This document shows positions 1-52,689 of a stretch of 52,689 nucleotides of DNA, one piece after another. Numbering within the stretch: position 1 is the first letter of the stretch; each line of letters begins with the position of its first letter. The notes under the pieces were generated by a model that worked only from the letters and a program-made list of their open reading frames with translations, had not been told where the DNA came from and ran no database searches. This DNA comes from Oscillospiraceae bacterium (GTDB lineage Bacteria > Bacillota > Clostridia > Oscillospirales > CAG-272): NCBI GenBank assembly GCA_015064085.1, contig SVSX01000008.1, positions 1 to 52,689 of the forward strand. Reading direction: 5' to 3'. Both the position numbers and the translations under genes were made by a program.

Positions 1-300
1 AATTTTTCAACTGTAGGACAAAATCTGCGCCATATTATAGTCGGTCTTTCAGCGAGACTTATTCTTGTTCCCGCCGTATTTCTCTTTGTCGCGGCATATG
101 TTTTCGGTTTCAGGGGCGCGGACCTCGCAATACTTATTGCCGTTTTCGCGACTCCCTCGGCGGTGTCATCATTTACTATGGCACAGCAGATGGGAGGCGA
201 CCACGAGCTTGCGGGTCAGCTTGTAATGTTCGGTACTGTTACAAGCGTTCTGACTATCTTTTTATGGATATTCACAGCTATGCAGCTTTCTTTGATATAA
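1..300 (+). CDS. AEC (auxin efflux carrier) family permease, C-terminal fragment (5' end outside window)
   Basis: Open frame 1 from the window edge: NFSTVGQNLRHIIVGLSARLILVPAVFLFVAAYVFGFRGADLAILIAVFATPSAVSSFTMAQQMGGDHELAGQLVMFGTVTSVLTIFLWIFTAMQLSLI*; AEC-like APSAV/MA..MGGD motif and hydrophobic helices. Confidence 0.75.
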   Translation, partial: NFSTVGQNLRHIIVGLSARLILVPAVFLFVAAYVFGFRGADLAILIAVFATPSAVSSFTMAQQMGGDHELAGQLVMFGTVTSVLTIFLWIFTAMQLSLI

Positions 301-327
301 TATGTTCTTATATATGTTTTTATATAG

Positions 328-359
328 AAAAGGCAGTCTCGAACTCGAGACTGCCTTTT
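328..359. terminator. Bidirectional rho-independent terminator
   Basis: AAAAGGCAGTCTCGA-AC-TCGAGACTGCCTTTTT perfect inverted repeat with A/T tails, between convergent genes. Confidence 0.85.
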
Positions 360-366
360 TTCGACC

Positions 367-537
367 TTAGTCTTTTTTTATTTTTTTGCTTCTTTTTGAT
401 GCGCTGTTCATAAGATAGATAGAAAGAATTATTACACCTATAACAAGGAAGATGCAAAGCATTCCTTCCCAGACGTAGCTGAGAGAGAAGAGAAAACGAT
501 CAAAGCTGAAGTTATCTATAATTTCATTGAAGTTCAT
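367..537 (-). CDS. OadG-like small membrane subunit (Na+-pumping decarboxylase gamma-type), 56 aa
   Basis: Not in the ORF track (short). Translation MNFNEIIDNFSFDRFLFSLSYVWEGMLCIFLVIGVIILSIYLMNSASKRSKKIKKD*; single TM, WEGMLCIFLVIGVIIL typical of OadG; adjacent to oadB; SD-like aaaggagat upstream. Confidence 0.7.
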   Translation of the reverse strand: MNFNEIIDNFSFDRFLFSLSYVWEGMLCIFLVIGVIILSIYLMNSASKRSKKIKKD

Positions 538-555
538 AGCTATATCTCCTTTCCT

Positions 556-1677
556 TTAGCCGATAAAGCCGCCAAAGCCTGCCGCGAAGCTCAGTATCAA
601 GCCACCCGCGATAACAGAGGCGATCTGTCCCGAAACGTTAACGCCGATAGAGTGCATAAGAAGGAAGTTCTGAGGGTCTTCCTTAAGTCCCATTTTGTGG
701 ACAACACGTCCCGACATGGGGAATGCCGAAATACCCGCCGCACCTATCATAGGGTTGATCTTCTTCTTGAGGAAGAGGTTGAGGAACTTTGCGAAAAGAA
801 CTCCGCCCGCGGTATCGAATATGAAGGCGAAGAGACCAAGCGCAAGAATAAGGAGGGTCGCAACGTTCAGAAAATCGTATGCGTACATCTTTGTTGAGAT
901 AGTAATACCGAGGAATATAGTAACAAGATTTGCGAGGACCTTCTGTGCGGTCTCCGAAAGAGAGTCGAGAACGCCGCACTCACGGATAAGGTTACCGAAC
1001 ATAAGGAAACCGACAAGAGCGACCGCTGAGGGAGCAACAAGTCCCGCAATTATCGTGATAATGATGGGGAAGAGTATTCTTGTGCTCTTGGATATTTCCT
1101 TGCCCTCATAAGGCATACGAATGAGTCTCTCTTTTTTTGTTGTGAGAAGCTTGATTATAGGGGGCTGGATTATCGGCACAAGTGCCATATATGAATAGGC
1201 TGCGACAGTGATCGCACCCTTGAAGTTTGAATTAAGTCTTTCTGCAACGACGATCGCCGTAGGACCGTCCGCAGCACCGATTATACCGATAGAAGCGGCA
1301 TCGTTCAGATCAAAGAAGAGAGACGCGAGGCAGAAGGTAAGGAAGATACCGAACTGGGCGGCTGCTCCAAAGATCATCAGCTTGGGGTTGGCAAGTACAG
1401 GACCAAAGTCGATCATTGCGCCGATACCGATGAAAAGTATGAGGGGGAAGAGCTCGTTAGCAATTCCCGCGTCGAAAAGGGTTGTAAGCGGTCCTTCAGG
1501 TCCTATCGCTCCCGAGAGGGGAAGGTTTACCATTATTGTTCCGAATCCAAGGGGCAAAAGAAGAGTAGGCTCCATATCCTTTTTGATCGCGAGGTATATG
1601 AGGAGACCTCCGATACACCACATCACGACAAATCGCCAGTCAAAGTTCTCGACAAGGCTTGTGAAAATTTCTGACAT
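556..1677 (-). CDS. oadB: Sodium ion-translocating decarboxylase beta subunit (OadB family)
   Basis: GFGTIMVNLPLSG, GAMIDFGP, GIIGAADGPTAIVVAERLN, ISAFPMSGRVVHKMG motifs; start chosen at MSEIFTSL with gaaaggag SD rather than the longer ORF start. Confidence 0.9.
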   Translation of the reverse strand: MSEIFTSLVENFDWRFVVMWCIGGLLIYLAIKKDMEPTLLLPLGFGTIMVNLPLSGAIGPEGPLTTLFDAGIANELFPLILFIGIGAMIDFGPVLANPKLMIFGAAAQFGIFLTFCLASLFFDLNDAASIGIIGAADGPTAIVVAERLNSNFKGAITVAAYSYMALVPIIQPPIIKLLTTKKERLIRMPYEGKEISKSTRILFPIIITIIAGLVAPSAVALVGFLMFGNLIRECGVLDSLSETAQKVLANLVTIFLGITISTKMYAYDFLNVATLLILALGLFAFIFDTAGGVLFAKFLNLFLKKKINPMIGAAGISAFPMSGRVVHKMGLKEDPQNFLLMHSIGVNVSGQIASVIAGGLILSFAAGFGGFIG

Positions 1678-1801
1678 TTTAAATCTCCTTTCAAAACGGT
1701 TACAAAAAAACATACCTATTATACAATATATCTTTGATTTTTTCAATAGGAAAATTCAAAAAAGTCAAAATATTTTTCAAAAAAGATTAATCATTATTTA
1801 G

Positions 1802-1830
1802 TTGACAAGCAGGTAAAAATATGGTATAAT
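1802..1830 (+). promoter_or_regulatory. Sigma-A-type promoter TTGACA-N17-TATAAT
   Basis: Exact consensus -35 and -10 with 17-nt spacer upstream of 1868 CDS. Confidence 0.85.
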
Positions 1831-1867
1831 ACCGATGTTAAAATGTTCTTTGGATAGGAGAAAAAAG

Positions 1868-2518
1868 ATGAGTCAGCAAAAAACAAAAATAATAGTGGGA
1901 ATTGCGAGCATTGTGGCGGCGGTTTTGTTCGTTGTACTGCTTGTTGTCGGTATAGTTTACGATGGTAGAACACTTTCCAAGGTGTTACTTATAGTTATTT
2001 CGGTTCTGGTCCTTGCACTTGCGGCAGAGCTTGCGTATCTTTTCTTCCTTTTCGAGGAATCAAAGCCCAACTACTTTTTGTTCAATCCTCAAACTAACCG
2101 TAATATGTCTGTTCAAAAGCTCACCTTTCAGACTATAAACGTTAAGATGAACAGATATCTTGCTCAGTTTGCCTCCTCGGAGGGCAAGATCTGGACAGAG
2201 AGAGTTCTCGACAATCCCTACCTTGATATGGACGAAAATTACAAGCCTCTTGTGGCATACAAGCTGCTCTTTGATCTCGCTGAACGTGATTTTGACGCGG
2301 GTTGGAAGTGCTTTGACCTTGCTTCTGACGAAACAGTTTCCTTTATTGCTTCTGCTATTGAGGCGAATGGTGACAAGGATATGGCAAAGACCCTTGTTCA
2401 GCTTAAGTCCTCAAAGCCCACAAATATGAAACACGTGAGAGATTATCTTGTCGGCAACAGAAAGTATCTTCAGAGCAAGATCTTCAGATATACCGTGGAT
2501 AATATAAATAAGTTTTGA
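1868..2518 (+). CDS. Hypothetical membrane protein: two N-terminal TM helices plus cytosolic domain
   Basis: Start at MSQQKTK with ataggag SD; two hydrophobic stretches then a soluble helical domain; no family recognised. Confidence 0.75.
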   Translation: MSQQKTKIIVGIASIVAAVLFVVLLVVGIVYDGRTLSKVLLIVISVLVLALAAELAYLFFLFEESKPNYFLFNPQTNRNMSVQKLTFQTINVKMNRYLAQFASSEGKIWTERVLDNPYLDMDENYKPLVAYKLLFDLAERDFDAGWKCFDLASDETVSFIASAIEANGDKDMAKTLVQLKSSKPTNMKHVRDYLVGNRKYLQSKIFRYTVDNINKF

Positions 2519-2533
2519 TATTTATTGAATATA

Positions 2534-2571
2534 AACAATCACTGAGCTGTTTTTTTGGCAAGGTGATTGTT
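2534..2571 (+). terminator. Rho-independent terminator
   Basis: AACAATCAC...GTGATTGTT stem followed by TTTT. Confidence 0.65.
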
Positions 2572-2579
2572 TTTTGTGC

Positions 2580-2608
2580 TTGAAAAAAGAGAATATTTGT
2601 GATATAAT
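2580..2608 (+). promoter_or_regulatory. Promoter TTGAAA-N17-TATAAT
   Basis: Near-consensus, 17-nt spacing, just upstream of the 2645 cassette. Confidence 0.75.
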
Positions 2609-2644
2609 GTAATAAGATATCAAAGGAGTGCATAAAACAGCAAA

Positions 2645-3286
2645 ATGACCAGATTTATTCTTATAAGACACGGCGAGAGTGAAGCAAACAGAAACAATAT
2701 TTTTGCGGGACATCTTAACGCGGATCTGCAGAACAAGGGCGTTCGTCAGGCGGAGCTCACAGCAAAATATATCGTAGATAATTATAAAGTTGACAGAGTT
2801 TACGCAAGTGACCTGATCCGCGCATTCAAAACGGGAAAGTGCGTAGCAGATCTTCTCGGAATTGAGGTAATACCTAACAAGGGGCTTCGTGAGATCGAGG
2901 CAGGTGTGTGGGACGGACTCAGATTTGACGAGCTTCCGTATAAGTATCCGAAGGAGTTCGATATCTGGATAAACGACATCGGAAACTCATATTGCCCGGG
3001 CGGAGAGCGCGTTGCGCAGGTTGCGGAGAGATTCATAGGTACTCTTAGGGATATAGCATCCGAGAATGACGGAAAGACAGTGGTTATCGCCACTCACGCA
3101 ACACCGATAAGAACGCTGCAGACATTTATTGAATACGGAGATCTTGCGAAAATGCAGATCGTTCCGTGGGTGTCAAACGCTTCTGTAACCGTTGTCGAAT
3201 ACGAGGACGGACAGTGGAAATGTACCCTTTTAAGCTATGACGAGCATCTTGGTGAGCTGAGGACCGTTCTTCCCGCCAGGATATAG
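2645..3286 (+). CDS. Histidine phosphatase family protein (phosphoglycerate mutase-like)
   Basis: LIRHGESEAN N-terminal RHG motif, VIATHATPIRTL second His motif. Confidence 0.9.
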   Translation: MTRFILIRHGESEANRNNIFAGHLNADLQNKGVRQAELTAKYIVDNYKVDRVYASDLIRAFKTGKCVADLLGIEVIPNKGLREIEAGVWDGLRFDELPYKYPKEFDIWINDIGNSYCPGGERVAQVAERFIGTLRDIASENDGKTVVIATHATPIRTLQTFIEYGDLAKMQIVPWVSNASVTVVEYEDGQWKCTLLSYDEHLGELRTVLPARI

Positions 3287-3293
3287 GAGGAAT

Positions 3294-4007
3294 ATGTTTT
3301 TTATAAGGATCGCTGAGCTTAACGTAATGATAAAGAACCGATACGGATACGTTGAGCGGCTTTGCAAAAATTATATGATCGACGGTTGCTCGGAGGAGGA
3401 TGCCGATATCATTGCCTTCGCTACAGATGAGCAGATCGACGCCGAGCTTGAGATAGCCGAAACAAAGGCAAGTCGCGCTTATGCAGAGGGTATTTGTATT
3501 TACAGAAATCTTTGCCGTGAGCTGCCCAAAAAATTTGACGCGTATCTTTTTCACAGCGCACTTATCGAATACGAGGGCAGAGGATATGCCTTTGCGGCAC
3601 AGAGCGGAACGGGAAAATCCACCCATATCGCTATTTGGCAGAAGGTGTTCGGTGATCGGGTAAGGATAATCAACGGAGACAAGCCTATCTTCAGATATAA
3701 GGACGGAAGATTTATTGCCTACGGAACACCTTGGTGCGGAAAAGAAAATTATAACGTTAACGATTCTGTTGAGCTCTCGGCTATTTGCTTTCTCGAGAGG
3801 GCAAAAGAGAACTCAATTAAGAGAATATCGCCTCAGGACGCGCTGATGCGCCTCTTTCATCAGCTTCTCGCACCCGAGGATCTTGAAACGGTCGACACGC
3901 TTTTTCCGCTTCTTGATAAGACCCTCACCTCTGTTCCTTGCTATCTGCTTGGCTGTAATATGGATGATGAGGCGGCAACCGTTGCCTATAACGGAATGAA
4001 AAACTGA
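3294..4007 (+). CDS. HprK/PEPCK-like P-loop kinase-family protein
   Basis: HSALIEYEGRGYAFAAQSGTGKSTHIAIWQ P-loop, INGDKPIF motif; strong SD ataggaggaat; 7-nt gap to upstream gene. Confidence 0.75.
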   Translation: MFFIRIAELNVMIKNRYGYVERLCKNYMIDGCSEEDADIIAFATDEQIDAELEIAETKASRAYAEGICIYRNLCRELPKKFDAYLFHSALIEYEGRGYAFAAQSGTGKSTHIAIWQKVFGDRVRIINGDKPIFRYKDGRFIAYGTPWCGKENYNVNDSVELSAICFLERAKENSIKRISPQDALMRLFHQLLAPEDLETVDTLFPLLDKTLTSVPCYLLGCNMDDEAATVAYNGMKN

Positions 4008-4009
4008 AA

Positions 4010-4285
4010 TTGGAGATAATTATGAAGATAAAAAAAGGATTTGTGGTAAGAGAGATCGCGGGACAGAGCGTTGTTGTGGCACTTGGCTCGGCAACCAAGG
4101 ATTTTAACGGAATGATCAAGCTCAACGATTCGGGCAGAGTTATCTGGGATATGCTTTCCGAGGGCAAGGCTGCCGAGGATATCGTAAAAAAGCTTATGGA
4201 GATATATGAGATCGACGAGGAGACGGTAAGGCGTGACGTTGAAAAATTTATAAATACACTGCAAGGAGCAAATATCCTTGAATAA
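4010..4285 (+). CDS. PqqD-like (RRE-fold) small protein
   Basis: GFVVREIAGQSVVVALG...LNDSGRVIWDMLSEGKAAEDIVKKLMEIYEIDEETVRRDVEKFINTLQGANIL: PqqD-type beta-hairpin plus winged-helix pattern (LN..G..IW.LL.....I...L...Y......+.DV..F+..L...G). Confidence 0.8.
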   Translation: MEIIMKIKKGFVVREIAGQSVVVALGSATKDFNGMIKLNDSGRVIWDMLSEGKAAEDIVKKLMEIYEIDEETVRRDVEKFINTLQGANILE

Positions 4286-4763
4286 CGATTTTCGATTGGA
4301 TGAGGTGATTGAGGTCATTGAGGAGATACTTTCGTCGGGCGGGGAATTTAAGTTTCAGCCCAAGGGAGTAAGTATGCGCCCTCTTATCGTCGGAGGAAGA
4401 GATTCTGTCGTGCTTAAAAGCTTTGACCCGAACACGGTCAAAAAACACGATATGCTTTTCTACCGCAGGGAAAACGGTCAGTTCGTGCTTCACAGACTTA
4501 TAAAAATAGAAAATGACGGCAGATTCACTATGTGCGGTGATAATCAGCTTAAGCTTGAGCGCCGACTTGATAGCTCATTTGTTATCGGAGTTGTTTCGGG
4601 ACTCTACCGAAAAGGAAAAAGCTATGACCTTAGTGGCGTTTCCTATAGGCTTTACAAGACTTTTTGGTGCTTTATGCCTCTGCGACACATTCTGCTTTTT
4701 CCAAGAAGGTGCTTCAGATCTCTCAAAAGAATCTTGATAAAAAGGAAAAAAACTGTTGACTAA
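4278..4763 (+). CDS. S24/S26 (signal-peptidase-like) family protein
   Basis: FQPKGVSMRPLIVGGRDSVVL...KHDMLFYRRENGQFVLHRLI...FTMCGDNQ: Ser in GVSMRP and His in VLHRL; overlaps PqqD-like gene by 8 nt. Confidence 0.75.
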   Translation: MNNDFRLDEVIEVIEEILSSGGEFKFQPKGVSMRPLIVGGRDSVVLKSFDPNTVKKHDMLFYRRENGQFVLHRLIKIENDGRFTMCGDNQLKLERRLDSSFVIGVVSGLYRKGKSYDLSGVSYRLYKTFWCFMPLRHILLFPRRCFRSLKRILIKRKKTVD

Positions 4764-4784
4764 TATTGCAGTTTATGATATAAT
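4756..4784 (+). promoter_or_regulatory. pyr operon promoter TTGACT-N17-TATAAT
   Basis: Near-exact consensus; -35 overlaps the last codons of the upstream gene; ~34 nt from predicted start site to pyrC. Confidence 0.85.
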
Positions 4785-4824
4785 ACTCAAGATAACTAAA
4801 AATACATAAGAAAGGCAAGAGATA

Positions 4825-6072
4825 ATGATGAAGGTATTTTTAAAGAATGCTAAAATGTTTCAGGACGGAAGATTCGTTACCTCCGATTTTTCCGTGATCG
4901 ACGGTGTTCTTTCTTCTGTTGATACAGCTGATAAGGCTAATTATCCGAATTTTTCGGTATATGAAAACTGTTATATTTTTCCCGGCTTTTGCGATGTGCA
5001 TGTTCATTTTCGTGAGCCGGGATTTTCTTATAAGGAAACGGTGAAGTCGGGCTCGATGGCAGCCGCGAGAGGTGGATATACCTCGGTATGCACAATGCCT
5101 AATCTTAATCCTGTTCCCGATTCTAAAGAGAATCTCGATATCCAGCTCGATATCATAAAAAAAGACGCTGTGATAAACGTGCATCCCTATGGGGCGATAA
5201 CTGTTGGAGAGAAGGGCGAGAAGCTTTCCGATATGGAAGCTATGGCAGATGAGGTCGTTGGCTTCTCGGACGACGGACGCGGCGTACAGAGTGAGGCTCT
5301 TATGCTTGAGGCTATGATCAAAGCAAAGGAGCTTGGAAAGCCTATTGTCGCTCACTGCGAGGATAATTCACTCCTTCGCGGAGGATATATTCACGACGGC
5401 GAGTATGCCGCGAGGAATTCTCACGCGGGAATTTGTTCCGAGAGCGAATGGGGGCCTATCGCGCGTGATATAGAGCTTATTAAAAGATCGGGCTGCGCTT
5501 ATCACGTATGCCATATATCAACAAAGGAAAGCGTTGATATCATAAGACGCGCCAAAGCTGAGGGTGTGGATATTACCTGCGAAACAGGACCTCATTACCT
5601 CACTATGAACGATATGCAGCTCAAGGACGAGGGCAGGTTCAAGATGAACCCGCCGATACGCTCCGAGGAGGACAGACGTGCGCTTGTTGAAGGTCTTATC
5701 GACGGTACGATCGATATGGTAGCGACCGACCACGCGCCTCATTCCGCAGAGGAGAAATCAAAGGGACTCAAGGGCAGTCTTATGGGTGTGGTTGGTATTG
5801 AGACCGCCTTTCCGATACTTTACACCGAGCTCGTAAAAACGGGTATCATAACCCTCGAGAAGCTTGTTGAGGTGCTCTCGATCAATGCGAGAAAGCGATT
5901 TGGACTCAAGGAGGACGTCGGCTATACCGTCTGGAAGCTTGACGAAAAATATGTGGTCGATCCCGAGGATTTTCTTTCCATGGGCAGAAGCACACCCTTT
6001 GAGGGAAAAGAGGTCTACGGAAAAAATATAATGACTCTTCTTTCGGGAAAAATTGCGTATGAAAATATATAG
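4825..6072 (+). CDS. pyrC: Dihydroorotase
   Basis: FPGFCDVHVHFREPGFSYKET, CEDNSLL, CHISTKESV, MVATDHAPH metal-ligand motifs. Confidence 0.95.
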   Translation: MMKVFLKNAKMFQDGRFVTSDFSVIDGVLSSVDTADKANYPNFSVYENCYIFPGFCDVHVHFREPGFSYKETVKSGSMAAARGGYTSVCTMPNLNPVPDSKENLDIQLDIIKKDAVINVHPYGAITVGEKGEKLSDMEAMADEVVGFSDDGRGVQSEALMLEAMIKAKELGKPIVAHCEDNSLLRGGYIHDGEYAARNSHAGICSESEWGPIARDIELIKRSGCAYHVCHISTKESVDIIRRAKAEGVDITCETGPHYLTMNDMQLKDEGRFKMNPPIRSEEDRRALVEGLIDGTIDMVATDHAPHSAEEKSKGLKGSLMGVVGIETAFPILYTELVKTGIITLEKLVEVLSINARKRFGLKEDVGYTVWKLDEKYVVDPEDFLSMGRSTPFEGKEVYGKNIMTLLSGKIAYENI

Positions 6073-6084
6073 GAGGACCTTAAT

Positions 6085-6822
6085 ATGGAACAGAGAGTAC
6101 TTAAAGTAAATGAAAATATTCAGCTGACAGATAGCATTTATAAAATGATCCTTTGCGGCGACGTTTCGGCAATAAAGAATTCGGGTGAATTTATCAATAT
6201 CGAGATTCCCGAGCTCTTTCTCCGCCGCCCCATATCTGTCTGCGATTTTGATGAAAAAAGCGTGACAATCATATATAAGGTGGTAGGAAAGGGAACGGAA
6301 AAGCTGGCTGAGGCTAAGGTCGGAGATAGCTTTGACGTTCTGCTCGGACTCGGAAACGGATATAACACCGCGACAACCAAGGTGGGAGACAGAGTTCTGC
6401 TTCTTGGTGGCGGCGTTGGCGTTCCCCCTCTCTATAATCTTGCGAAAAGACTTATCGGCGAAGGCAAGGCAGTGACGGTCGTTCTCGGCTTCAATACCGC
6501 ATCTGAGATCTTTTACGAGAAGGAATTTGCGGCACTGGGAGCTGAGGTCAGAGTGACAACGGTTGACGGCTCGTACGGTATTAAGGGCTTTGTTACCGAC
6601 GCGATCTCAGACGTTGATTACGCTTATTTCTACACCTGCGGTCCTGAGCCTATGCTGAAGGCTGTATATAGATCCACTAAAACCGAGGGACAGTTCAGCT
6701 TTGAGTCGAGAATGGGATGCGGATTCGGCGCTTGTATGGGCTGTAGCTGCAAGACCAACTTTGGCAATAAGAGAATATGCAAGGACGGACCTGTATTTTT
6801 AAAGGAGGAGATCTTATGGTAA
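6085..6822 (+). CDS. pyrK: Dihydroorotate dehydrogenase B electron transfer subunit
   Basis: RRPISVCDF FAD motif, LLGGGVGVPPLYNLAKRL, FESRMGCGFGACMGCSCKT 2Fe-2S ligands; adjacent to pyrD. Confidence 0.93.
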   Translation: MEQRVLKVNENIQLTDSIYKMILCGDVSAIKNSGEFINIEIPELFLRRPISVCDFDEKSVTIIYKVVGKGTEKLAEAKVGDSFDVLLGLGNGYNTATTKVGDRVLLLGGGVGVPPLYNLAKRLIGEGKAVTVVLGFNTASEIFYEKEFAALGAEVRVTTVDGSYGIKGFVTDAISDVDYAYFYTCGPEPMLKAVYRSTKTEGQFSFESRMGCGFGACMGCSCKTNFGNKRICKDGPVFLKEEILW

Positions 6823-7727
6823 ACACTAAAATCAAGCTTTGCGGTATTGAAATGGACAACCCCGTTATTCCCGCAAGCGGTACGTTCGGATACGGACAGG
6901 AGTTTTCCGAGATCTACGATATCAACTGCCTTGGCACGTTTTCCTTTAAGGGTACGACAGCCGAAGCAAGGTTCGGAAATCCGACTCCGAGAATTGCCGA
7001 GTGTCCTATGGGAATGATAAATGCCGTTGGATTGCAGAATCCGGGTGTTGAAGCGGTAAAAGCAAAAGAGCTTCCCGAAATGAAGGAGTTTTTCCATAAG
7101 CCCGTTATGGCGAACGTGTGCGGATTTTCTCTTGAGGAATATGCTCACGTATGTGAAAGACTTGACGACGAGGAGCAGATCGGCTGGTTTGAGGTCAACG
7201 TGTCCTGTCCTAACGTTCACGGCGGAGGAATGAGCTTCGGCACGTCTCCCGATGCTGTAGGTGAGGTGGTAAAGGCTGTCAAAAAGGTAACTACAAAGCC
7301 TATAATCATAAAGCTTTCGCCGAACGTTACCGATATCGTCTCTATCGCAAAGGCGTGTGAGGCTGAGGGCGCGGATGGAATAAGTATGATAAACACGATG
7401 CTCGGTATGAGAATAGATCTGAGAACAAAGAAGCCGATCATCGCAAATAAGATGGGCGGTTTTTCAGGCCCTGCAATAAAGCCTGTGGCGCTGAGAATGG
7501 TATATCAGGTGTATGATGCGGTTTCGATACCGATAGTCGGTATGGGCGGAATTATGAACGCCGAGGACGTTATTGAGATGATGCTGGCTGGAGCTACGGC
7601 GGTTGAGGTCGGAACTGCAAACCTCATCGATCCCTTTGTATGCAAGAGGATAGTCGAAGAGCTGCCCGAGGTTATGGAAAAGTATAAAATTAATAATTTA
7701 AATGATATAATAGGAGGAGCACACTAA
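6816..7727 (+). CDS. pyrD: Dihydroorotate dehydrogenase B catalytic subunit
   Basis: NPVIPASGTFGYG, VNVSCPNVHGGGMSFG, GGFSGPAIKPVALRMVYQV; start at ATGGTAAAC overlapping the pyrK stop, aaaggagg SD. Confidence 0.95.
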   Translation: MVNTKIKLCGIEMDNPVIPASGTFGYGQEFSEIYDINCLGTFSFKGTTAEARFGNPTPRIAECPMGMINAVGLQNPGVEAVKAKELPEMKEFFHKPVMANVCGFSLEEYAHVCERLDDEEQIGWFEVNVSCPNVHGGGMSFGTSPDAVGEVVKAVKKVTTKPIIIKLSPNVTDIVSIAKACEAEGADGISMINTMLGMRIDLRTKKPIIANKMGGFSGPAIKPVALRMVYQVYDAVSIPIVGMGGIMNAEDVIEMMLAGATAVEVGTANLIDPFVCKRIVEELPEVMEKYKINNLNDIIGGAH

Positions 7728-8425
7728 TGGGAAAAGACGTAATTATTGCTTGTGACTTTAACAGCAAGGAGGAGGTTCTCGCTTTTCTTGACAGGTTCAC
7801 GGGCAGAAAGCCTTACGTAAAGATAGGTATGGAGCTGTTTTATTCGGCAGGTCCTGACATTGTAAAAGAGATCAAGGCGAGAGGTCATAAAATATTCCTC
7901 GACCTTAAGCTTCACGACATCCCTAACACAGTAAAGAAGTCTATGGCTGTTCTTTCAAAGCTTGACGTTGATATGTGCAATCTTCACGCAAGCGGAACTA
8001 TCGCTATGATGGAAGCGGCTCTTGAGGGACTTGTACGCCCCGACGGAACTCGTCCTCTGCTTATCGCGGTAACTCAGCTTACCTCAACAAGTCAGGAGAG
8101 AATGGAAGCAGATCTCCTTATCAAAGAGCCTATCGAAGAGGTTGTTATGCATTACGCTCATAACGCAAAGCTTGCGGGACTCGACGGTGTGGTTTGCTCC
8201 CCCAGAGAGGCAACAGCTGTCCACAACAGATGCGGAAAGGATTTCCTTACCGTTACCCCCGGCGTAAGATTTGCCGACGGTGATATCGGAGATCAGGTCA
8301 GAGTTATGACTCCCGCGCAGGCTAAGGAGATCGGTTCTGATTATATTGTGGTAGGTCGTCCCATAACGGCTGCTCCCGATCCCGTTGCCGCATACGAAAG
8401 ATGCGTTGCGGAATTTGTTGACTGA
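7727..8425 (+). CDS. pyrF: Orotidine 5'-phosphate decarboxylase (class I)
   Basis: IIACDFNSKEEV, FLDLKLHDIPNTVKK, TPGVRF, YIVVGRPIT. Confidence 0.95.
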   Translation: MGKDVIIACDFNSKEEVLAFLDRFTGRKPYVKIGMELFYSAGPDIVKEIKARGHKIFLDLKLHDIPNTVKKSMAVLSKLDVDMCNLHASGTIAMMEAALEGLVRPDGTRPLLIAVTQLTSTSQERMEADLLIKEPIEEVVMHYAHNAKLAGLDGVVCSPREATAVHNRCGKDFLTVTPGVRFADGDIGDQVRVMTPAQAKEIGSDYIVVGRPITAAPDPVAAYERCVAEFVD

Positions 8426-8449
8426 TAAATAATAAAGGAGAATATACAG

Positions 8450-9106
8450 ATGGAAGCTTATAAGAGAGAATTTATTCAGTTTTTGGAAAGTGCGAGCGTT
8501 CTTAAATTCGGAGATTTCACCGCTAAGAGCGGAAGAAAGATCCCTTATTTCATCAATGCCGGTGAGATAAAAACAGGTGATCAGATATCCAAGCTCGGTG
8601 AGTTTTACGCAAAGAGCTACCTTGAAAAGGTAGGAAATAAGAGAGCAGTGCTTTACGGCCCTGCATATAAGGGAATCTCTATTGCGGTGGCAACCTCAAT
8701 AGGTCTTTCAAAGAGCGGACTTGACGTGCCCTTCTTCTTCAACCGTAAGGAGGAAAAGGACCACGGAGAGGGTGGTGTTTTTGTCGGATACAAGCCTCAG
8801 GAGGGCGAGGAGATCGTTATAGTTGAGGACGTTATCACCGCGGGAACGGCTATTCGCGAGAGTATGGCGATACTTGGCAACCTCAAGGGAACTAGGGTTG
8901 CGGCTACCTTCGTTATGGTAGATAGAAAAGAGAAGGGTCAGGGCGAAAAGTCGGCTATGGCTGAGATCGGAGAGGAGTTCGGTTTCCCTGTATACTCGGT
9001 GGTTGACGTTTACGATATCATCGAGTACCTTGAGGAGGATGAAGCAAACGCTGAGAATGTTGCCCGCATCAAGAAGTATCTTGAAATAAACGGCGCTAAG
9101 GCGTAA
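8450..9106 (+). CDS. pyrE: Orotate phosphoribosyltransferase
   Basis: [56 protein letters not shown] motif. Confidence 0.95.
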
Positions 9107-9138
9107 GATCGATCAATAAACGAAAAGGAAGTGAAAAT

Positions 9139-10056
9139 ATGAGAAGTCTTATAGACATTCAAGAGCTCTCAACCGATGAAATAAACGAGCTGATAGCTGT
9201 TGCGTCGGACATTATTGACAATCCTAAAAAATACAGCGAGGTATGCCACGGAAAGAAGCTGGCAACGATGTTCTTTGAGCCTTCAACAAGAACGCGACTT
9301 TCCTTTGAGTCGGCTATGTATGAGCTCGGAGGAAACGTAATCTCGGTTTCGAGCGCAGAGTCATCCTCGGCGGCAAAGGGAGAAAGCGTTGCCGATACCG
9401 CAAGAACACTCTCCTGCTATGCTGATATTATCGCTATGAGACACCCCAAGGAGGGTGCTCCGCTTGTGGCTTCTATGCACGCGAGCGTTCCTGTTATCAA
9501 CGCGGGGGATGGAGGTCATAATCACCCCACACAGACTCTTACTGACCTTCTCACGATCTTCCGTGAAAAGGGAAGACTTGACAATATGACGATAGGCTTT
9601 TGCGGAGACCTTAAGTTCGGAAGAACTGTACATTCACTGATTTCGGCTATGTCCAGATACTCAGGTGTAAAATTTGTTCTTATCTCTCCTGAGGAGCTCA
9701 AGCTTCCCAGCTACGTAAAGCGTGATATTCTCAGAAAGAATGGCTGTGAGTATAAGCAGACCACCGACTTTGAGGGTGTTATTCCCGAGCTTGATATACT
9801 CTATATGACGAGAGTTCAGAGAGAGCGTTTCTTTAACGAAGAGGATTATCTCCGCTTGAAGGACAGATACATACTCACTCCCGACAAGCTGGAGAACGCA
9901 AAGCCCGACCTCAGAATATTGCATCCGCTGCCTCGTGTTAACGAGATCTCTGTGGCTATCGACAATGATCCCAGAGCCTGCTATTTCAAGCAGGTATATT
10001 ACGGCAAGATCATTCGTATGAGTCTTATTATGAAGCTTCTTGGCTTGGAGGTATAA
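9139..10056 (+). CDS. pyrB: Aspartate carbamoyltransferase catalytic subunit
   Basis: [16 protein letters not shown] carbamoyl-phosphate motif, [31 protein letters not shown]. Confidence 0.96.
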
Positions 10057-10057
10057 T

Positions 10058-10480
10058 ATGCATATAGATTCGATCAAAAATGGAATAGTTATCGACCATA
10101 TAACTGCAGGCAAGGGCATGCAGATATATAAGCTGCTCGGACTCGATAAGCTTGACTGCTCTATCGCTATAATAAAGAACGTTCATAGCAGAAAGCTCGG
10201 AAAAAAGGATATTATCAAGGTGGACAGTGATATAAGCGTAGACATCGCCGCTCTCGGATATATCGATCCGGGTGTAACGGTAAATATAATCAAGGACGGA
10301 GCTCTTGTGGACAAGAAGAATATCTCTCTTCCCGAGAGGATAGAAAACGTTATATTCTGCAAGAACCCCAGATGTATCACAAGCACAGAGCAGGAGCTGA
10401 CTCACATCTTCAGACTTACCGACAAGGAAAGCAAGACCTACAGATGTATCTACTGCGAGACTAAGGCTGAAACAAAGTAA
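10058..10480 (+). CDS. pyrI: Aspartate carbamoyltransferase regulatory subunit
   Basis: IKNGIVIDHITAGKGMQIYKLLGL; C-x4-C...C-x2-C zinc site (CKNPRC...CIYC); start at second ATG chosen over 10040. Confidence 0.93.
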   Translation: MHIDSIKNGIVIDHITAGKGMQIYKLLGLDKLDCSIAIIKNVHSRKLGKKDIIKVDSDISVDIAALGYIDPGVTVNIIKDGALVDKKNISLPERIENVIFCKNPRCITSTEQELTHIFRLTDKESKTYRCIYCETKAETK

Positions 10481-10493
10481 ATTGACCAAAAAC

Positions 10494-10533
10494 ACCGCCG
10501 AATCAGAACCCGTTTTGAGTCTGCATTCGGCGG
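10494..10533. terminator. Hairpin terminator between convergent pyrI and rnhA
   Basis: ACCGCCGAAT...ATTCGGCGGT stem. Confidence 0.7.
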
Positions 10534-10543
10534 TATTTCGTTA

Positions 10544-10981
10544 TTAGGTAAAGCTGTCGGCAAATGCCGTCGCGAGCTGATCGCATCTTTCGTTGTATTC
10601 GTGCCCGGTATGTCCGTGTACCCACACTAAGGAGACGTCGTGAACCTTTAGAAGCGAGAGGAGCTTTTCCCAAAGATCTATGTTAAGTACCTTTGAGCCG
10701 TCAGCCTTTCTCCAACCCTTTTTGATCCAGGAGTCGACCCATTTTTTCTCGATGGCGTCTATGAGATACTTGGAGTCGGAGGTAAGAGTTACCTTGCAGG
10801 GCTCTTTCAAAAGCGAGAGGGCTTCAATAGCGGCGGTGAGTTCCATTCGGTTGTTTGTGGTGGAGGGCTCTCCCCCCGATATCTCGCGCTTGAAGCTGCC
10901 GTAGATCAGAATTGCGCCCCAGCCACCGCGCCCTGGGTTTCCCCTACAAGCGCCGTCGGTGTATATATATACCTGTTTCAT
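10544..10981 (-). CDS. rnhA: Ribonuclease HI
   Basis: [62 protein letters not shown]. Confidence 0.95.
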
Positions 10982-11117
10982 ATTTTTATCATACCTCATA
11001 AATGTTATTTAATATAGAAATTATAACCCTTTTTTTGCTTTTTGTCAATGACCTGAGAATAAAATGGATATATAAGTCTCAAAATAAAAAATTTCGGGAT
11101 AATGTATTTATATGCTC

Positions 11118-11146
11118 TTGATTTTAAGGCTTGAAAAGGGTATAAT
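11118..11146 (+). promoter_or_regulatory. Promoter TTGATT-N17-TATAAT
   Basis: Near-consensus hexamers, 17-nt spacer; implies the ORF start at 11150 is too early. Confidence 0.75.
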
Positions 11147-11176
11147 ATAGTGAACGAATTTTTTTGGAGAGAGATT

Positions 11177-11728
11177 ATGTGCGAAATGTTTGAAGAAAAA
11201 ATGATATCGTCGGAATTTATTTTTGACGGTAAGGTCGTGCATCTTTATAAAGATAAGGTGCGTTTGCCCGACGGAAATGAGTCGGTAAGAGAATACGTAA
11301 AGCATATCGGTGCTGTCGCTGTTGTTCCTATAACCACGGAAAATGAGGTCATATGTGTAAGACAATATAGATATGCCATAGGCAGAATGCTTCTTGAAAT
11401 TCCCGCGGGAAAGCTCGACTCTAAGGACGAGATCCCAGAGGAGGCGGCAAGAAGAGAGCTGAGGGAGGAAACGGGGGCAGTCAGCGCAAAGCTTACCTAT
11501 CTTGGAAAATTCTTTTCTTCTCCCGCGATACTTGATGAGTGCATACATATCTATCTTGCGGAGGAGCTTGAGCTCGGCGATACAGATCCCGATGAGGACG
11601 AATTTCTCGAGATAGTAAAGATACCTATAGACAAGCTCGCCGATATGATCTGCTCAGGTGAAATAATTGACGGAAAGACCCAAGCGGGAGTTCTTAAGGC
11701 TCTTAGCATAATAAAAAAGAGGAAATAA
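11177..11728 (+). CDS. NUDIX hydrolase (ADP-ribose pyrophosphatase-like)
   Basis: NUDIX box GKLDSKDEIPEEAARRELREETGA; start at MCEMFEEK with ggagagag SD. Confidence 0.92.
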   Translation: MCEMFEEKMISSEFIFDGKVVHLYKDKVRLPDGNESVREYVKHIGAVAVVPITTENEVICVRQYRYAIGRMLLEIPAGKLDSKDEIPEEAARRELREETGAVSAKLTYLGKFFSSPAILDECIHIYLAEELELGDTDPDEDEFLEIVKIPIDKLADMICSGEIIDGKTQAGVLKALSIIKKRK

Positions 11729-11730
11729 AA

Positions 11731-13308
11731 ATGAAGCTTAATTATAAAAGAACTTTTTTCGTTGGAACGGCATTTTTTCTTATTACGCTGTTCTGGCAGA
11801 CCTATGATTCAATAATCCCCAAAATACTGACCGATAAATTTGGAATGTCCCAGTTCTGGTCGGGAGTCATTATGGCGTTTGACAACGTTATCGCTCTCTT
11901 TTTGCTGCCGCTTTTCGGTACTGTATCCGATAAAGCAAAATTTAAAAAGGGAAGAAGAACCCCATTTATTCTTGTGGGAACAATAATTGCCGCTACGGCA
12001 CTTGTTGGACTTTCAGTCGTTGATTACACTCAGCTCAAAAATCTCGAGCCTATCTCGGCTGTTGTTGACGTTGATGCTGAGGGATATGACTCCGCGATGA
12101 AGGAGCTGTATAAATCTGACGTTGAATTTAACGTCGACGGTGAAAAGATCACTCTTTCGGATAAATTTACCGAAGATGAGTTCGTCAACTTTGCCGATAA
12201 GTACAGAGGCGTTGACGGAAGTGTTGATACTAAGAACGCCGAGTATTCGGATTTCGTTACCGACTATCTTACCCCCGCGCGTCAGGCTTATGCCGCAAGG
12301 ACTGTCTCAGTCGCTCCGTCGGCACTGATAATATTCGTTGCGGTACTGCTTATAGCACTTCTTTCTATGGCGACCTTCCGATCGCCCGCCGTGGCGCTTA
12401 TGCCCGACGTTACTCCAAAGCCCCTTCGCTCGAAGGCAAACGCTATAATTAATCTTATGGGAACTGCGGGTGGTATCCTTATTCTCGTTTCGGGAATTGT
12501 TTTTGGAACGGGAAAGGCGCAGAATACGCTTATGAATTATATACCCGTTTTTGCAGTTACGGCGGGTCTTATGATCCTCGCACTAATATTCTTTATGATA
12601 AAGGTCAAAGAGCCTCAGTTTGTGGAGGATATGAAGAGGCAGAGCAAGGAATACGGTATTGTCGAAGAGGAGAATGACAATAGTGCGGGAACGAGAAAAT
12701 TGTCAAAGAGTGAAAGACTCTCTCTTTTCCTTATTCTTGCTTCGGTAGTTTTCTGGTTTATGGGATATAACGCCGTTACGAGTAAGTATTCGGTATATGC
12801 CTCAAATATTCTGAGAGTTGATTTTAACTATACTCTCATAATAGCCCAGATCGCCGCTATCATCGCGTTTATTCCCGTTGGTATGATCGCAACGAAGATA
12901 GGACGCAAAAAGACGATAATAGCGGGCGTTATTATGCTCGGAGCATCCTTTGTTATTGCTTCCTTTGTTGATGCGGGTTGGAATATCATAGTTATAAATC
13001 TGCTCTTTACACTTGCAGGTATTGGTTGGGCAACAATAAACGTCAATAGCTATCCTATGGTGGTTGAAATGGCGAAGGGAAGTAACGTTGGTAAATATAC
13101 GGGATATTATTACACGGCAAGTATGGCGGCGCAGACACTTACCCCTATGCTCAGCGGATTTATTTTTGATAAATTCAGTATGCGTCTTATGTTCCCGTAT
13201 GCGGCAGTATTCGTTGGACTTGCGTTTATTACGATGCTCTTTGTAAGACACGGCGACAGTAAGCCAATTGAAGCTAAGGATAAGCTCGAATCCTTTGACG
13301 TTGATTAA
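11731..13308 (+). CDS. MFS transporter (GPH/SLC45-like) with large extracytoplasmic insertion
   Basis: WQTYDSIIPKIL, GTVSDKAKFKKGRRTPFILVG, FRSPAVALMPDVTPKPLRSKANAI typical of GPH/SLC45-type carriers. Confidence 0.85.
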   Translation: MKLNYKRTFFVGTAFFLITLFWQTYDSIIPKILTDKFGMSQFWSGVIMAFDNVIALFLLPLFGTVSDKAKFKKGRRTPFILVGTIIAATALVGLSVVDYTQLKNLEPISAVVDVDAEGYDSAMKELYKSDVEFNVDGEKITLSDKFTEDEFVNFADKYRGVDGSVDTKNAEYSDFVTDYLTPARQAYAARTVSVAPSALIIFVAVLLIALLSMATFRSPAVALMPDVTPKPLRSKANAIINLMGTAGGILILVSGIVFGTGKAQNTLMNYIPVFAVTAGLMILALIFFMIKVKEPQFVEDMKRQSKEYGIVEEENDNSAGTRKLSKSERLSLFLILASVVFWFMGYNAVTSKYSVYASNILRVDFNYTLIIAQIAAIIAFIPVGMIATKIGRKKTIIAGVIMLGASFVIASFVDAGWNIIVINLLFTLAGIGWATINVNSYPMVVEMAKGSNVGKYTGYYYTASMAAQTLTPMLSGFIFDKFSMRLMFPYAAVFVGLAFITMLFVRHGDSKPIEAKDKLESFDVD

Positions 13309-13326
13309 AAGGGAGAACGGGCTGAT

Positions 13327-14142
13327 ATGTGGATTTTAATTGCGGTTTTGATTATTCTTTTCGTTATCTTCGGCGCGGCTTATATTTTTATGATAATGCC
13401 ACGCGTGAAGGATAAGGGGGATATGGAGCTTCTCCTATGTGATTACGCCCACAGAGGACTTTGGAATGAGAGCTATCCCGAAAACTCGATTCCCGCCTTT
13501 GAAATGGCTGCGAGAGCCGGTGTGGGGATCGAGCTTGATATTCAGCTTTCAAAGGACAAAAAGATAATGGTTTTTCACGACTATGATCTTAAACGTATGT
13601 GCGGGGTTGAGGGAAAGCTTTGTGATATGACCTACAATGAGCTCTCCAGGCTCAAACTTGGAGGCACACAATATGGAATTCCGACACTCTCCGAGGTTCT
13701 CACACTTATTGACGGCAGAGTACCGTTGCTTATCGAGCTGAAGGGTGAGGATACAAATACCGAGCTTTGCAAGCGTGCTGTAGCGTATCTTGATAAATAC
13801 GACGGACTTTTCTGCGTTGAGTCCTTCAATCCCATTCTTCTTTCCTGGATGAAAAAGCACCGTCCGAGATTTGCCAGAGGTCAGCTTGTTACAGTTTTAA
13901 ATAAGAAGAATAAGGGGGGAAACGCTGCTCTTAATTTTTCTCTCTCAAATATGCTCCTTAATTTCTTATCCAGACCGGATTTTATTGCGGTTGACAGTAA
14001 AATAAAAAATTCTCTTAGGGTCAAGATTTGCTCGAAGATCTTTGGTGCTGACGTGTTCGTCTGGACTATAAGAAACAAGCAGGACTATATTGAATGCAAG
14101 AAGCAGAAGCTTTGTACAATTTTTGAAAAATTTATTCCATAA
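13327..14142 (+). CDS. Glycerophosphodiester phosphodiesterase family protein
   Basis: AHRGLWNESYPENSIPAFEMAARAGVGIELDIQLSKDKKIMVFHDYDLKRMCG GDPD signature. Confidence 0.92.
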   Translation: MWILIAVLIILFVIFGAAYIFMIMPRVKDKGDMELLLCDYAHRGLWNESYPENSIPAFEMAARAGVGIELDIQLSKDKKIMVFHDYDLKRMCGVEGKLCDMTYNELSRLKLGGTQYGIPTLSEVLTLIDGRVPLLIELKGEDTNTELCKRAVAYLDKYDGLFCVESFNPILLSWMKKHRPRFARGQLVTVLNKKNKGGNAALNFSLSNMLLNFLSRPDFIAVDSKIKNSLRVKICSKIFGADVFVWTIRNKQDYIECKKQKLCTIFEKFIP

Positions 14143-14157
14143 GCAGAGGTTTGTAAT

Positions 14158-15411
14158 ATGAAAAAATGTTTCTCTAATGCCGATATTTTATTGCCCGATT
14201 TTAAAAAACAAGATCCAACAAAATGGGCTGTTGTCGCCTGTGACCAATTTACAAGTGAGCCCGAATATTGGGAAAAGGCAAAGGCTTGTGTGAACGGCGC
14301 TCCGTCCTCTCTTGAGCTTATTCTCCCTGAGGTCTATCTTTCTGAATCCGGTATGCGTATTGAAAAGATAAATGAGAATATGAAGGTATATCTTAAGGAT
14401 ATTCTTTGCGAATACCCTGACTCTATGATATACCTTGAAAGGACACAGTCAGACGGTACGGTCAGAGAGGGAATAATTCTTGCGGTAGATCTCGAGTGCT
14501 ACGATTATCACAAAGGCGCAAATTCCCTCATCAGAGCCACAGAGGCTACTGTTGTGGAGAGGATACCTCCAAGAGTCGCAATAAGGCGTAACGCGGCTTT
14601 AGAGCTGCCACACGTTATGCTCCTTATTGATGACCCCGATATGAGCGTTATTGAGCCGATAAAGCTCGACAGCTGTGAGATCGCGTATGATTTTGATCTT
14701 ATGCTTGGAGGCGGACATATTAAGGGAGGATTCATTTCCGATGCCGAAAAAGAAAGAATAGGTCTCGCGCTCGAAGCTCTCATTACTCCTGAGGCTATGA
14801 AGAAGAAATACGGCGATGAAGCGCTCTCTCCCTTACTTTTCTCTGTAGGTGACGGAAATCATTCACTCGCGTCTGCTAAGGCTACATATGAAGAGGTAAA
14901 GGCTGCTCTTGGAGCTGCAGCGGAGGATCACCCCGCAAGATACGCGCTTGTTGAGGTGGTAAATATTCATAGTAAGGCACTTAAGTTTGAACCGATATAC
15001 AGAATTGTTACAAACGTTGATGTTGATTCGTTTATTGCTGAATTCAAAGCATATACCGAATCACTTGTTGGTAGCGGTGAGCCCCAGAGGATCGACTACA
15101 TATCAGGAGACAAAGAGGGAAGTATTACCGTTCTGAAGCCGACTCAACAGCTTGCGGTCGGTACGCTTCAGCAATTTATTGACGATTATATAAAGTTACA
15201 TAGCACAGTCGAGGTCGATTATATTCACGGTGAAGAGTCAGTGAAAAATCTCGCGAAAAAGCCAAATTCCGTCGGATTTATTTTTGAGGGAATGGAGAAG
15301 AATGAACTTTTCAAAACGGTTATATTTGACGGAGCTCTTCCGAGAAAAACATTTTCAATGGGCCACGCAGAGGATAAGAGATACTATCTCGAATGCAGAA
15401 AAATAAAATAA
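14158..15411 (+). CDS. DUF1015 family protein
   Basis: DQFTSEPEYW, IYLERTQSDGTVREGIILAVDLE, VGDGNHSLASAK, YIHGEESV. Confidence 0.8.
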   Translation: MKKCFSNADILLPDFKKQDPTKWAVVACDQFTSEPEYWEKAKACVNGAPSSLELILPEVYLSESGMRIEKINENMKVYLKDILCEYPDSMIYLERTQSDGTVREGIILAVDLECYDYHKGANSLIRATEATVVERIPPRVAIRRNAALELPHVMLLIDDPDMSVIEPIKLDSCEIAYDFDLMLGGGHIKGGFISDAEKERIGLALEALITPEAMKKKYGDEALSPLLFSVGDGNHSLASAKATYEEVKAALGAAAEDHPARYALVEVVNIHSKALKFEPIYRIVTNVDVDSFIAEFKAYTESLVGSGEPQRIDYISGDKEGSITVLKPTQQLAVGTLQQFIDDYIKLHSTVEVDYIHGEESVKNLAKKPNSVGFIFEGMEKNELFKTVIFDGALPRKTFSMGHAEDKRYYLECRKIK

Positions 15412-15455
15412 AAAGCAAGATCGTATCCCTTCTTGCTAAAATCTGACTATACACT

Positions 15456-15490
15456 AAAATTGGCTGTCTCAATGAGAGACAGCCAATTTT
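15456..15490. terminator. Bidirectional rho-independent terminator
   Basis: AAAATTGGCTGTCTC-aatga-GAGACAGCCAATTTT, 15-bp perfect stem with A/T tails, between convergent genes. Confidence 0.92.
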
Positions 15491-15498
15491 TATGTTGA

Positions 15499-16983
15499 TC
15501 ACTTATGATAAAGTTTTTTTGTTTGATAAATCGGCTCACAGGTGAGATTAATTCCGAGCTTTCTGTAAATATCCTTGTCAACGTTTGAAACAATAACGCT
15601 CGTATGTGCCTCACAGCCCTGAAGCTTTGGAAGCTGCTCCATTGCAAGCGCAGCCATAGGATTGGTGGTTGCCGAAATTGCAAGGGCGATAAGTATCTCA
15701 TCTGCGTGGAGTCTCGGGTTGTGATTTCCAAGAGTCTCTACCTTCAGCTTCTGAACAGGTTCAACAACAACGGGCGGTATAAGCAGAAATTCATCATTTA
15801 TGCCGCCAAGCTTTTTGAGAGCATTGAGAAGCGCCGCCGCGGATGCGCCGAGAAGGGAAGAGGTCTTACCCGTTACGATAGAACCGTCGGGTAGCTCGAT
15901 AGCTGTTGCGGGAGCGCCTGTTGCAGCCGCTTTTCCGAGAGATGCCGCAACGACCGCGCGGAAGCTTGTGTCTATACCTGCCTGATTCATAATAAGCTCG
16001 GCTTTATAGACCTCCTCTGCGTTTGCAAGTCCCTTTTGCTTCTTGCAAAGTGCATCGTAATATCTTCTTACTATCTCCATTTTGGAAGCTTCGCAGGTCA
16101 CCTCGTCGTCAACGATGCAGTATCCAACCATATTAACGCCCATATCTGTGGGAGATTTGTAAGGGCACTCGCCGTATATCTTCTCAAACATTGCCTTGAC
16201 AACGGGGAAGATCTCGATATCTCTGTTATAGTTTACAGCCTTTATTCCGTACGCGTCAAGGTGGAAGGGGTCGATCATATTGACGTCATTAAGGTCGACT
16301 GTCGCTGCTTCGTAAGCAACGTTTACAGGATGCTTGAGCGGAATATTCCATATGGGGAATGTTTCAAACTTTGCGTATCCTGCCTTGATTCCGCGCTTAT
16401 TGTCGTGATAAAGCTGAGAGAGACAGGTCGCCATTTTGCCGCTTCCCGGACCTGGGGCAGTGACGACTACGAGGGAGCGAGATGTCTCAATATAATCATT
16501 CTTACCGTATCCGTCTTCACTGACTATGTGCTTGATATTTGTGGGATATCCCTCTATAGGGTAGTGTTTATATACCTTAACGCCAAGGTTTTTAAGGCGG
16601 GTTATAAACTTGTCCGCCGCGGGTTGTTGCGTATAGTGGGTGATAACTACGCCACCAACGCAAAGACCGATATCGGTAAACGCGTCTATGAGCCTGAGTG
16701 CGTCAAGGTCATATGAAATGCCAAGGTCGCCTCTTATTTTATTCTGAACGATCGCTACAGCCGAAACGACAATGATGATCTCAGCCTCATCCTTGAGGTT
16801 GAGGAGCATTTTTATTTTACTGTCGGGCTTGAAGCCGGGGAGGACGCGTGACGCATGAAAATCGTCAAAGAGCTTACCTCCGAATTCAAGATAAAGCTTG
16901 CCTCCAAATCCCGATATTCTTTCAAGGATCTTTTCAGACTGAAGCTGAATATATTTATCGTTATCAAAGCCAATTTTAGACAT
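15499..16983 (-). CDS. DUF1846 domain-containing protein
   Basis: IGFDNDKYIQLQSEKILERI, LYLEFGGKLFDDFHASRVLPGF, VTAPGPGSGKMATCLSQLYHD. Confidence 0.88.
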   Translation of the reverse strand: MSKIGFDNDKYIQLQSEKILERISGFGGKLYLEFGGKLFDDFHASRVLPGFKPDSKIKMLLNLKDEAEIIIVVSAVAIVQNKIRGDLGISYDLDALRLIDAFTDIGLCVGGVVITHYTQQPAADKFITRLKNLGVKVYKHYPIEGYPTNIKHIVSEDGYGKNDYIETSRSLVVVTAPGPGSGKMATCLSQLYHDNKRGIKAGYAKFETFPIWNIPLKHPVNVAYEAATVDLNDVNMIDPFHLDAYGIKAVNYNRDIEIFPVVKAMFEKIYGECPYKSPTDMGVNMVGYCIVDDEVTCEASKMEIVRRYYDALCKKQKGLANAEEVYKAELIMNQAGIDTSFRAVVAASLGKAAATGAPATAIELPDGSIVTGKTSSLLGASAAALLNALKKLGGINDEFLLIPPVVVEPVQKLKVETLGNHNPRLHADEILIALAISATTNPMAALAMEQLPKLQGCEAHTSVIVSNVDKDIYRKLGINLTCEPIYQTKKLYHK

Positions 16984-17107
16984 TTTAGCACCTCAGCAAA
17001 TTATTTTGAATAAAACAGTCCAACTATATATATTTTAATACATTTTTAGATATTATTCAAGATGTATTTCAATTTATTTTCAAAATTATTTAATTTTTTA
17101 TTATATA

Positions 17108-17136
17108 TTGTCAAATTATGCATCGCGGCATATTCT
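17108..17136 (+). promoter_or_regulatory. Possible promoter TTGTCA-N17-TATTCT
   Basis: Spacing 17; hexamers moderately conserved. Confidence 0.4.
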
Positions 17137-17189
17137 GTTAAAGGAAGAGCAATACCTGCTCTTGAAATTTTTAAGGAGGAACAGGCATT

Positions 17190-18041
17190 ATGGCAGATAA
17201 TAAATACTCTTGTTGTAATCCTCAGGGCGGATCGTCACCACGGAATGAAATGGTGTGCATTGAAACAAACCGTATTCTCGACTCGTGCCGCGACAGGGAT
17301 TGCTTTGAGGACGTAAAGGTTATACTCACCGATTTTGGAAACGATATAATCAACAGAACGACCAATGTCAGAGCAAAGAATGCGTGTATAAGCTGGACCT
17401 ATATCGGTATCGATCCCGTTAAGTTCAACAGAGGATTTTATTCGGTAACAATAAAGTTTTATGTCAAGATCACCTTTGAGGCGTGTCTTTGCGGCGGTCG
17501 CAGTCAGGAATTTGAGGGAGTTGCCGTTCTTGAAAAGAAGGTCATACTTTACGGAAGCGAAAGCAACGTAAGCATCTTTAAGAGCAATCCCGACGCATCT
17601 GACTATTGCGCTCTGCCCGAGCCCTGCTGTGCGGGAAAGAATGTTCCCATAGCGATAGTTGAGGTAGTTGACCCGATAATTCTCGGTACAAAGATACGTG
17701 AGCCGGGAGATAACTGTTGCTGTTGTTGCTGTTGTTGCGGAGATATCCCCGATCACGTTGTAGCGGGAATATCGGGTACACTCAACGACTGTGGAAGTGA
17801 GGACAGATATCTTACCGTTTCGATCGGAATATTCTCGGTGGTGAGAATAGTACGTCCCGCTCAATACCTTATCAATGCTACCGAATACTGTGTACCTGAT
17901 AAGGAATGTATAGCGGCAGAGGATGATAACCCCTGCAGTCTTTTCAGAAGTATGGATTTTCCGACCTCTGAATTTTGCCCTCCGTCATATTCGCATCACC
18001 GCGACAACGACAAGGGCGGAAAATGCTCCTGCCAGAGCTGA
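17190..18041 (+). CDS. Cys-rich hypothetical protein with an eight-Cys run
   Basis: SD aaggaggaa; ETNRILDSCRDRDCFEDVKVILTDFG; internal GDNCCCCCCCCGD; family not recognised. Confidence 0.85.
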   Translation: MADNKYSCCNPQGGSSPRNEMVCIETNRILDSCRDRDCFEDVKVILTDFGNDIINRTTNVRAKNACISWTYIGIDPVKFNRGFYSVTIKFYVKITFEACLCGGRSQEFEGVAVLEKKVILYGSESNVSIFKSNPDASDYCALPEPCCAGKNVPIAIVEVVDPIILGTKIREPGDNCCCCCCCCGDIPDHVVAGISGTLNDCGSEDRYLTVSIGIFSVVRIVRPAQYLINATEYCVPDKECIAAEDDNPCSLFRSMDFPTSEFCPPSYSHHRDNDKGGKCSCQS

Positions 18042-18057
18042 TACAATATCAAATCAA

Positions 18058-18092
18058 AAGGCTGTCGCTTGTAGATATATGGCGACAGCCTT
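18058..18092. terminator. Bidirectional hairpin terminator
   Basis: AAGGCTGTCGC...GCGACAGCCTT between convergent genes. Confidence 0.85.
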
Positions 18093-18098
18093 AGTGTT

Positions 18099-19427
18099 TT
18101 ATTCCAGCTCTCCCGCGATCTTGACCTCGTCGAGAAGAAGCTCTTTTCTTATGACGGTAGGCTCTGCGATACCCTTAACACAGTCCTCGGTTATGGTTAC
18201 CTCAACTATATCCTTTTCGGAGGGGATCTCGTACATTATCTTCATCATAAGCTTTTCCATAATAGAGCGAAGTCCTCGAGCGCCTGTGTTGCGCTTGATC
18301 GCCATAGCGGCGACCTCGTGAAGTGCCTCATCGGTGAAATGAAGCTCGACTCCGTCCATTTCAAACAGCTTTATATACTGCTTAATGATCGAGCTCTTAG
18401 GCTCACTAAGAATTCTTACAAGCGCGTCCTCGTCAAGATCACTGAGAGCGACCGTTACGGGAATACGTCCCACAAGCTCGGGAATAAGACCGAACTTTAC
18501 TATATCGTGGGGCTCAACGTCCTTGAAAATATCAGATGTCTTTCTCTCGCTCTTCTTGGATATATTGCCAGAGAAGCCTATAGTCTGGCTTCCTTGACGT
18601 TTTTCAATGATCTTATCAAGACCCTCGAAAGCTCCACCACATATAAACAGGATATTTTCAGTGTTGATCTGAATAAATTCCTGATTGGGGTGCTTTCTTC
18701 CACCCTGAGGAGGAACGTTAGCGACCGTACCCTCAAGTATTTTCAAAAGTGCCTGCTGTACGCCTTCACCAGATACGTCACGGGTAATGGAGCGATTTTC
18801 GCTTTTTCTCGCGATTTTGTCGATCTCATCTATATAGATGATACCGCGCTCAGCAAGCTCAACGTCGTAATCAGCCGCCTGAATGAGTCTCAGAAGGATA
18901 TTTTCCACGTCCTCGCCTACGTAACCTGCCTCGGTGAGGGTGGTAGCGTCCGCGATAGCAAAAGGTACTTTAAGGGATTTTGAGAGTGTTTGAGCGAGAT
19001 AGGTCTTTCCAACACCCGTAGGTCCGATAAGCAGCACGTTGCTCTTATGGAGATTGACCTCGTCGGAAGGCTCTCCATTGTCGTGCTTTTGATTCTTTCC
19101 TGCCTGCTTGTAAAGTATTCTTTTGTAGTGATTATAAACGGCAACCGAGAGAGCAATCTTTGCCTCATCCTGACCGATAACGTACTCGTCAAGGGTTTTC
19201 TTTATCTCCATAGGCTTGGGAAGGGAAGTGATCGACATTCCGTCAAGCTCGGAGCTTACCGCTGTATTTTCATAAATAAGTTGTTCACAAGCGTCTACGC
19301 AAAAATCGCATATATAAATTCCTGTGGGGGAAGGGATCAGGAAATTGACCTGATTTTCCTTCCTCCCACAGAAAGAACAATATCTCGAGCCTGCATAAAC
19401 ACCGTCTCTTGTGCTGTTGTTCGACAT
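18099..19427 (-). CDS. clpX: ATP-dependent Clp protease ATP-binding subunit ClpX
   Basis: [11 protein letters not shown]...CDFCVDAC zinc finger, [42 protein letters not shown]. Confidence 0.97.
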
Positions 19428-19454
19428 TGGATATCCTTTCAGTATAAAAGTCGG

Positions 19455-20066
19455 TTATGCTCTTTTATCAATTATTCTGTCGATAAGTCCGTAATCAAGA
19501 GCCTGCTTAGCCGTCATAAAGTTGTCTCGTTCGGTATCCCTTGCGATTTCCTCTATTGACCTTCCCGTATTCTCTGCAAGAATTCTGTTGAGGTTATCCC
19601 TTGTGCGGAGAATAAGGTCTGCCTGAATCTTGATATCGGTCGCCTGACCTCTTGCGCCTCCGAGAGGCTGGTGGATCATTATTTCACTGTTTGGGAGAGC
19701 TATTCGCTTACCCTTAGTACCCGCGGAAAGAAGGAATGCACCCATACTTGCCGCCATACCTATGCAGATGGTGGAAACGTCACATTTCACGTAGTTCATC
19801 GTGTCGTAGATCGCCATACCTGCCGTAACAGAGCCGCCGGGGCTATTGATATAGAACTCGATATCCTTATCCGGATCTTGCGCCTCAAGAAAGAGCAACT
19901 GAGCAACTACAAGGGAAGCAGTGGCATCATTTACCTCGTCTGACAAGAATATGATCCTGTCATAAAGAAGTCTGGAAAAAATATCGTATGAGCGTTCACC
20001 CTTGCCGGTCTGCTCAACGACCATAGGAACAAGTGCGTTGTACATAGCTTTGTCGTAGTTGAACAT
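19455..20066 (-). CDS. clpP: ATP-dependent Clp protease proteolytic subunit ClpP
   Basis: [51 protein letters not shown]. Confidence 0.97.
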
Positions 20067-20113
20067 TAATAAATTACCTCCAAATTTGTGCGTAAGTCGG
20101 AATAAGTATTAAC

Positions 20114-21397
20114 TTATTTTGTTGTGATGACCGCCTTTTCGCGAACGAGCTCCATAGCCTTCTTGACCTTCATATCCTCAGCGATAGCTGCGGAGTCTAT
20201 GCTTGCCTTTACCTGATCGAGCTCAACGCCGTAAGCTTCAGCGATGGATTTGTATTCCTCCTCGATGTCAGCCTCTGTTGCCTCGATATTCTCAAGAGCT
20301 GCGATCTTCTCAAGAGCGAGTCTTGCCTTGACCTGACGCTCTGCCTGAGGTCTCATCTGAGCGCGGAGTGCATCAAGATCAAGTCCTGTGTACTTGAAGT
20401 ATGTCTTGAGGTCGAGACCTTGCATACGGAGTCTGTTGTCGTAGTCGCGAACGAAGTTCTCGGTCTCAGCAACGAACATAGGCTCGGGAATGTCAGCCTC
20501 AAGCTTTTCAATGAGAGCTTCCATGAGCTTATCCTCAACAGCTCTCTCAGCCTCATTTTCATGTCTCTTTTCGATTTTTGCCTTAAGATCTGCCTTATAT
20601 TCAGCGAATGTATCAAATTCGGAAACATCCTTAGCAAAATCATCATCAAGCTCGGGAAGCTCAACCTTTGTGATAGCGTGGATCTTTACCTTGAATACTG
20701 CTTCCTTACCTGCGAGCTCTTCTGCGTGATACTCGGTGGGGAAGGTTACGTTTACGTCGAATTCCTCGTCGATGCTCTTACCGGCAACCTGCTCCTCAAA
20801 TCCGGGAATGAAAGAGCCTGAGCCAAGCTTGAGCGCATAGTCTGTACCCTTGCCGCCCTCAAAAGCAACTCCGTCACAAAAGCCCTCAAAATCGATAACC
20901 GCAGTGTCGCCCATCTCAGCGGGACGGTCGGTTACTTCGATCTCTCTGGAGTTTCTCTCTCTTACGAGCTCGATCTCCTTGTCAACATCCTCATCAGTTA
21001 CAGCGGCAACTTCTTTTTCAACCTCGATACCTGCATAATCCTTGATCTCAACCTCAGGCTTCACATATACCTTTGCGGAAAGAACGAGTCCGTTGTCATC
21101 AAGAGAAACAACGTCAAACTCGGGCTGACCTACAGTCTCGAGAGCAGCTTCCTTAACAGCCTCGGAGTAAGCGTCGGGAATAAGATCGTTGATTGCATCC
21201 TCATAGAAGATACCTGCGCCGTACATCTTCTCGATAATAGCGCGGGGAGCTTTACCCTTTCTGAAGCCGGGAACGTTAATGTTCTTAGCCTTCTGACGGA
21301 AAACCTTGGTTACCGCCTCATCAAAGGTTGCTTTATCTACAGAGAACTGCAGCTCATACCTGTTTTTTTCGATTACTTCAGATTTTGTTAAACTCAT
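20114..21397 (-). CDS. tig: Trigger factor
   Basis: VPGFRKGKAPRAIIEKMYG, GDTAVIDFEGFCDGVAFEGGKGTDYALKLGSGSFIPGFEEQVAG; synteny with clpP-clpX. Confidence 0.96.
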   Translation of the reverse strand: MSLTKSEVIEKNRYELQFSVDKATFDEAVTKVFRQKAKNINVPGFRKGKAPRAIIEKMYGAGIFYEDAINDLIPDAYSEAVKEAALETVGQPEFDVVSLDDNGLVLSAKVYVKPEVEIKDYAGIEVEKEVAAVTDEDVDKEIELVRERNSREIEVTDRPAEMGDTAVIDFEGFCDGVAFEGGKGTDYALKLGSGSFIPGFEEQVAGKSIDEEFDVNVTFPTEYHAEELAGKEAVFKVKIHAITKVELPELDDDFAKDVSEFDTFAEYKADLKAKIEKRHENEAERAVEDKLMEALIEKLEADIPEPMFVAETENFVRDYDNRLRMQGLDLKTYFKYTGLDLDALRAQMRPQAERQVKARLALEKIAALENIEATEADIEEEYKSIAEAYGVELDQVKASIDSAAIAEDMKVKKAMELVREKAVITTK

Positions 21398-21450
21398 TTT
21401 GTTTAAACCTCCAAAAAATTATATATATTATTTTTTTACACACATTATAT

Positions 21451-21479
21451 ATTTTACTTTTTTTATTCGATTTTGTCAA
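21451..21479 (-). promoter_or_regulatory. tig promoter TTGACA-N17-TAAAAT (minus strand)
   Basis: Reverse complement reads TTGACA AAATCGAATAAAAAAAG TAAAAT. Confidence 0.75.
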
Positions 21480-21515
21480 TATCATTTTGTAAAAAAGGGC
21501 ATAAATAACAACAAA

Positions 21516-22232
21516 TTATATTAATTTAGGTAAAAATTTAAGATAATCAGCGGAAACCATCGAAAGCTCAACGCCTCTGTGTTCGATTTTTTCGGGAATA
21601 TTATAGCAACCGTGAATATGTCCGAAAAAACAGCGCTTTATTCCGCACTCTATCATTGCGTCAAATGCCGCTTCGTTACAGAAGGAATGCCATATGGGAG
21701 GGAAGTGGAAAAAAGCTAATATTTCTCTGTCGCTATCTCCCCTTATTTTTTTTGCCTCACTCAGCGACATATTGAGTCTTATAGCCTCTCGGTTTACTAT
21801 CTTAGCGAAATCTGTCGGCTGGACAGTGATCTGTGATGATGCGTCGGTGAACCACCCTCTGCTTCCCGCGATTATATAATCCTCAGCCTCAAGGGCATTA
21901 TTATTCAGTATATTCAGTGTTGTAAGATCTTTTTCCTTAAAAAAGCCGTTTAGCTTGGATACGGTTGACCACCAGAAATCGTGATTGCCCTTTGAAATAA
22001 TCTTTTTCCCCGGCAATGAGTCTAAAAACATAAGGTCGTCCTTTGAGTCCTCAAGTGACGATCCCCAAGAGATGTCACCCGCAACGATAACAGTATCCGT
22101 ATCTGTGACGACTGCCTTCCAATTTGTCTCTATTTTTTTTTGATAATCCTTCCATCTGTCACCGAAGGCGTCCATTGCTTTTGATGGATTTGCCACAGAA
22201 AGATGAAGGTCGGAAATTGCGAAAACAGACAT
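21516..22232 (-). CDS. Metallophosphoesterase
   Basis: FAISDLHLS, VIVAGDISWG, ISKGNHDFWW, FFGHIHG phosphoesterase motifs. Confidence 0.92.
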   Translation of the reverse strand: MSVFAISDLHLSVANPSKAMDAFGDRWKDYQKKIETNWKAVVTDTDTVIVAGDISWGSSLEDSKDDLMFLDSLPGKKIISKGNHDFWWSTVSKLNGFFKEKDLTTLNILNNNALEAEDYIIAGSRGWFTDASSQITVQPTDFAKIVNREAIRLNMSLSEAKKIRGDSDREILAFFHFPPIWHSFCNEAAFDAMIECGIKRCFFGHIHGCYNIPEKIEHRGVELSMVSADYLKFLPKLI

Positions 22233-22312
22233 AAAAACTCCCTTGCAATTATATGTATCAAACGATCATTTTTAGTTATAATAATAGTATTCCACAAAAG
22301 GAGGAATAAGAA

Positions 22313-22513
22313 ATGGAAGAAAAGAAAAACGACTGCGGATGTACCATAGGCGGTACTCCCAAGCATTACAACAGCGGAATAAGCTGTGACGCAAAAAACT
22401 GTGTATATCACGATTGTGATTGCTACTGCACTGCCGAGAAGATCAACGTCGGTCCGAGAAACGCAACCTGCAGCTCAGAAACAGTTTGCGCAACCTTCAA
22501 GGAAAGAAAGTAA
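22313..22513 (+). CDS. DUF1540-like small Cys-rich protein
   Basis: ISCDAKNCVYHDCDCYCTAEKINVGPRNATCSSETVCATFKER pattern; SD aaaggagg. Confidence 0.8.
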   Translation: MEEKKNDCGCTIGGTPKHYNSGISCDAKNCVYHDCDCYCTAEKINVGPRNATCSSETVCATFKERK

Positions 22514-22524
22514 CATTCCCGAGA

Positions 22525-22553
22525 ATGGGCTGTCGCATTTTGTGACAGCCCAT
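22525..22553. terminator. Bidirectional hairpin terminator
   Basis: ATGGGCTGTC...GACAGCCCAT followed by T-run, between convergent genes. Confidence 0.85.
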
Positions 22554-22564
22554 AATTTTTTTGA

Positions 22565-24043
22565 TCACATAAATTTATATACGACGTCAAGCATTTCAGA
22601 GGGATCGATAACCTCGCTGAAGTTGACCTTTCTTTCGGTGAGATTGCGAAGAGGATAAGCGATCTCGGTGTTTGTGAGCTCTGAAAGCTGAGCGAGCGCG
22701 TCGGTATCAGAGTCAGCCGCGGTATCGGTTATGGATCTGTAAACGTCTGCGGCAAACTTATAAGGACTTGCGGTCGAGGCAACGATTATCTTCTTGTCAT
22801 CTCCGCTCTCTTTGAGGTATTGCTCTGCGCAATTGAGGGCAACAGAGGTATGTGTATCCGCAAGATATCCGTATTCATTATAGAATTTCTTAACAGTGGC
22901 GGCTGTAGCCGTTTCGTCAGCGCAATAGCCTATGAATGTTTCATTTATTGCAGACCTTGTATCGTTATCTACAGTATATGCGCCCTTTGATGAAAGCTCG
23001 GACATATATCCAGCCGTTTTTTCCTCACCTGCCGCGAAGCAGAGAAGGCGCTCAAGATTGCTGGATATAAGGATATCCATTGAGGGTGACATTGTGGTAT
23101 GGAACTTGCGGTTTCTGTCATAAGTGCCTGTGCGCAGGAATTCCGTGAGCACGTTGTTTTCATTAGAGGCACAGATAAGCTTTGCCAAGGGAAGTCCCAT
23201 AAGCTTTGCGAGATATGCCGCGAAAATATTACCGAAGTTACCTGTGGGAACGCAGACGTTTACTGTCTCACCAAAAGAGATCTCCTTTGCGTTGAGCATA
23301 TCGCAGTATGCCGAAACGTAGTAAACGATCTGAGGAACGAGACGTCCCCAGTTTATCGAGTTAGCGCTTGAAAGAATATAGGAATTGTCGAGGAGCTTCT
23401 TTGCAGCATCCTTATCGGCAAATATCTTCTTAACACCTGTCTGAGCGTCGTCAAAGTTACCTCTGATAGCGTAAACGTTGACGTTATTTCCCGTCTGTGT
23501 AGCCATCTGAAGCTTCTGTACCTTACTTACTCCGTCCACAGGATAGAAGACCATTATCTTTATTCTGTCGATATCCTTATATCCCTCAAGAGCCGCCTTT
23601 CCGGTATCTCCCGAGGTTGCCACGAGAATGAGCGCCGTATTGTCCTCACCTGTCTTCACAAGTGCCTTTGAGAGTAGTCTGGGCATTATCTGGAGCGCCA
23701 TATCCTTAAATGCTGCTGTAGGTCCGTGCCAGAGCTCAAGAGAATAGAGCTTGTCCGTAACCTTACAAAGGGGGGCTGCGCCGCCTCTGAAGGAGTCCTC
23801 AGAGTAAGCCTCCTTGCAGTCTGCAAGAAGCTCATCGTATGTATAATCGGTGAGGTACATTGAGAGTATCTTTGCCGCTCTCTCGGGATATGACATAGCG
23901 CAAAGATCTTCAATATTTTCCCTTGTAAGTGTGGGAATTGCTTCTGGAATAAAAAGACCTCCGTCTGCTGCGAGACCCTGCTTTATAACGACGGCAGAAT
24001 CATATGATTTTTTTGATACGTCTCTTGTGCTGTAGTATTTCAT
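22565..24043 (-). CDS. thrC: Threonine synthase
   Basis: MKYYSTRD, LELWHGPTAAFKDMALQ (PLP Lys), VATSGDTGKAALEGY, CVPTGNFGNIFAAYLAK; start at MKYYSTRD with ggaagg SD. Confidence 0.95.
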   Translation of the reverse strand: MKYYSTRDVSKKSYDSAVVIKQGLAADGGLFIPEAIPTLTRENIEDLCAMSYPERAAKILSMYLTDYTYDELLADCKEAYSEDSFRGGAAPLCKVTDKLYSLELWHGPTAAFKDMALQIMPRLLSKALVKTGEDNTALILVATSGDTGKAALEGYKDIDRIKIMVFYPVDGVSKVQKLQMATQTGNNVNVYAIRGNFDDAQTGVKKIFADKDAAKKLLDNSYILSSANSINWGRLVPQIVYYVSAYCDMLNAKEISFGETVNVCVPTGNFGNIFAAYLAKLMGLPLAKLICASNENNVLTEFLRTGTYDRNRKFHTTMSPSMDILISSNLERLLCFAAGEEKTAGYMSELSSKGAYTVDNDTRSAINETFIGYCADETATAATVKKFYNEYGYLADTHTSVALNCAEQYLKESGDDKKIIVASTASPYKFAADVYRSITDTAADSDTDALAQLSELTNTEIAYPLRNLTERKVNFSEVIDPSEMLDVVYKFM

Positions 24044-24090
24044 TGTTTTTTCCTTCCTGAAAAGTGCTGTTTTATTTTTTAAATTGGATT

Positions 24091-24474
24091 TCAAGCGCCG
24101 TAAGCGTCTTCAATGTGATTGATCTTCAAGGGCTTTTTGGTGTTTGCGTCTAACCATATCTCAATAACGTCCATTCGAGGCTGTTTCGAAGTTGGCTTTT
24201 GTCTGAGATAGGCTCTCGCCGCTTCAATAAGCCGTGTTCTTTTTGCGTATGTGACCGCGGAGGAGGGAACTGTAAGCTCTATTTTTTCTGCATCGTCCAC
24301 TCTTCGTGTTTTTACCTCAACGAAAAGAATAAATTCCTTATTTTCTGCGACGATATCAAGCTCGTTGTGTGAAAAATGACGGTTTCTTGCGCATATTCTG
24401 AAATGCTTTTTCTTCAGATAACGGGCTGCCGCCTTTTCTCCGATATCTCCTATTTCCTTGGTAGTCATTATCAA
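24091..24474 (-). CDS. YraN/UPF0102 family endonuclease-like protein
   Basis: GDIGEKAAARYLKKKHF, NELDIVAENKEFILFVEVKTR. Confidence 0.9.
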   Translation of the reverse strand: MIMTTKEIGDIGEKAAARYLKKKHFRICARNRHFSHNELDIVAENKEFILFVEVKTRRVDDAEKIELTVPSSAVTYAKRTRLIEAARAYLRQKPTSKQPRMDVIEIWLDANTKKPLKINHIEDAYGA

Positions 24475-25076
24475 TTCTCCTTATCAAGGAATCTGATAAA
24501 TTTTGTTCTGTATATCTCACAAGGGCCGTATTTTCGGAGCGCCTCCATATGATCCTTCGTGCCGTACCCCTTATGCTTGGCAATACCGTATTGGGGATAT
24601 TTTTTGTCAAGCTCATAGCATATTCTGTCTCGGGTCACCTTGGCAAGAATTGACGCTGCGGCTATTGACGGAGATACGGCATCACCGTGAACAACGGTCT
24701 TTACGGGTAGTGTAAAATCTCTTGAGACATTTCCGTCTATTAATGCAAAGTCGGGCTTCACAGAGAGTCCGTCAATAGCTCTGCGCATAGCGAGGAGTGC
24801 CGCCGAAAGAATATTTGTTTCATTGATCTCTTCAACGGTAGCACAAGCCACAGACCAAGCCACAGCCTCTCTCGTTATCACTTCGTAAAGCTTTTCGCGT
24901 TTTGCCTCTGAAAGCTTTTTTGAATCGTTGAGACCGTCTATAACAAGCCCCTCGGGAAGTATGACAGCTCCCGCTGTAGCAGGACCGCAAAGAGGACCTC
25001 TTCCTGCCTCATCGACCCCACATATTATTTCATACCCAAGGTCATGTATCTCTTTTTCAACAATATATTCAAGCAT
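24471..25076 (-). CDS. rnhB: Ribonuclease HII
   Basis: ICGVDEAGRGPLCGPATAGAVIL, DSKKLSEAKRE, ALIDGN, AAASILAKVTRDR. Confidence 0.96.
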   Translation of the reverse strand: MLEYIVEKEIHDLGYEIICGVDEAGRGPLCGPATAGAVILPEGLVIDGLNDSKKLSEAKREKLYEVITREAVAWSVACATVEEINETNILSAALLAMRRAIDGLSVKPDFALIDGNVSRDFTLPVKTVVHGDAVSPSIAAASILAKVTRDRICYELDKKYPQYGIAKHKGYGTKDHMEALRKYGPCEIYRTKFIRFLDKEN

Positions 25077-25087
25077 ATAAACCTCTG

Positions 25088-25951
25088 TTAAATCTCATCG
25101 AGGGTCATTCTGCCGATCTTCGCGGCCCTGAACTCGTCTATGAGCATATTTGCCGTTCTTTCGGTGTCTATCTCACCGCCGCTGATAAGAAATCCGCGCT
25201 TTCTTCCAATAAGCTCAAGAAGCTCGTAATCGTTGAGCTCCTCGTAGCTTGATCTGTCGGATATTTTATATCTTGCCTCCATAAGCTCGGGATAATGCTT
25301 ACGAAGTCTTGCGCAAAGAGCGGTGGCTATCGTTTCTATATCGAGGATATCGTCCTTGATAGCTCCCGTGATAGCAAGATTTTCGCCTATGATCTTATCC
25401 TCGAATTTAGGCCAAAGAATACCCGGCATATCAAGAAGCATTATTCCGATATTTGTTGCGACCCATTGCTTATCAAGCGTGACACCCGGACGGTTTTCGA
25501 CCTTGGCGCGTTTTCCTCCGCATATTTTATTGATGAGCGAGGACTTACCGACGTTTGGAATACCGAGAACCATTGTTTTGAGCATTCTTCCTGTCATTCC
25601 TTTGCTTTCATATCTTTCAAGCTTTTCGTGACAGAGCTTTTTCAGCGCGGGGGCTATCTTATTAAGTCCTTGACCGGTAATGCAATCACATTCGATGCAT
25701 ACGGTATTATCATTAGTATATTTCGCAAGCCACCTTGAGGTCATTTCCGGATCTGCAAGTGAAGACTTGTTCATAAGGACTATCTTGGGCTTATCTCCCG
25801 TAAGCTTACTTATCTCGGGATTTCGAGAGCTTTGAGGGATTCTTGCATCGAGTATTTCGATCACTGCGTCAACGTTTTTTAGATTTTCGGTTATCATACG
25901 GCGAGTCTTCGCCATATGACCCGGAAACCACTGAATATTTTGCGAGGGCAT
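25088..25951 (-). CDS. ylqF: Ribosome biogenesis GTPase YlqF/RbgA (circularly permuted GTPase)
   Basis: IQWFPGHMAKTRR, DARIPQSSRNP, MNKSSLAD, GIPNVGKSSLINKI, DMPGILWPKF. Confidence 0.95.
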   Translation of the reverse strand: MPSQNIQWFPGHMAKTRRMITENLKNVDAVIEILDARIPQSSRNPEISKLTGDKPKIVLMNKSSLADPEMTSRWLAKYTNDNTVCIECDCITGQGLNKIAPALKKLCHEKLERYESKGMTGRMLKTMVLGIPNVGKSSLINKICGGKRAKVENRPGVTLDKQWVATNIGIMLLDMPGILWPKFEDKIIGENLAITGAIKDDILDIETIATALCARLRKHYPELMEARYKISDRSSYEELNDYELLELIGRKRGFLISGGEIDTERTANMLIDEFRAAKIGRMTLDEI

Positions 25952-25964
25952 TCAGATACCTACC

Positions 25965-26567
25965 TTATTCAACTTTTCCGAATTTCTCAAATGGGGTCAA
26001 ACGAACGATGACCTTTCCGAGAATTCTTCTTTCATCAACCGTTCCGATGATTGTGCTTCGGCTGTCTGTTGAGTGATTTCTGTTATCACCCATAACGAAT
26101 ATCTTACCTTCCTCAACTGTATAGGGATATTCCTGGTTGGATCTCAGTATCGCGTTTTGGCTGTCGAGATACATATAGTCCTCATCAAGCACGAAGGTCT
26201 TTCCGTTCTTATCAGTAATAGTAACTGTCCAGGTGTCAAAGTCGATGTCAACAGTCTCACCCTCAGTGGCTATAACTCTTTTCACGATAGGCTCATTAAG
26301 TATGCCCGTCTGATGGAAGACGATAACGTCGCCTCTTTCGGGCTCATAACCTACGTCAGAGACAATGAGCATTTCGTTTTGATACAAGGTTTGCTCCATC
26401 GAAGGACCGACAACCTTGCAAAGTCTGAAGATAAACGAGAAGATGATAAGCACTGCGCATATCGCGAAAACGAATATCTCGGCATAGTCGAGTATTCCCG
26501 CAACGGCAGAATTGCTTTTTTGTATTTTCTTGTTTTCGTTATTCTCGGGGATATTTGCCTGATCCAT
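25965..26567 (-). CDS. lepB: Signal peptidase I
   Basis: VVGPSMEQTLYQNEML (Ser), EPIVKRVIATEGE (Lys), FVMGDNRNHSTDSR; start at MDQANIPE with aggaaat/gagg region upstream. Confidence 0.94.
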   Translation of the reverse strand: MDQANIPENNENKKIQKSNSAVAGILDYAEIFVFAICAVLIIFSFIFRLCKVVGPSMEQTLYQNEMLIVSDVGYEPERGDVIVFHQTGILNEPIVKRVIATEGETVDIDFDTWTVTITDKNGKTFVLDEDYMYLDSQNAILRSNQEYPYTVEEGKIFVMGDNRNHSTDSRSTIIGTVDERRILGKVIVRLTPFEKFGKVE

Positions 26568-26601
26568 TTTTATATTTCCTCCGAACAAATTTTATTTTCT
26601 A

Positions 26602-27816
26602 TTATTTCTCGGTGAGTATTCCCATAAGATTATAACCGTCGCTGACGTATCTTCCGATGGCAGTTGCCGTCTGCTCGGTGAATGTATCAACTCCGTCAAA
26701 GCTCTTGTCGGTAGAATAGATCATAAAGGGAACAGGGTCTATAGAATGTGTTCTGATCCTTATCGGCGTGGGGTGATCGGGGAGGATCATTATTCTGAAA
26801 TCCTCGCCTGTGGATTTCAGATATTCGTAAACCGGTTTAAGTATCTTTGCATCAATAAGCTCAATAGAAAGAACCTTATTATCTATTTCGGCGCGGTGTC
26901 CGCACTCGTCGGGAGCTTCAACGTGAACGTAGACAAGATCAGTACCGTTTTTGAAAGCGTCAATTGCGGCAGCAGCCTTTCCGTCGTAATTTGTATGTAC
27001 GTTTCCTGTTGCGCCCTCAACATCAAAGGACTTCATTCCCGCGCAAAGACCGATGCCCTTGATAAGGTCAACAGCTGAAATAACAGCGGCATCAAGTCCC
27101 CATTTGTCCTTAAAAGAGGGAAGCTGCGGCTTCTTTCCGGGACTCCAGAGCCAAGCGGAGTTTGCGGGCTTGAGACCGCGAGCCTTTCTTGCTACGTTAA
27201 CGGGGTGATCCTTTAGAATATCGTAGCTCTTCTTCATAAGCTCAAGGAATTCAGCACCGCCGTTCTCAGCCTTGGGAAGATAATCGCCTATACGTTTTCC
27301 GAGAATATCGTGAGGTCTCATAAAATCATACTTATCGTTTCCATTTTTCCAAAGTATGCAGTGGCGGTAGCTTACACCTGTATAGAAATGTTTGATATCA
27401 TCTCCCATTTCAGCCTCGAGAGCCTTAATAAGCTGATCTGCTTCGGCGGTGGTTATTTCATCGGCGCTATGGTCAAGAATGATCTTATCCTCATAGTTTT
27501 CCTCATCCTCGGTAAGAGTTACCACGTTGCATCTGTAAGCCGTTTCATCGGGCTTCATTTCAAGTCCCATGCTTACAGCCTCAAGAGGGGAACGACCCTT
27601 AGAATATACCTTGGGGTCAAAAGAAAGGATAGCCATATTTGCGGTGTCACTTTCGGGAACCATTCCTTCAGGAACGTTGGAAACCGTGCCAACATAAGAT
27701 TTTGAGGCAAGCATATCCATAGTAGGCTTTTTAGCCTTTTGCATAGGTGTGCGATATCCAAGCTCGGCAATTGGCTCATCAGCCATACCGTCAGGTATAA
27801 GTATAAGATATTTCAT
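26602..27816 (-). CDS. apgM: Cofactor-independent phosphoglycerate mutase (archaeal-type aPGAM)
   Basis: MKYLILIPDGMADEPIAELGYRTPMQKAKKPTMDMLA, AFDDPKVYSKGRSPLEA-like region, VHVEAPDECGHRAE, LPDHPTPI. Confidence 0.93.
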   Translation of the reverse strand: MKYLILIPDGMADEPIAELGYRTPMQKAKKPTMDMLASKSYVGTVSNVPEGMVPESDTANMAILSFDPKVYSKGRSPLEAVSMGLEMKPDETAYRCNVVTLTEDEENYEDKIILDHSADEITTAEADQLIKALEAEMGDDIKHFYTGVSYRHCILWKNGNDKYDFMRPHDILGKRIGDYLPKAENGGAEFLELMKKSYDILKDHPVNVARKARGLKPANSAWLWSPGKKPQLPSFKDKWGLDAAVISAVDLIKGIGLCAGMKSFDVEGATGNVHTNYDGKAAAAIDAFKNGTDLVYVHVEAPDECGHRAEIDNKVLSIELIDAKILKPVYEYLKSTGEDFRIMILPDHPTPIRIRTHSIDPVPFMIYSTDKSFDGVDTFTEQTATAIGRYVSDGYNLMGILTEK

Positions 27817-27993
27817 TATGTAAAAATTCCTTTCAAAAAACTATTTCATTTTATTATATCATAAAATATCGGATTTTACAAGAAACTATTGAAATATTTA
27901 ATAAAAAAGTTAACAAATAAATTGTAGTTATTGCTTGAAAAGAAGGCAAAAATGTGGTAATATAATTACAGAAACAAATATTAGGAGTATTTT

Positions 27994-28656
27994 ATGAAAA
28001 AACAGGCTTCCGAAAAAGCACATACATCTGCGGATAACAAGAAAAAACTTATAATTGTTATTGTATCCGTACTTGGCATTATGGCTTTGCTTTTTGCGGC
28101 ATCATACGCAATAGACCTATATAATGACTCAAAAAATAAGGTTGGCGACGAACCGATAGACTATGATTTCTATCCCGCCGATTTCAATGAAAATATCTTT
28201 GAAGATGCCGACTATATGATGAAGATAGAAAATGGATTTATCGATTATACGGATAGCTCAACCAATCTTACTCTCGGTATCGAGCGCGAAACCGCATCCG
28301 AGCACGGTAAGGACGTAGAGTTTATGGTTGAATACGTCTATTCGATAATAAACGGAGATCTTGAAAAATATAATAGCTTTTTCAGCAAGGATTATCCCGA
28401 GGACAGCAAAAAGCAGGATCGATTCACGATGCAAAAGCTATATGATGTCGTTATAACGAAGATTGGCAATGGCGACGTTACCGATGGCGGACAAAGCTAT
28501 ACAAAATACGAGTTTGCTCTTGAATACAAGATCCTTGAAAATAACGGTACATTCAGAAATGATATCGGCTCAGGGGCACGTAAGCAATATATTACGGTAT
28601 CCGATAAATACGGTGAATTTGGCATCGAAAGCATAACATACGTTTATATCAAATAA
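27994..28656 (+). CDS. Hypothetical membrane-anchored protein (one N-terminal TM, extracytoplasmic domain)
   Basis: KKLIIVIVSVLGIMALLFAASYAI TM; SD taggag; promoter-like TTGAAA-N17-TAATAT upstream. Confidence 0.7.
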   Translation: MKKQASEKAHTSADNKKKLIIVIVSVLGIMALLFAASYAIDLYNDSKNKVGDEPIDYDFYPADFNENIFEDADYMMKIENGFIDYTDSSTNLTLGIERETASEHGKDVEFMVEYVYSIINGDLEKYNSFFSKDYPEDSKKQDRFTMQKLYDVVITKIGNGDVTDGGQSYTKYEFALEYKILENNGTFRNDIGSGARKQYITVSDKYGEFGIESITYVYIK

Positions 28657-28657
28657 A

Positions 28658-28698
28658 GAATAACGGCTGTTGCGTTGATTTTGCAATAGCCGTTATTC
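28658..28698. terminator. Bidirectional hairpin terminator
   Basis: GAATAACGGCTGTTGC...GCAATAGCCGTTATTC long stem between convergent genes. Confidence 0.85.
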
Positions 28699-28705
28699 TA
28701 TGTAA

Positions 28706-29140
28706 TTATTTCAGGTTCTGTACCTTATCGTTGATCCAATTAAGAAGAACTGTTTTTTCTTCGTCGGATACCTTTCCGCCAAGGAACGGGATAGATCCTG
28801 CCTTGACGTAGTGAACGTCTTCAAATACGTTCGTTCCGGCTGTCTTGAGTGCTTCGATGAGACCTGAAGCCATCTTCTCGTCGCCATCTACAACAAGAGC
28901 TACGTTATTAGCAGCTTTTTTGTTGAGCTCGAGGCAGAAGCGTCTGAGAACGTCATCGGGCTCACCTTTTCCGGAAACAGCAAGGATAACGAGTCTTTCG
29001 TTTTCACAACCGTATGCGGGGGGAATGATATCGATTGAGTTATGATTCTGTGAAAGATCGAATTCCGCCTTTACAAGCTGGGCCATAGATTTGATCTTTG
29101 ACTTGCTTGAATAATAGAGAAATCTCATTTTAAGTGCCAT
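28706..29140 (-). CDS. Flavodoxin-fold-like small protein
   Basis: RFLYYSSKSKIKSMAQLV, ERLVILAVSGKGEPDDVLRRFCLELN, NVALVVDGDEKMASGLIEALKTAGTNVFEDVHYV alternating alpha/beta; by-eye assignment. Confidence 0.5.
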   Translation of the reverse strand: MALKMRFLYYSSKSKIKSMAQLVKAEFDLSQNHNSIDIIPPAYGCENERLVILAVSGKGEPDDVLRRFCLELNKKAANNVALVVDGDEKMASGLIEALKTAGTNVFEDVHYVKAGSIPFLGGKVSDEEKTVLLNWINDKVQNLK

Positions 29141-29252
29141 GTTATAAACCCTCCAAATAATGTTATACAGGTATTATACCATAAGAAAACAAAAAAGAAA
29201 AGGGGTTTATATGAATTTATATAAAAAAGTAAACATTTTTTTAATAGTTTGA

Positions 29253-29281
29253 TTGACAAAAGATACGCTATTTGATAAAAT
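29253..29281 (+). promoter_or_regulatory. Promoter TTGACA-N17-TAAAAT
   Basis: Consensus -35, near-consensus -10, 17-nt spacer. Confidence 0.85.
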
Positions 29282-29294
29282 TATATGGTAGTTG

Positions 29295-29363
29295 TGTGGT
29301 AGTGCGGGGGATCTATCAAGAATGATTGATAAGAAGAGCATATCCCTCGCCTATTTTGCCACA
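29295..29363 (+). ncRNA. Candidate structured RNA element (5' leader or small RNA)
   Basis: Nested pairings: TGTGG/CCACA, TAG/CTA, GCGGGGGAT/ATCCCTCGC (one G-U), TATCAA/TTGATA; starts about 7 nt after predicted transcription start. Confidence 0.45.
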
Positions 29364-29371
29364 GATATCTT

Positions 29372-29399
29372 ATTATACAAAATGCAAATTTTGTATAAT
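29372..29399 (+). repeat. 12-bp perfect inverted repeat with GCAA loop
   Basis: ATTATACAAAAT-GCAA-ATTTTGTATAAT. Confidence 0.9.
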
Positions 29400-29445
29400 T
29401 AAGGGAATAGAAAATGACGTAAAGGAGCTTATTAGGGTTAAAGAT

Positions 29446-30147
29446 ATGCGTAATCTGGGGTTTAGCAATGTAATTATATCAAATGACGATTTTAAACCCG
29501 ATGACCTTGAGCTTACCGTTCAAAGACTTACAGACGTTGGCTTCAAGCGTCTTTTCTTTGCTAAGGGTCACGACGTTACCTCACTTCCGCTTTGCGCACA
29601 CAAAAAAGTTCTGAAGGAAACCTCAGCTCTTCTGAAAAATATAAAGCATTCAGGAGCTTCATTACATCTGATATCGAATATTCTCATGACCACAGAATCT
29701 ATCTATGAGGATCAGATATCAAAGCTTTCCCCAAAGAACTCTCAATATATTTTTGTTGATTATCCCGCATTTGACGGCAAGCTATGGATAGATTCCTCAC
29801 TTAATTACCTTCTTTACAAGCAAAAGAAAATGCCTGTCTTTATGTCTTTTGAAAAAAATATAGCGACCTATGACAAGGATTTTCTCTCTCATATCCTTTC
29901 CACAAGACTTGCGGTATTTATGATCGACTTGAATTCCTTTGCCAATCCAAACGCTATCCCATATCTCAAAAGGCTTATAAAGAAGGACGTTGTTATTATC
30001 CCGGGTGTTTCGGGAAATATCGGAAACTATTCGGGACTTTGCGAGAAGATGGATATCTTCAGAGATAGCGTTGGACAAGAGCTTTACACGAGAATGATCT
30101 TGAATTCCTCAAAAAGCACTAAGGCGGTCTTTGGACTTACAAAATAA
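29446..30147 (+). CDS. Hypothetical protein, possibly degenerate PHP/RNase P p30-like or CpsB-like fold
   Basis: ORF open from 29326 (TTG); ATG at 29446 with AGGG 8 nt upstream; alpha/beta pattern, HDVTSLPLCAHKKVLKETSALLKNI...YIFVDYPAFD...MPVFMSF...AVFMIDL; start uncertain. Confidence 0.5.
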   Translation: MRNLGFSNVIISNDDFKPDDLELTVQRLTDVGFKRLFFAKGHDVTSLPLCAHKKVLKETSALLKNIKHSGASLHLISNILMTTESIYEDQISKLSPKNSQYIFVDYPAFDGKLWIDSSLNYLLYKQKKMPVFMSFEKNIATYDKDFLSHILSTRLAVFMIDLNSFANPNAIPYLKRLIKKDVVIIPGVSGNIGNYSGLCEKMDIFRDSVGQELYTRMILNSSKSTKAVFGLTK

Positions 30148-30151
30148 TCGA

Positions 30152-30421
30152 TCAATTATTACATTCCCACTGACTGCGGTATTTCTTTTTTGTTGCTTCG
30201 CCGCCCCTTATATGCCGCTCACGCTTGTTTCTTTCAAGCACTTCCTGAACCTCATTATATAAAGGCAGATTGACCTTTTTCAACACATCTGTTACGTCCT
30301 TATGTACGGTACTTTTGCTTATTCCGAATTTTTGCGCTACAGCTCGCACAGTAGCGTTATTTTCAACAAGATATGATGCGAGAATCACGCAACGTTCCTT
30401 TTCTGAGGTTATATACATCAT
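30152..30421 (-). CDS. spoIIID: Sporulation transcriptional regulator SpoIIID
   Basis: ASYLVENNATVRAVAQKFGISKSTVHKDVTDVLKKVNLPLYNEVQEVLERNKRERHIRGGEATKKKYR. Confidence 0.93.
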   Translation of the reverse strand: MMYITSEKERCVILASYLVENNATVRAVAQKFGISKSTVHKDVTDVLKKVNLPLYNEVQEVLERNKRERHIRGGEATKKKYRSQWECNN

Positions 30422-30513
30422 AAATACCACCAACTCCATCAATTAGTTGGTATAATATATGCTCGACATATTGCAATTTATTAATATTTTTTGTATTTAT
30501 CTGAGGTTATTTT

Positions 30514-31296
30514 ATGCTAAAAAAAGAGATTGAAAAATTTACTGATTCGAATGTTTTTGAGGGTATGACCTCGATATCAGCCCTTATAAACTCAATAATA
30601 AGCGGAAAGAATGACCGCAGGATAATCAAGATCTTGTTTGATGAAGGAAAGCTTTCTTCAAAGAAAAAAGAGTTTGGATTTCTTTCGGCAAAAGCACGTG
30701 AGCTTGAATACAGCCTTGAGGTATGCTCCGCTGACACGATTTCAGAATATACTATAGGTAATACTCACGGTGGGATCATTGCGATATGCGGCGATCGTAT
30801 TATACAAAATCTTTCTGTTGAGAAAATAAAGACAGACGGTGTTTATTTTATGCTTGAAGGGGTTGAAGATCCGTATAATTTCGGTAACGCTGTCCGTTCG
30901 CTTTACGCTTCGGGTGCTGACGGAATTATTGTCGGTGAGCGAAATTGGATGGGGGCTGCGGGAGTTGTGGCACGATCGTCGGCAGGTACTTCAGAGCTTA
31001 TTGATATGTACAGGACCGCATCCGCAGAAAACGCTGTAGAGCTTTTCAAATCTATTGGATATACCGTTGTTTGCGCGGGAATACGTGACTCGGTCGATAT
31101 TTTTGAAGCTGAACTCAAGAAGCCTTTGTTCGTGATAATAGGTGGCGAAAAGCGCGGAATATCACGAGCTGTTCTTGATATGGCTGACACAATAGTACGT
31201 ATCGAATACGGAAATGAGTTCAGAGGATCACTTTCAGCGTCTGCCTGTGCCGCGGTTTTTGGATTTGAAATAAGCAGAAAAAACAGAATTTTGTAA
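30514..31296 (+). CDS. TrmH/SpoU family RNA 2'-O-methyltransferase
   Basis: MLEGVEDPYNFGNAVRSLYASGADGIIVGERN, VIIGGEKRGISRAVLDMADTIVRIEYGNEFRGSLSASACAAVFGFE. Confidence 0.9.
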   Translation: MLKKEIEKFTDSNVFEGMTSISALINSIISGKNDRRIIKILFDEGKLSSKKKEFGFLSAKARELEYSLEVCSADTISEYTIGNTHGGIIAICGDRIIQNLSVEKIKTDGVYFMLEGVEDPYNFGNAVRSLYASGADGIIVGERNWMGAAGVVARSSAGTSELIDMYRTASAENAVELFKSIGYTVVCAGIRDSVDIFEAELKKPLFVIIGGEKRGISRAVLDMADTIVRIEYGNEFRGSLSASACAAVFGFEISRKNRIL

Positions 31297-31384
31297 AAAA
31301 GCGACGAGTTGTTTACGCTTTATTAAAAAATATGTGATATAATAAGCTTTGTTACTTAAATTACAGCAATGAAAGGATAAGATT

Positions 31385-32197
31385 ATGAAAAGAAAGAGTC
31401 TGGCAGTTATAGGTGTTGGAAATATGGCAAAAGCTATCATCAATGGCATACTTGATGTCGGATTTCCATTGAATTCCATATATCTTTATGATGTGAATAT
31501 AGCTCAGTCATCCTCGATCGTTGCAAGTAACGTGTATATTTCCGAGTCAATCAAGGAGGCTGTCTCATCCGCTGACAGTGTTCTTATTTCGGTAAAGCCC
31601 CAGAATTACAATGAGGTATTAGATAGAATATCAGAGACCCCCAGCTATCGAGATAAGCTTTATATTTCGATCGGCGCGGGTATTTCAACAGACTATATCA
31701 AGGATAGACTTGGAGATGTTGCGGTTCTCAGAGTTCTTCCTAATTTACCGATCGTTATCGGTAAAGGTGTTTCGGTTATATGCCGAAGTAATTCGGTTGA
31801 TACCGATGATTTTAAGTTTGTCGTTGACATTTTCAGCTCTGCGGGATCTGTTATAGATATCGATGAGTCACAAATGAACCCGATCATTGGCGTTACCTCC
31901 TCATCACCCGCTTATGTATTCAAGTTTATCGAGGCTATATGTGAAGGGGCGGCTCTTCAGGGGATCGACTCCCCTGCCCTTAAGACGGCTGTCTGCGATA
32001 TGATAATCGGCTCGGCTCTGATGCTAAGGGAGAGCGATAGGTCGCCTTCTGAGCTTGTGAGCGCAGTTGCCTCAAAAGGCGGAACTACCGAACGCGCTAT
32101 ATCGAAGCTTAATGAATATGATTTTTCCAAGGGTATAGTTGAGGCAATGAAGGCTTGTACCGCAAGAGCGGATGAGCTTGGCGCAAAAAAGGAATAA
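31385..32197 (+). CDS. proC: Pyrroline-5-carboxylate reductase
   Basis: LAVIGVGNMAKAIINGIL, LISVKPQNY, LYISIGAGISTDYIK, RVLPNLP, SSPAYVFKFIEAICEGA. Confidence 0.94.
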   Translation: MKRKSLAVIGVGNMAKAIINGILDVGFPLNSIYLYDVNIAQSSSIVASNVYISESIKEAVSSADSVLISVKPQNYNEVLDRISETPSYRDKLYISIGAGISTDYIKDRLGDVAVLRVLPNLPIVIGKGVSVICRSNSVDTDDFKFVVDIFSSAGSVIDIDESQMNPIIGVTSSSPAYVFKFIEAICEGAALQGIDSPALKTAVCDMIIGSALMLRESDRSPSELVSAVASKGGTTERAISKLNEYDFSKGIVEAMKACTARADELGAKKE

Positions 32198-32243
32198 AAT
32201 CAAAATACCACTCATAAATATTAAATGAATTTTATTATTTTGG

Positions 32244-32900
32244 GTGGTGGATCATTTGATTTCAATGGCTCACAGAGCTGCATCTATGAGCAGAGATGAT
32301 AAACTGAATACAGAGAAACTAAAGGTTGCGTTTCAGTTCTTTATTATGATATTTTGCTCGGCTTTTATCGGATATGTTTTTTGCGGACTTTTGAGCGAGG
32401 AGCTTATATTATCCTTGACAGTCAGCATTTCAACTCATTTTGAAAATACCTTTGCTTTTTGTGAAGGACCGCTTGAGTATTTTGGCGAAGCGCTGGTGTA
32501 CACGTTGCCCGAGATCATCTGCATCACTTTTATTTTTTTCGCTTCGTTTGCCACCTTTAACTATCTCGCAACCGATGCGGCACTGCTTTTTTATGGCTTT
32601 AGATTTGGTATGTCGGCGACACTTCTGTTCTTACTTATTTCGTCGGACGGCTCAATTTATCAAATCAGATATTCGGAATTAATTATATTCATTATTTTTA
32701 AAATATTTCTTCTCGTGTTACTCGTAAAATATTCATACACGGCGGCGAAATACTCATACTCATTAAAAAAGGTCGGACCTCTCGGCAGACCCGATGTAAA
32801 AATAAAAGTGCTCTTCCCTTTTTTGATATCTTCACTTACGTATATGGGATCTATGATGATCCTTAACGGAATATATTGTTTGCTCATATATATTTTTTAG
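32244..32900 (+). CDS. Polytopic membrane protein, possibly SpoIIM-like
   Basis: 218 aa, about 5-6 hydrophobic helices; FRFGMSATLLFLL; resemblance to stage II sporulation protein M is only architectural. Confidence 0.45.
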   Translation: MVDHLISMAHRAASMSRDDKLNTEKLKVAFQFFIMIFCSAFIGYVFCGLLSEELILSLTVSISTHFENTFAFCEGPLEYFGEALVYTLPEIICITFIFFASFATFNYLATDAALLFYGFRFGMSATLLFLLISSDGSIYQIRYSELIIFIIFKIFLLVLLVKYSYTAAKYSYSLKKVGPLGRPDVKIKVLFPFLISSLTYMGSMMILNGIYCLLIYIF

Positions 32901-32925
32901 CATAAACTTATTTGAAAGGCAAGGA

Positions 32926-33918
32926 TTGTTTAAATTGAAAAACCGATCGGAAAACAAAAAATTCAAGCTGTTTAATATGAATAAAGACGGAAAAGGAGTT
33001 TATGAGGAGGAAAATACAAAGCCTACTTTTTTGTATTTTTTCAAGCTTCTTTTCAGAAAATTCTCAAAAATTATACGACTAAACCTTATGCTTCTGGTTC
33101 AGTTTATACCCGTTTTTGTTTTTCTTTACGCTTTTGTGGCAGGAACGAAAACACCTACGGCACTTGAATCTGTATATGCACCCCTTTACGGTATCTCGCA
33201 AATAATTCCCTCCGCGTCGATGACCTCCTTTCTTGACGTTCAGAGTATCCAGATGGGAGTTCCCGTAATACACCCCGTTCTTATGGTCGTGCTTACCGTT
33301 CTCGCGGTGATAACCGCCGTCACCTTCGGCTGGTTCAATACAGGTGCTGCGTATGTTCTCAGAGGACTTGTGAGAGGTGATGCGGTCTTTATATGGTCGG
33401 ATTTCTTCTACGCCATCAAGAGAAATCTCAAGCAGTCCTTCTTTATGGGACTTATTGATTTTATCTGTATAGTAGTGCTTGTGGTTGATTTTATGCACTT
33501 ATATAATATAACGGGCTCATACTTTAACGACGTTATGTACATAATGGTATGCGCGATCGCTATCATATTCATAACAATGAGATTTTATATGTATCAGCTC
33601 CTTATAACCTTTGATCTCAAAACGCTCAAAATATTAAAAAATTCTCTTATCTTTACTGTCTTGGGTATAAAGCGAAACATTATGGCGCTTCTTGGATTTG
33701 TGGTCGTTATAGCCCTTAACGTTGTTATAATCTTTTTCTCGCTATCCGTTGGCTTCTCGATACCGATAATCCTTCCCGCTTTTTACGTTGTCGCCCTTCT
33801 CGGATTTATCTCCACCTATGCCGCATATCCTATTATCGACAAATATATGATCGCGCCTTACGCATCTGAAAACGATACCCCCGCGGAAGAGCCTATCTTC
33901 CACGACGAGGAGGAATAA
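32926..33918 (+). CDS. DUF624/YesL-like polytopic membrane protein
   Basis: FGWFNTGAAYVLRGLVRGDAVFIWSDFFYAIKRNLKQSFFMGLIDF typical of DUF624. Confidence 0.65.
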   Translation: MFKLKNRSENKKFKLFNMNKDGKGVYEEENTKPTFLYFFKLLFRKFSKIIRLNLMLLVQFIPVFVFLYAFVAGTKTPTALESVYAPLYGISQIIPSASMTSFLDVQSIQMGVPVIHPVLMVVLTVLAVITAVTFGWFNTGAAYVLRGLVRGDAVFIWSDFFYAIKRNLKQSFFMGLIDFICIVVLVVDFMHLYNITGSYFNDVMYIMVCAIAIIFITMRFYMYQLLITFDLKTLKILKNSLIFTVLGIKRNIMALLGFVVVIALNVVIIFFSLSVGFSIPIILPAFYVVALLGFISTYAAYPIIDKYMIAPYASENDTPAEEPIFHDEEE

Positions 33919-33922
33919 CAAA

Positions 33923-33952
33923 AACGCATCTGTTCTTTTGAGCAGATGCGTT
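33923..33952 (+). terminator. Hairpin terminator
   Basis: AACGCATCTG...CAGATGCGTT followed by ATTTT. Confidence 0.75.
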
Positions 33953-33974
33953 ATTTTAAAAATTCTATTTTGGG

Positions 33975-35309
33975 GTGATAAAAATAAAGTTTCGAGGATC
34001 ATTACTTGTTTCTTCAATACTCGTTATAGCTCTTTCATTAGCTTCCTGTAAAGCGATGACTATCAAAAGAGAAAAAATAACCGAGTATAATGTCACAGAT
34101 AAGGTAATTATAAGCTTGACTTCAAGTGAAAACTCTTCAACAGAAGAAACATATATTCCGTTGAATTATGATGTTACGAAAGCTATATGGCTTTCTCAAT
34201 TTGATATGAACGAGGTATATCAAAGCGGAGGAAAGCAACGATCTCGCACCGACTTTGAGCTACTTGCGAAAAGAATCGTAAAAAATATAAAATCACTTGG
34301 TATAAATACAGTGTTTTATCAGCTCAGACCAAACGGAGACAGCATTTATCCATCTGATATCTTTCCCGCTTCAAAATATGTTACGGGTTGTTATGGTGTG
34401 TCTCACACCTATGATCCCGTGGAAATTTTTATAAGAGTAGCTCACGAGGAGATGATCTCTGTTCACGGATGGATAAATCCGTTGCGCTGTATGAGTCAGA
34501 GCGATATATCAATGATATCGCACGATTATACTATAAAGCGTTGGTATGATGACAAAAGCCCTTATATAAAGGTTGTAAACGGTATTTGCTATCTCGATCC
34601 TGCCTACAGCGAGGTGATCAATCTTATTTGCGGTGGAATAGAGGAAATAATAGATAAATATGATATTGACGGAATACATATTGACGATTATTTTTATCCA
34701 ACGACCTCTGAAGGATTTGATTCCTTAGCTTATAATTCCTATAGATCCTCGGGCGGTATTCTCTCACTTGATGATTTCAGACGCGAGAATATCAATAATA
34801 TGGTGCAAAGAATATATGCTTCGGTAAAATCAAAAAACTCCGCGTTGCCATTTGGCATCAGTCCGTCGGGTAATACCGAAAGAAATTATAACACACTTTA
34901 CGCTGATGTAAAAAAATGGTGTGAGGGTGAATGTTACGTTGATTATATCTGCCCTCAGATCTATTTTGGGTTTGAGCACTCAAGCTGTCCCTTTGACGGT
35001 GTGGCGGAGGAGTTTTCCAATATGGTAAAAAACAAGGATATCAAGCTTATAATCGGTATGAGTCTTGGAAAAGCATTTTCAGGATATAACGGAACGGAAG
35101 ACACCTGGGCAGGTGAAGGAAAACGGGAATGGATTGAAAACCTTGATGTTCTCTTTCGCTCTGTCAAATATACTGAAGAGATTGAAAATTGCGAAGGGAT
35201 CGCCTTCTTTTGCTATCAGTATTTTTACGACCCCTTGTCGGGACTTCCGAGAAGCGAAACCGAAAATGAATGTTCCCTGCTCTTACCCGCTATCAAGAAA
35301 TTTGAATAA
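33975..35309 (+). CDS. Lipoprotein, GHL10/DUF187-type glycoside-hydrolase-like
   Basis: Lipobox LASC; AIWLSQFDMNEVY, FYQLRPNGDSIYPSDIFPASKYVTG, VHGWINPLR, YDIDGIHIDDYFYP, DYICPQIYFGF. Confidence 0.88.
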   Translation: MIKIKFRGSLLVSSILVIALSLASCKAMTIKREKITEYNVTDKVIISLTSSENSSTEETYIPLNYDVTKAIWLSQFDMNEVYQSGGKQRSRTDFELLAKRIVKNIKSLGINTVFYQLRPNGDSIYPSDIFPASKYVTGCYGVSHTYDPVEIFIRVAHEEMISVHGWINPLRCMSQSDISMISHDYTIKRWYDDKSPYIKVVNGICYLDPAYSEVINLICGGIEEIIDKYDIDGIHIDDYFYPTTSEGFDSLAYNSYRSSGGILSLDDFRRENINNMVQRIYASVKSKNSALPFGISPSGNTERNYNTLYADVKKWCEGECYVDYICPQIYFGFEHSSCPFDGVAEEFSNMVKNKDIKLIIGMSLGKAFSGYNGTEDTWAGEGKREWIENLDVLFRSVKYTEEIENCEGIAFFCYQYFYDPLSGLPRSETENECSLLLPAIKKFE

Positions 35310-35324
35310 GTATAAATATAAAAA

Positions 35325-35361
35325 GTGAGCTGCCTCAAGTTTAGTGATTTGAGACAGCTCA
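35325..35361. terminator. Bidirectional hairpin terminator
   Basis: TGAGCTGCCTCAA...TTGAGACAGCTCA followed by TTTTT, between convergent genes. Confidence 0.85.
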
Positions 35362-35367
35362 TTTTTA

Positions 35368-38300
35368 TTAGTCTTTAAAGTAGCCCTGATAGATCAGGTC
35401 CGCGTTACCTGTGAGTGTAACACCGTCGTCTGTGTAGTTTACAATAAGGTCTCCGCCGCGAAGCTTAACTGTGATATCCTCGCCCATTTTGCAGATACCG
35501 TTCTCAACTGCGGCAACAACAGCAGCGCACGCGCCTGTTCCGCAACCCCAGGTCTCGCCGTTTCCTCTTTCATAAACGCGCATTTTTATAGTTGTGGGGT
35601 TAACAACACGGATAAATTCGGTGTTGATCCTCTCGGGAAATTCCTTTGCGTTTTCAAACATAGGACCTATCTTCTTGACGTCAACTCCGTCAACGTAGTC
35701 GCTGAATACAACGCAGTGGGGGTTACCGATAGATACGCAGGTGATCTTATAATCCTTGCCTCCAACCGTCAACGGATGATCGATGATCCTCTCAGCCGTA
35801 ATGGTTGTGGGGATATTCTTCGAAAGAACACTTGCCTTGCCCATATCAACGCTTACGGAAGATACCTTCTTATTGCGTGTGTAGAGGGTCAGTGAGCGTA
35901 CTCCGCTTCCTGTTTCTATTGTGAGGTTTTCCTTCTTTACGATTTTATTATCGTAGAGATACTTACCAACGCAACGTATGCAGTTACCTGCCATTGTGCT
36001 TTCGCTTCCGTCGCGGTTGAATACTCTCATCTTTGCATCGGATATATCGGATTTTTCAATCAGTACAAGACCGTATCCGCCGACACCGTAGTGTCTGTCA
36101 CACATCTTGATACAGAGTGACTCGGGACAGGTAATCTTGCCGTCAAAATTCTCGATATAAATATAGTCGTCTCCCGTACCTTCCATCTTGGAGAACTTGA
36201 GGAGTCTATGCTCGGTTGCGAGATTGTTTATGTCAACAAGCTCGGTATTCTTCTGATTGTAACGGCTTGCGATGATATCTGCAAGTGCGTTAGCGGTATC
36301 AAGTGACGTAAGACAAGCAACTGAATAATGGAGAGCTTTTCTGTGGAGCTCGATATAATCGTTAAGGGTGGAATCAAAGAGTGTACCCGTATAGATTATA
36401 TAGTTTATCTTTTCCTGCTCGATGAGCTTGTAAACGTCGTCACTATCGTTGATAGAACCAACAACGGTTACCTTTGTTCCAAGTCCTTCAATAGCTCTTG
36501 CTGTCTCCTTAGTGGCGTAGATCTTCATTCCGATGTCATCGAACTTCTTAGCGAGTGAAACTATCTCGTAAAGATCGTGCTCTCCTACGCTTATAAATAC
36601 GCCGATCTGAGTACCTGCTCCAGGAGCTTTAAGCTTGAAGCCTGCCGAGGTAAGACCCTTGAATATAGCCTCGTTAAGGTTCTTTCCAAGTCCGAGAACC
36701 TCTCCTGTGGACTTCATTTCAGGACCAAGGTAGGAGTTCGCGTCTGTAAGCTTTTCAAAGGAGAATACAGGAACTTTAACCGCAAAGTACGGAGGAATCT
36801 TATAAAGACCTGTGCCGAAGCCAAGCTCACTCAGCGGTGTGCCGAGCATTACTCTTGTAGCAAGATCGACCATAGGAACACCTGTAACCTTGCTTATATA
36901 AGGAACAGTTCTCGATGCTCTGGGGTTGACCTCGATAACGTAAAGCTCATTGTGATAAATGAGATACTGAATATTTACAAGACCCTTTGTTCCAAGTGCG
37001 AGGGCAAGATTTTCGGAGGACTCAACAACCGTTTTCAGCATCTTGTCGTTTATGCTGAAGGGCGGATATACCGCTATAGAGTCGCCGCTATGTACGCCCG
37101 CTCTTTCAACGTGCTGCATAATACCGGGGATAAGAACGTCAACTCCGTCGGAAATAACGTCGACCTCAAGCTCTGTACCCATCATATATTTATCAACGAG
37201 TACCGAGTTCTCAATACCACCCGCAAGGATACGGTTCATATAGGTCTCGACCTCTCTGTCGTTATAAACGATGCACATATTCTGACCGCCGATAACGTAG
37301 GAGGGTCTGAGAAGAACGGGATAGCCGATCATATTAGCGGCTTCAATAGCTTCCTTAAGATTCATAACACTTGTACCCACGGGGCGCTTTATGTTGAATC
37401 TTTCAAGAAGAGCGTCAAATTTCTCACGGTCCTCAGCGGTATCGATACCCTCAGCAGAAGTTCCGAGAATTCTTATTCCGTTATCGTCAAGGAATTTTGT
37501 GAGCTTGATAGCTGTCTGTCCGCCAAAGGCAACAACAACACCGATAGGCTTTTCGATCTTGAGAATGTTCATAACATCCTCGGGAGTGAGGGGCTCGAAA
37601 TAGAGTCTGTCTGCGGTATCGTAGTCTGTTGAAACCGTCTCGGGGTTATTGTTAATGATAACAACGTCGTATCCAAGGTTCTTAAGCGTCCATACGCAGT
37701 GGACAGAAGAGTAGTCAAACTCAATTCCCTGACCTATTCTGATAGGACCTGAACCAAGAACGACGATCGTCTCCTTGCCCGATTTTTTAAACGCGCGAGC
37801 CTCGCAAGCCTTGTCATATGTCGAATAGAAATAAGGAGTCTGAGCATCAAACTCAGCAGCGCAGGTATCGACCATCTTGTAGCTTGCGTTCATTTCGGGA
37901 TGCTCGATCTCGCCGCCTATTCTCATAAGCGCTTTGTCGGTATATCCAAGCTTCTTGCCCTTCTTGTACTCTTCGATACCCATACCATTCTCGGCGATAT
38001 CATTTTCGAAATCGGCAAGATTCTTGAGCTTATTCAGGAATATGGGGTCTATACGTGTTATCTCGTTGATCTGCTCAACTGTAATTCCGCTCTTGAGTGC
38101 TTCAAATACCGTGAATATTCTTCTGTCGTCCATTGACTTAAGTCTCTCAAGCAATGGCAGATCGGAAATAGGTGCGGCGTTGAGTGTGTCAAGAGAGATC
38201 TCAGCTCCTCGAACTGCCTTCATAATAGCCATCTCAAAGCTGGGCGCTATAGCCATTACCTCACCTGTTGCCTTCATCTGTGTTCCAAGCTTACGGCTTG

Positions 38301-39402
38301 CTCCCGTAAATTTCTCGAAGGGCCACTTGGGGAATTTAACTACGACGTAGTCTACGGTAGGCTCAAAACAAGCACAGGTCTTGCCTGTAATATCGTTTGT
38401 TATCTCGTCGAGAGAATATCCAAGAGCGATCTTGGTTGTTATTTTAGCTATGGGATATCCCGTTGCTTTACTTGCAAGTGCCGAAGAACGTGAAACTCTG
38501 GGGTTTACCTCAATAACCGCATACTCCATAGAGTTAGGATTGAGAGCGAACTGACAGTTACAGCCTCCGACGATGCCAAGCGCTGAAATGATTTCAAGAG
38601 ACGCATTGCGAAGCATCTGGAACTCCTTCGGAGAGAGCGTCAGCGCGGGAGCAACGACGATAGAGTCACCCGTATGTATTCCAACGGGGTCAACGTTTTC
38701 CATACTGCATATCGCGATGGCATTTCCGATGGAGTCACGCATAACCTCAAATTCGATCTCTTTCCAACCGAAAATATATCTTTCAACGAGTATCTGTGAG
38801 ATAGGAGAAGCATCAAGACCGTTCTTGGCGATAATAGCCAGCTCTTTGGGGTCATTTGCGACACCGCCGCCCGCACCGCCAAGGGTAAACGCGGGACGAA
38901 CGATTACGGGGTATCCAATTTTCGAAGCAATAACTAACGCACTGTCGATATCATTTGCGATATCCGAAGGGATACAAGGCTGACCGATCTCTTCCATCGT
39001 ATCCTTGAAGAGCTGTCTGTCTTCTGCTCGGTCGATAGCTCTTGCGTCTGTTCCGAGAAGGCGAACATTATGCTCCTGGAGGAAGCCCTCGTGAGAAAGC
39101 TGCATTGCTATGGTAAGACCTGTCTGTCCACCAAGACCTGCAAGAATACTGTCGGGCTTTTCCTTTTCAATTATTCTCTTGATAGTATCAGGAGTAAGAG
39201 GCTCAAGGTAGATCTCGTCCGCGAGGGCGTTATCCGTCATAATTGTCGCGGGGTTTGAGTTGACAAGAACAACGTTGACACCAACCTCTTTAAGAACGTG
39301 ACAAGCCTGAGCTCCGGCATAGTCGAATTCTGCCGCCTGACCTATAACTATAGGACCTGATCCGATAACAAGAACCTTTTTTATATCTTTACTCAGCGGC
39401 AT
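35368..39402 (-). CDS. carB: Fusion: carbamoyl-phosphate synthase large subunit (about aa 1-1060) + diaminopimelate-epimerase-like domain (about aa 1066-1344)
   Basis: Single 1344-aa ORF. CarB: [22 protein letters not shown], two ATP-grasp halves, MGS-like C-terminal domain. DapF-like: [83 protein letters not shown]. Confidence 0.95.
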   Translation of the reverse strand: [1344 protein letters not shown]

Positions 39403-40462
39403 CTTCTTCTCCTCCCATCATATTGATAAATTTATCGAAAATAAACGCGGTATTTATTGGACCTGTACATTCCTCGGGGTGGAACTGTACCGAGAATGCG
39501 TTTATGGCGGGATATTCAATTCCCTCGCACGTTCCGTCATTAGCGTTTACAAATGCGATGCTACCGTTTGTAATGCTATTAGGTGCTACAGCATATCCGT
39601 GATTCTGCGTAGTGATAAATGTATGTACGCCGTTAAGATCCTTCACGGGCTGATTTGCTCCTCTGTGACCGTATTTCAGCTTAAAGGTTACACCGCCGTT
39701 GGCAAGAGCCAAAAGCTGATGTCCGAGACATACGCCGAATATCGGATATTTCCCGAGAAGCTTTTTGATACATTCTATACCCGCAGTGTTCTCAGAGGGA
39801 TCGCCAGGACCGTTGGAAAGAACTATTCCGTCGGGCTCTGTGGCGGATATCTCCTCAGCGGTTGCTGTATGTGGCAAAACAGTTACCTTGCATCCTCTTT
39901 CAAGAAGCGCCTTAATTATTCCGTTCTTCTTACCGTAATTGATAAGCGTTACGTTATACTTTGCTTCATCATCGGGCTCAATGATCTCTGTTTCAGTGGC
40001 AACAACAGCATCTACCGCATCGGAAACGGTATATTCTTTGATGAAGCTCAGATCCTTGGGGATCTCGTAGCAGATAGCCGCGTTCATAACACCGTTCTCA
40101 CGGATGATAGCTGTAAGCTCTCTTGTATCAACGCCGCAAATTCCGGGAATCCCCTCGTCCTTAAGGTATTTATCAATGTCATATTCCGATCTGAAGTTCG
40201 AGGGAGTATTGCACCATTCTCTTACGACGTATCCCTTAAGGTATGATCTTCCGTCTACGTCCTCGGGGATAATTCCGTAATTACCTATAAGCGGGAAGGT
40301 CTGAATAAGGATCTGTCCGTAATAGGAAGCGTCTGTGAGATTTTCAATATATCCGACGACACCCGTTGTGAACACAAGCTCTCCAACAGATTCGAGCTCC
40401 GCTCCAAAGGCTTGTCCTTCGAATATATGACCGTCTTCAAGTATTAAATATGCTTTTTTCAT
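39389..40462 (-). CDS. carA: Carbamoyl-phosphate synthase small subunit
   Basis: LEDGHIFEGQAFG, LVFTTGVVGYIENLTDASYYGQILIQTFPLIGNYG, GVCLGHQLLALA, GHRGANQPVKD, VQFHPE; 14-nt overlap with carB. Confidence 0.96.
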   Translation of the reverse strand: MKKAYLILEDGHIFEGQAFGAELESVGELVFTTGVVGYIENLTDASYYGQILIQTFPLIGNYGIIPEDVDGRSYLKGYVVREWCNTPSNFRSEYDIDKYLKDEGIPGICGVDTRELTAIIRENGVMNAAICYEIPKDLSFIKEYTVSDAVDAVVATETEIIEPDDEAKYNVTLINYGKKNGIIKALLERGCKVTVLPHTATAEEISATEPDGIVLSNGPGDPSENTAGIECIKKLLGKYPIFGVCLGHQLLALANGGVTFKLKYGHRGANQPVKDLNGVHTFITTQNHGYAVAPNSITNGSIAFVNANDGTCEGIEYPAINAFSVQFHPEECTGPINTAFIFDKFINMMGGEEDAAE

Positions 40463-40475
40463 ATAATACCGTCCT

Positions 40476-41387
40476 TTATGCAAGACATTTTACGAGAACA
40501 GCCTTCTGCGCATGAAGTCTGTTTTCTGCCTGATCGAATATTTCCTGGGCGTGAGCCTCAAATACCTCGGAGGTGATCTCCTCCTCGCGGTGCGCGGGCA
40601 GACAATGAAGCACCATTGCGTCCTCTTTTGCTACCTTCATAACATCGCTGTTGATCTGATATCCGCTGAATATCTTCTTTCTCGCTTCAGCCTCTTCTTC
40701 CTGACCCATTGATGCCCATACGTCGGTATAAAGAACGTCTGCGTCCTTAGCAGCCTCCATTACATCCTCTGTGCAGGTGAATTTTCCTGTTGCGTCAGCC
40801 CATTTCATAAGCTTTTCGTCAGGCTCATATCCCTTAGGACAAGCCACTGACACGCTCATTCCCATTTTTATACCGCCAACGATAAGTGAGTTGGTCATAT
40901 TGTTTCCGTCTCCGATATAGCAGAGCTTGAGCCCCTTGATTGCGCCCTTATGCTCTCTTATCGTCATAAGGTCTGCAAGCACCTGACAAGGATGGCAGTA
41001 GTCTGTAAGTCCGTTGATAACGGGGATGCTGCCGACAGCGGCAAGAGCCTCGACCTCTTCCTGTGCGTAGGTTCTGATCATTATACCGTCAAGGTAGCGC
41101 GAAAGAACTCTCGCCGTATCCTCTACAGGCTCGCCTCTTCCTATCTGAAGGTCTCTTGAGCTGAGGAAGAGCGCCGCTCCTCCAAGATCGTACATACCTA
41201 CCTCAAAGGAAACTCTGGTTCTTGTTGATGACTTTTCAAAGATCATTCCAAGTGTCTTTCCTTCGAGGATATGGTGAGGAATTCTGTTTTTCTTTTCGTA
41301 CTTTAATTGGTCTGCCGTGTTGAGGATCTCGGATATTTCCTTTTCGGTGAGATCCATCAGCTTGAGTAAATTTTTCATTTCTTGCAT
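40476..41387 (-). CDS. argF: Ornithine carbamoyltransferase
   Basis: IFEKSSTRTRVSFEVGMYDLGG, NGLTDYCHPCQVLADLMTI, LHCLPAHREEEIT. Confidence 0.95.
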   Translation of the reverse strand: MQEMKNLLKLMDLTEKEISEILNTADQLKYEKKNRIPHHILEGKTLGMIFEKSSTRTRVSFEVGMYDLGGAALFLSSRDLQIGRGEPVEDTARVLSRYLDGIMIRTYAQEEVEALAAVGSIPVINGLTDYCHPCQVLADLMTIREHKGAIKGLKLCYIGDGNNMTNSLIVGGIKMGMSVSVACPKGYEPDEKLMKWADATGKFTCTEDVMEAAKDADVLYTDVWASMGQEEEAEARKKIFSGYQINSDVMKVAKEDAMVLHCLPAHREEEITSEVFEAHAQEIFDQAENRLHAQKAVLVKCLA

Positions 41388-42535
41388 ACCTCCTTAAATA
41401 TATTTATGGCTTTTTTCAATTCATCCATTGGAATGTTGAGTGCCGGAAGCATTCTAACCTTCTGCTTTGCTTTTATAACCAGAAGTCCCTTTTCCATACA
41501 CTCAGCAATAACGTCGCCTGCGGGACGTACCGTTTCAACACCGATCATAAGACCGAGACCGCTTACACTGACGACCCCATCCGCACCGCAAAGCTCGTCG
41601 AAGATATATTTGCTCTTTTCTCTTACCTCAAGGAGAAGATTATCGTCAATACGCGAAAGAATATTGAGCGCACCCGCGCAGCTTATGGGGTTGCCTCCGA
41701 AGGTAGAGCCGTGAAGTCCCGGGGTATATGTGTCCTTTACCTTTTCACCGAGAAGTGTCGCGCCTATCGGCAATCCACCGCCAAGGCCCTTAGCGGTGGA
41801 TACGATATCGGGCTTGATTTCGAAATTCATATATCCGTAAAGCATTCCGCTTCTTCCGTTACCGATCTGAACCTCGTCTGCGATCAGAAGGATATCATTT
41901 TCCTTTGCGAATTCAGCAAGCTCCGAGAGGTACTCTGCGTCAAGAGGATTGACTCCGCCCTCTCCCTGAACCACCTCAAACATAACCGCGCAGCACTTGT
42001 TTTCAGCGCAAAGCTTCTTGATATCGTCCATATTGTTAGGCTCGGCGTAAACAAAGCCTTCTGTCAGCGGTGTAAAATCGTTGTGGAAGGTATCCTGACC
42101 CGTCGCAGCAAGAGTTGTTATTGTTCTTCCGTGGAAGCTGTTTTTTAGAGTTATGATCGTGCTGTACTCTCTTCCCTTTTTATCCGCGCCGTATTTTCTC
42201 GCTGCCTTGATAGCGCATTCATTTGCCTCAGCGCCCGAGTTCGAGAAGAATACCTTGCACATTCCTGTCCTTTCACAGAGCTCCTTTGCGAGAAGTGCGC
42301 AGGGTTCGCTGTAATAAAGATTTGATGTGTGTTGAACTCGTCCAAGCTGTTCGATCACGGCATTTTTCCACTCATCGTCAGAGACTCCGAATGTGTTTAC
42401 CGCAATACCCGTGCCGAGGTCGATATATTCCTTGCCATTTTCATCATATACGAGAGATCCCTTGCCATTTACAATAGTAAGCGGAAATCTCGCGTATGTG
42501 TTGGCAACGTATTTTCCGTCAATTTCTTTAATCAT
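41375..42535 (-). CDS. argD: Acetylornithine aminotransferase
   Basis: ARFPLTIVNGKGSLVYDENGKEYIDLGTGIAVN, FFSNSGAEANECAIKAARKY, ADEVQIGNGRSG, STAKGLGGGLPIGA; start at MIKEIDGK. Confidence 0.95.
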   Translation of the reverse strand: MIKEIDGKYVANTYARFPLTIVNGKGSLVYDENGKEYIDLGTGIAVNTFGVSDDEWKNAVIEQLGRVQHTSNLYYSEPCALLAKELCERTGMCKVFFSNSGAEANECAIKAARKYGADKKGREYSTIITLKNSFHGRTITTLAATGQDTFHNDFTPLTEGFVYAEPNNMDDIKKLCAENKCCAVMFEVVQGEGGVNPLDAEYLSELAEFAKENDILLIADEVQIGNGRSGMLYGYMNFEIKPDIVSTAKGLGGGLPIGATLLGEKVKDTYTPGLHGSTFGGNPISCAGALNILSRIDDNLLLEVREKSKYIFDELCGADGVVSVSGLGLMIGVETVRPAGDVIAECMEKGLLVIKAKQKVRMLPALNIPMDELKKAINIFKEVCKK

Positions 42536-43397
42536 CGTATTCACCCGTGTGGAACATAGTTCCGATACCCTCATCGGTAAGTGTTTCTATAAGAATAGCG
42601 TGAGGAATTCTTCCGTCGATAATAAATACCTTCTTAACACCTCTTCTTATAGCTTCAATAGAGCAATTGACCTTCGGTATCATTCCGCCGCTGATAATTC
42701 CCTCTCTCATAAGCTGAGGCGCGTCACTGACGTTTATCTTTGAAATAAGCGTTGAAGGATCGTTCTTGTCTCTGAGTATTCCCTCAATATCGGTCATAGA
42801 GATAAGGCTTTCAGCACCAAGCTGTCCCGCAATTCTTGCGGCAGCGGTATCCGCGTTGATATTATAGCTGTTGCCCTCATCGTCGTATCCGACGGTTGAA
42901 ATTACGGGGATATATCCTTTTTCGAGTACATCGAGGATAGGTGTAACGTTTACCTCGGTTATCTCACCGACAAATCCGAGTCTCTCGTCCTTCATTTCGG
43001 ACTTTATCATATGTCCGTCGATACCGCAAAGTCCGATTGCCTTGCCGCCCTTCTTTTCGATAAGGTTGACAAGGTTTTTATTTATCTTTCCCGCAAGGAC
43101 CATCTGTACTATCTCAACAGCTTCCTTGTCGGTCACTCTGAGACCGTCAACGAACTCGGTCTTTTTACCTACCTTCGAGAGCATTTCGGTGATCTCAGGT
43201 CCGCCGCCGTGAACGAGAACGACCTTTATACCGATAAGTGACAGCAGTACCATATCTCCCATAACTGCGTCCTTGAGATCATCATTTATCATTGCGTTTC
43301 CACCGTATTTTACAACGATGATCTTATTGTAATATTTCTTTATGTATGGCAGTGCCTGTGTCAGGACATCTGCGCGCTGTGCTACATTAAGTTCCAT
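42528..43397 (-). CDS. argB: Acetylglutamate kinase
   Basis: IVVKYGGNAM, VLVHGGGPEI, NINADTAAARIAGQLGAESLISMTDIEGI. Confidence 0.96.
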   Translation of the reverse strand: MELNVAQRADVLTQALPYIKKYYNKIIVVKYGGNAMINDDLKDAVMGDMVLLSLIGIKVVLVHGGGPEITEMLSKVGKKTEFVDGLRVTDKEAVEIVQMVLAGKINKNLVNLIEKKGGKAIGLCGIDGHMIKSEMKDERLGFVGEITEVNVTPILDVLEKGYIPVISTVGYDDEGNSYNINADTAAARIAGQLGAESLISMTDIEGILRDKNDPSTLISKINVSDAPQLMREGIISGGMIPKVNCSIEAIRRGVKKVFIIDGRIPHAILIETLTDEGIGTMFHTGEYDD

Positions 43398-43428
43398 TTT
43401 TCTTCCTCTTTCGGTTTTCTGCTGATAA

Positions 43429-44640
43429 TTAGGTTCTGTAGTCTCCGTTGATCTTTACGTAATCATAGGTCAGGTCGCATCCCCATGCGGTTGCGTTGCC
43501 GTTACCGTCTCCAAGTCCAATAAGAATTCTTATCTCATTGCAAAGAAGTATTTCTTTTGCTTTTTCCTCAGAGAAATCAACTCCTGCGCCGTTATGGCAG
43601 ACTGCGATAGTTCCTTTTTCGGATTCGAAGGAGACGTCCACCTTGTTTACGTCAACGTCAGCTCCGCTGTAGCCTATTGCGCAAAGGACTCTTCCCCAGT
43701 TAGCGTCAGCACCGAACATAGCTGCCTTAAAGAGTGACGAACAAATGATAGACTTTGCGACGATCTTCGCGTTTTCCTCGTCACGAGCGCCGTTTACAAC
43801 GCATTCGAGCAGCTTGGTAGCGCCCTCTCCGTCAGCAGCGATCATTCTGCAAAGATATGCTGTAACAGAATGAAGAGCCCCACAGAAAGCATCGAAATCC
43901 GCGCCCTCACTGTCGATAAGCTTGTTCTCGGCAAGACCGTTTGCCATAATCGAAACCATATCGTTAGTTGAGGTATCTCCGTCAATGCTTATCATATTGA
44001 AGGAGGTCTTTACATCTTCGCTGAGTGCCTTTGAAAGCATTTCAGCACTGATTGCGCAGTCGGTGGTAACAAATACGAGCATTGTTGCCATATTGGGGTG
44101 TATCATTCCGCTTCCCTTAGCAATACCTCCTATGTGGCAGGTCTTACCTCCGACCTCAAACTCAAAGGCTATTTCCTTCTTCTTGACGTCGGTCGTCATA
44201 ATACCCTCGGCAGCCGCCTCGCTGTTCTTTGAAAGACCCGAAACAAGCTGAGGAATTCCCATAGCTATCGGTTCAATGTTAAGAGGCTGACCGATAACAC
44301 CCGTTGATGCGACAATAACGTTATTTGCGGGTATATTAAGTTCTTTTCCGAGGAGCGCACACATTTTTTTTGCTATTTCAATACCGTTCGCATTGCAGGT
44401 ATTTGCGTTTCCGCTATTGCATATCATAGCCTGTGCCACACCGTCGGAGATATTTTCTTTAGTTACTGTGAGGGGCGCGCCCTTGACAAGGTTGGTTGTG
44501 TAAACAGCTGCCGCAGAAGCAGGTACTTCGCTGTATATAAGACTTATATCCTTTTTGGTTCTGTTCTTCCTTATACCGCAGTGAACTCCGTTTGCGGTAA
44601 ATCCCTTTGCGGCACAAACGCCGCCGCTGATCTGTTGCAT
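43429..44640 (-). CDS. argJ: Bifunctional glutamate N-acetyltransferase / amino-acid acetyltransferase
   Basis: VYTTNLVKGAPL, CNSGNANTCNA, GIAKGSGMIHPNMATMLVF (autocleavage Thr), DGDTSTNDM, GADANWGRVLCAIGYSG. Confidence 0.96.
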   Translation of the reverse strand: MQQISGGVCAAKGFTANGVHCGIRKNRTKKDISLIYSEVPASAAAVYTTNLVKGAPLTVTKENISDGVAQAMICNSGNANTCNANGIEIAKKMCALLGKELNIPANNVIVASTGVIGQPLNIEPIAMGIPQLVSGLSKNSEAAAEGIMTTDVKKKEIAFEFEVGGKTCHIGGIAKGSGMIHPNMATMLVFVTTDCAISAEMLSKALSEDVKTSFNMISIDGDTSTNDMVSIMANGLAENKLIDSEGADFDAFCGALHSVTAYLCRMIAADGEGATKLLECVVNGARDEENAKIVAKSIICSSLFKAAMFGADANWGRVLCAIGYSGADVDVNKVDVSFESEKGTIAVCHNGAGVDFSEEKAKEILLCNEIRILIGLGDGNGNATAWGCDLTYDYVKINGDYRT

Positions 44641-44671
44641 TTTTGTATCCTTTCTTTTGTATCTCTATATA

Positions 44672-45604
44672 TTATAAAACAAGACCTATGGTTTTGTCAA
44701 TTCCCATTCTCATATTCATACACTGAATTGCTGCTCCCGAAGCACCTTTTCCGAGATTATCATAAAGTGCCATGAGCAAAATTCTGTCTTCATTGCCCGA
44801 AACAGACACTATCATAGAGTCTTTTCCCGAAAGCTTATTTGAAGCAACAAATCCCGATACGTCTATGTTCTCCTCATATTTTACGATCTCACCGCAGTAT
44901 TTTTCCGAATATGCCTTCTTAATGTCCTCGGAAGTATATCCACTATTCAACTGTTCCTTAAAAAGAGGAACGGTTACGAGCATACCGCTGTAAAAGTCTG
45001 AGACGATCGGACAGAAGCAGGGCGCGTTCGTTATTCCCGAAACCGCGACCATTTCCTTGAGATGCTTATGCTGCTGAGTAATTCCGTACTGTCTGGGAGA
45101 GTCGAGACAAACGCATCTGTCATCGGAAGAATATTCGGCTATCATCTTTTTTCCACCGCCGCTGTATCCCGTTATAGAATGACAGCTCAGGAGCAGATCG
45201 GGGCTGATTATCCCTTTTTCAACAAGAGGATACACAAGCGAAATAAATCCGCTTGCGTGGCAACCGGGTACGGCGATCCTCTTTGATGTTTTTAGCTTAT
45301 TTTCGTGCTCTGCCGAGAGCTCGGGAAAGCCATAGCACCATTCGGGATCTGTTCTGTGTGCCGTCGAGGTGTCTATGACAACAACGTTGTCATTTTCGAT
45401 CATACTTACAGATTCCTTTGCAGCAACATCGGGAAGACACAAAAAGGCAATATCGCACTTGTTAAGTGCTTCCTTTCTTGCGGCGGGATCTTTTCTCAGT
45501 TCATCGCTGAGGGTGATTATTTCAATATCTTTTCTTTCTCCGAGCCTTTCAAATATGCGAAGACCTGTAGTGCCTTCTTTTCCGTCAATAAAAATTTTCT
45601 TCAT
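44672..45604 (-). CDS. argC: N-acetyl-gamma-glutamyl-phosphate reductase
   Basis: IFIDGKEGTTGLRIFERL, FLCLPDVAA, DTSTAHR, AVPGCHASGFISLVYPL. Confidence 0.94.
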   Translation of the reverse strand: MKKIFIDGKEGTTGLRIFERLGERKDIEIITLSDELRKDPAARKEALNKCDIAFLCLPDVAAKESVSMIENDNVVVIDTSTAHRTDPEWCYGFPELSAEHENKLKTSKRIAVPGCHASGFISLVYPLVEKGIISPDLLLSCHSITGYSGGGKKMIAEYSSDDRCVCLDSPRQYGITQQHKHLKEMVAVSGITNAPCFCPIVSDFYSGMLVTVPLFKEQLNSGYTSEDIKKAYSEKYCGEIVKYEENIDVSGFVASNKLSGKDSMIVSVSGNEDRILLMALYDNLGKGASGAAIQCMNMRMGIDKTIGLVL

Positions 45605-46977
45605 TTTGCAAGTTCCTTTTTTACGTATGCTATCTGTTTCTCAACCGAACTAACCGACGTTCCTCCTGCGGAAATGCGCTTTGAGACACAGGTCTCAAGC
45701 GAGATCTCATCAAAGAGATCAGTGTCGAATATTTCAGAATGAGCCTTATATGCTTCGATCGGAAGTGTGTCGAGAACCAGGTTCTTTTCAATACATTCGG
45801 CAACTATCTGTCCAACTATCTTATAAGCCGATCTGAATGGCATTCCGCGTTTTGTAAGATAATCGGCAAGGTCTGTTGCGTTTATAAAGCCCCTCTGAGC
45901 AGCCTTATACATATTTTCCTTCTTTACCTTCATTGTGCGGATCATAGGTGCGAATATATCAAGACAAGCTATAACGTTGTCTATTGAATCAAAGATCGCC
46001 TCCTTGTCCTCCTGCATATCCTTGTTGTACGCCAGAGGAAGCCCCTTAAGGGTGGTGAGAAGTGCGAAAAGATTTCCGTATACTCTTCCCGTTTTACCTC
46101 TTACAAGCTCTGCCATATCGGAATTCTTTTTCTGAGGCATAATAGACGAGCCTGTGGTAAAGGAATCGTCAAGCTCAACAAAGGAAAATTCCCAGCTTGA
46201 CCAAAGAATTATCTCCTCGGAAAATCTTGAGAGATGCATCATAATTATCGAAAATGCGCTCATAAGCTCAAGGCAAAAGTCTCTGTCAGACACTCCGTCT
46301 ATGCTGTTCTGAGTTATTCCGTCAAACCCGAGCTTCTCAGCCACGAATTCTCTGTCTGTATTATACGTAGTTCCCGCGAGAGCGCAAGAACCGAGAGGCG
46401 AATAATTCATTCTCGCGACTGCGTCGCGTACTCTTGAAATATCTCGGAGAAGCATCATTGCGTATGCCATAAGGTGATGCCCAAAGGTTATCGGCTGAGC
46501 TCTCTGAAGATGTGTGTATCCGGGCATAATAACAGCTTTATTTGCTTCAGCCTGCTCACAGATCGCCTCAACAAGCTCATGAAGAAGCGCGAGTATCTCC
46601 TCCGACTTATCTCTGAGATAAAGTCTTATATCAAGCGCGACCTGATCGTTTCTGCTTCTTGCGGTGTGAAGCTTTTTGCCGTAATCACCGATCCTTGCGG
46701 TAAGCTCGGCTTCAACGAACATATGAATGTCTTCACAGTTCATATCAATTTCAAGCTTTCCGCTATCGATATCCGCGAGTATTCCACAAAGACCCTCAAG
46801 GATCTTTTCGTGATCCTCAGCGCTTATTATACCCTGCTTTGCGAGCATAGCAGCGTGAGCCATCGACCCCGTGATATCCTGTTTATACATCCTGCAATCA
46901 AAGCTGATCGAGGAATTAAAATCATCTGCTTTTTTGTCCAGAGCCTTCGAAAAACGCCCTGCCCACATTTTTTCCAT
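45601..46977 (-). CDS. argH: Argininosuccinate lyase
   Basis: MWAGRFSKALDKKADDFNSSI, ARSRNDQVALDIRLYLRD, GYTHLQRAQPITFGHH, GSSIMPQKKNSDMAELVRGK. Confidence 0.96.
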   Translation of the reverse strand: MEKMWAGRFSKALDKKADDFNSSISFDCRMYKQDITGSMAHAAMLAKQGIISAEDHEKILEGLCGILADIDSGKLEIDMNCEDIHMFVEAELTARIGDYGKKLHTARSRNDQVALDIRLYLRDKSEEILALLHELVEAICEQAEANKAVIMPGYTHLQRAQPITFGHHLMAYAMMLLRDISRVRDAVARMNYSPLGSCALAGTTYNTDREFVAEKLGFDGITQNSIDGVSDRDFCLELMSAFSIIMMHLSRFSEEIILWSSWEFSFVELDDSFTTGSSIMPQKKNSDMAELVRGKTGRVYGNLFALLTTLKGLPLAYNKDMQEDKEAIFDSIDNVIACLDIFAPMIRTMKVKKENMYKAAQRGFINATDLADYLTKRGMPFRSAYKIVGQIVAECIEKNLVLDTLPIEAYKAHSEIFDTDLFDEISLETCVSKRISAGGTSVSSVEKQIAYVKKELAK

Positions 46978-47039
46978 AACTTTATTATACACGTTTTGCC
47001 CGTCACCTTTCGGCGGCAGGCAAAACATCCCTTTCGAGG

Positions 47040-48269
47040 TTATTTCTTATTGTTCTTTGCGTTTACCTGAGCCTGAACCTTTATCGGCAGACCGAAGAGG
47101 TTGATAAATCCTGCGGAATCAGCCTGGTTGTAAACCTCGTCCTCACCGAATGTAGCGATCTCCTCAGAGTAAAGCGAATAGTCGCTCCAAGCGCCTGCCT
47201 TGATAATATTTCCCTTGTAGAGCTTGAGGCGAACCTTACCCGTAACGTTCTCCTGAGTTTTATCAACGAATGCGGAGAGAGCCTCACGGAGAGGTGTGAA
47301 CCACTGACCGTTGTAAACAAGGTCAGCAAAGGTTATAGCAAGCTCACTCTTCTTGTGAGCGGTGTACTTATCAAGACAAAGTGTCTCAAGGTAGTTGTGA
47401 GCTGCGTAAAGAATAGCTCCACCGGGAGTTTCGTATACGCCGCGACACTTCATACCAACAAGACGGTTCTCAACGATGTCAAGAAGACCGATACCGTTTT
47501 CGCCGCCAACCTTGTTGAGGTTGAGGATAACGTCCTTAGCGCTCATCTTCTCACCGTTGAAGGCAACAGGACGTCCACTCTCAAAATCAAGCTCGATATA
47601 TGTGGGGACGTCGGGAGCCATTATGGGAGATACGCCCATCTCAAGGAAGCCGGGCTTATCATAAAGAGGCTCATTGCCTGTATCCTCAAGGTCGAGACCC
47701 TCGTGGCTGAGATGCCAGAGGTTCTTATCCTTCGAATAGTTGGTCTCACGGTTTATCTTAAGGGGAACGTTATGTGCCTCGGCGTACTCGATCTCCTCCT
47801 CACGGGACTTGATGCTCCACTCACGCCAAGGAGCGATGATATGCATATCGGGAGCGAAAGCCTTGATGGTAAGCTCGAAGCGAACCTGGTCGTTTCCCTT
47901 ACCTGTGCAGCCGTGGCAGATAGCGTCCGCGCCTTCAGCCTTAGCGATCTCAACGATCCTCTTCGCGATAACGGGACGCGCGAAGGATGTGCCGAGCATA
48001 TAATCCTCATAAAGTGCGCCTGCCATAACGGTAGGAATAACATAATCGTCAACAAACTCATCGGTGAGGTCCTCTATATAAATCTTGGATGCACCTGTTT
48101 TAATAGCCTTTTCCTCAAGTCCTTCAAGCTCGTCGCTCTGACCAACGTTTCCGCTGACAGCGATGACCTCACAGTTGTTATAATTTTCCTTGAGCCACGG
48201 AATGATAATCGACGTGTCAAGACCACCCGAGTACGCAAGAACGACCTTCTTAATATCAGCTTTATTCAT
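47040..48269 (-). CDS. argG: Argininosuccinate synthase
   Basis: [55 protein letters not shown]; start at MNKADIKK with aaaggag SD. Confidence 0.96.
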
Positions 48270-48311
48270 AATTTTCTCCTTTGCTGTATATATATTCGTA
48301 TTACAGTGAAT

Positions 48312-48340
48312 ATTATACATCATTTTTCCCCACTTGTCAA
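48312..48340 (-). promoter_or_regulatory. arg operon promoter TTGACA-N17-TATAAT (minus strand)
   Basis: Reverse complement reads TTGACA AGTGGGGAAAAATGATG TATAAT. Confidence 0.88.
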
Positions 48341-48452
48341 TAGCTTTGTTGACAATATTTTCACATCTTTTTTTAGGTATTTGGGGCGGTATGCACAACA
48401 ATGTATATTATTCACTTTTTTATTCAAACATTCAAGAAAAATAAAGAATTCG

Positions 48453-48481
48453 AATGAATATAGGTAATATCAATATTCATT
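48453..48481. repeat. Inverted repeat AATGAATAT-N11-ATATTCATT (possible operator)
   Basis: Perfect 9-bp arms upstream of the arg promoter; TGAAT/ATTCA half-sites resemble ARG-box halves but spacing is non-canonical. Confidence 0.4.
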
Positions 48482-48583
48482 AGCTTTATTTTTGATTTAT
48501 TTAAAATTTTTTTCATTTTCTCCGTGAAGAAAAACACAAAGAGAAAAGCTGCCCTCAAAAAAATGTTTTTTAGAGGATGTCGA

Positions 48584-48611
48584 TTTTGCATATTGTGAAT
48601 AATATGCAAAA
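48584..48611. repeat. Inverted repeat TTTTGCATATT-N6-AATATGCAAAA
   Basis: Perfect 11-bp arms in the ilvE-argG intergenic region. Confidence 0.8.
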
Positions 48612-48680
48612 AATCTGTATAATCGCACCACTGGGGGTGCTTCCTTTTCGGCAACACCCCACAGAGATAACTATGATCGA

Positions 48681-49751
48681 TCAGACTACCTTAACAGTCC
48701 AGCCGAAATCGTCCTTTTCTCTACCCCACTGAATACCCGTAAGAGTATTATAGAGCTTTTCAGCAACAGGACCGATCTCTCCATTGTTTATAGTCATCTT
48801 GATATTTCCGTCGTCAAGGAATCCGATGGGCGAAATAACGGCAGCTGTACCTGTGCCGAACGCCTCGTCGAGCTTTCCTTCCTTATAAGCGGCAATAACC
48901 TCTTCAACTGCCAGCTTTCTTTCTTCAACCTTATACCCGAGCTTATTCAGCATCGCGATGCAGGAGTTTCTTGTAACACCCGGGAGAATGTTACCCTCGT
49001 CGAGTGCGGGGGTTACGATCGTTCCGTCTATAACGAAGAATACGTTCATAGCTCCGACCTCATCGATATACTTATGCTCGATTCCATCAAGCCAGAGCAC
49101 CTGAGCATATCCCATCTTCTCAGCCTTTTCCTGACCGATAAGTGAGCAAGCGTAGTTACCGCCGACCTTAGCAAATCCCGTTCCGCCCTTAACCGCTCTT
49201 ACGTATTCACGCTCGATAAAGATCTTGACGGGCTTTATTCCCTCAGCGTAGTAAGCACCAACGGGAGAAAGGATTATCATAAACTTATAGCTCTTCGAGG
49301 GGTGAACGCCAAGCATTACGTCGGTAGCGATGATAAAAGGACGAATGTAGAGGGACGTTCCCTCAGCGGTAGGAACCCAATCCTTTTCAACAGCCACTAT
49401 CGCCTTTATAGCGTCAAGTGCATCGGAGGGATCTATTTTCGGGATGCAGAGTCTCTCGTTTGTATTGTTCATACGCTCGATATTCTTGTCGGGTCTGAAA
49501 AGCTGTATAGAGCCATCGGGTGTTCTGTACGCCTTAAGTCCCTCGAACATTTCCTGCGCGTAATGGAATACCATACAAGCGGGATCAAGAGAAAGATTTT
49601 GATAAGGAACGACACGGGCATCGTGCCAACCCATACCCTCGTTGTAATCCATTATGAACATATGGTCGGTAAAATACTTTCCGAATCCAAGCTTGTTCCA
49701 ATCGGGCTTTTCTTTTTTATTTTCAACTAATTCGTATTTGATATTAAGCAT
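48681..49751 (-). CDS. ilvE: Branched-chain amino acid aminotransferase
   Basis: FGKYFTDHMFIMDYNEGMGWHDARVVPY, FHYAQEMFEGLKAYRTPDGSIQLFRPDKNIERMNNTNERLCIP. Confidence 0.95.
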   Translation of the reverse strand: MLNIKYELVENKKEKPDWNKLGFGKYFTDHMFIMDYNEGMGWHDARVVPYQNLSLDPACMVFHYAQEMFEGLKAYRTPDGSIQLFRPDKNIERMNNTNERLCIPKIDPSDALDAIKAIVAVEKDWVPTAEGTSLYIRPFIIATDVMLGVHPSKSYKFMIILSPVGAYYAEGIKPVKIFIEREYVRAVKGGTGFAKVGGNYACSLIGQEKAEKMGYAQVLWLDGIEHKYIDEVGAMNVFFVIDGTIVTPALDEGNILPGVTRNSCIAMLNKLGYKVEERKLAVEEVIAAYKEGKLDEAFGTGTAAVISPIGFLDDGNIKMTINNGEIGPVAEKLYNTLTGIQWGREKDDFGWTVKVV

Positions 49752-49769
49752 TTCGGTATTTCCTTTCCG

Positions 49770-50840
49770 TTAGATGTTTGCCGCTATTATATTGCCCATT
49801 TCAGAGCATTTGACCTTTTTGAAGCCTTCTTTATAGATATCAGCCGTTCTGTATCCGTCGTCAAGCGCCTTATTTACTGCCGCCTCGATAGCGTCAGCCT
49901 CGTTTGGCATATCGAAGGAATATCTGAGCATCATAGCACAGGACATTATAGTTCCTATGGGATTTGCGATATCCATACCCGCAATATCGGGAGCTGAGCC
50001 GTGAATAGGCTCGTACATTCCAAGAGTAGTTTCGGAAAGACTTGCCGAGGGCATCATACCTATCGAGCCCGTAAGCATACTTGCCTCGTCCGAAAGGATA
50101 TCTCCGAACATATTTTCGGTTACGATAACGTCAAACTGAGAGGGATTTTTGATAAGCTGCATTGCCGTATTATCAACGAGGATATCACTGTATTCCACAT
50201 CACTGTATTCCTCAGCCAATTTGTGCATCGTAGCTCGCCAGAGTCTTGAGGAATCCAGAACGTTTGCCTTATCAACAGAAGCGACTCTGCCCGAGCGCTT
50301 TCTCGCCGTATTGAAGGCAACTCTTCCTATTCTCTCTATCTCGTGCTCACTGTATTTCATCTCATCAACGGCAACCTTTTCACCGTTTTCGAGGAAGGTC
50401 CTTCTGTCTCCGAAATAAATTCCGCCCGTAAGCTCTCTTACGATCATAAGATCTATTCCCTCTCCAACTATAGAGGGCTTGAGAGGAGAAGCGTCCGCAA
50501 GCTGCATAAAGAGCTTTGTGGGTCTGAGGTTTGCGAAAAGACCGAGCTCACTTCTGACAGCGAGAAGCGCTTTTTCAGGGCGTATCGAGGGATCAACGTT
50601 ATCCCACTTCGGACCGCCTACAGCACCGAGAAGTACGCTGTCTGCCGCTTTACATTTAGCCATTCCCTCTTCGGTTATCGGAACGCCGTACTTGTCGATA
50701 CTGCAGCCTCCGATATCAACCTCTGTATAGTTGAAAGTATGCGAATACTTCTCACATACCTTATCAAGCACCTTTAATGCCTCATTGACTATCTCAGGTC
50801 CGATTCCGTCGCCCTTGAGTACAGTGATATTCTTGTTCAT
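49770..50840 (-). CDS. leuB: 3-isopropylmalate dehydrogenase
   Basis: [69 protein letters not shown]. Confidence 0.96.
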
Positions 50841-50855
50841 ATTGGTAATCCCTTC

Positions 50856-51341
50856 TTATCTGTTCTTTATTGAATTCAGAAGTCCGTCGGCTTTGATTAT
50901 ATTCTTAACAAAATCCGGGAAGGGCTCTGCTTTATAGGTTTCATTTTTTGTGTAGTTTGTAATAACTCCCGTATCGAAGTCGATCGCGATCTCATCACCG
51001 TCCGCGATCTTCTCACTCGCCTCGGGGCATTCGAGGATCGCAAGACCTATATTTATCGAGTTTCTGAAGAAGATCCTCGCGAAGGTCTTTGCGATAACGC
51101 AGGAAACACCCGCCGTCTTTATAGCGAGGGGGGCGTGTTCACGGGATGATCCGCAGCCAAAGTTAGCGCCGCCGACGATGATATCTCCGCCCTTGACCTT
51201 CTTAACAAAATCCTTGTCAATATCCTCCATACAGTGGGAAGCAAGCTCTGCGGGATCGGAGGTATTGAGATATCTTGCGGGAATGATAACGTCTGTGTCG
51301 ACGTTGTCTCCGTATTTGTGTACGTAGCCTTTCGTATTCAT
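50856..51341 (-). CDS. leuD: 3-isopropylmalate dehydratase small subunit
   Basis: [56 protein letters not shown]. Confidence 0.96.
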
Positions 51342-51353
51342 ATCAGTTCCTCC

Positions 51354-52622
51354 TTATTTTACGTCTCTGGGATCGCATATCCTGCCCATTACGGCACTTG
51401 CCGCAGCGACCTCGGGACTTGCGAGATATATTTTGGACGTAACGTGACCCATTCGTCCCACAAAGTTTCTGTTTGTTGTTGCCACAGCGATCTCGTCAGA
51501 GGCGAGAATACCCATATATCCGCCGAGGCAAGGTCCGCAGGTAGGTGTTGAGACAACGCATCCCGCGTCAATAAAGGTGTCGATATAACCGAGAGCGATA
51601 CACTCCTTGTATATCTTTTGTGTAGCGGGAATGACTATACATCTGAGTCCCTTAGCGATATGTCTGCCCTTAAGTATCTCAGCAGCTGCCTTCATATCGG
51701 AAAGTCTTCCGTTTGTGCAAGAGCCGATAACAACCTGATCGGGAATAATATCGGAAAGCTCTCTTGCTTCCTTGGTATTTTCGGGAAGATGAGGACAAGC
51801 TACGGTGGGCTCTATCTTTGAAAGATCGATAACGTAGGTCTCGTCGTACTCAGCATCCGCATCTGCGCTGTATACGGTAAAGGGTCTTTCAACTCTCTCA
51901 TTAACGTAAGCAAGAGTGATCTCATCCACCTCGAAGATACCGTTCTTTGCGCCTGCCTCTATAGCCATATTTGCCATACAAAGTCTGTCATCCATAGAAA
52001 GCGATTTAAGTCCGCTTCCCGTGAATTCCATTGACTTATAAAGTGCGCCGTCAACTCCTATCATACCGATAATGTGGAGGATTACATCCTTGCCCGATAC
52101 AAAGGGACGAAGAGCGCCTGTAAGCTCAAATTTGATTGCCGAGGGTACTTTGAACCAAGCCTCGCCCGTTGCCATACCCGCAGCCATATCTGTGCTTCCG
52201 ACGCCCGTTGAGAAAGCGCCAAGCGCTCCGTATGTGCAGGTGTGAGAATCCGCTCCGATAACAGCCTCACCGGGGGCAACCAAACCCTTTTCGGGAAGGA
52301 GCGCGTGTTCAATTCCCATTTCACCCACGTCATAATAATTCTTGATATCAAAGCTCTTTGCAAAGGCTCTGCACTGCTTACACTGCTCTGCCGCCTTGAT
52401 ATCCTTGTTGGGGGCGAAATGGTCCATAACCATTGATATCTTTTCTTTATCAAAAACAGAATCAAATCCGTTTTTTTTGAATTCATTGATAGCAACGGGA
52501 GACGTGATATCGTTTCCGAGTACCATATCAAGCTTTGCCATAATGAGCTGACCTGCTCTTACCGACTCAAGTCCCGCATGAGCGGCAAGTATCTTTTGTG
52601 TCATCGTCATTGCCATGATCAT
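51354..52622 (-). CDS. leuC: 3-isopropylmalate dehydratase large subunit
   Basis: [73 protein letters not shown] Fe-S ligands. Confidence 0.96.
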
Positions 52623-52637
52623 TACCTCTTTATAGGA

Positions 52638-52689
52638 TTATTTAGTGTTGAGCTTACGGTTTATTGCGGATACAAGGGCGTTGATGGAA
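52638..52689 (-). CDS. leuA: 2-isopropylmalate synthase, C-terminal fragment (5' part outside window)
   Basis: Reverse strand reads SINALVSAINRKLNTK*; immediately upstream of leuC; too short for certainty. Confidence 0.55.
   Translation of the reverse strand, partial: SINALVSAINRKLNTK

Follow-up and report, generated by a model that had tools for sequence, protein, structure and literature searches.

Gene content of the locus

The window analysed here, i.e. the whole stretch of 52,689 nucleotides of contig SVSX01000008.1 (Oscillospiraceae bacterium, assembly GCA_015064085.1), carries a tightly packed set of four genes. Three of them (the triad K-B-S) are named after the enzymes of the linear polyphosphorylated peptides (LPP), a class of RiPPs (Popov et al., Nat Commun 2026; PMC13381572). 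The genes and the features that delimit them are as follows.

1868..2518, + strand: MEMB, 216-aa protein with N-terminal membrane helices, the genus-conserved neighbour upstream of the triad
2580..2608, + strand: sigma-70-type promoter, TTGAAA-17-TATAAT, extended -10
2645..3286, + strand: histidine phosphatase superfamily protein, 213 aa (Pfam His_Phos_1, 5e-49)
3294..4007, + strand: K, LppK-like kinase, 237 aa (SGTGKST, residues 104-110; NGDKP, residues 127-131)
4022..4285, + strand: B, LppB-like PqqD/RRE protein, 87 aa (Pfam PqqD, 1.4e-18)
4278..4763, + strand: S, predicted LppS-like leader peptidase of the signal peptidase fold, 161 aa (S32, H72 and D88 invariant)
4756..4784, + strand: promoter of the downstream pyr operon, overlapping the end of the peptidase gene (unit boundary)

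The four open reading frames have the positions and spacing given in an earlier note made from this sequence alone, apart from the start of the PqqD gene. The note had placed it at TTG 4010; ATG 4022 is preceded by a ribosome-binding site and is the start in all relatives, and the gap between the kinase and PqqD genes is thus 14 nt. The promoter at 2580-2608 was found as described (11/12 matches). Promoters scoring 11-12/12 are also present ahead of the upstream gene (1802) and of the pyr operon (4756); as both start from their own promoters, the four genes probably form one transcription unit. No significant Pfam family was found for MEMB, and an Rfam search of the window gave 0 matches. In agreement with the note, none of the window's genes was recognised as encoding a radical SAM enzyme; a CX3CX2C string occurs in two open reading frames. 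Likewise, a search of the window for small open reading frames bearing the leader described below was empty, as the note had it, and a precursor hidden in the window was therefore rejected.

The triad is conserved as a unit

Among genomes of the window's genus, the conserved unit consists of the kinase, PqqD and peptidase genes in the order K-B-S. The grouping of these three genes proposed in the note thus holds across genomes, whereas its inclusion of the histidine phosphatase does not: the phosphatase gene does not adjoin the triad in any relative examined. Since only the window's copy of the locus has one, the phosphatase was rejected as a part of the system. The triad is located behind MEMB and ahead of either pyr or his genes, i.e. 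at two chromosomal sites. In G012, MEMB is followed directly by pyrC (L244, 1495-3579), and in G016, which lacks K-B-S too, by the first gene of the his block. Genomes thus have or lack the three genes together, and the empty site in L244 points to gain or loss of the triad in one piece. MEMB itself occurs in genomes without the triad and was rejected as a part or substrate of the system.

The three proteins

In LPP biosynthesis, an HprK-fold kinase acts together with an RRE that binds a YxxP motif and a SipW-like Ser/His/Asp peptidase (PMC13381572). The P-loop protein encoded at 3294-4007 matches no Pfam family, Pfam Hpr_kinase included, and its best NCBIfam matches are all far under cut-off (ScmC, 28 bits; HprK-related kinase B, 17 bits; HprK-related kinase A, 12.8 bits). 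Its AlphaFold2 model (pLDDT 93.7) retrieved PEP carboxykinase (PEPCK) and HprK/P with Foldseek. The predicted fold is that of HprK/PEPCK, and the similarity to HPr kinase is at the level of the fold only. With its P-loop SGTGKST and this fold, the protein qualifies as an HprK-like kinase comparable to LppK. The P-loop Gly and Lys, H111, N127, D129-K130-P131, G149-K150 and N173 are invariant in 29 kinase homologues.

The small protein was correctly recognised as a PqqD/RRE-like chaperone (67.4 bits with Pfam PqqD, cut-off 23.4). It matches LppB (9x8z), PbaB1 (9x90) and TbiB1 (5v1u) in the PDB; note that the match to LppB is modest (E=1.8e-4), and that to the actinobacterial lasso peptide RRE TbiB1 is better (8e-7). 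The leader is held in LppB by N33, Y60, V67, D70 and F74 (PMC13381572), which correspond in an alignment with homologues to N35, Y62, V69, D72 and F76 of the window's PqqD protein.

The reading of the protein at 4278-4763 as signal-peptidase-like was also borne out, by matches to signal peptidase I models that stay under the cut-off (28.7 bits; cut-off 51.85) and by a LexA/signal peptidase fold predicted with modest confidence (pLDDT 78.6). S32, H72 and D88 are invariant in 18 homologues. The catalytic residues of LppS are S29, H68 and D93 (PMC13381572); the Ser-His spacing is 40 in the window's peptidase (S32, H72) and 39 in LppS, whereas the His-Asp spacing is 16 as compared with 25; D88 is a candidate catalytic Asp.

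Precursor peptides are encoded elsewhere

In four relatives, all belonging to genera other than the window's, a small open reading frame is present upstream of the kinase gene in the same neighbourhood. The four products have a common N-terminus and are covered by no Pfam or NCBIfam family.

L032, 4863-4985: precursor near the triad
L057, 6491-6589: precursor near the triad
L058, 8514-8657: precursor near the triad
L059, 9353-9472: precursor near the triad

The shared leader reads [Y/F]xxPxxE[IVL]xxFxxxD[IV][IM]TxS, with a near-invariant Ser 19 residues past the Tyr, and is followed by an acidic tail. Three precursors, all on other contigs (C44/C35, C46 and C62), are encoded in the window's own genome, and relatives have up to 17. 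Those on C44 (MKKLYSTPELELVKLMAKDIMVVSDDPLKNDKSEDDIFPEE) and C46 (MSKKEYVSPELEMVVVLSKDIMSTSDPYMDDIYWGNEGDSDPASYSAW) were found with a profile built from the relatives' open reading frames; the one on C62 is a weaker match, added by a better profile. This agrees with the suggestion in the earlier note that the substrate is encoded elsewhere, and the conserved host protein that it offered as an alternative substrate is not needed. The start of the C44 precursor recurs at the end of C35, so that the contigs overlap; described from the contig ends, C35 start and C44 end overlap at one precursor gene, and the two are therefore probably joined there in the real chromosome.

Residues were counted in 77 precursors after deduplication, aligned on the anchor [YFW]xxP with its Pro at +3. 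At position 0, 71 of them have Y and 6 have F; E is found at +6 in 54/77, D at +14 in 75/77, T at +17 in 53/77 and S at +19 in 72/77. The tails are rich in D, G and E, with a mean charge of -4 and only 2 Cys in 1612 residues. The constant spacing between the conserved Ser and the Tyr predicted to bind the RRE fits the need of an RRE-docked kinase. Cleavage of the leader after +16 would make this Ser residue 3 of the core, as in LppA.

Mixed arrangements were seen as well. In a Lentisphaeria MAG, a leader-like N-terminus (AELNVVLFDNDNVVATSGC) is fused to an intein/Hint-like domain (L035, 876-1733, + strand); this fusion gene is followed by genes for a radical SAM/SPASM protein and a PqqD protein and adjoins a kinase of the same family as the window's. 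Two clusters of G048 (L056, 7402-11730; L060, 3380-7841) combine distant relatives of the kinase and PqqD genes with radical SAM and ABC transporter genes, a mixed radical SAM and kinase layout with candidate precursors of 82 and 140 aa.

Most precursor genes follow genes for large, usually secreted proteins

In genomes with the triad, 38 of 42 precursor contexts have a co-directional gene 5-38 nt upstream, whose product in 27/38 cases reads as large and has just one hydrophobic segment, at its N-terminus. Proteins of the same type are encoded by 0/252 genes around triad loci and by 32/189 other genes on the precursor contigs (p=1e-10 as compared with 27/38). The C44/C35 precursor gene of the window's own genome is located ~26 nt behind the gene for a 1307-aa secreted protein. 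By eye, the C46 precursor gene has its own promoter-like sequence ahead and a terminator-like hairpin after it, and that on C62 follows a gene whose product looks like an enzyme of the endonuclease/phosphatase type. The pairing of a precursor with a large protein is also seen in other families of the order.

Most secreted partners have no family in a Pfam scan; 28/38 partners fall in one homology group. As many of the partners are homologous, the pairing in part reflects the spread of a single two-gene unit by amplification, and the 38 cases are not all independent. A C-terminal beta-rich domain is shared by 19 partners; altogether 30 proteins with this domain were found, at least 14 of them (16 by eye) with a leader open reading frame behind their gene. 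The domain comprises ~125 aa, has no Pfam match in the partners scanned and is present in L160, L162-L164, L167, L168, L177, L178, L181-L188, L191, L192 and L195. G008 has 26 copies and G010 has 16; at E<=1e-5, the window's own genome gave none.

Leaders and triad occur together

The distribution of leader and kinase was surveyed throughout in the same 245 genomes of the order, mostly incomplete assemblies, with a threshold of E<=0.001 for the leader profile. The kinase profile matches 67/245 genomes and the leader profile 51/245; the kinase is present in 46/51 leader-positive genomes as compared with 21/194 others (Fisher p=1e-27), related genomes being counted as independent in this test and in that on genomes at least 90% complete (31/33 and 17/151, p=1e-20). 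Collapsed to genera, the figures are 34/37 and 12/90 (p=2e-17). With an earlier leader profile made from four sequences only, the kinase was found in 45/48 leader-positive genomes. Five of the 245 genomes (G098, G106, G142, G225 and G277) have a leader without a detectable kinase, among them both leader-positive genomes of genus g69, one of which is 96% complete.

Within the window's genus, the flanking MEMB gene was used to tell true absence of the triad from missing contigs. Where the locus could be judged, 13 genomes have both leader and kinase, one has the kinase only (G002), none has the leader only and seven have neither; these seven keep MEMB without the triad, and leaders occur in 0/7. 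In G007, G013, G017, G022 and G026, which are leader-positive without a kinase, the MEMB gene is missing too, and the locus is thus probably just unassembled. Two further genomes of this kind, G015 and G019, were left out of the MEMB-based sorting.

Leaders and triad might also be lineage markers without a functional link, the peptides acting in some other way with the secreted proteins encoded upstream. Both are indeed inherited by descent among relatives, and the five leader-only genomes would fit. We nevertheless regard this as improbable, since the association survives the collapse to genera, leaders are missing from 7/7 genomes of the genus with MEMB and without the triad, a precursor lies in the triad neighbourhood of four relatives, and the RRE carries residues predicted to bind a leader of the YxxP type.

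A probable LPP-type modification centre acting in trans

We consider it likely that the triad at 3294-4763 is an LPP-type RiPP modification centre, whose dispersed precursors are modified in trans. In the published pathway, the YxxP leader is bound by LppB, and LppK adds several phosphates to a core Ser; leader cutting by LppS requires LppB, and unphosphorylated precursor is poorly cut (PMC13381572). By homology, the PqqD protein would bind the YxxP motif of the short precursors encoded elsewhere, the HprK-like kinase would phosphorylate the conserved Ser 19 residues past the leader Tyr, and the signal-peptidase-like protein would next cut the leader off to release a linear phosphopeptide of acidic character. 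The binding step, the phosphorylation, the cleavage and the order of these events are taken over here from the LPP paper; the sequences themselves contribute the three proteins, the residue match between the RRE and LppB, and precursors that are dispersed, co-occur with the triad and are paired with large proteins, most of them secreted. The proposal in the earlier note of a compact peptide modification-and-processing system fits very well now that precursors are found, if the phosphatase is placed outside the conserved unit.

A locus without precursor, transporter and NTP transferase could instead be a decaying remnant, i.e. a lasso peptide or LPP cluster that has lost its cyclase, transporter and precursor. 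This is very unlikely, as all three genes of the triad are intact, their catalytic and binding residues being retained by the aligned members of the genus, as they occupy two chromosomal sites (before the pyr or before the his genes), and as genomes have or lack them, along with the precursors, as one block. A reversible switch, in which PqqD would serve as adaptor for a kinase and a phosphatase acting on HPr or some other host protein, would suit their common operon in the window and the predicted HprK fold but is hardly credible given a locus without phosphatase in all relatives examined, the poor match to HprK models and a family of peptide substrates with a fitting RRE motif.

If the triad is such a centre acting in trans, it may, more tentatively, serve a companion-peptide system of the cell surface: many large secreted proteins of these Clostridia would be co-expressed with their own peptides, one K-B-S set would phosphorylate and trim them all, and each peptide would work with its partner outside the cell, e.g. 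in its anchoring, assembly or linkage to surface polysaccharide. The triad would then provide a general modification service for the surface proteome rather than forming a dedicated natural-product cluster. One enzyme set for many scattered substrates would be unusual for a phosphopeptide pathway. RiPP discovery usually takes the precursor to adjoin its enzymes; a system of the window's type would therefore be missed or read as an orphan cassette. Our analysis would extend LPP-type chemistry to uncultured gut Clostridia and supplies a searchable leader motif, and the tie of the peptides to large secreted proteins is a testable clue to the role of LPP.

Comparison with known systems

Phosphorylated lasso peptides of the paeninodin type likewise combine an HprK-like kinase with a discrete PqqD/RRE protein and a [W/Y]xxP leader. 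However, they use a transglutaminase-like B2 peptidase, whereas the window's system has a protease of the signal peptidase type instead, and the window's RRE has the Asp of Tyr-type RREs in place of the Glu/Gln of Trp-type ones. The B2 peptidase (PF13471) was not found above cut-off in the window's genus and not at all in its own genome, and a lasso peptide cluster was rejected on this absence; among the cassette genes, none resembles a macrolactam cyclase C (Asn synthetase-like) in Pfam and NCBIfam. In the SynChlorMet (ScmC) and HPr-rel-A systems of NCBIfam, a PqqD chaperone adjoins an HprK-related protein as well, but no radical SAM partner was recognised in the window, whose kinase reaches only 28 bits with ScmC (cut-off 125) and 12.8 bits with HprK_rel_A (cut-off 200), scores on which HprK or ScmC family membership was rejected. 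The same genome also contains a SCIFF system, a PqqD-type domain and a small peptide in one genome again, which is unrelated to the triad: its radical SAM maturase is fused and its peptide Cys-rich. It is located on contig C51 (L062, 8907-10487, - strand), where a 457-aa SCIFF-type maturase, PqqD-like in its N-terminal part, and a SCIFF-like peptide of 47 aa, rich in Cys, were recognised by eye.

The closest parallels are to LPP, known from the cluster lppA-K-B-S-D-N of Paenibacillus alginolyticus (PMC13381572). Both have the gene order K-B-S, an HprK-like kinase, a discrete RRE of the YxxP-binding type, an SpI/SipW-like peptidase, and short precursors with a conserved N-terminus, a conserved Ser and a variable C-terminus, and neither gives evidence of a cyclase or B2 peptidase. 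Because LPP biosynthesis needs no more than a kinase, an RRE and a signal-peptidase-like protein (PMC13381572), the absence of radical SAM enzymes is expected. In a word search of that paper, neither orphan precursors nor secreted partners nor Clostridia came up, and our literature searches, with thin coverage of subscription journals, found no other LPP report.

The differences concern precursor location, leader and neighbours. Each LPP cluster contains 1-3 precursors (PMC13381572), whereas those of the window's system are scattered, with up to 17 in one member of the genus. The LPP leader consensus YxxPxVLxHQxIxFETxxS (PMC13381572) has the Y, the P, a hydrophobic residue at +5 and the Ser in common with the window-type leader and differs in the remainder, the conserved Ser being at +18 in LPP and at +19 here. 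The MsbA-like transporter LppD and the NTP transferase LppN are encoded in the LPP cluster and neither at the window's locus. An NTP_transf_5 gene (the LppN family) is present on contig C74 of the same genome and in 11/13 high-quality genomes with leader and kinase; in three cases examined, such genes adjoin sugar-nucleotide genes. Furthermore, LPP comes from Bacilli with capsule loci and the window's system from gut Clostridia. On account of precursor location, leader consensus and the LppD/LppN neighbours, the system is LPP-like rather than a plain member of the class, and what is new as compared with LPP as published is that its precursors are scattered and mostly paired with genes for large secreted proteins.
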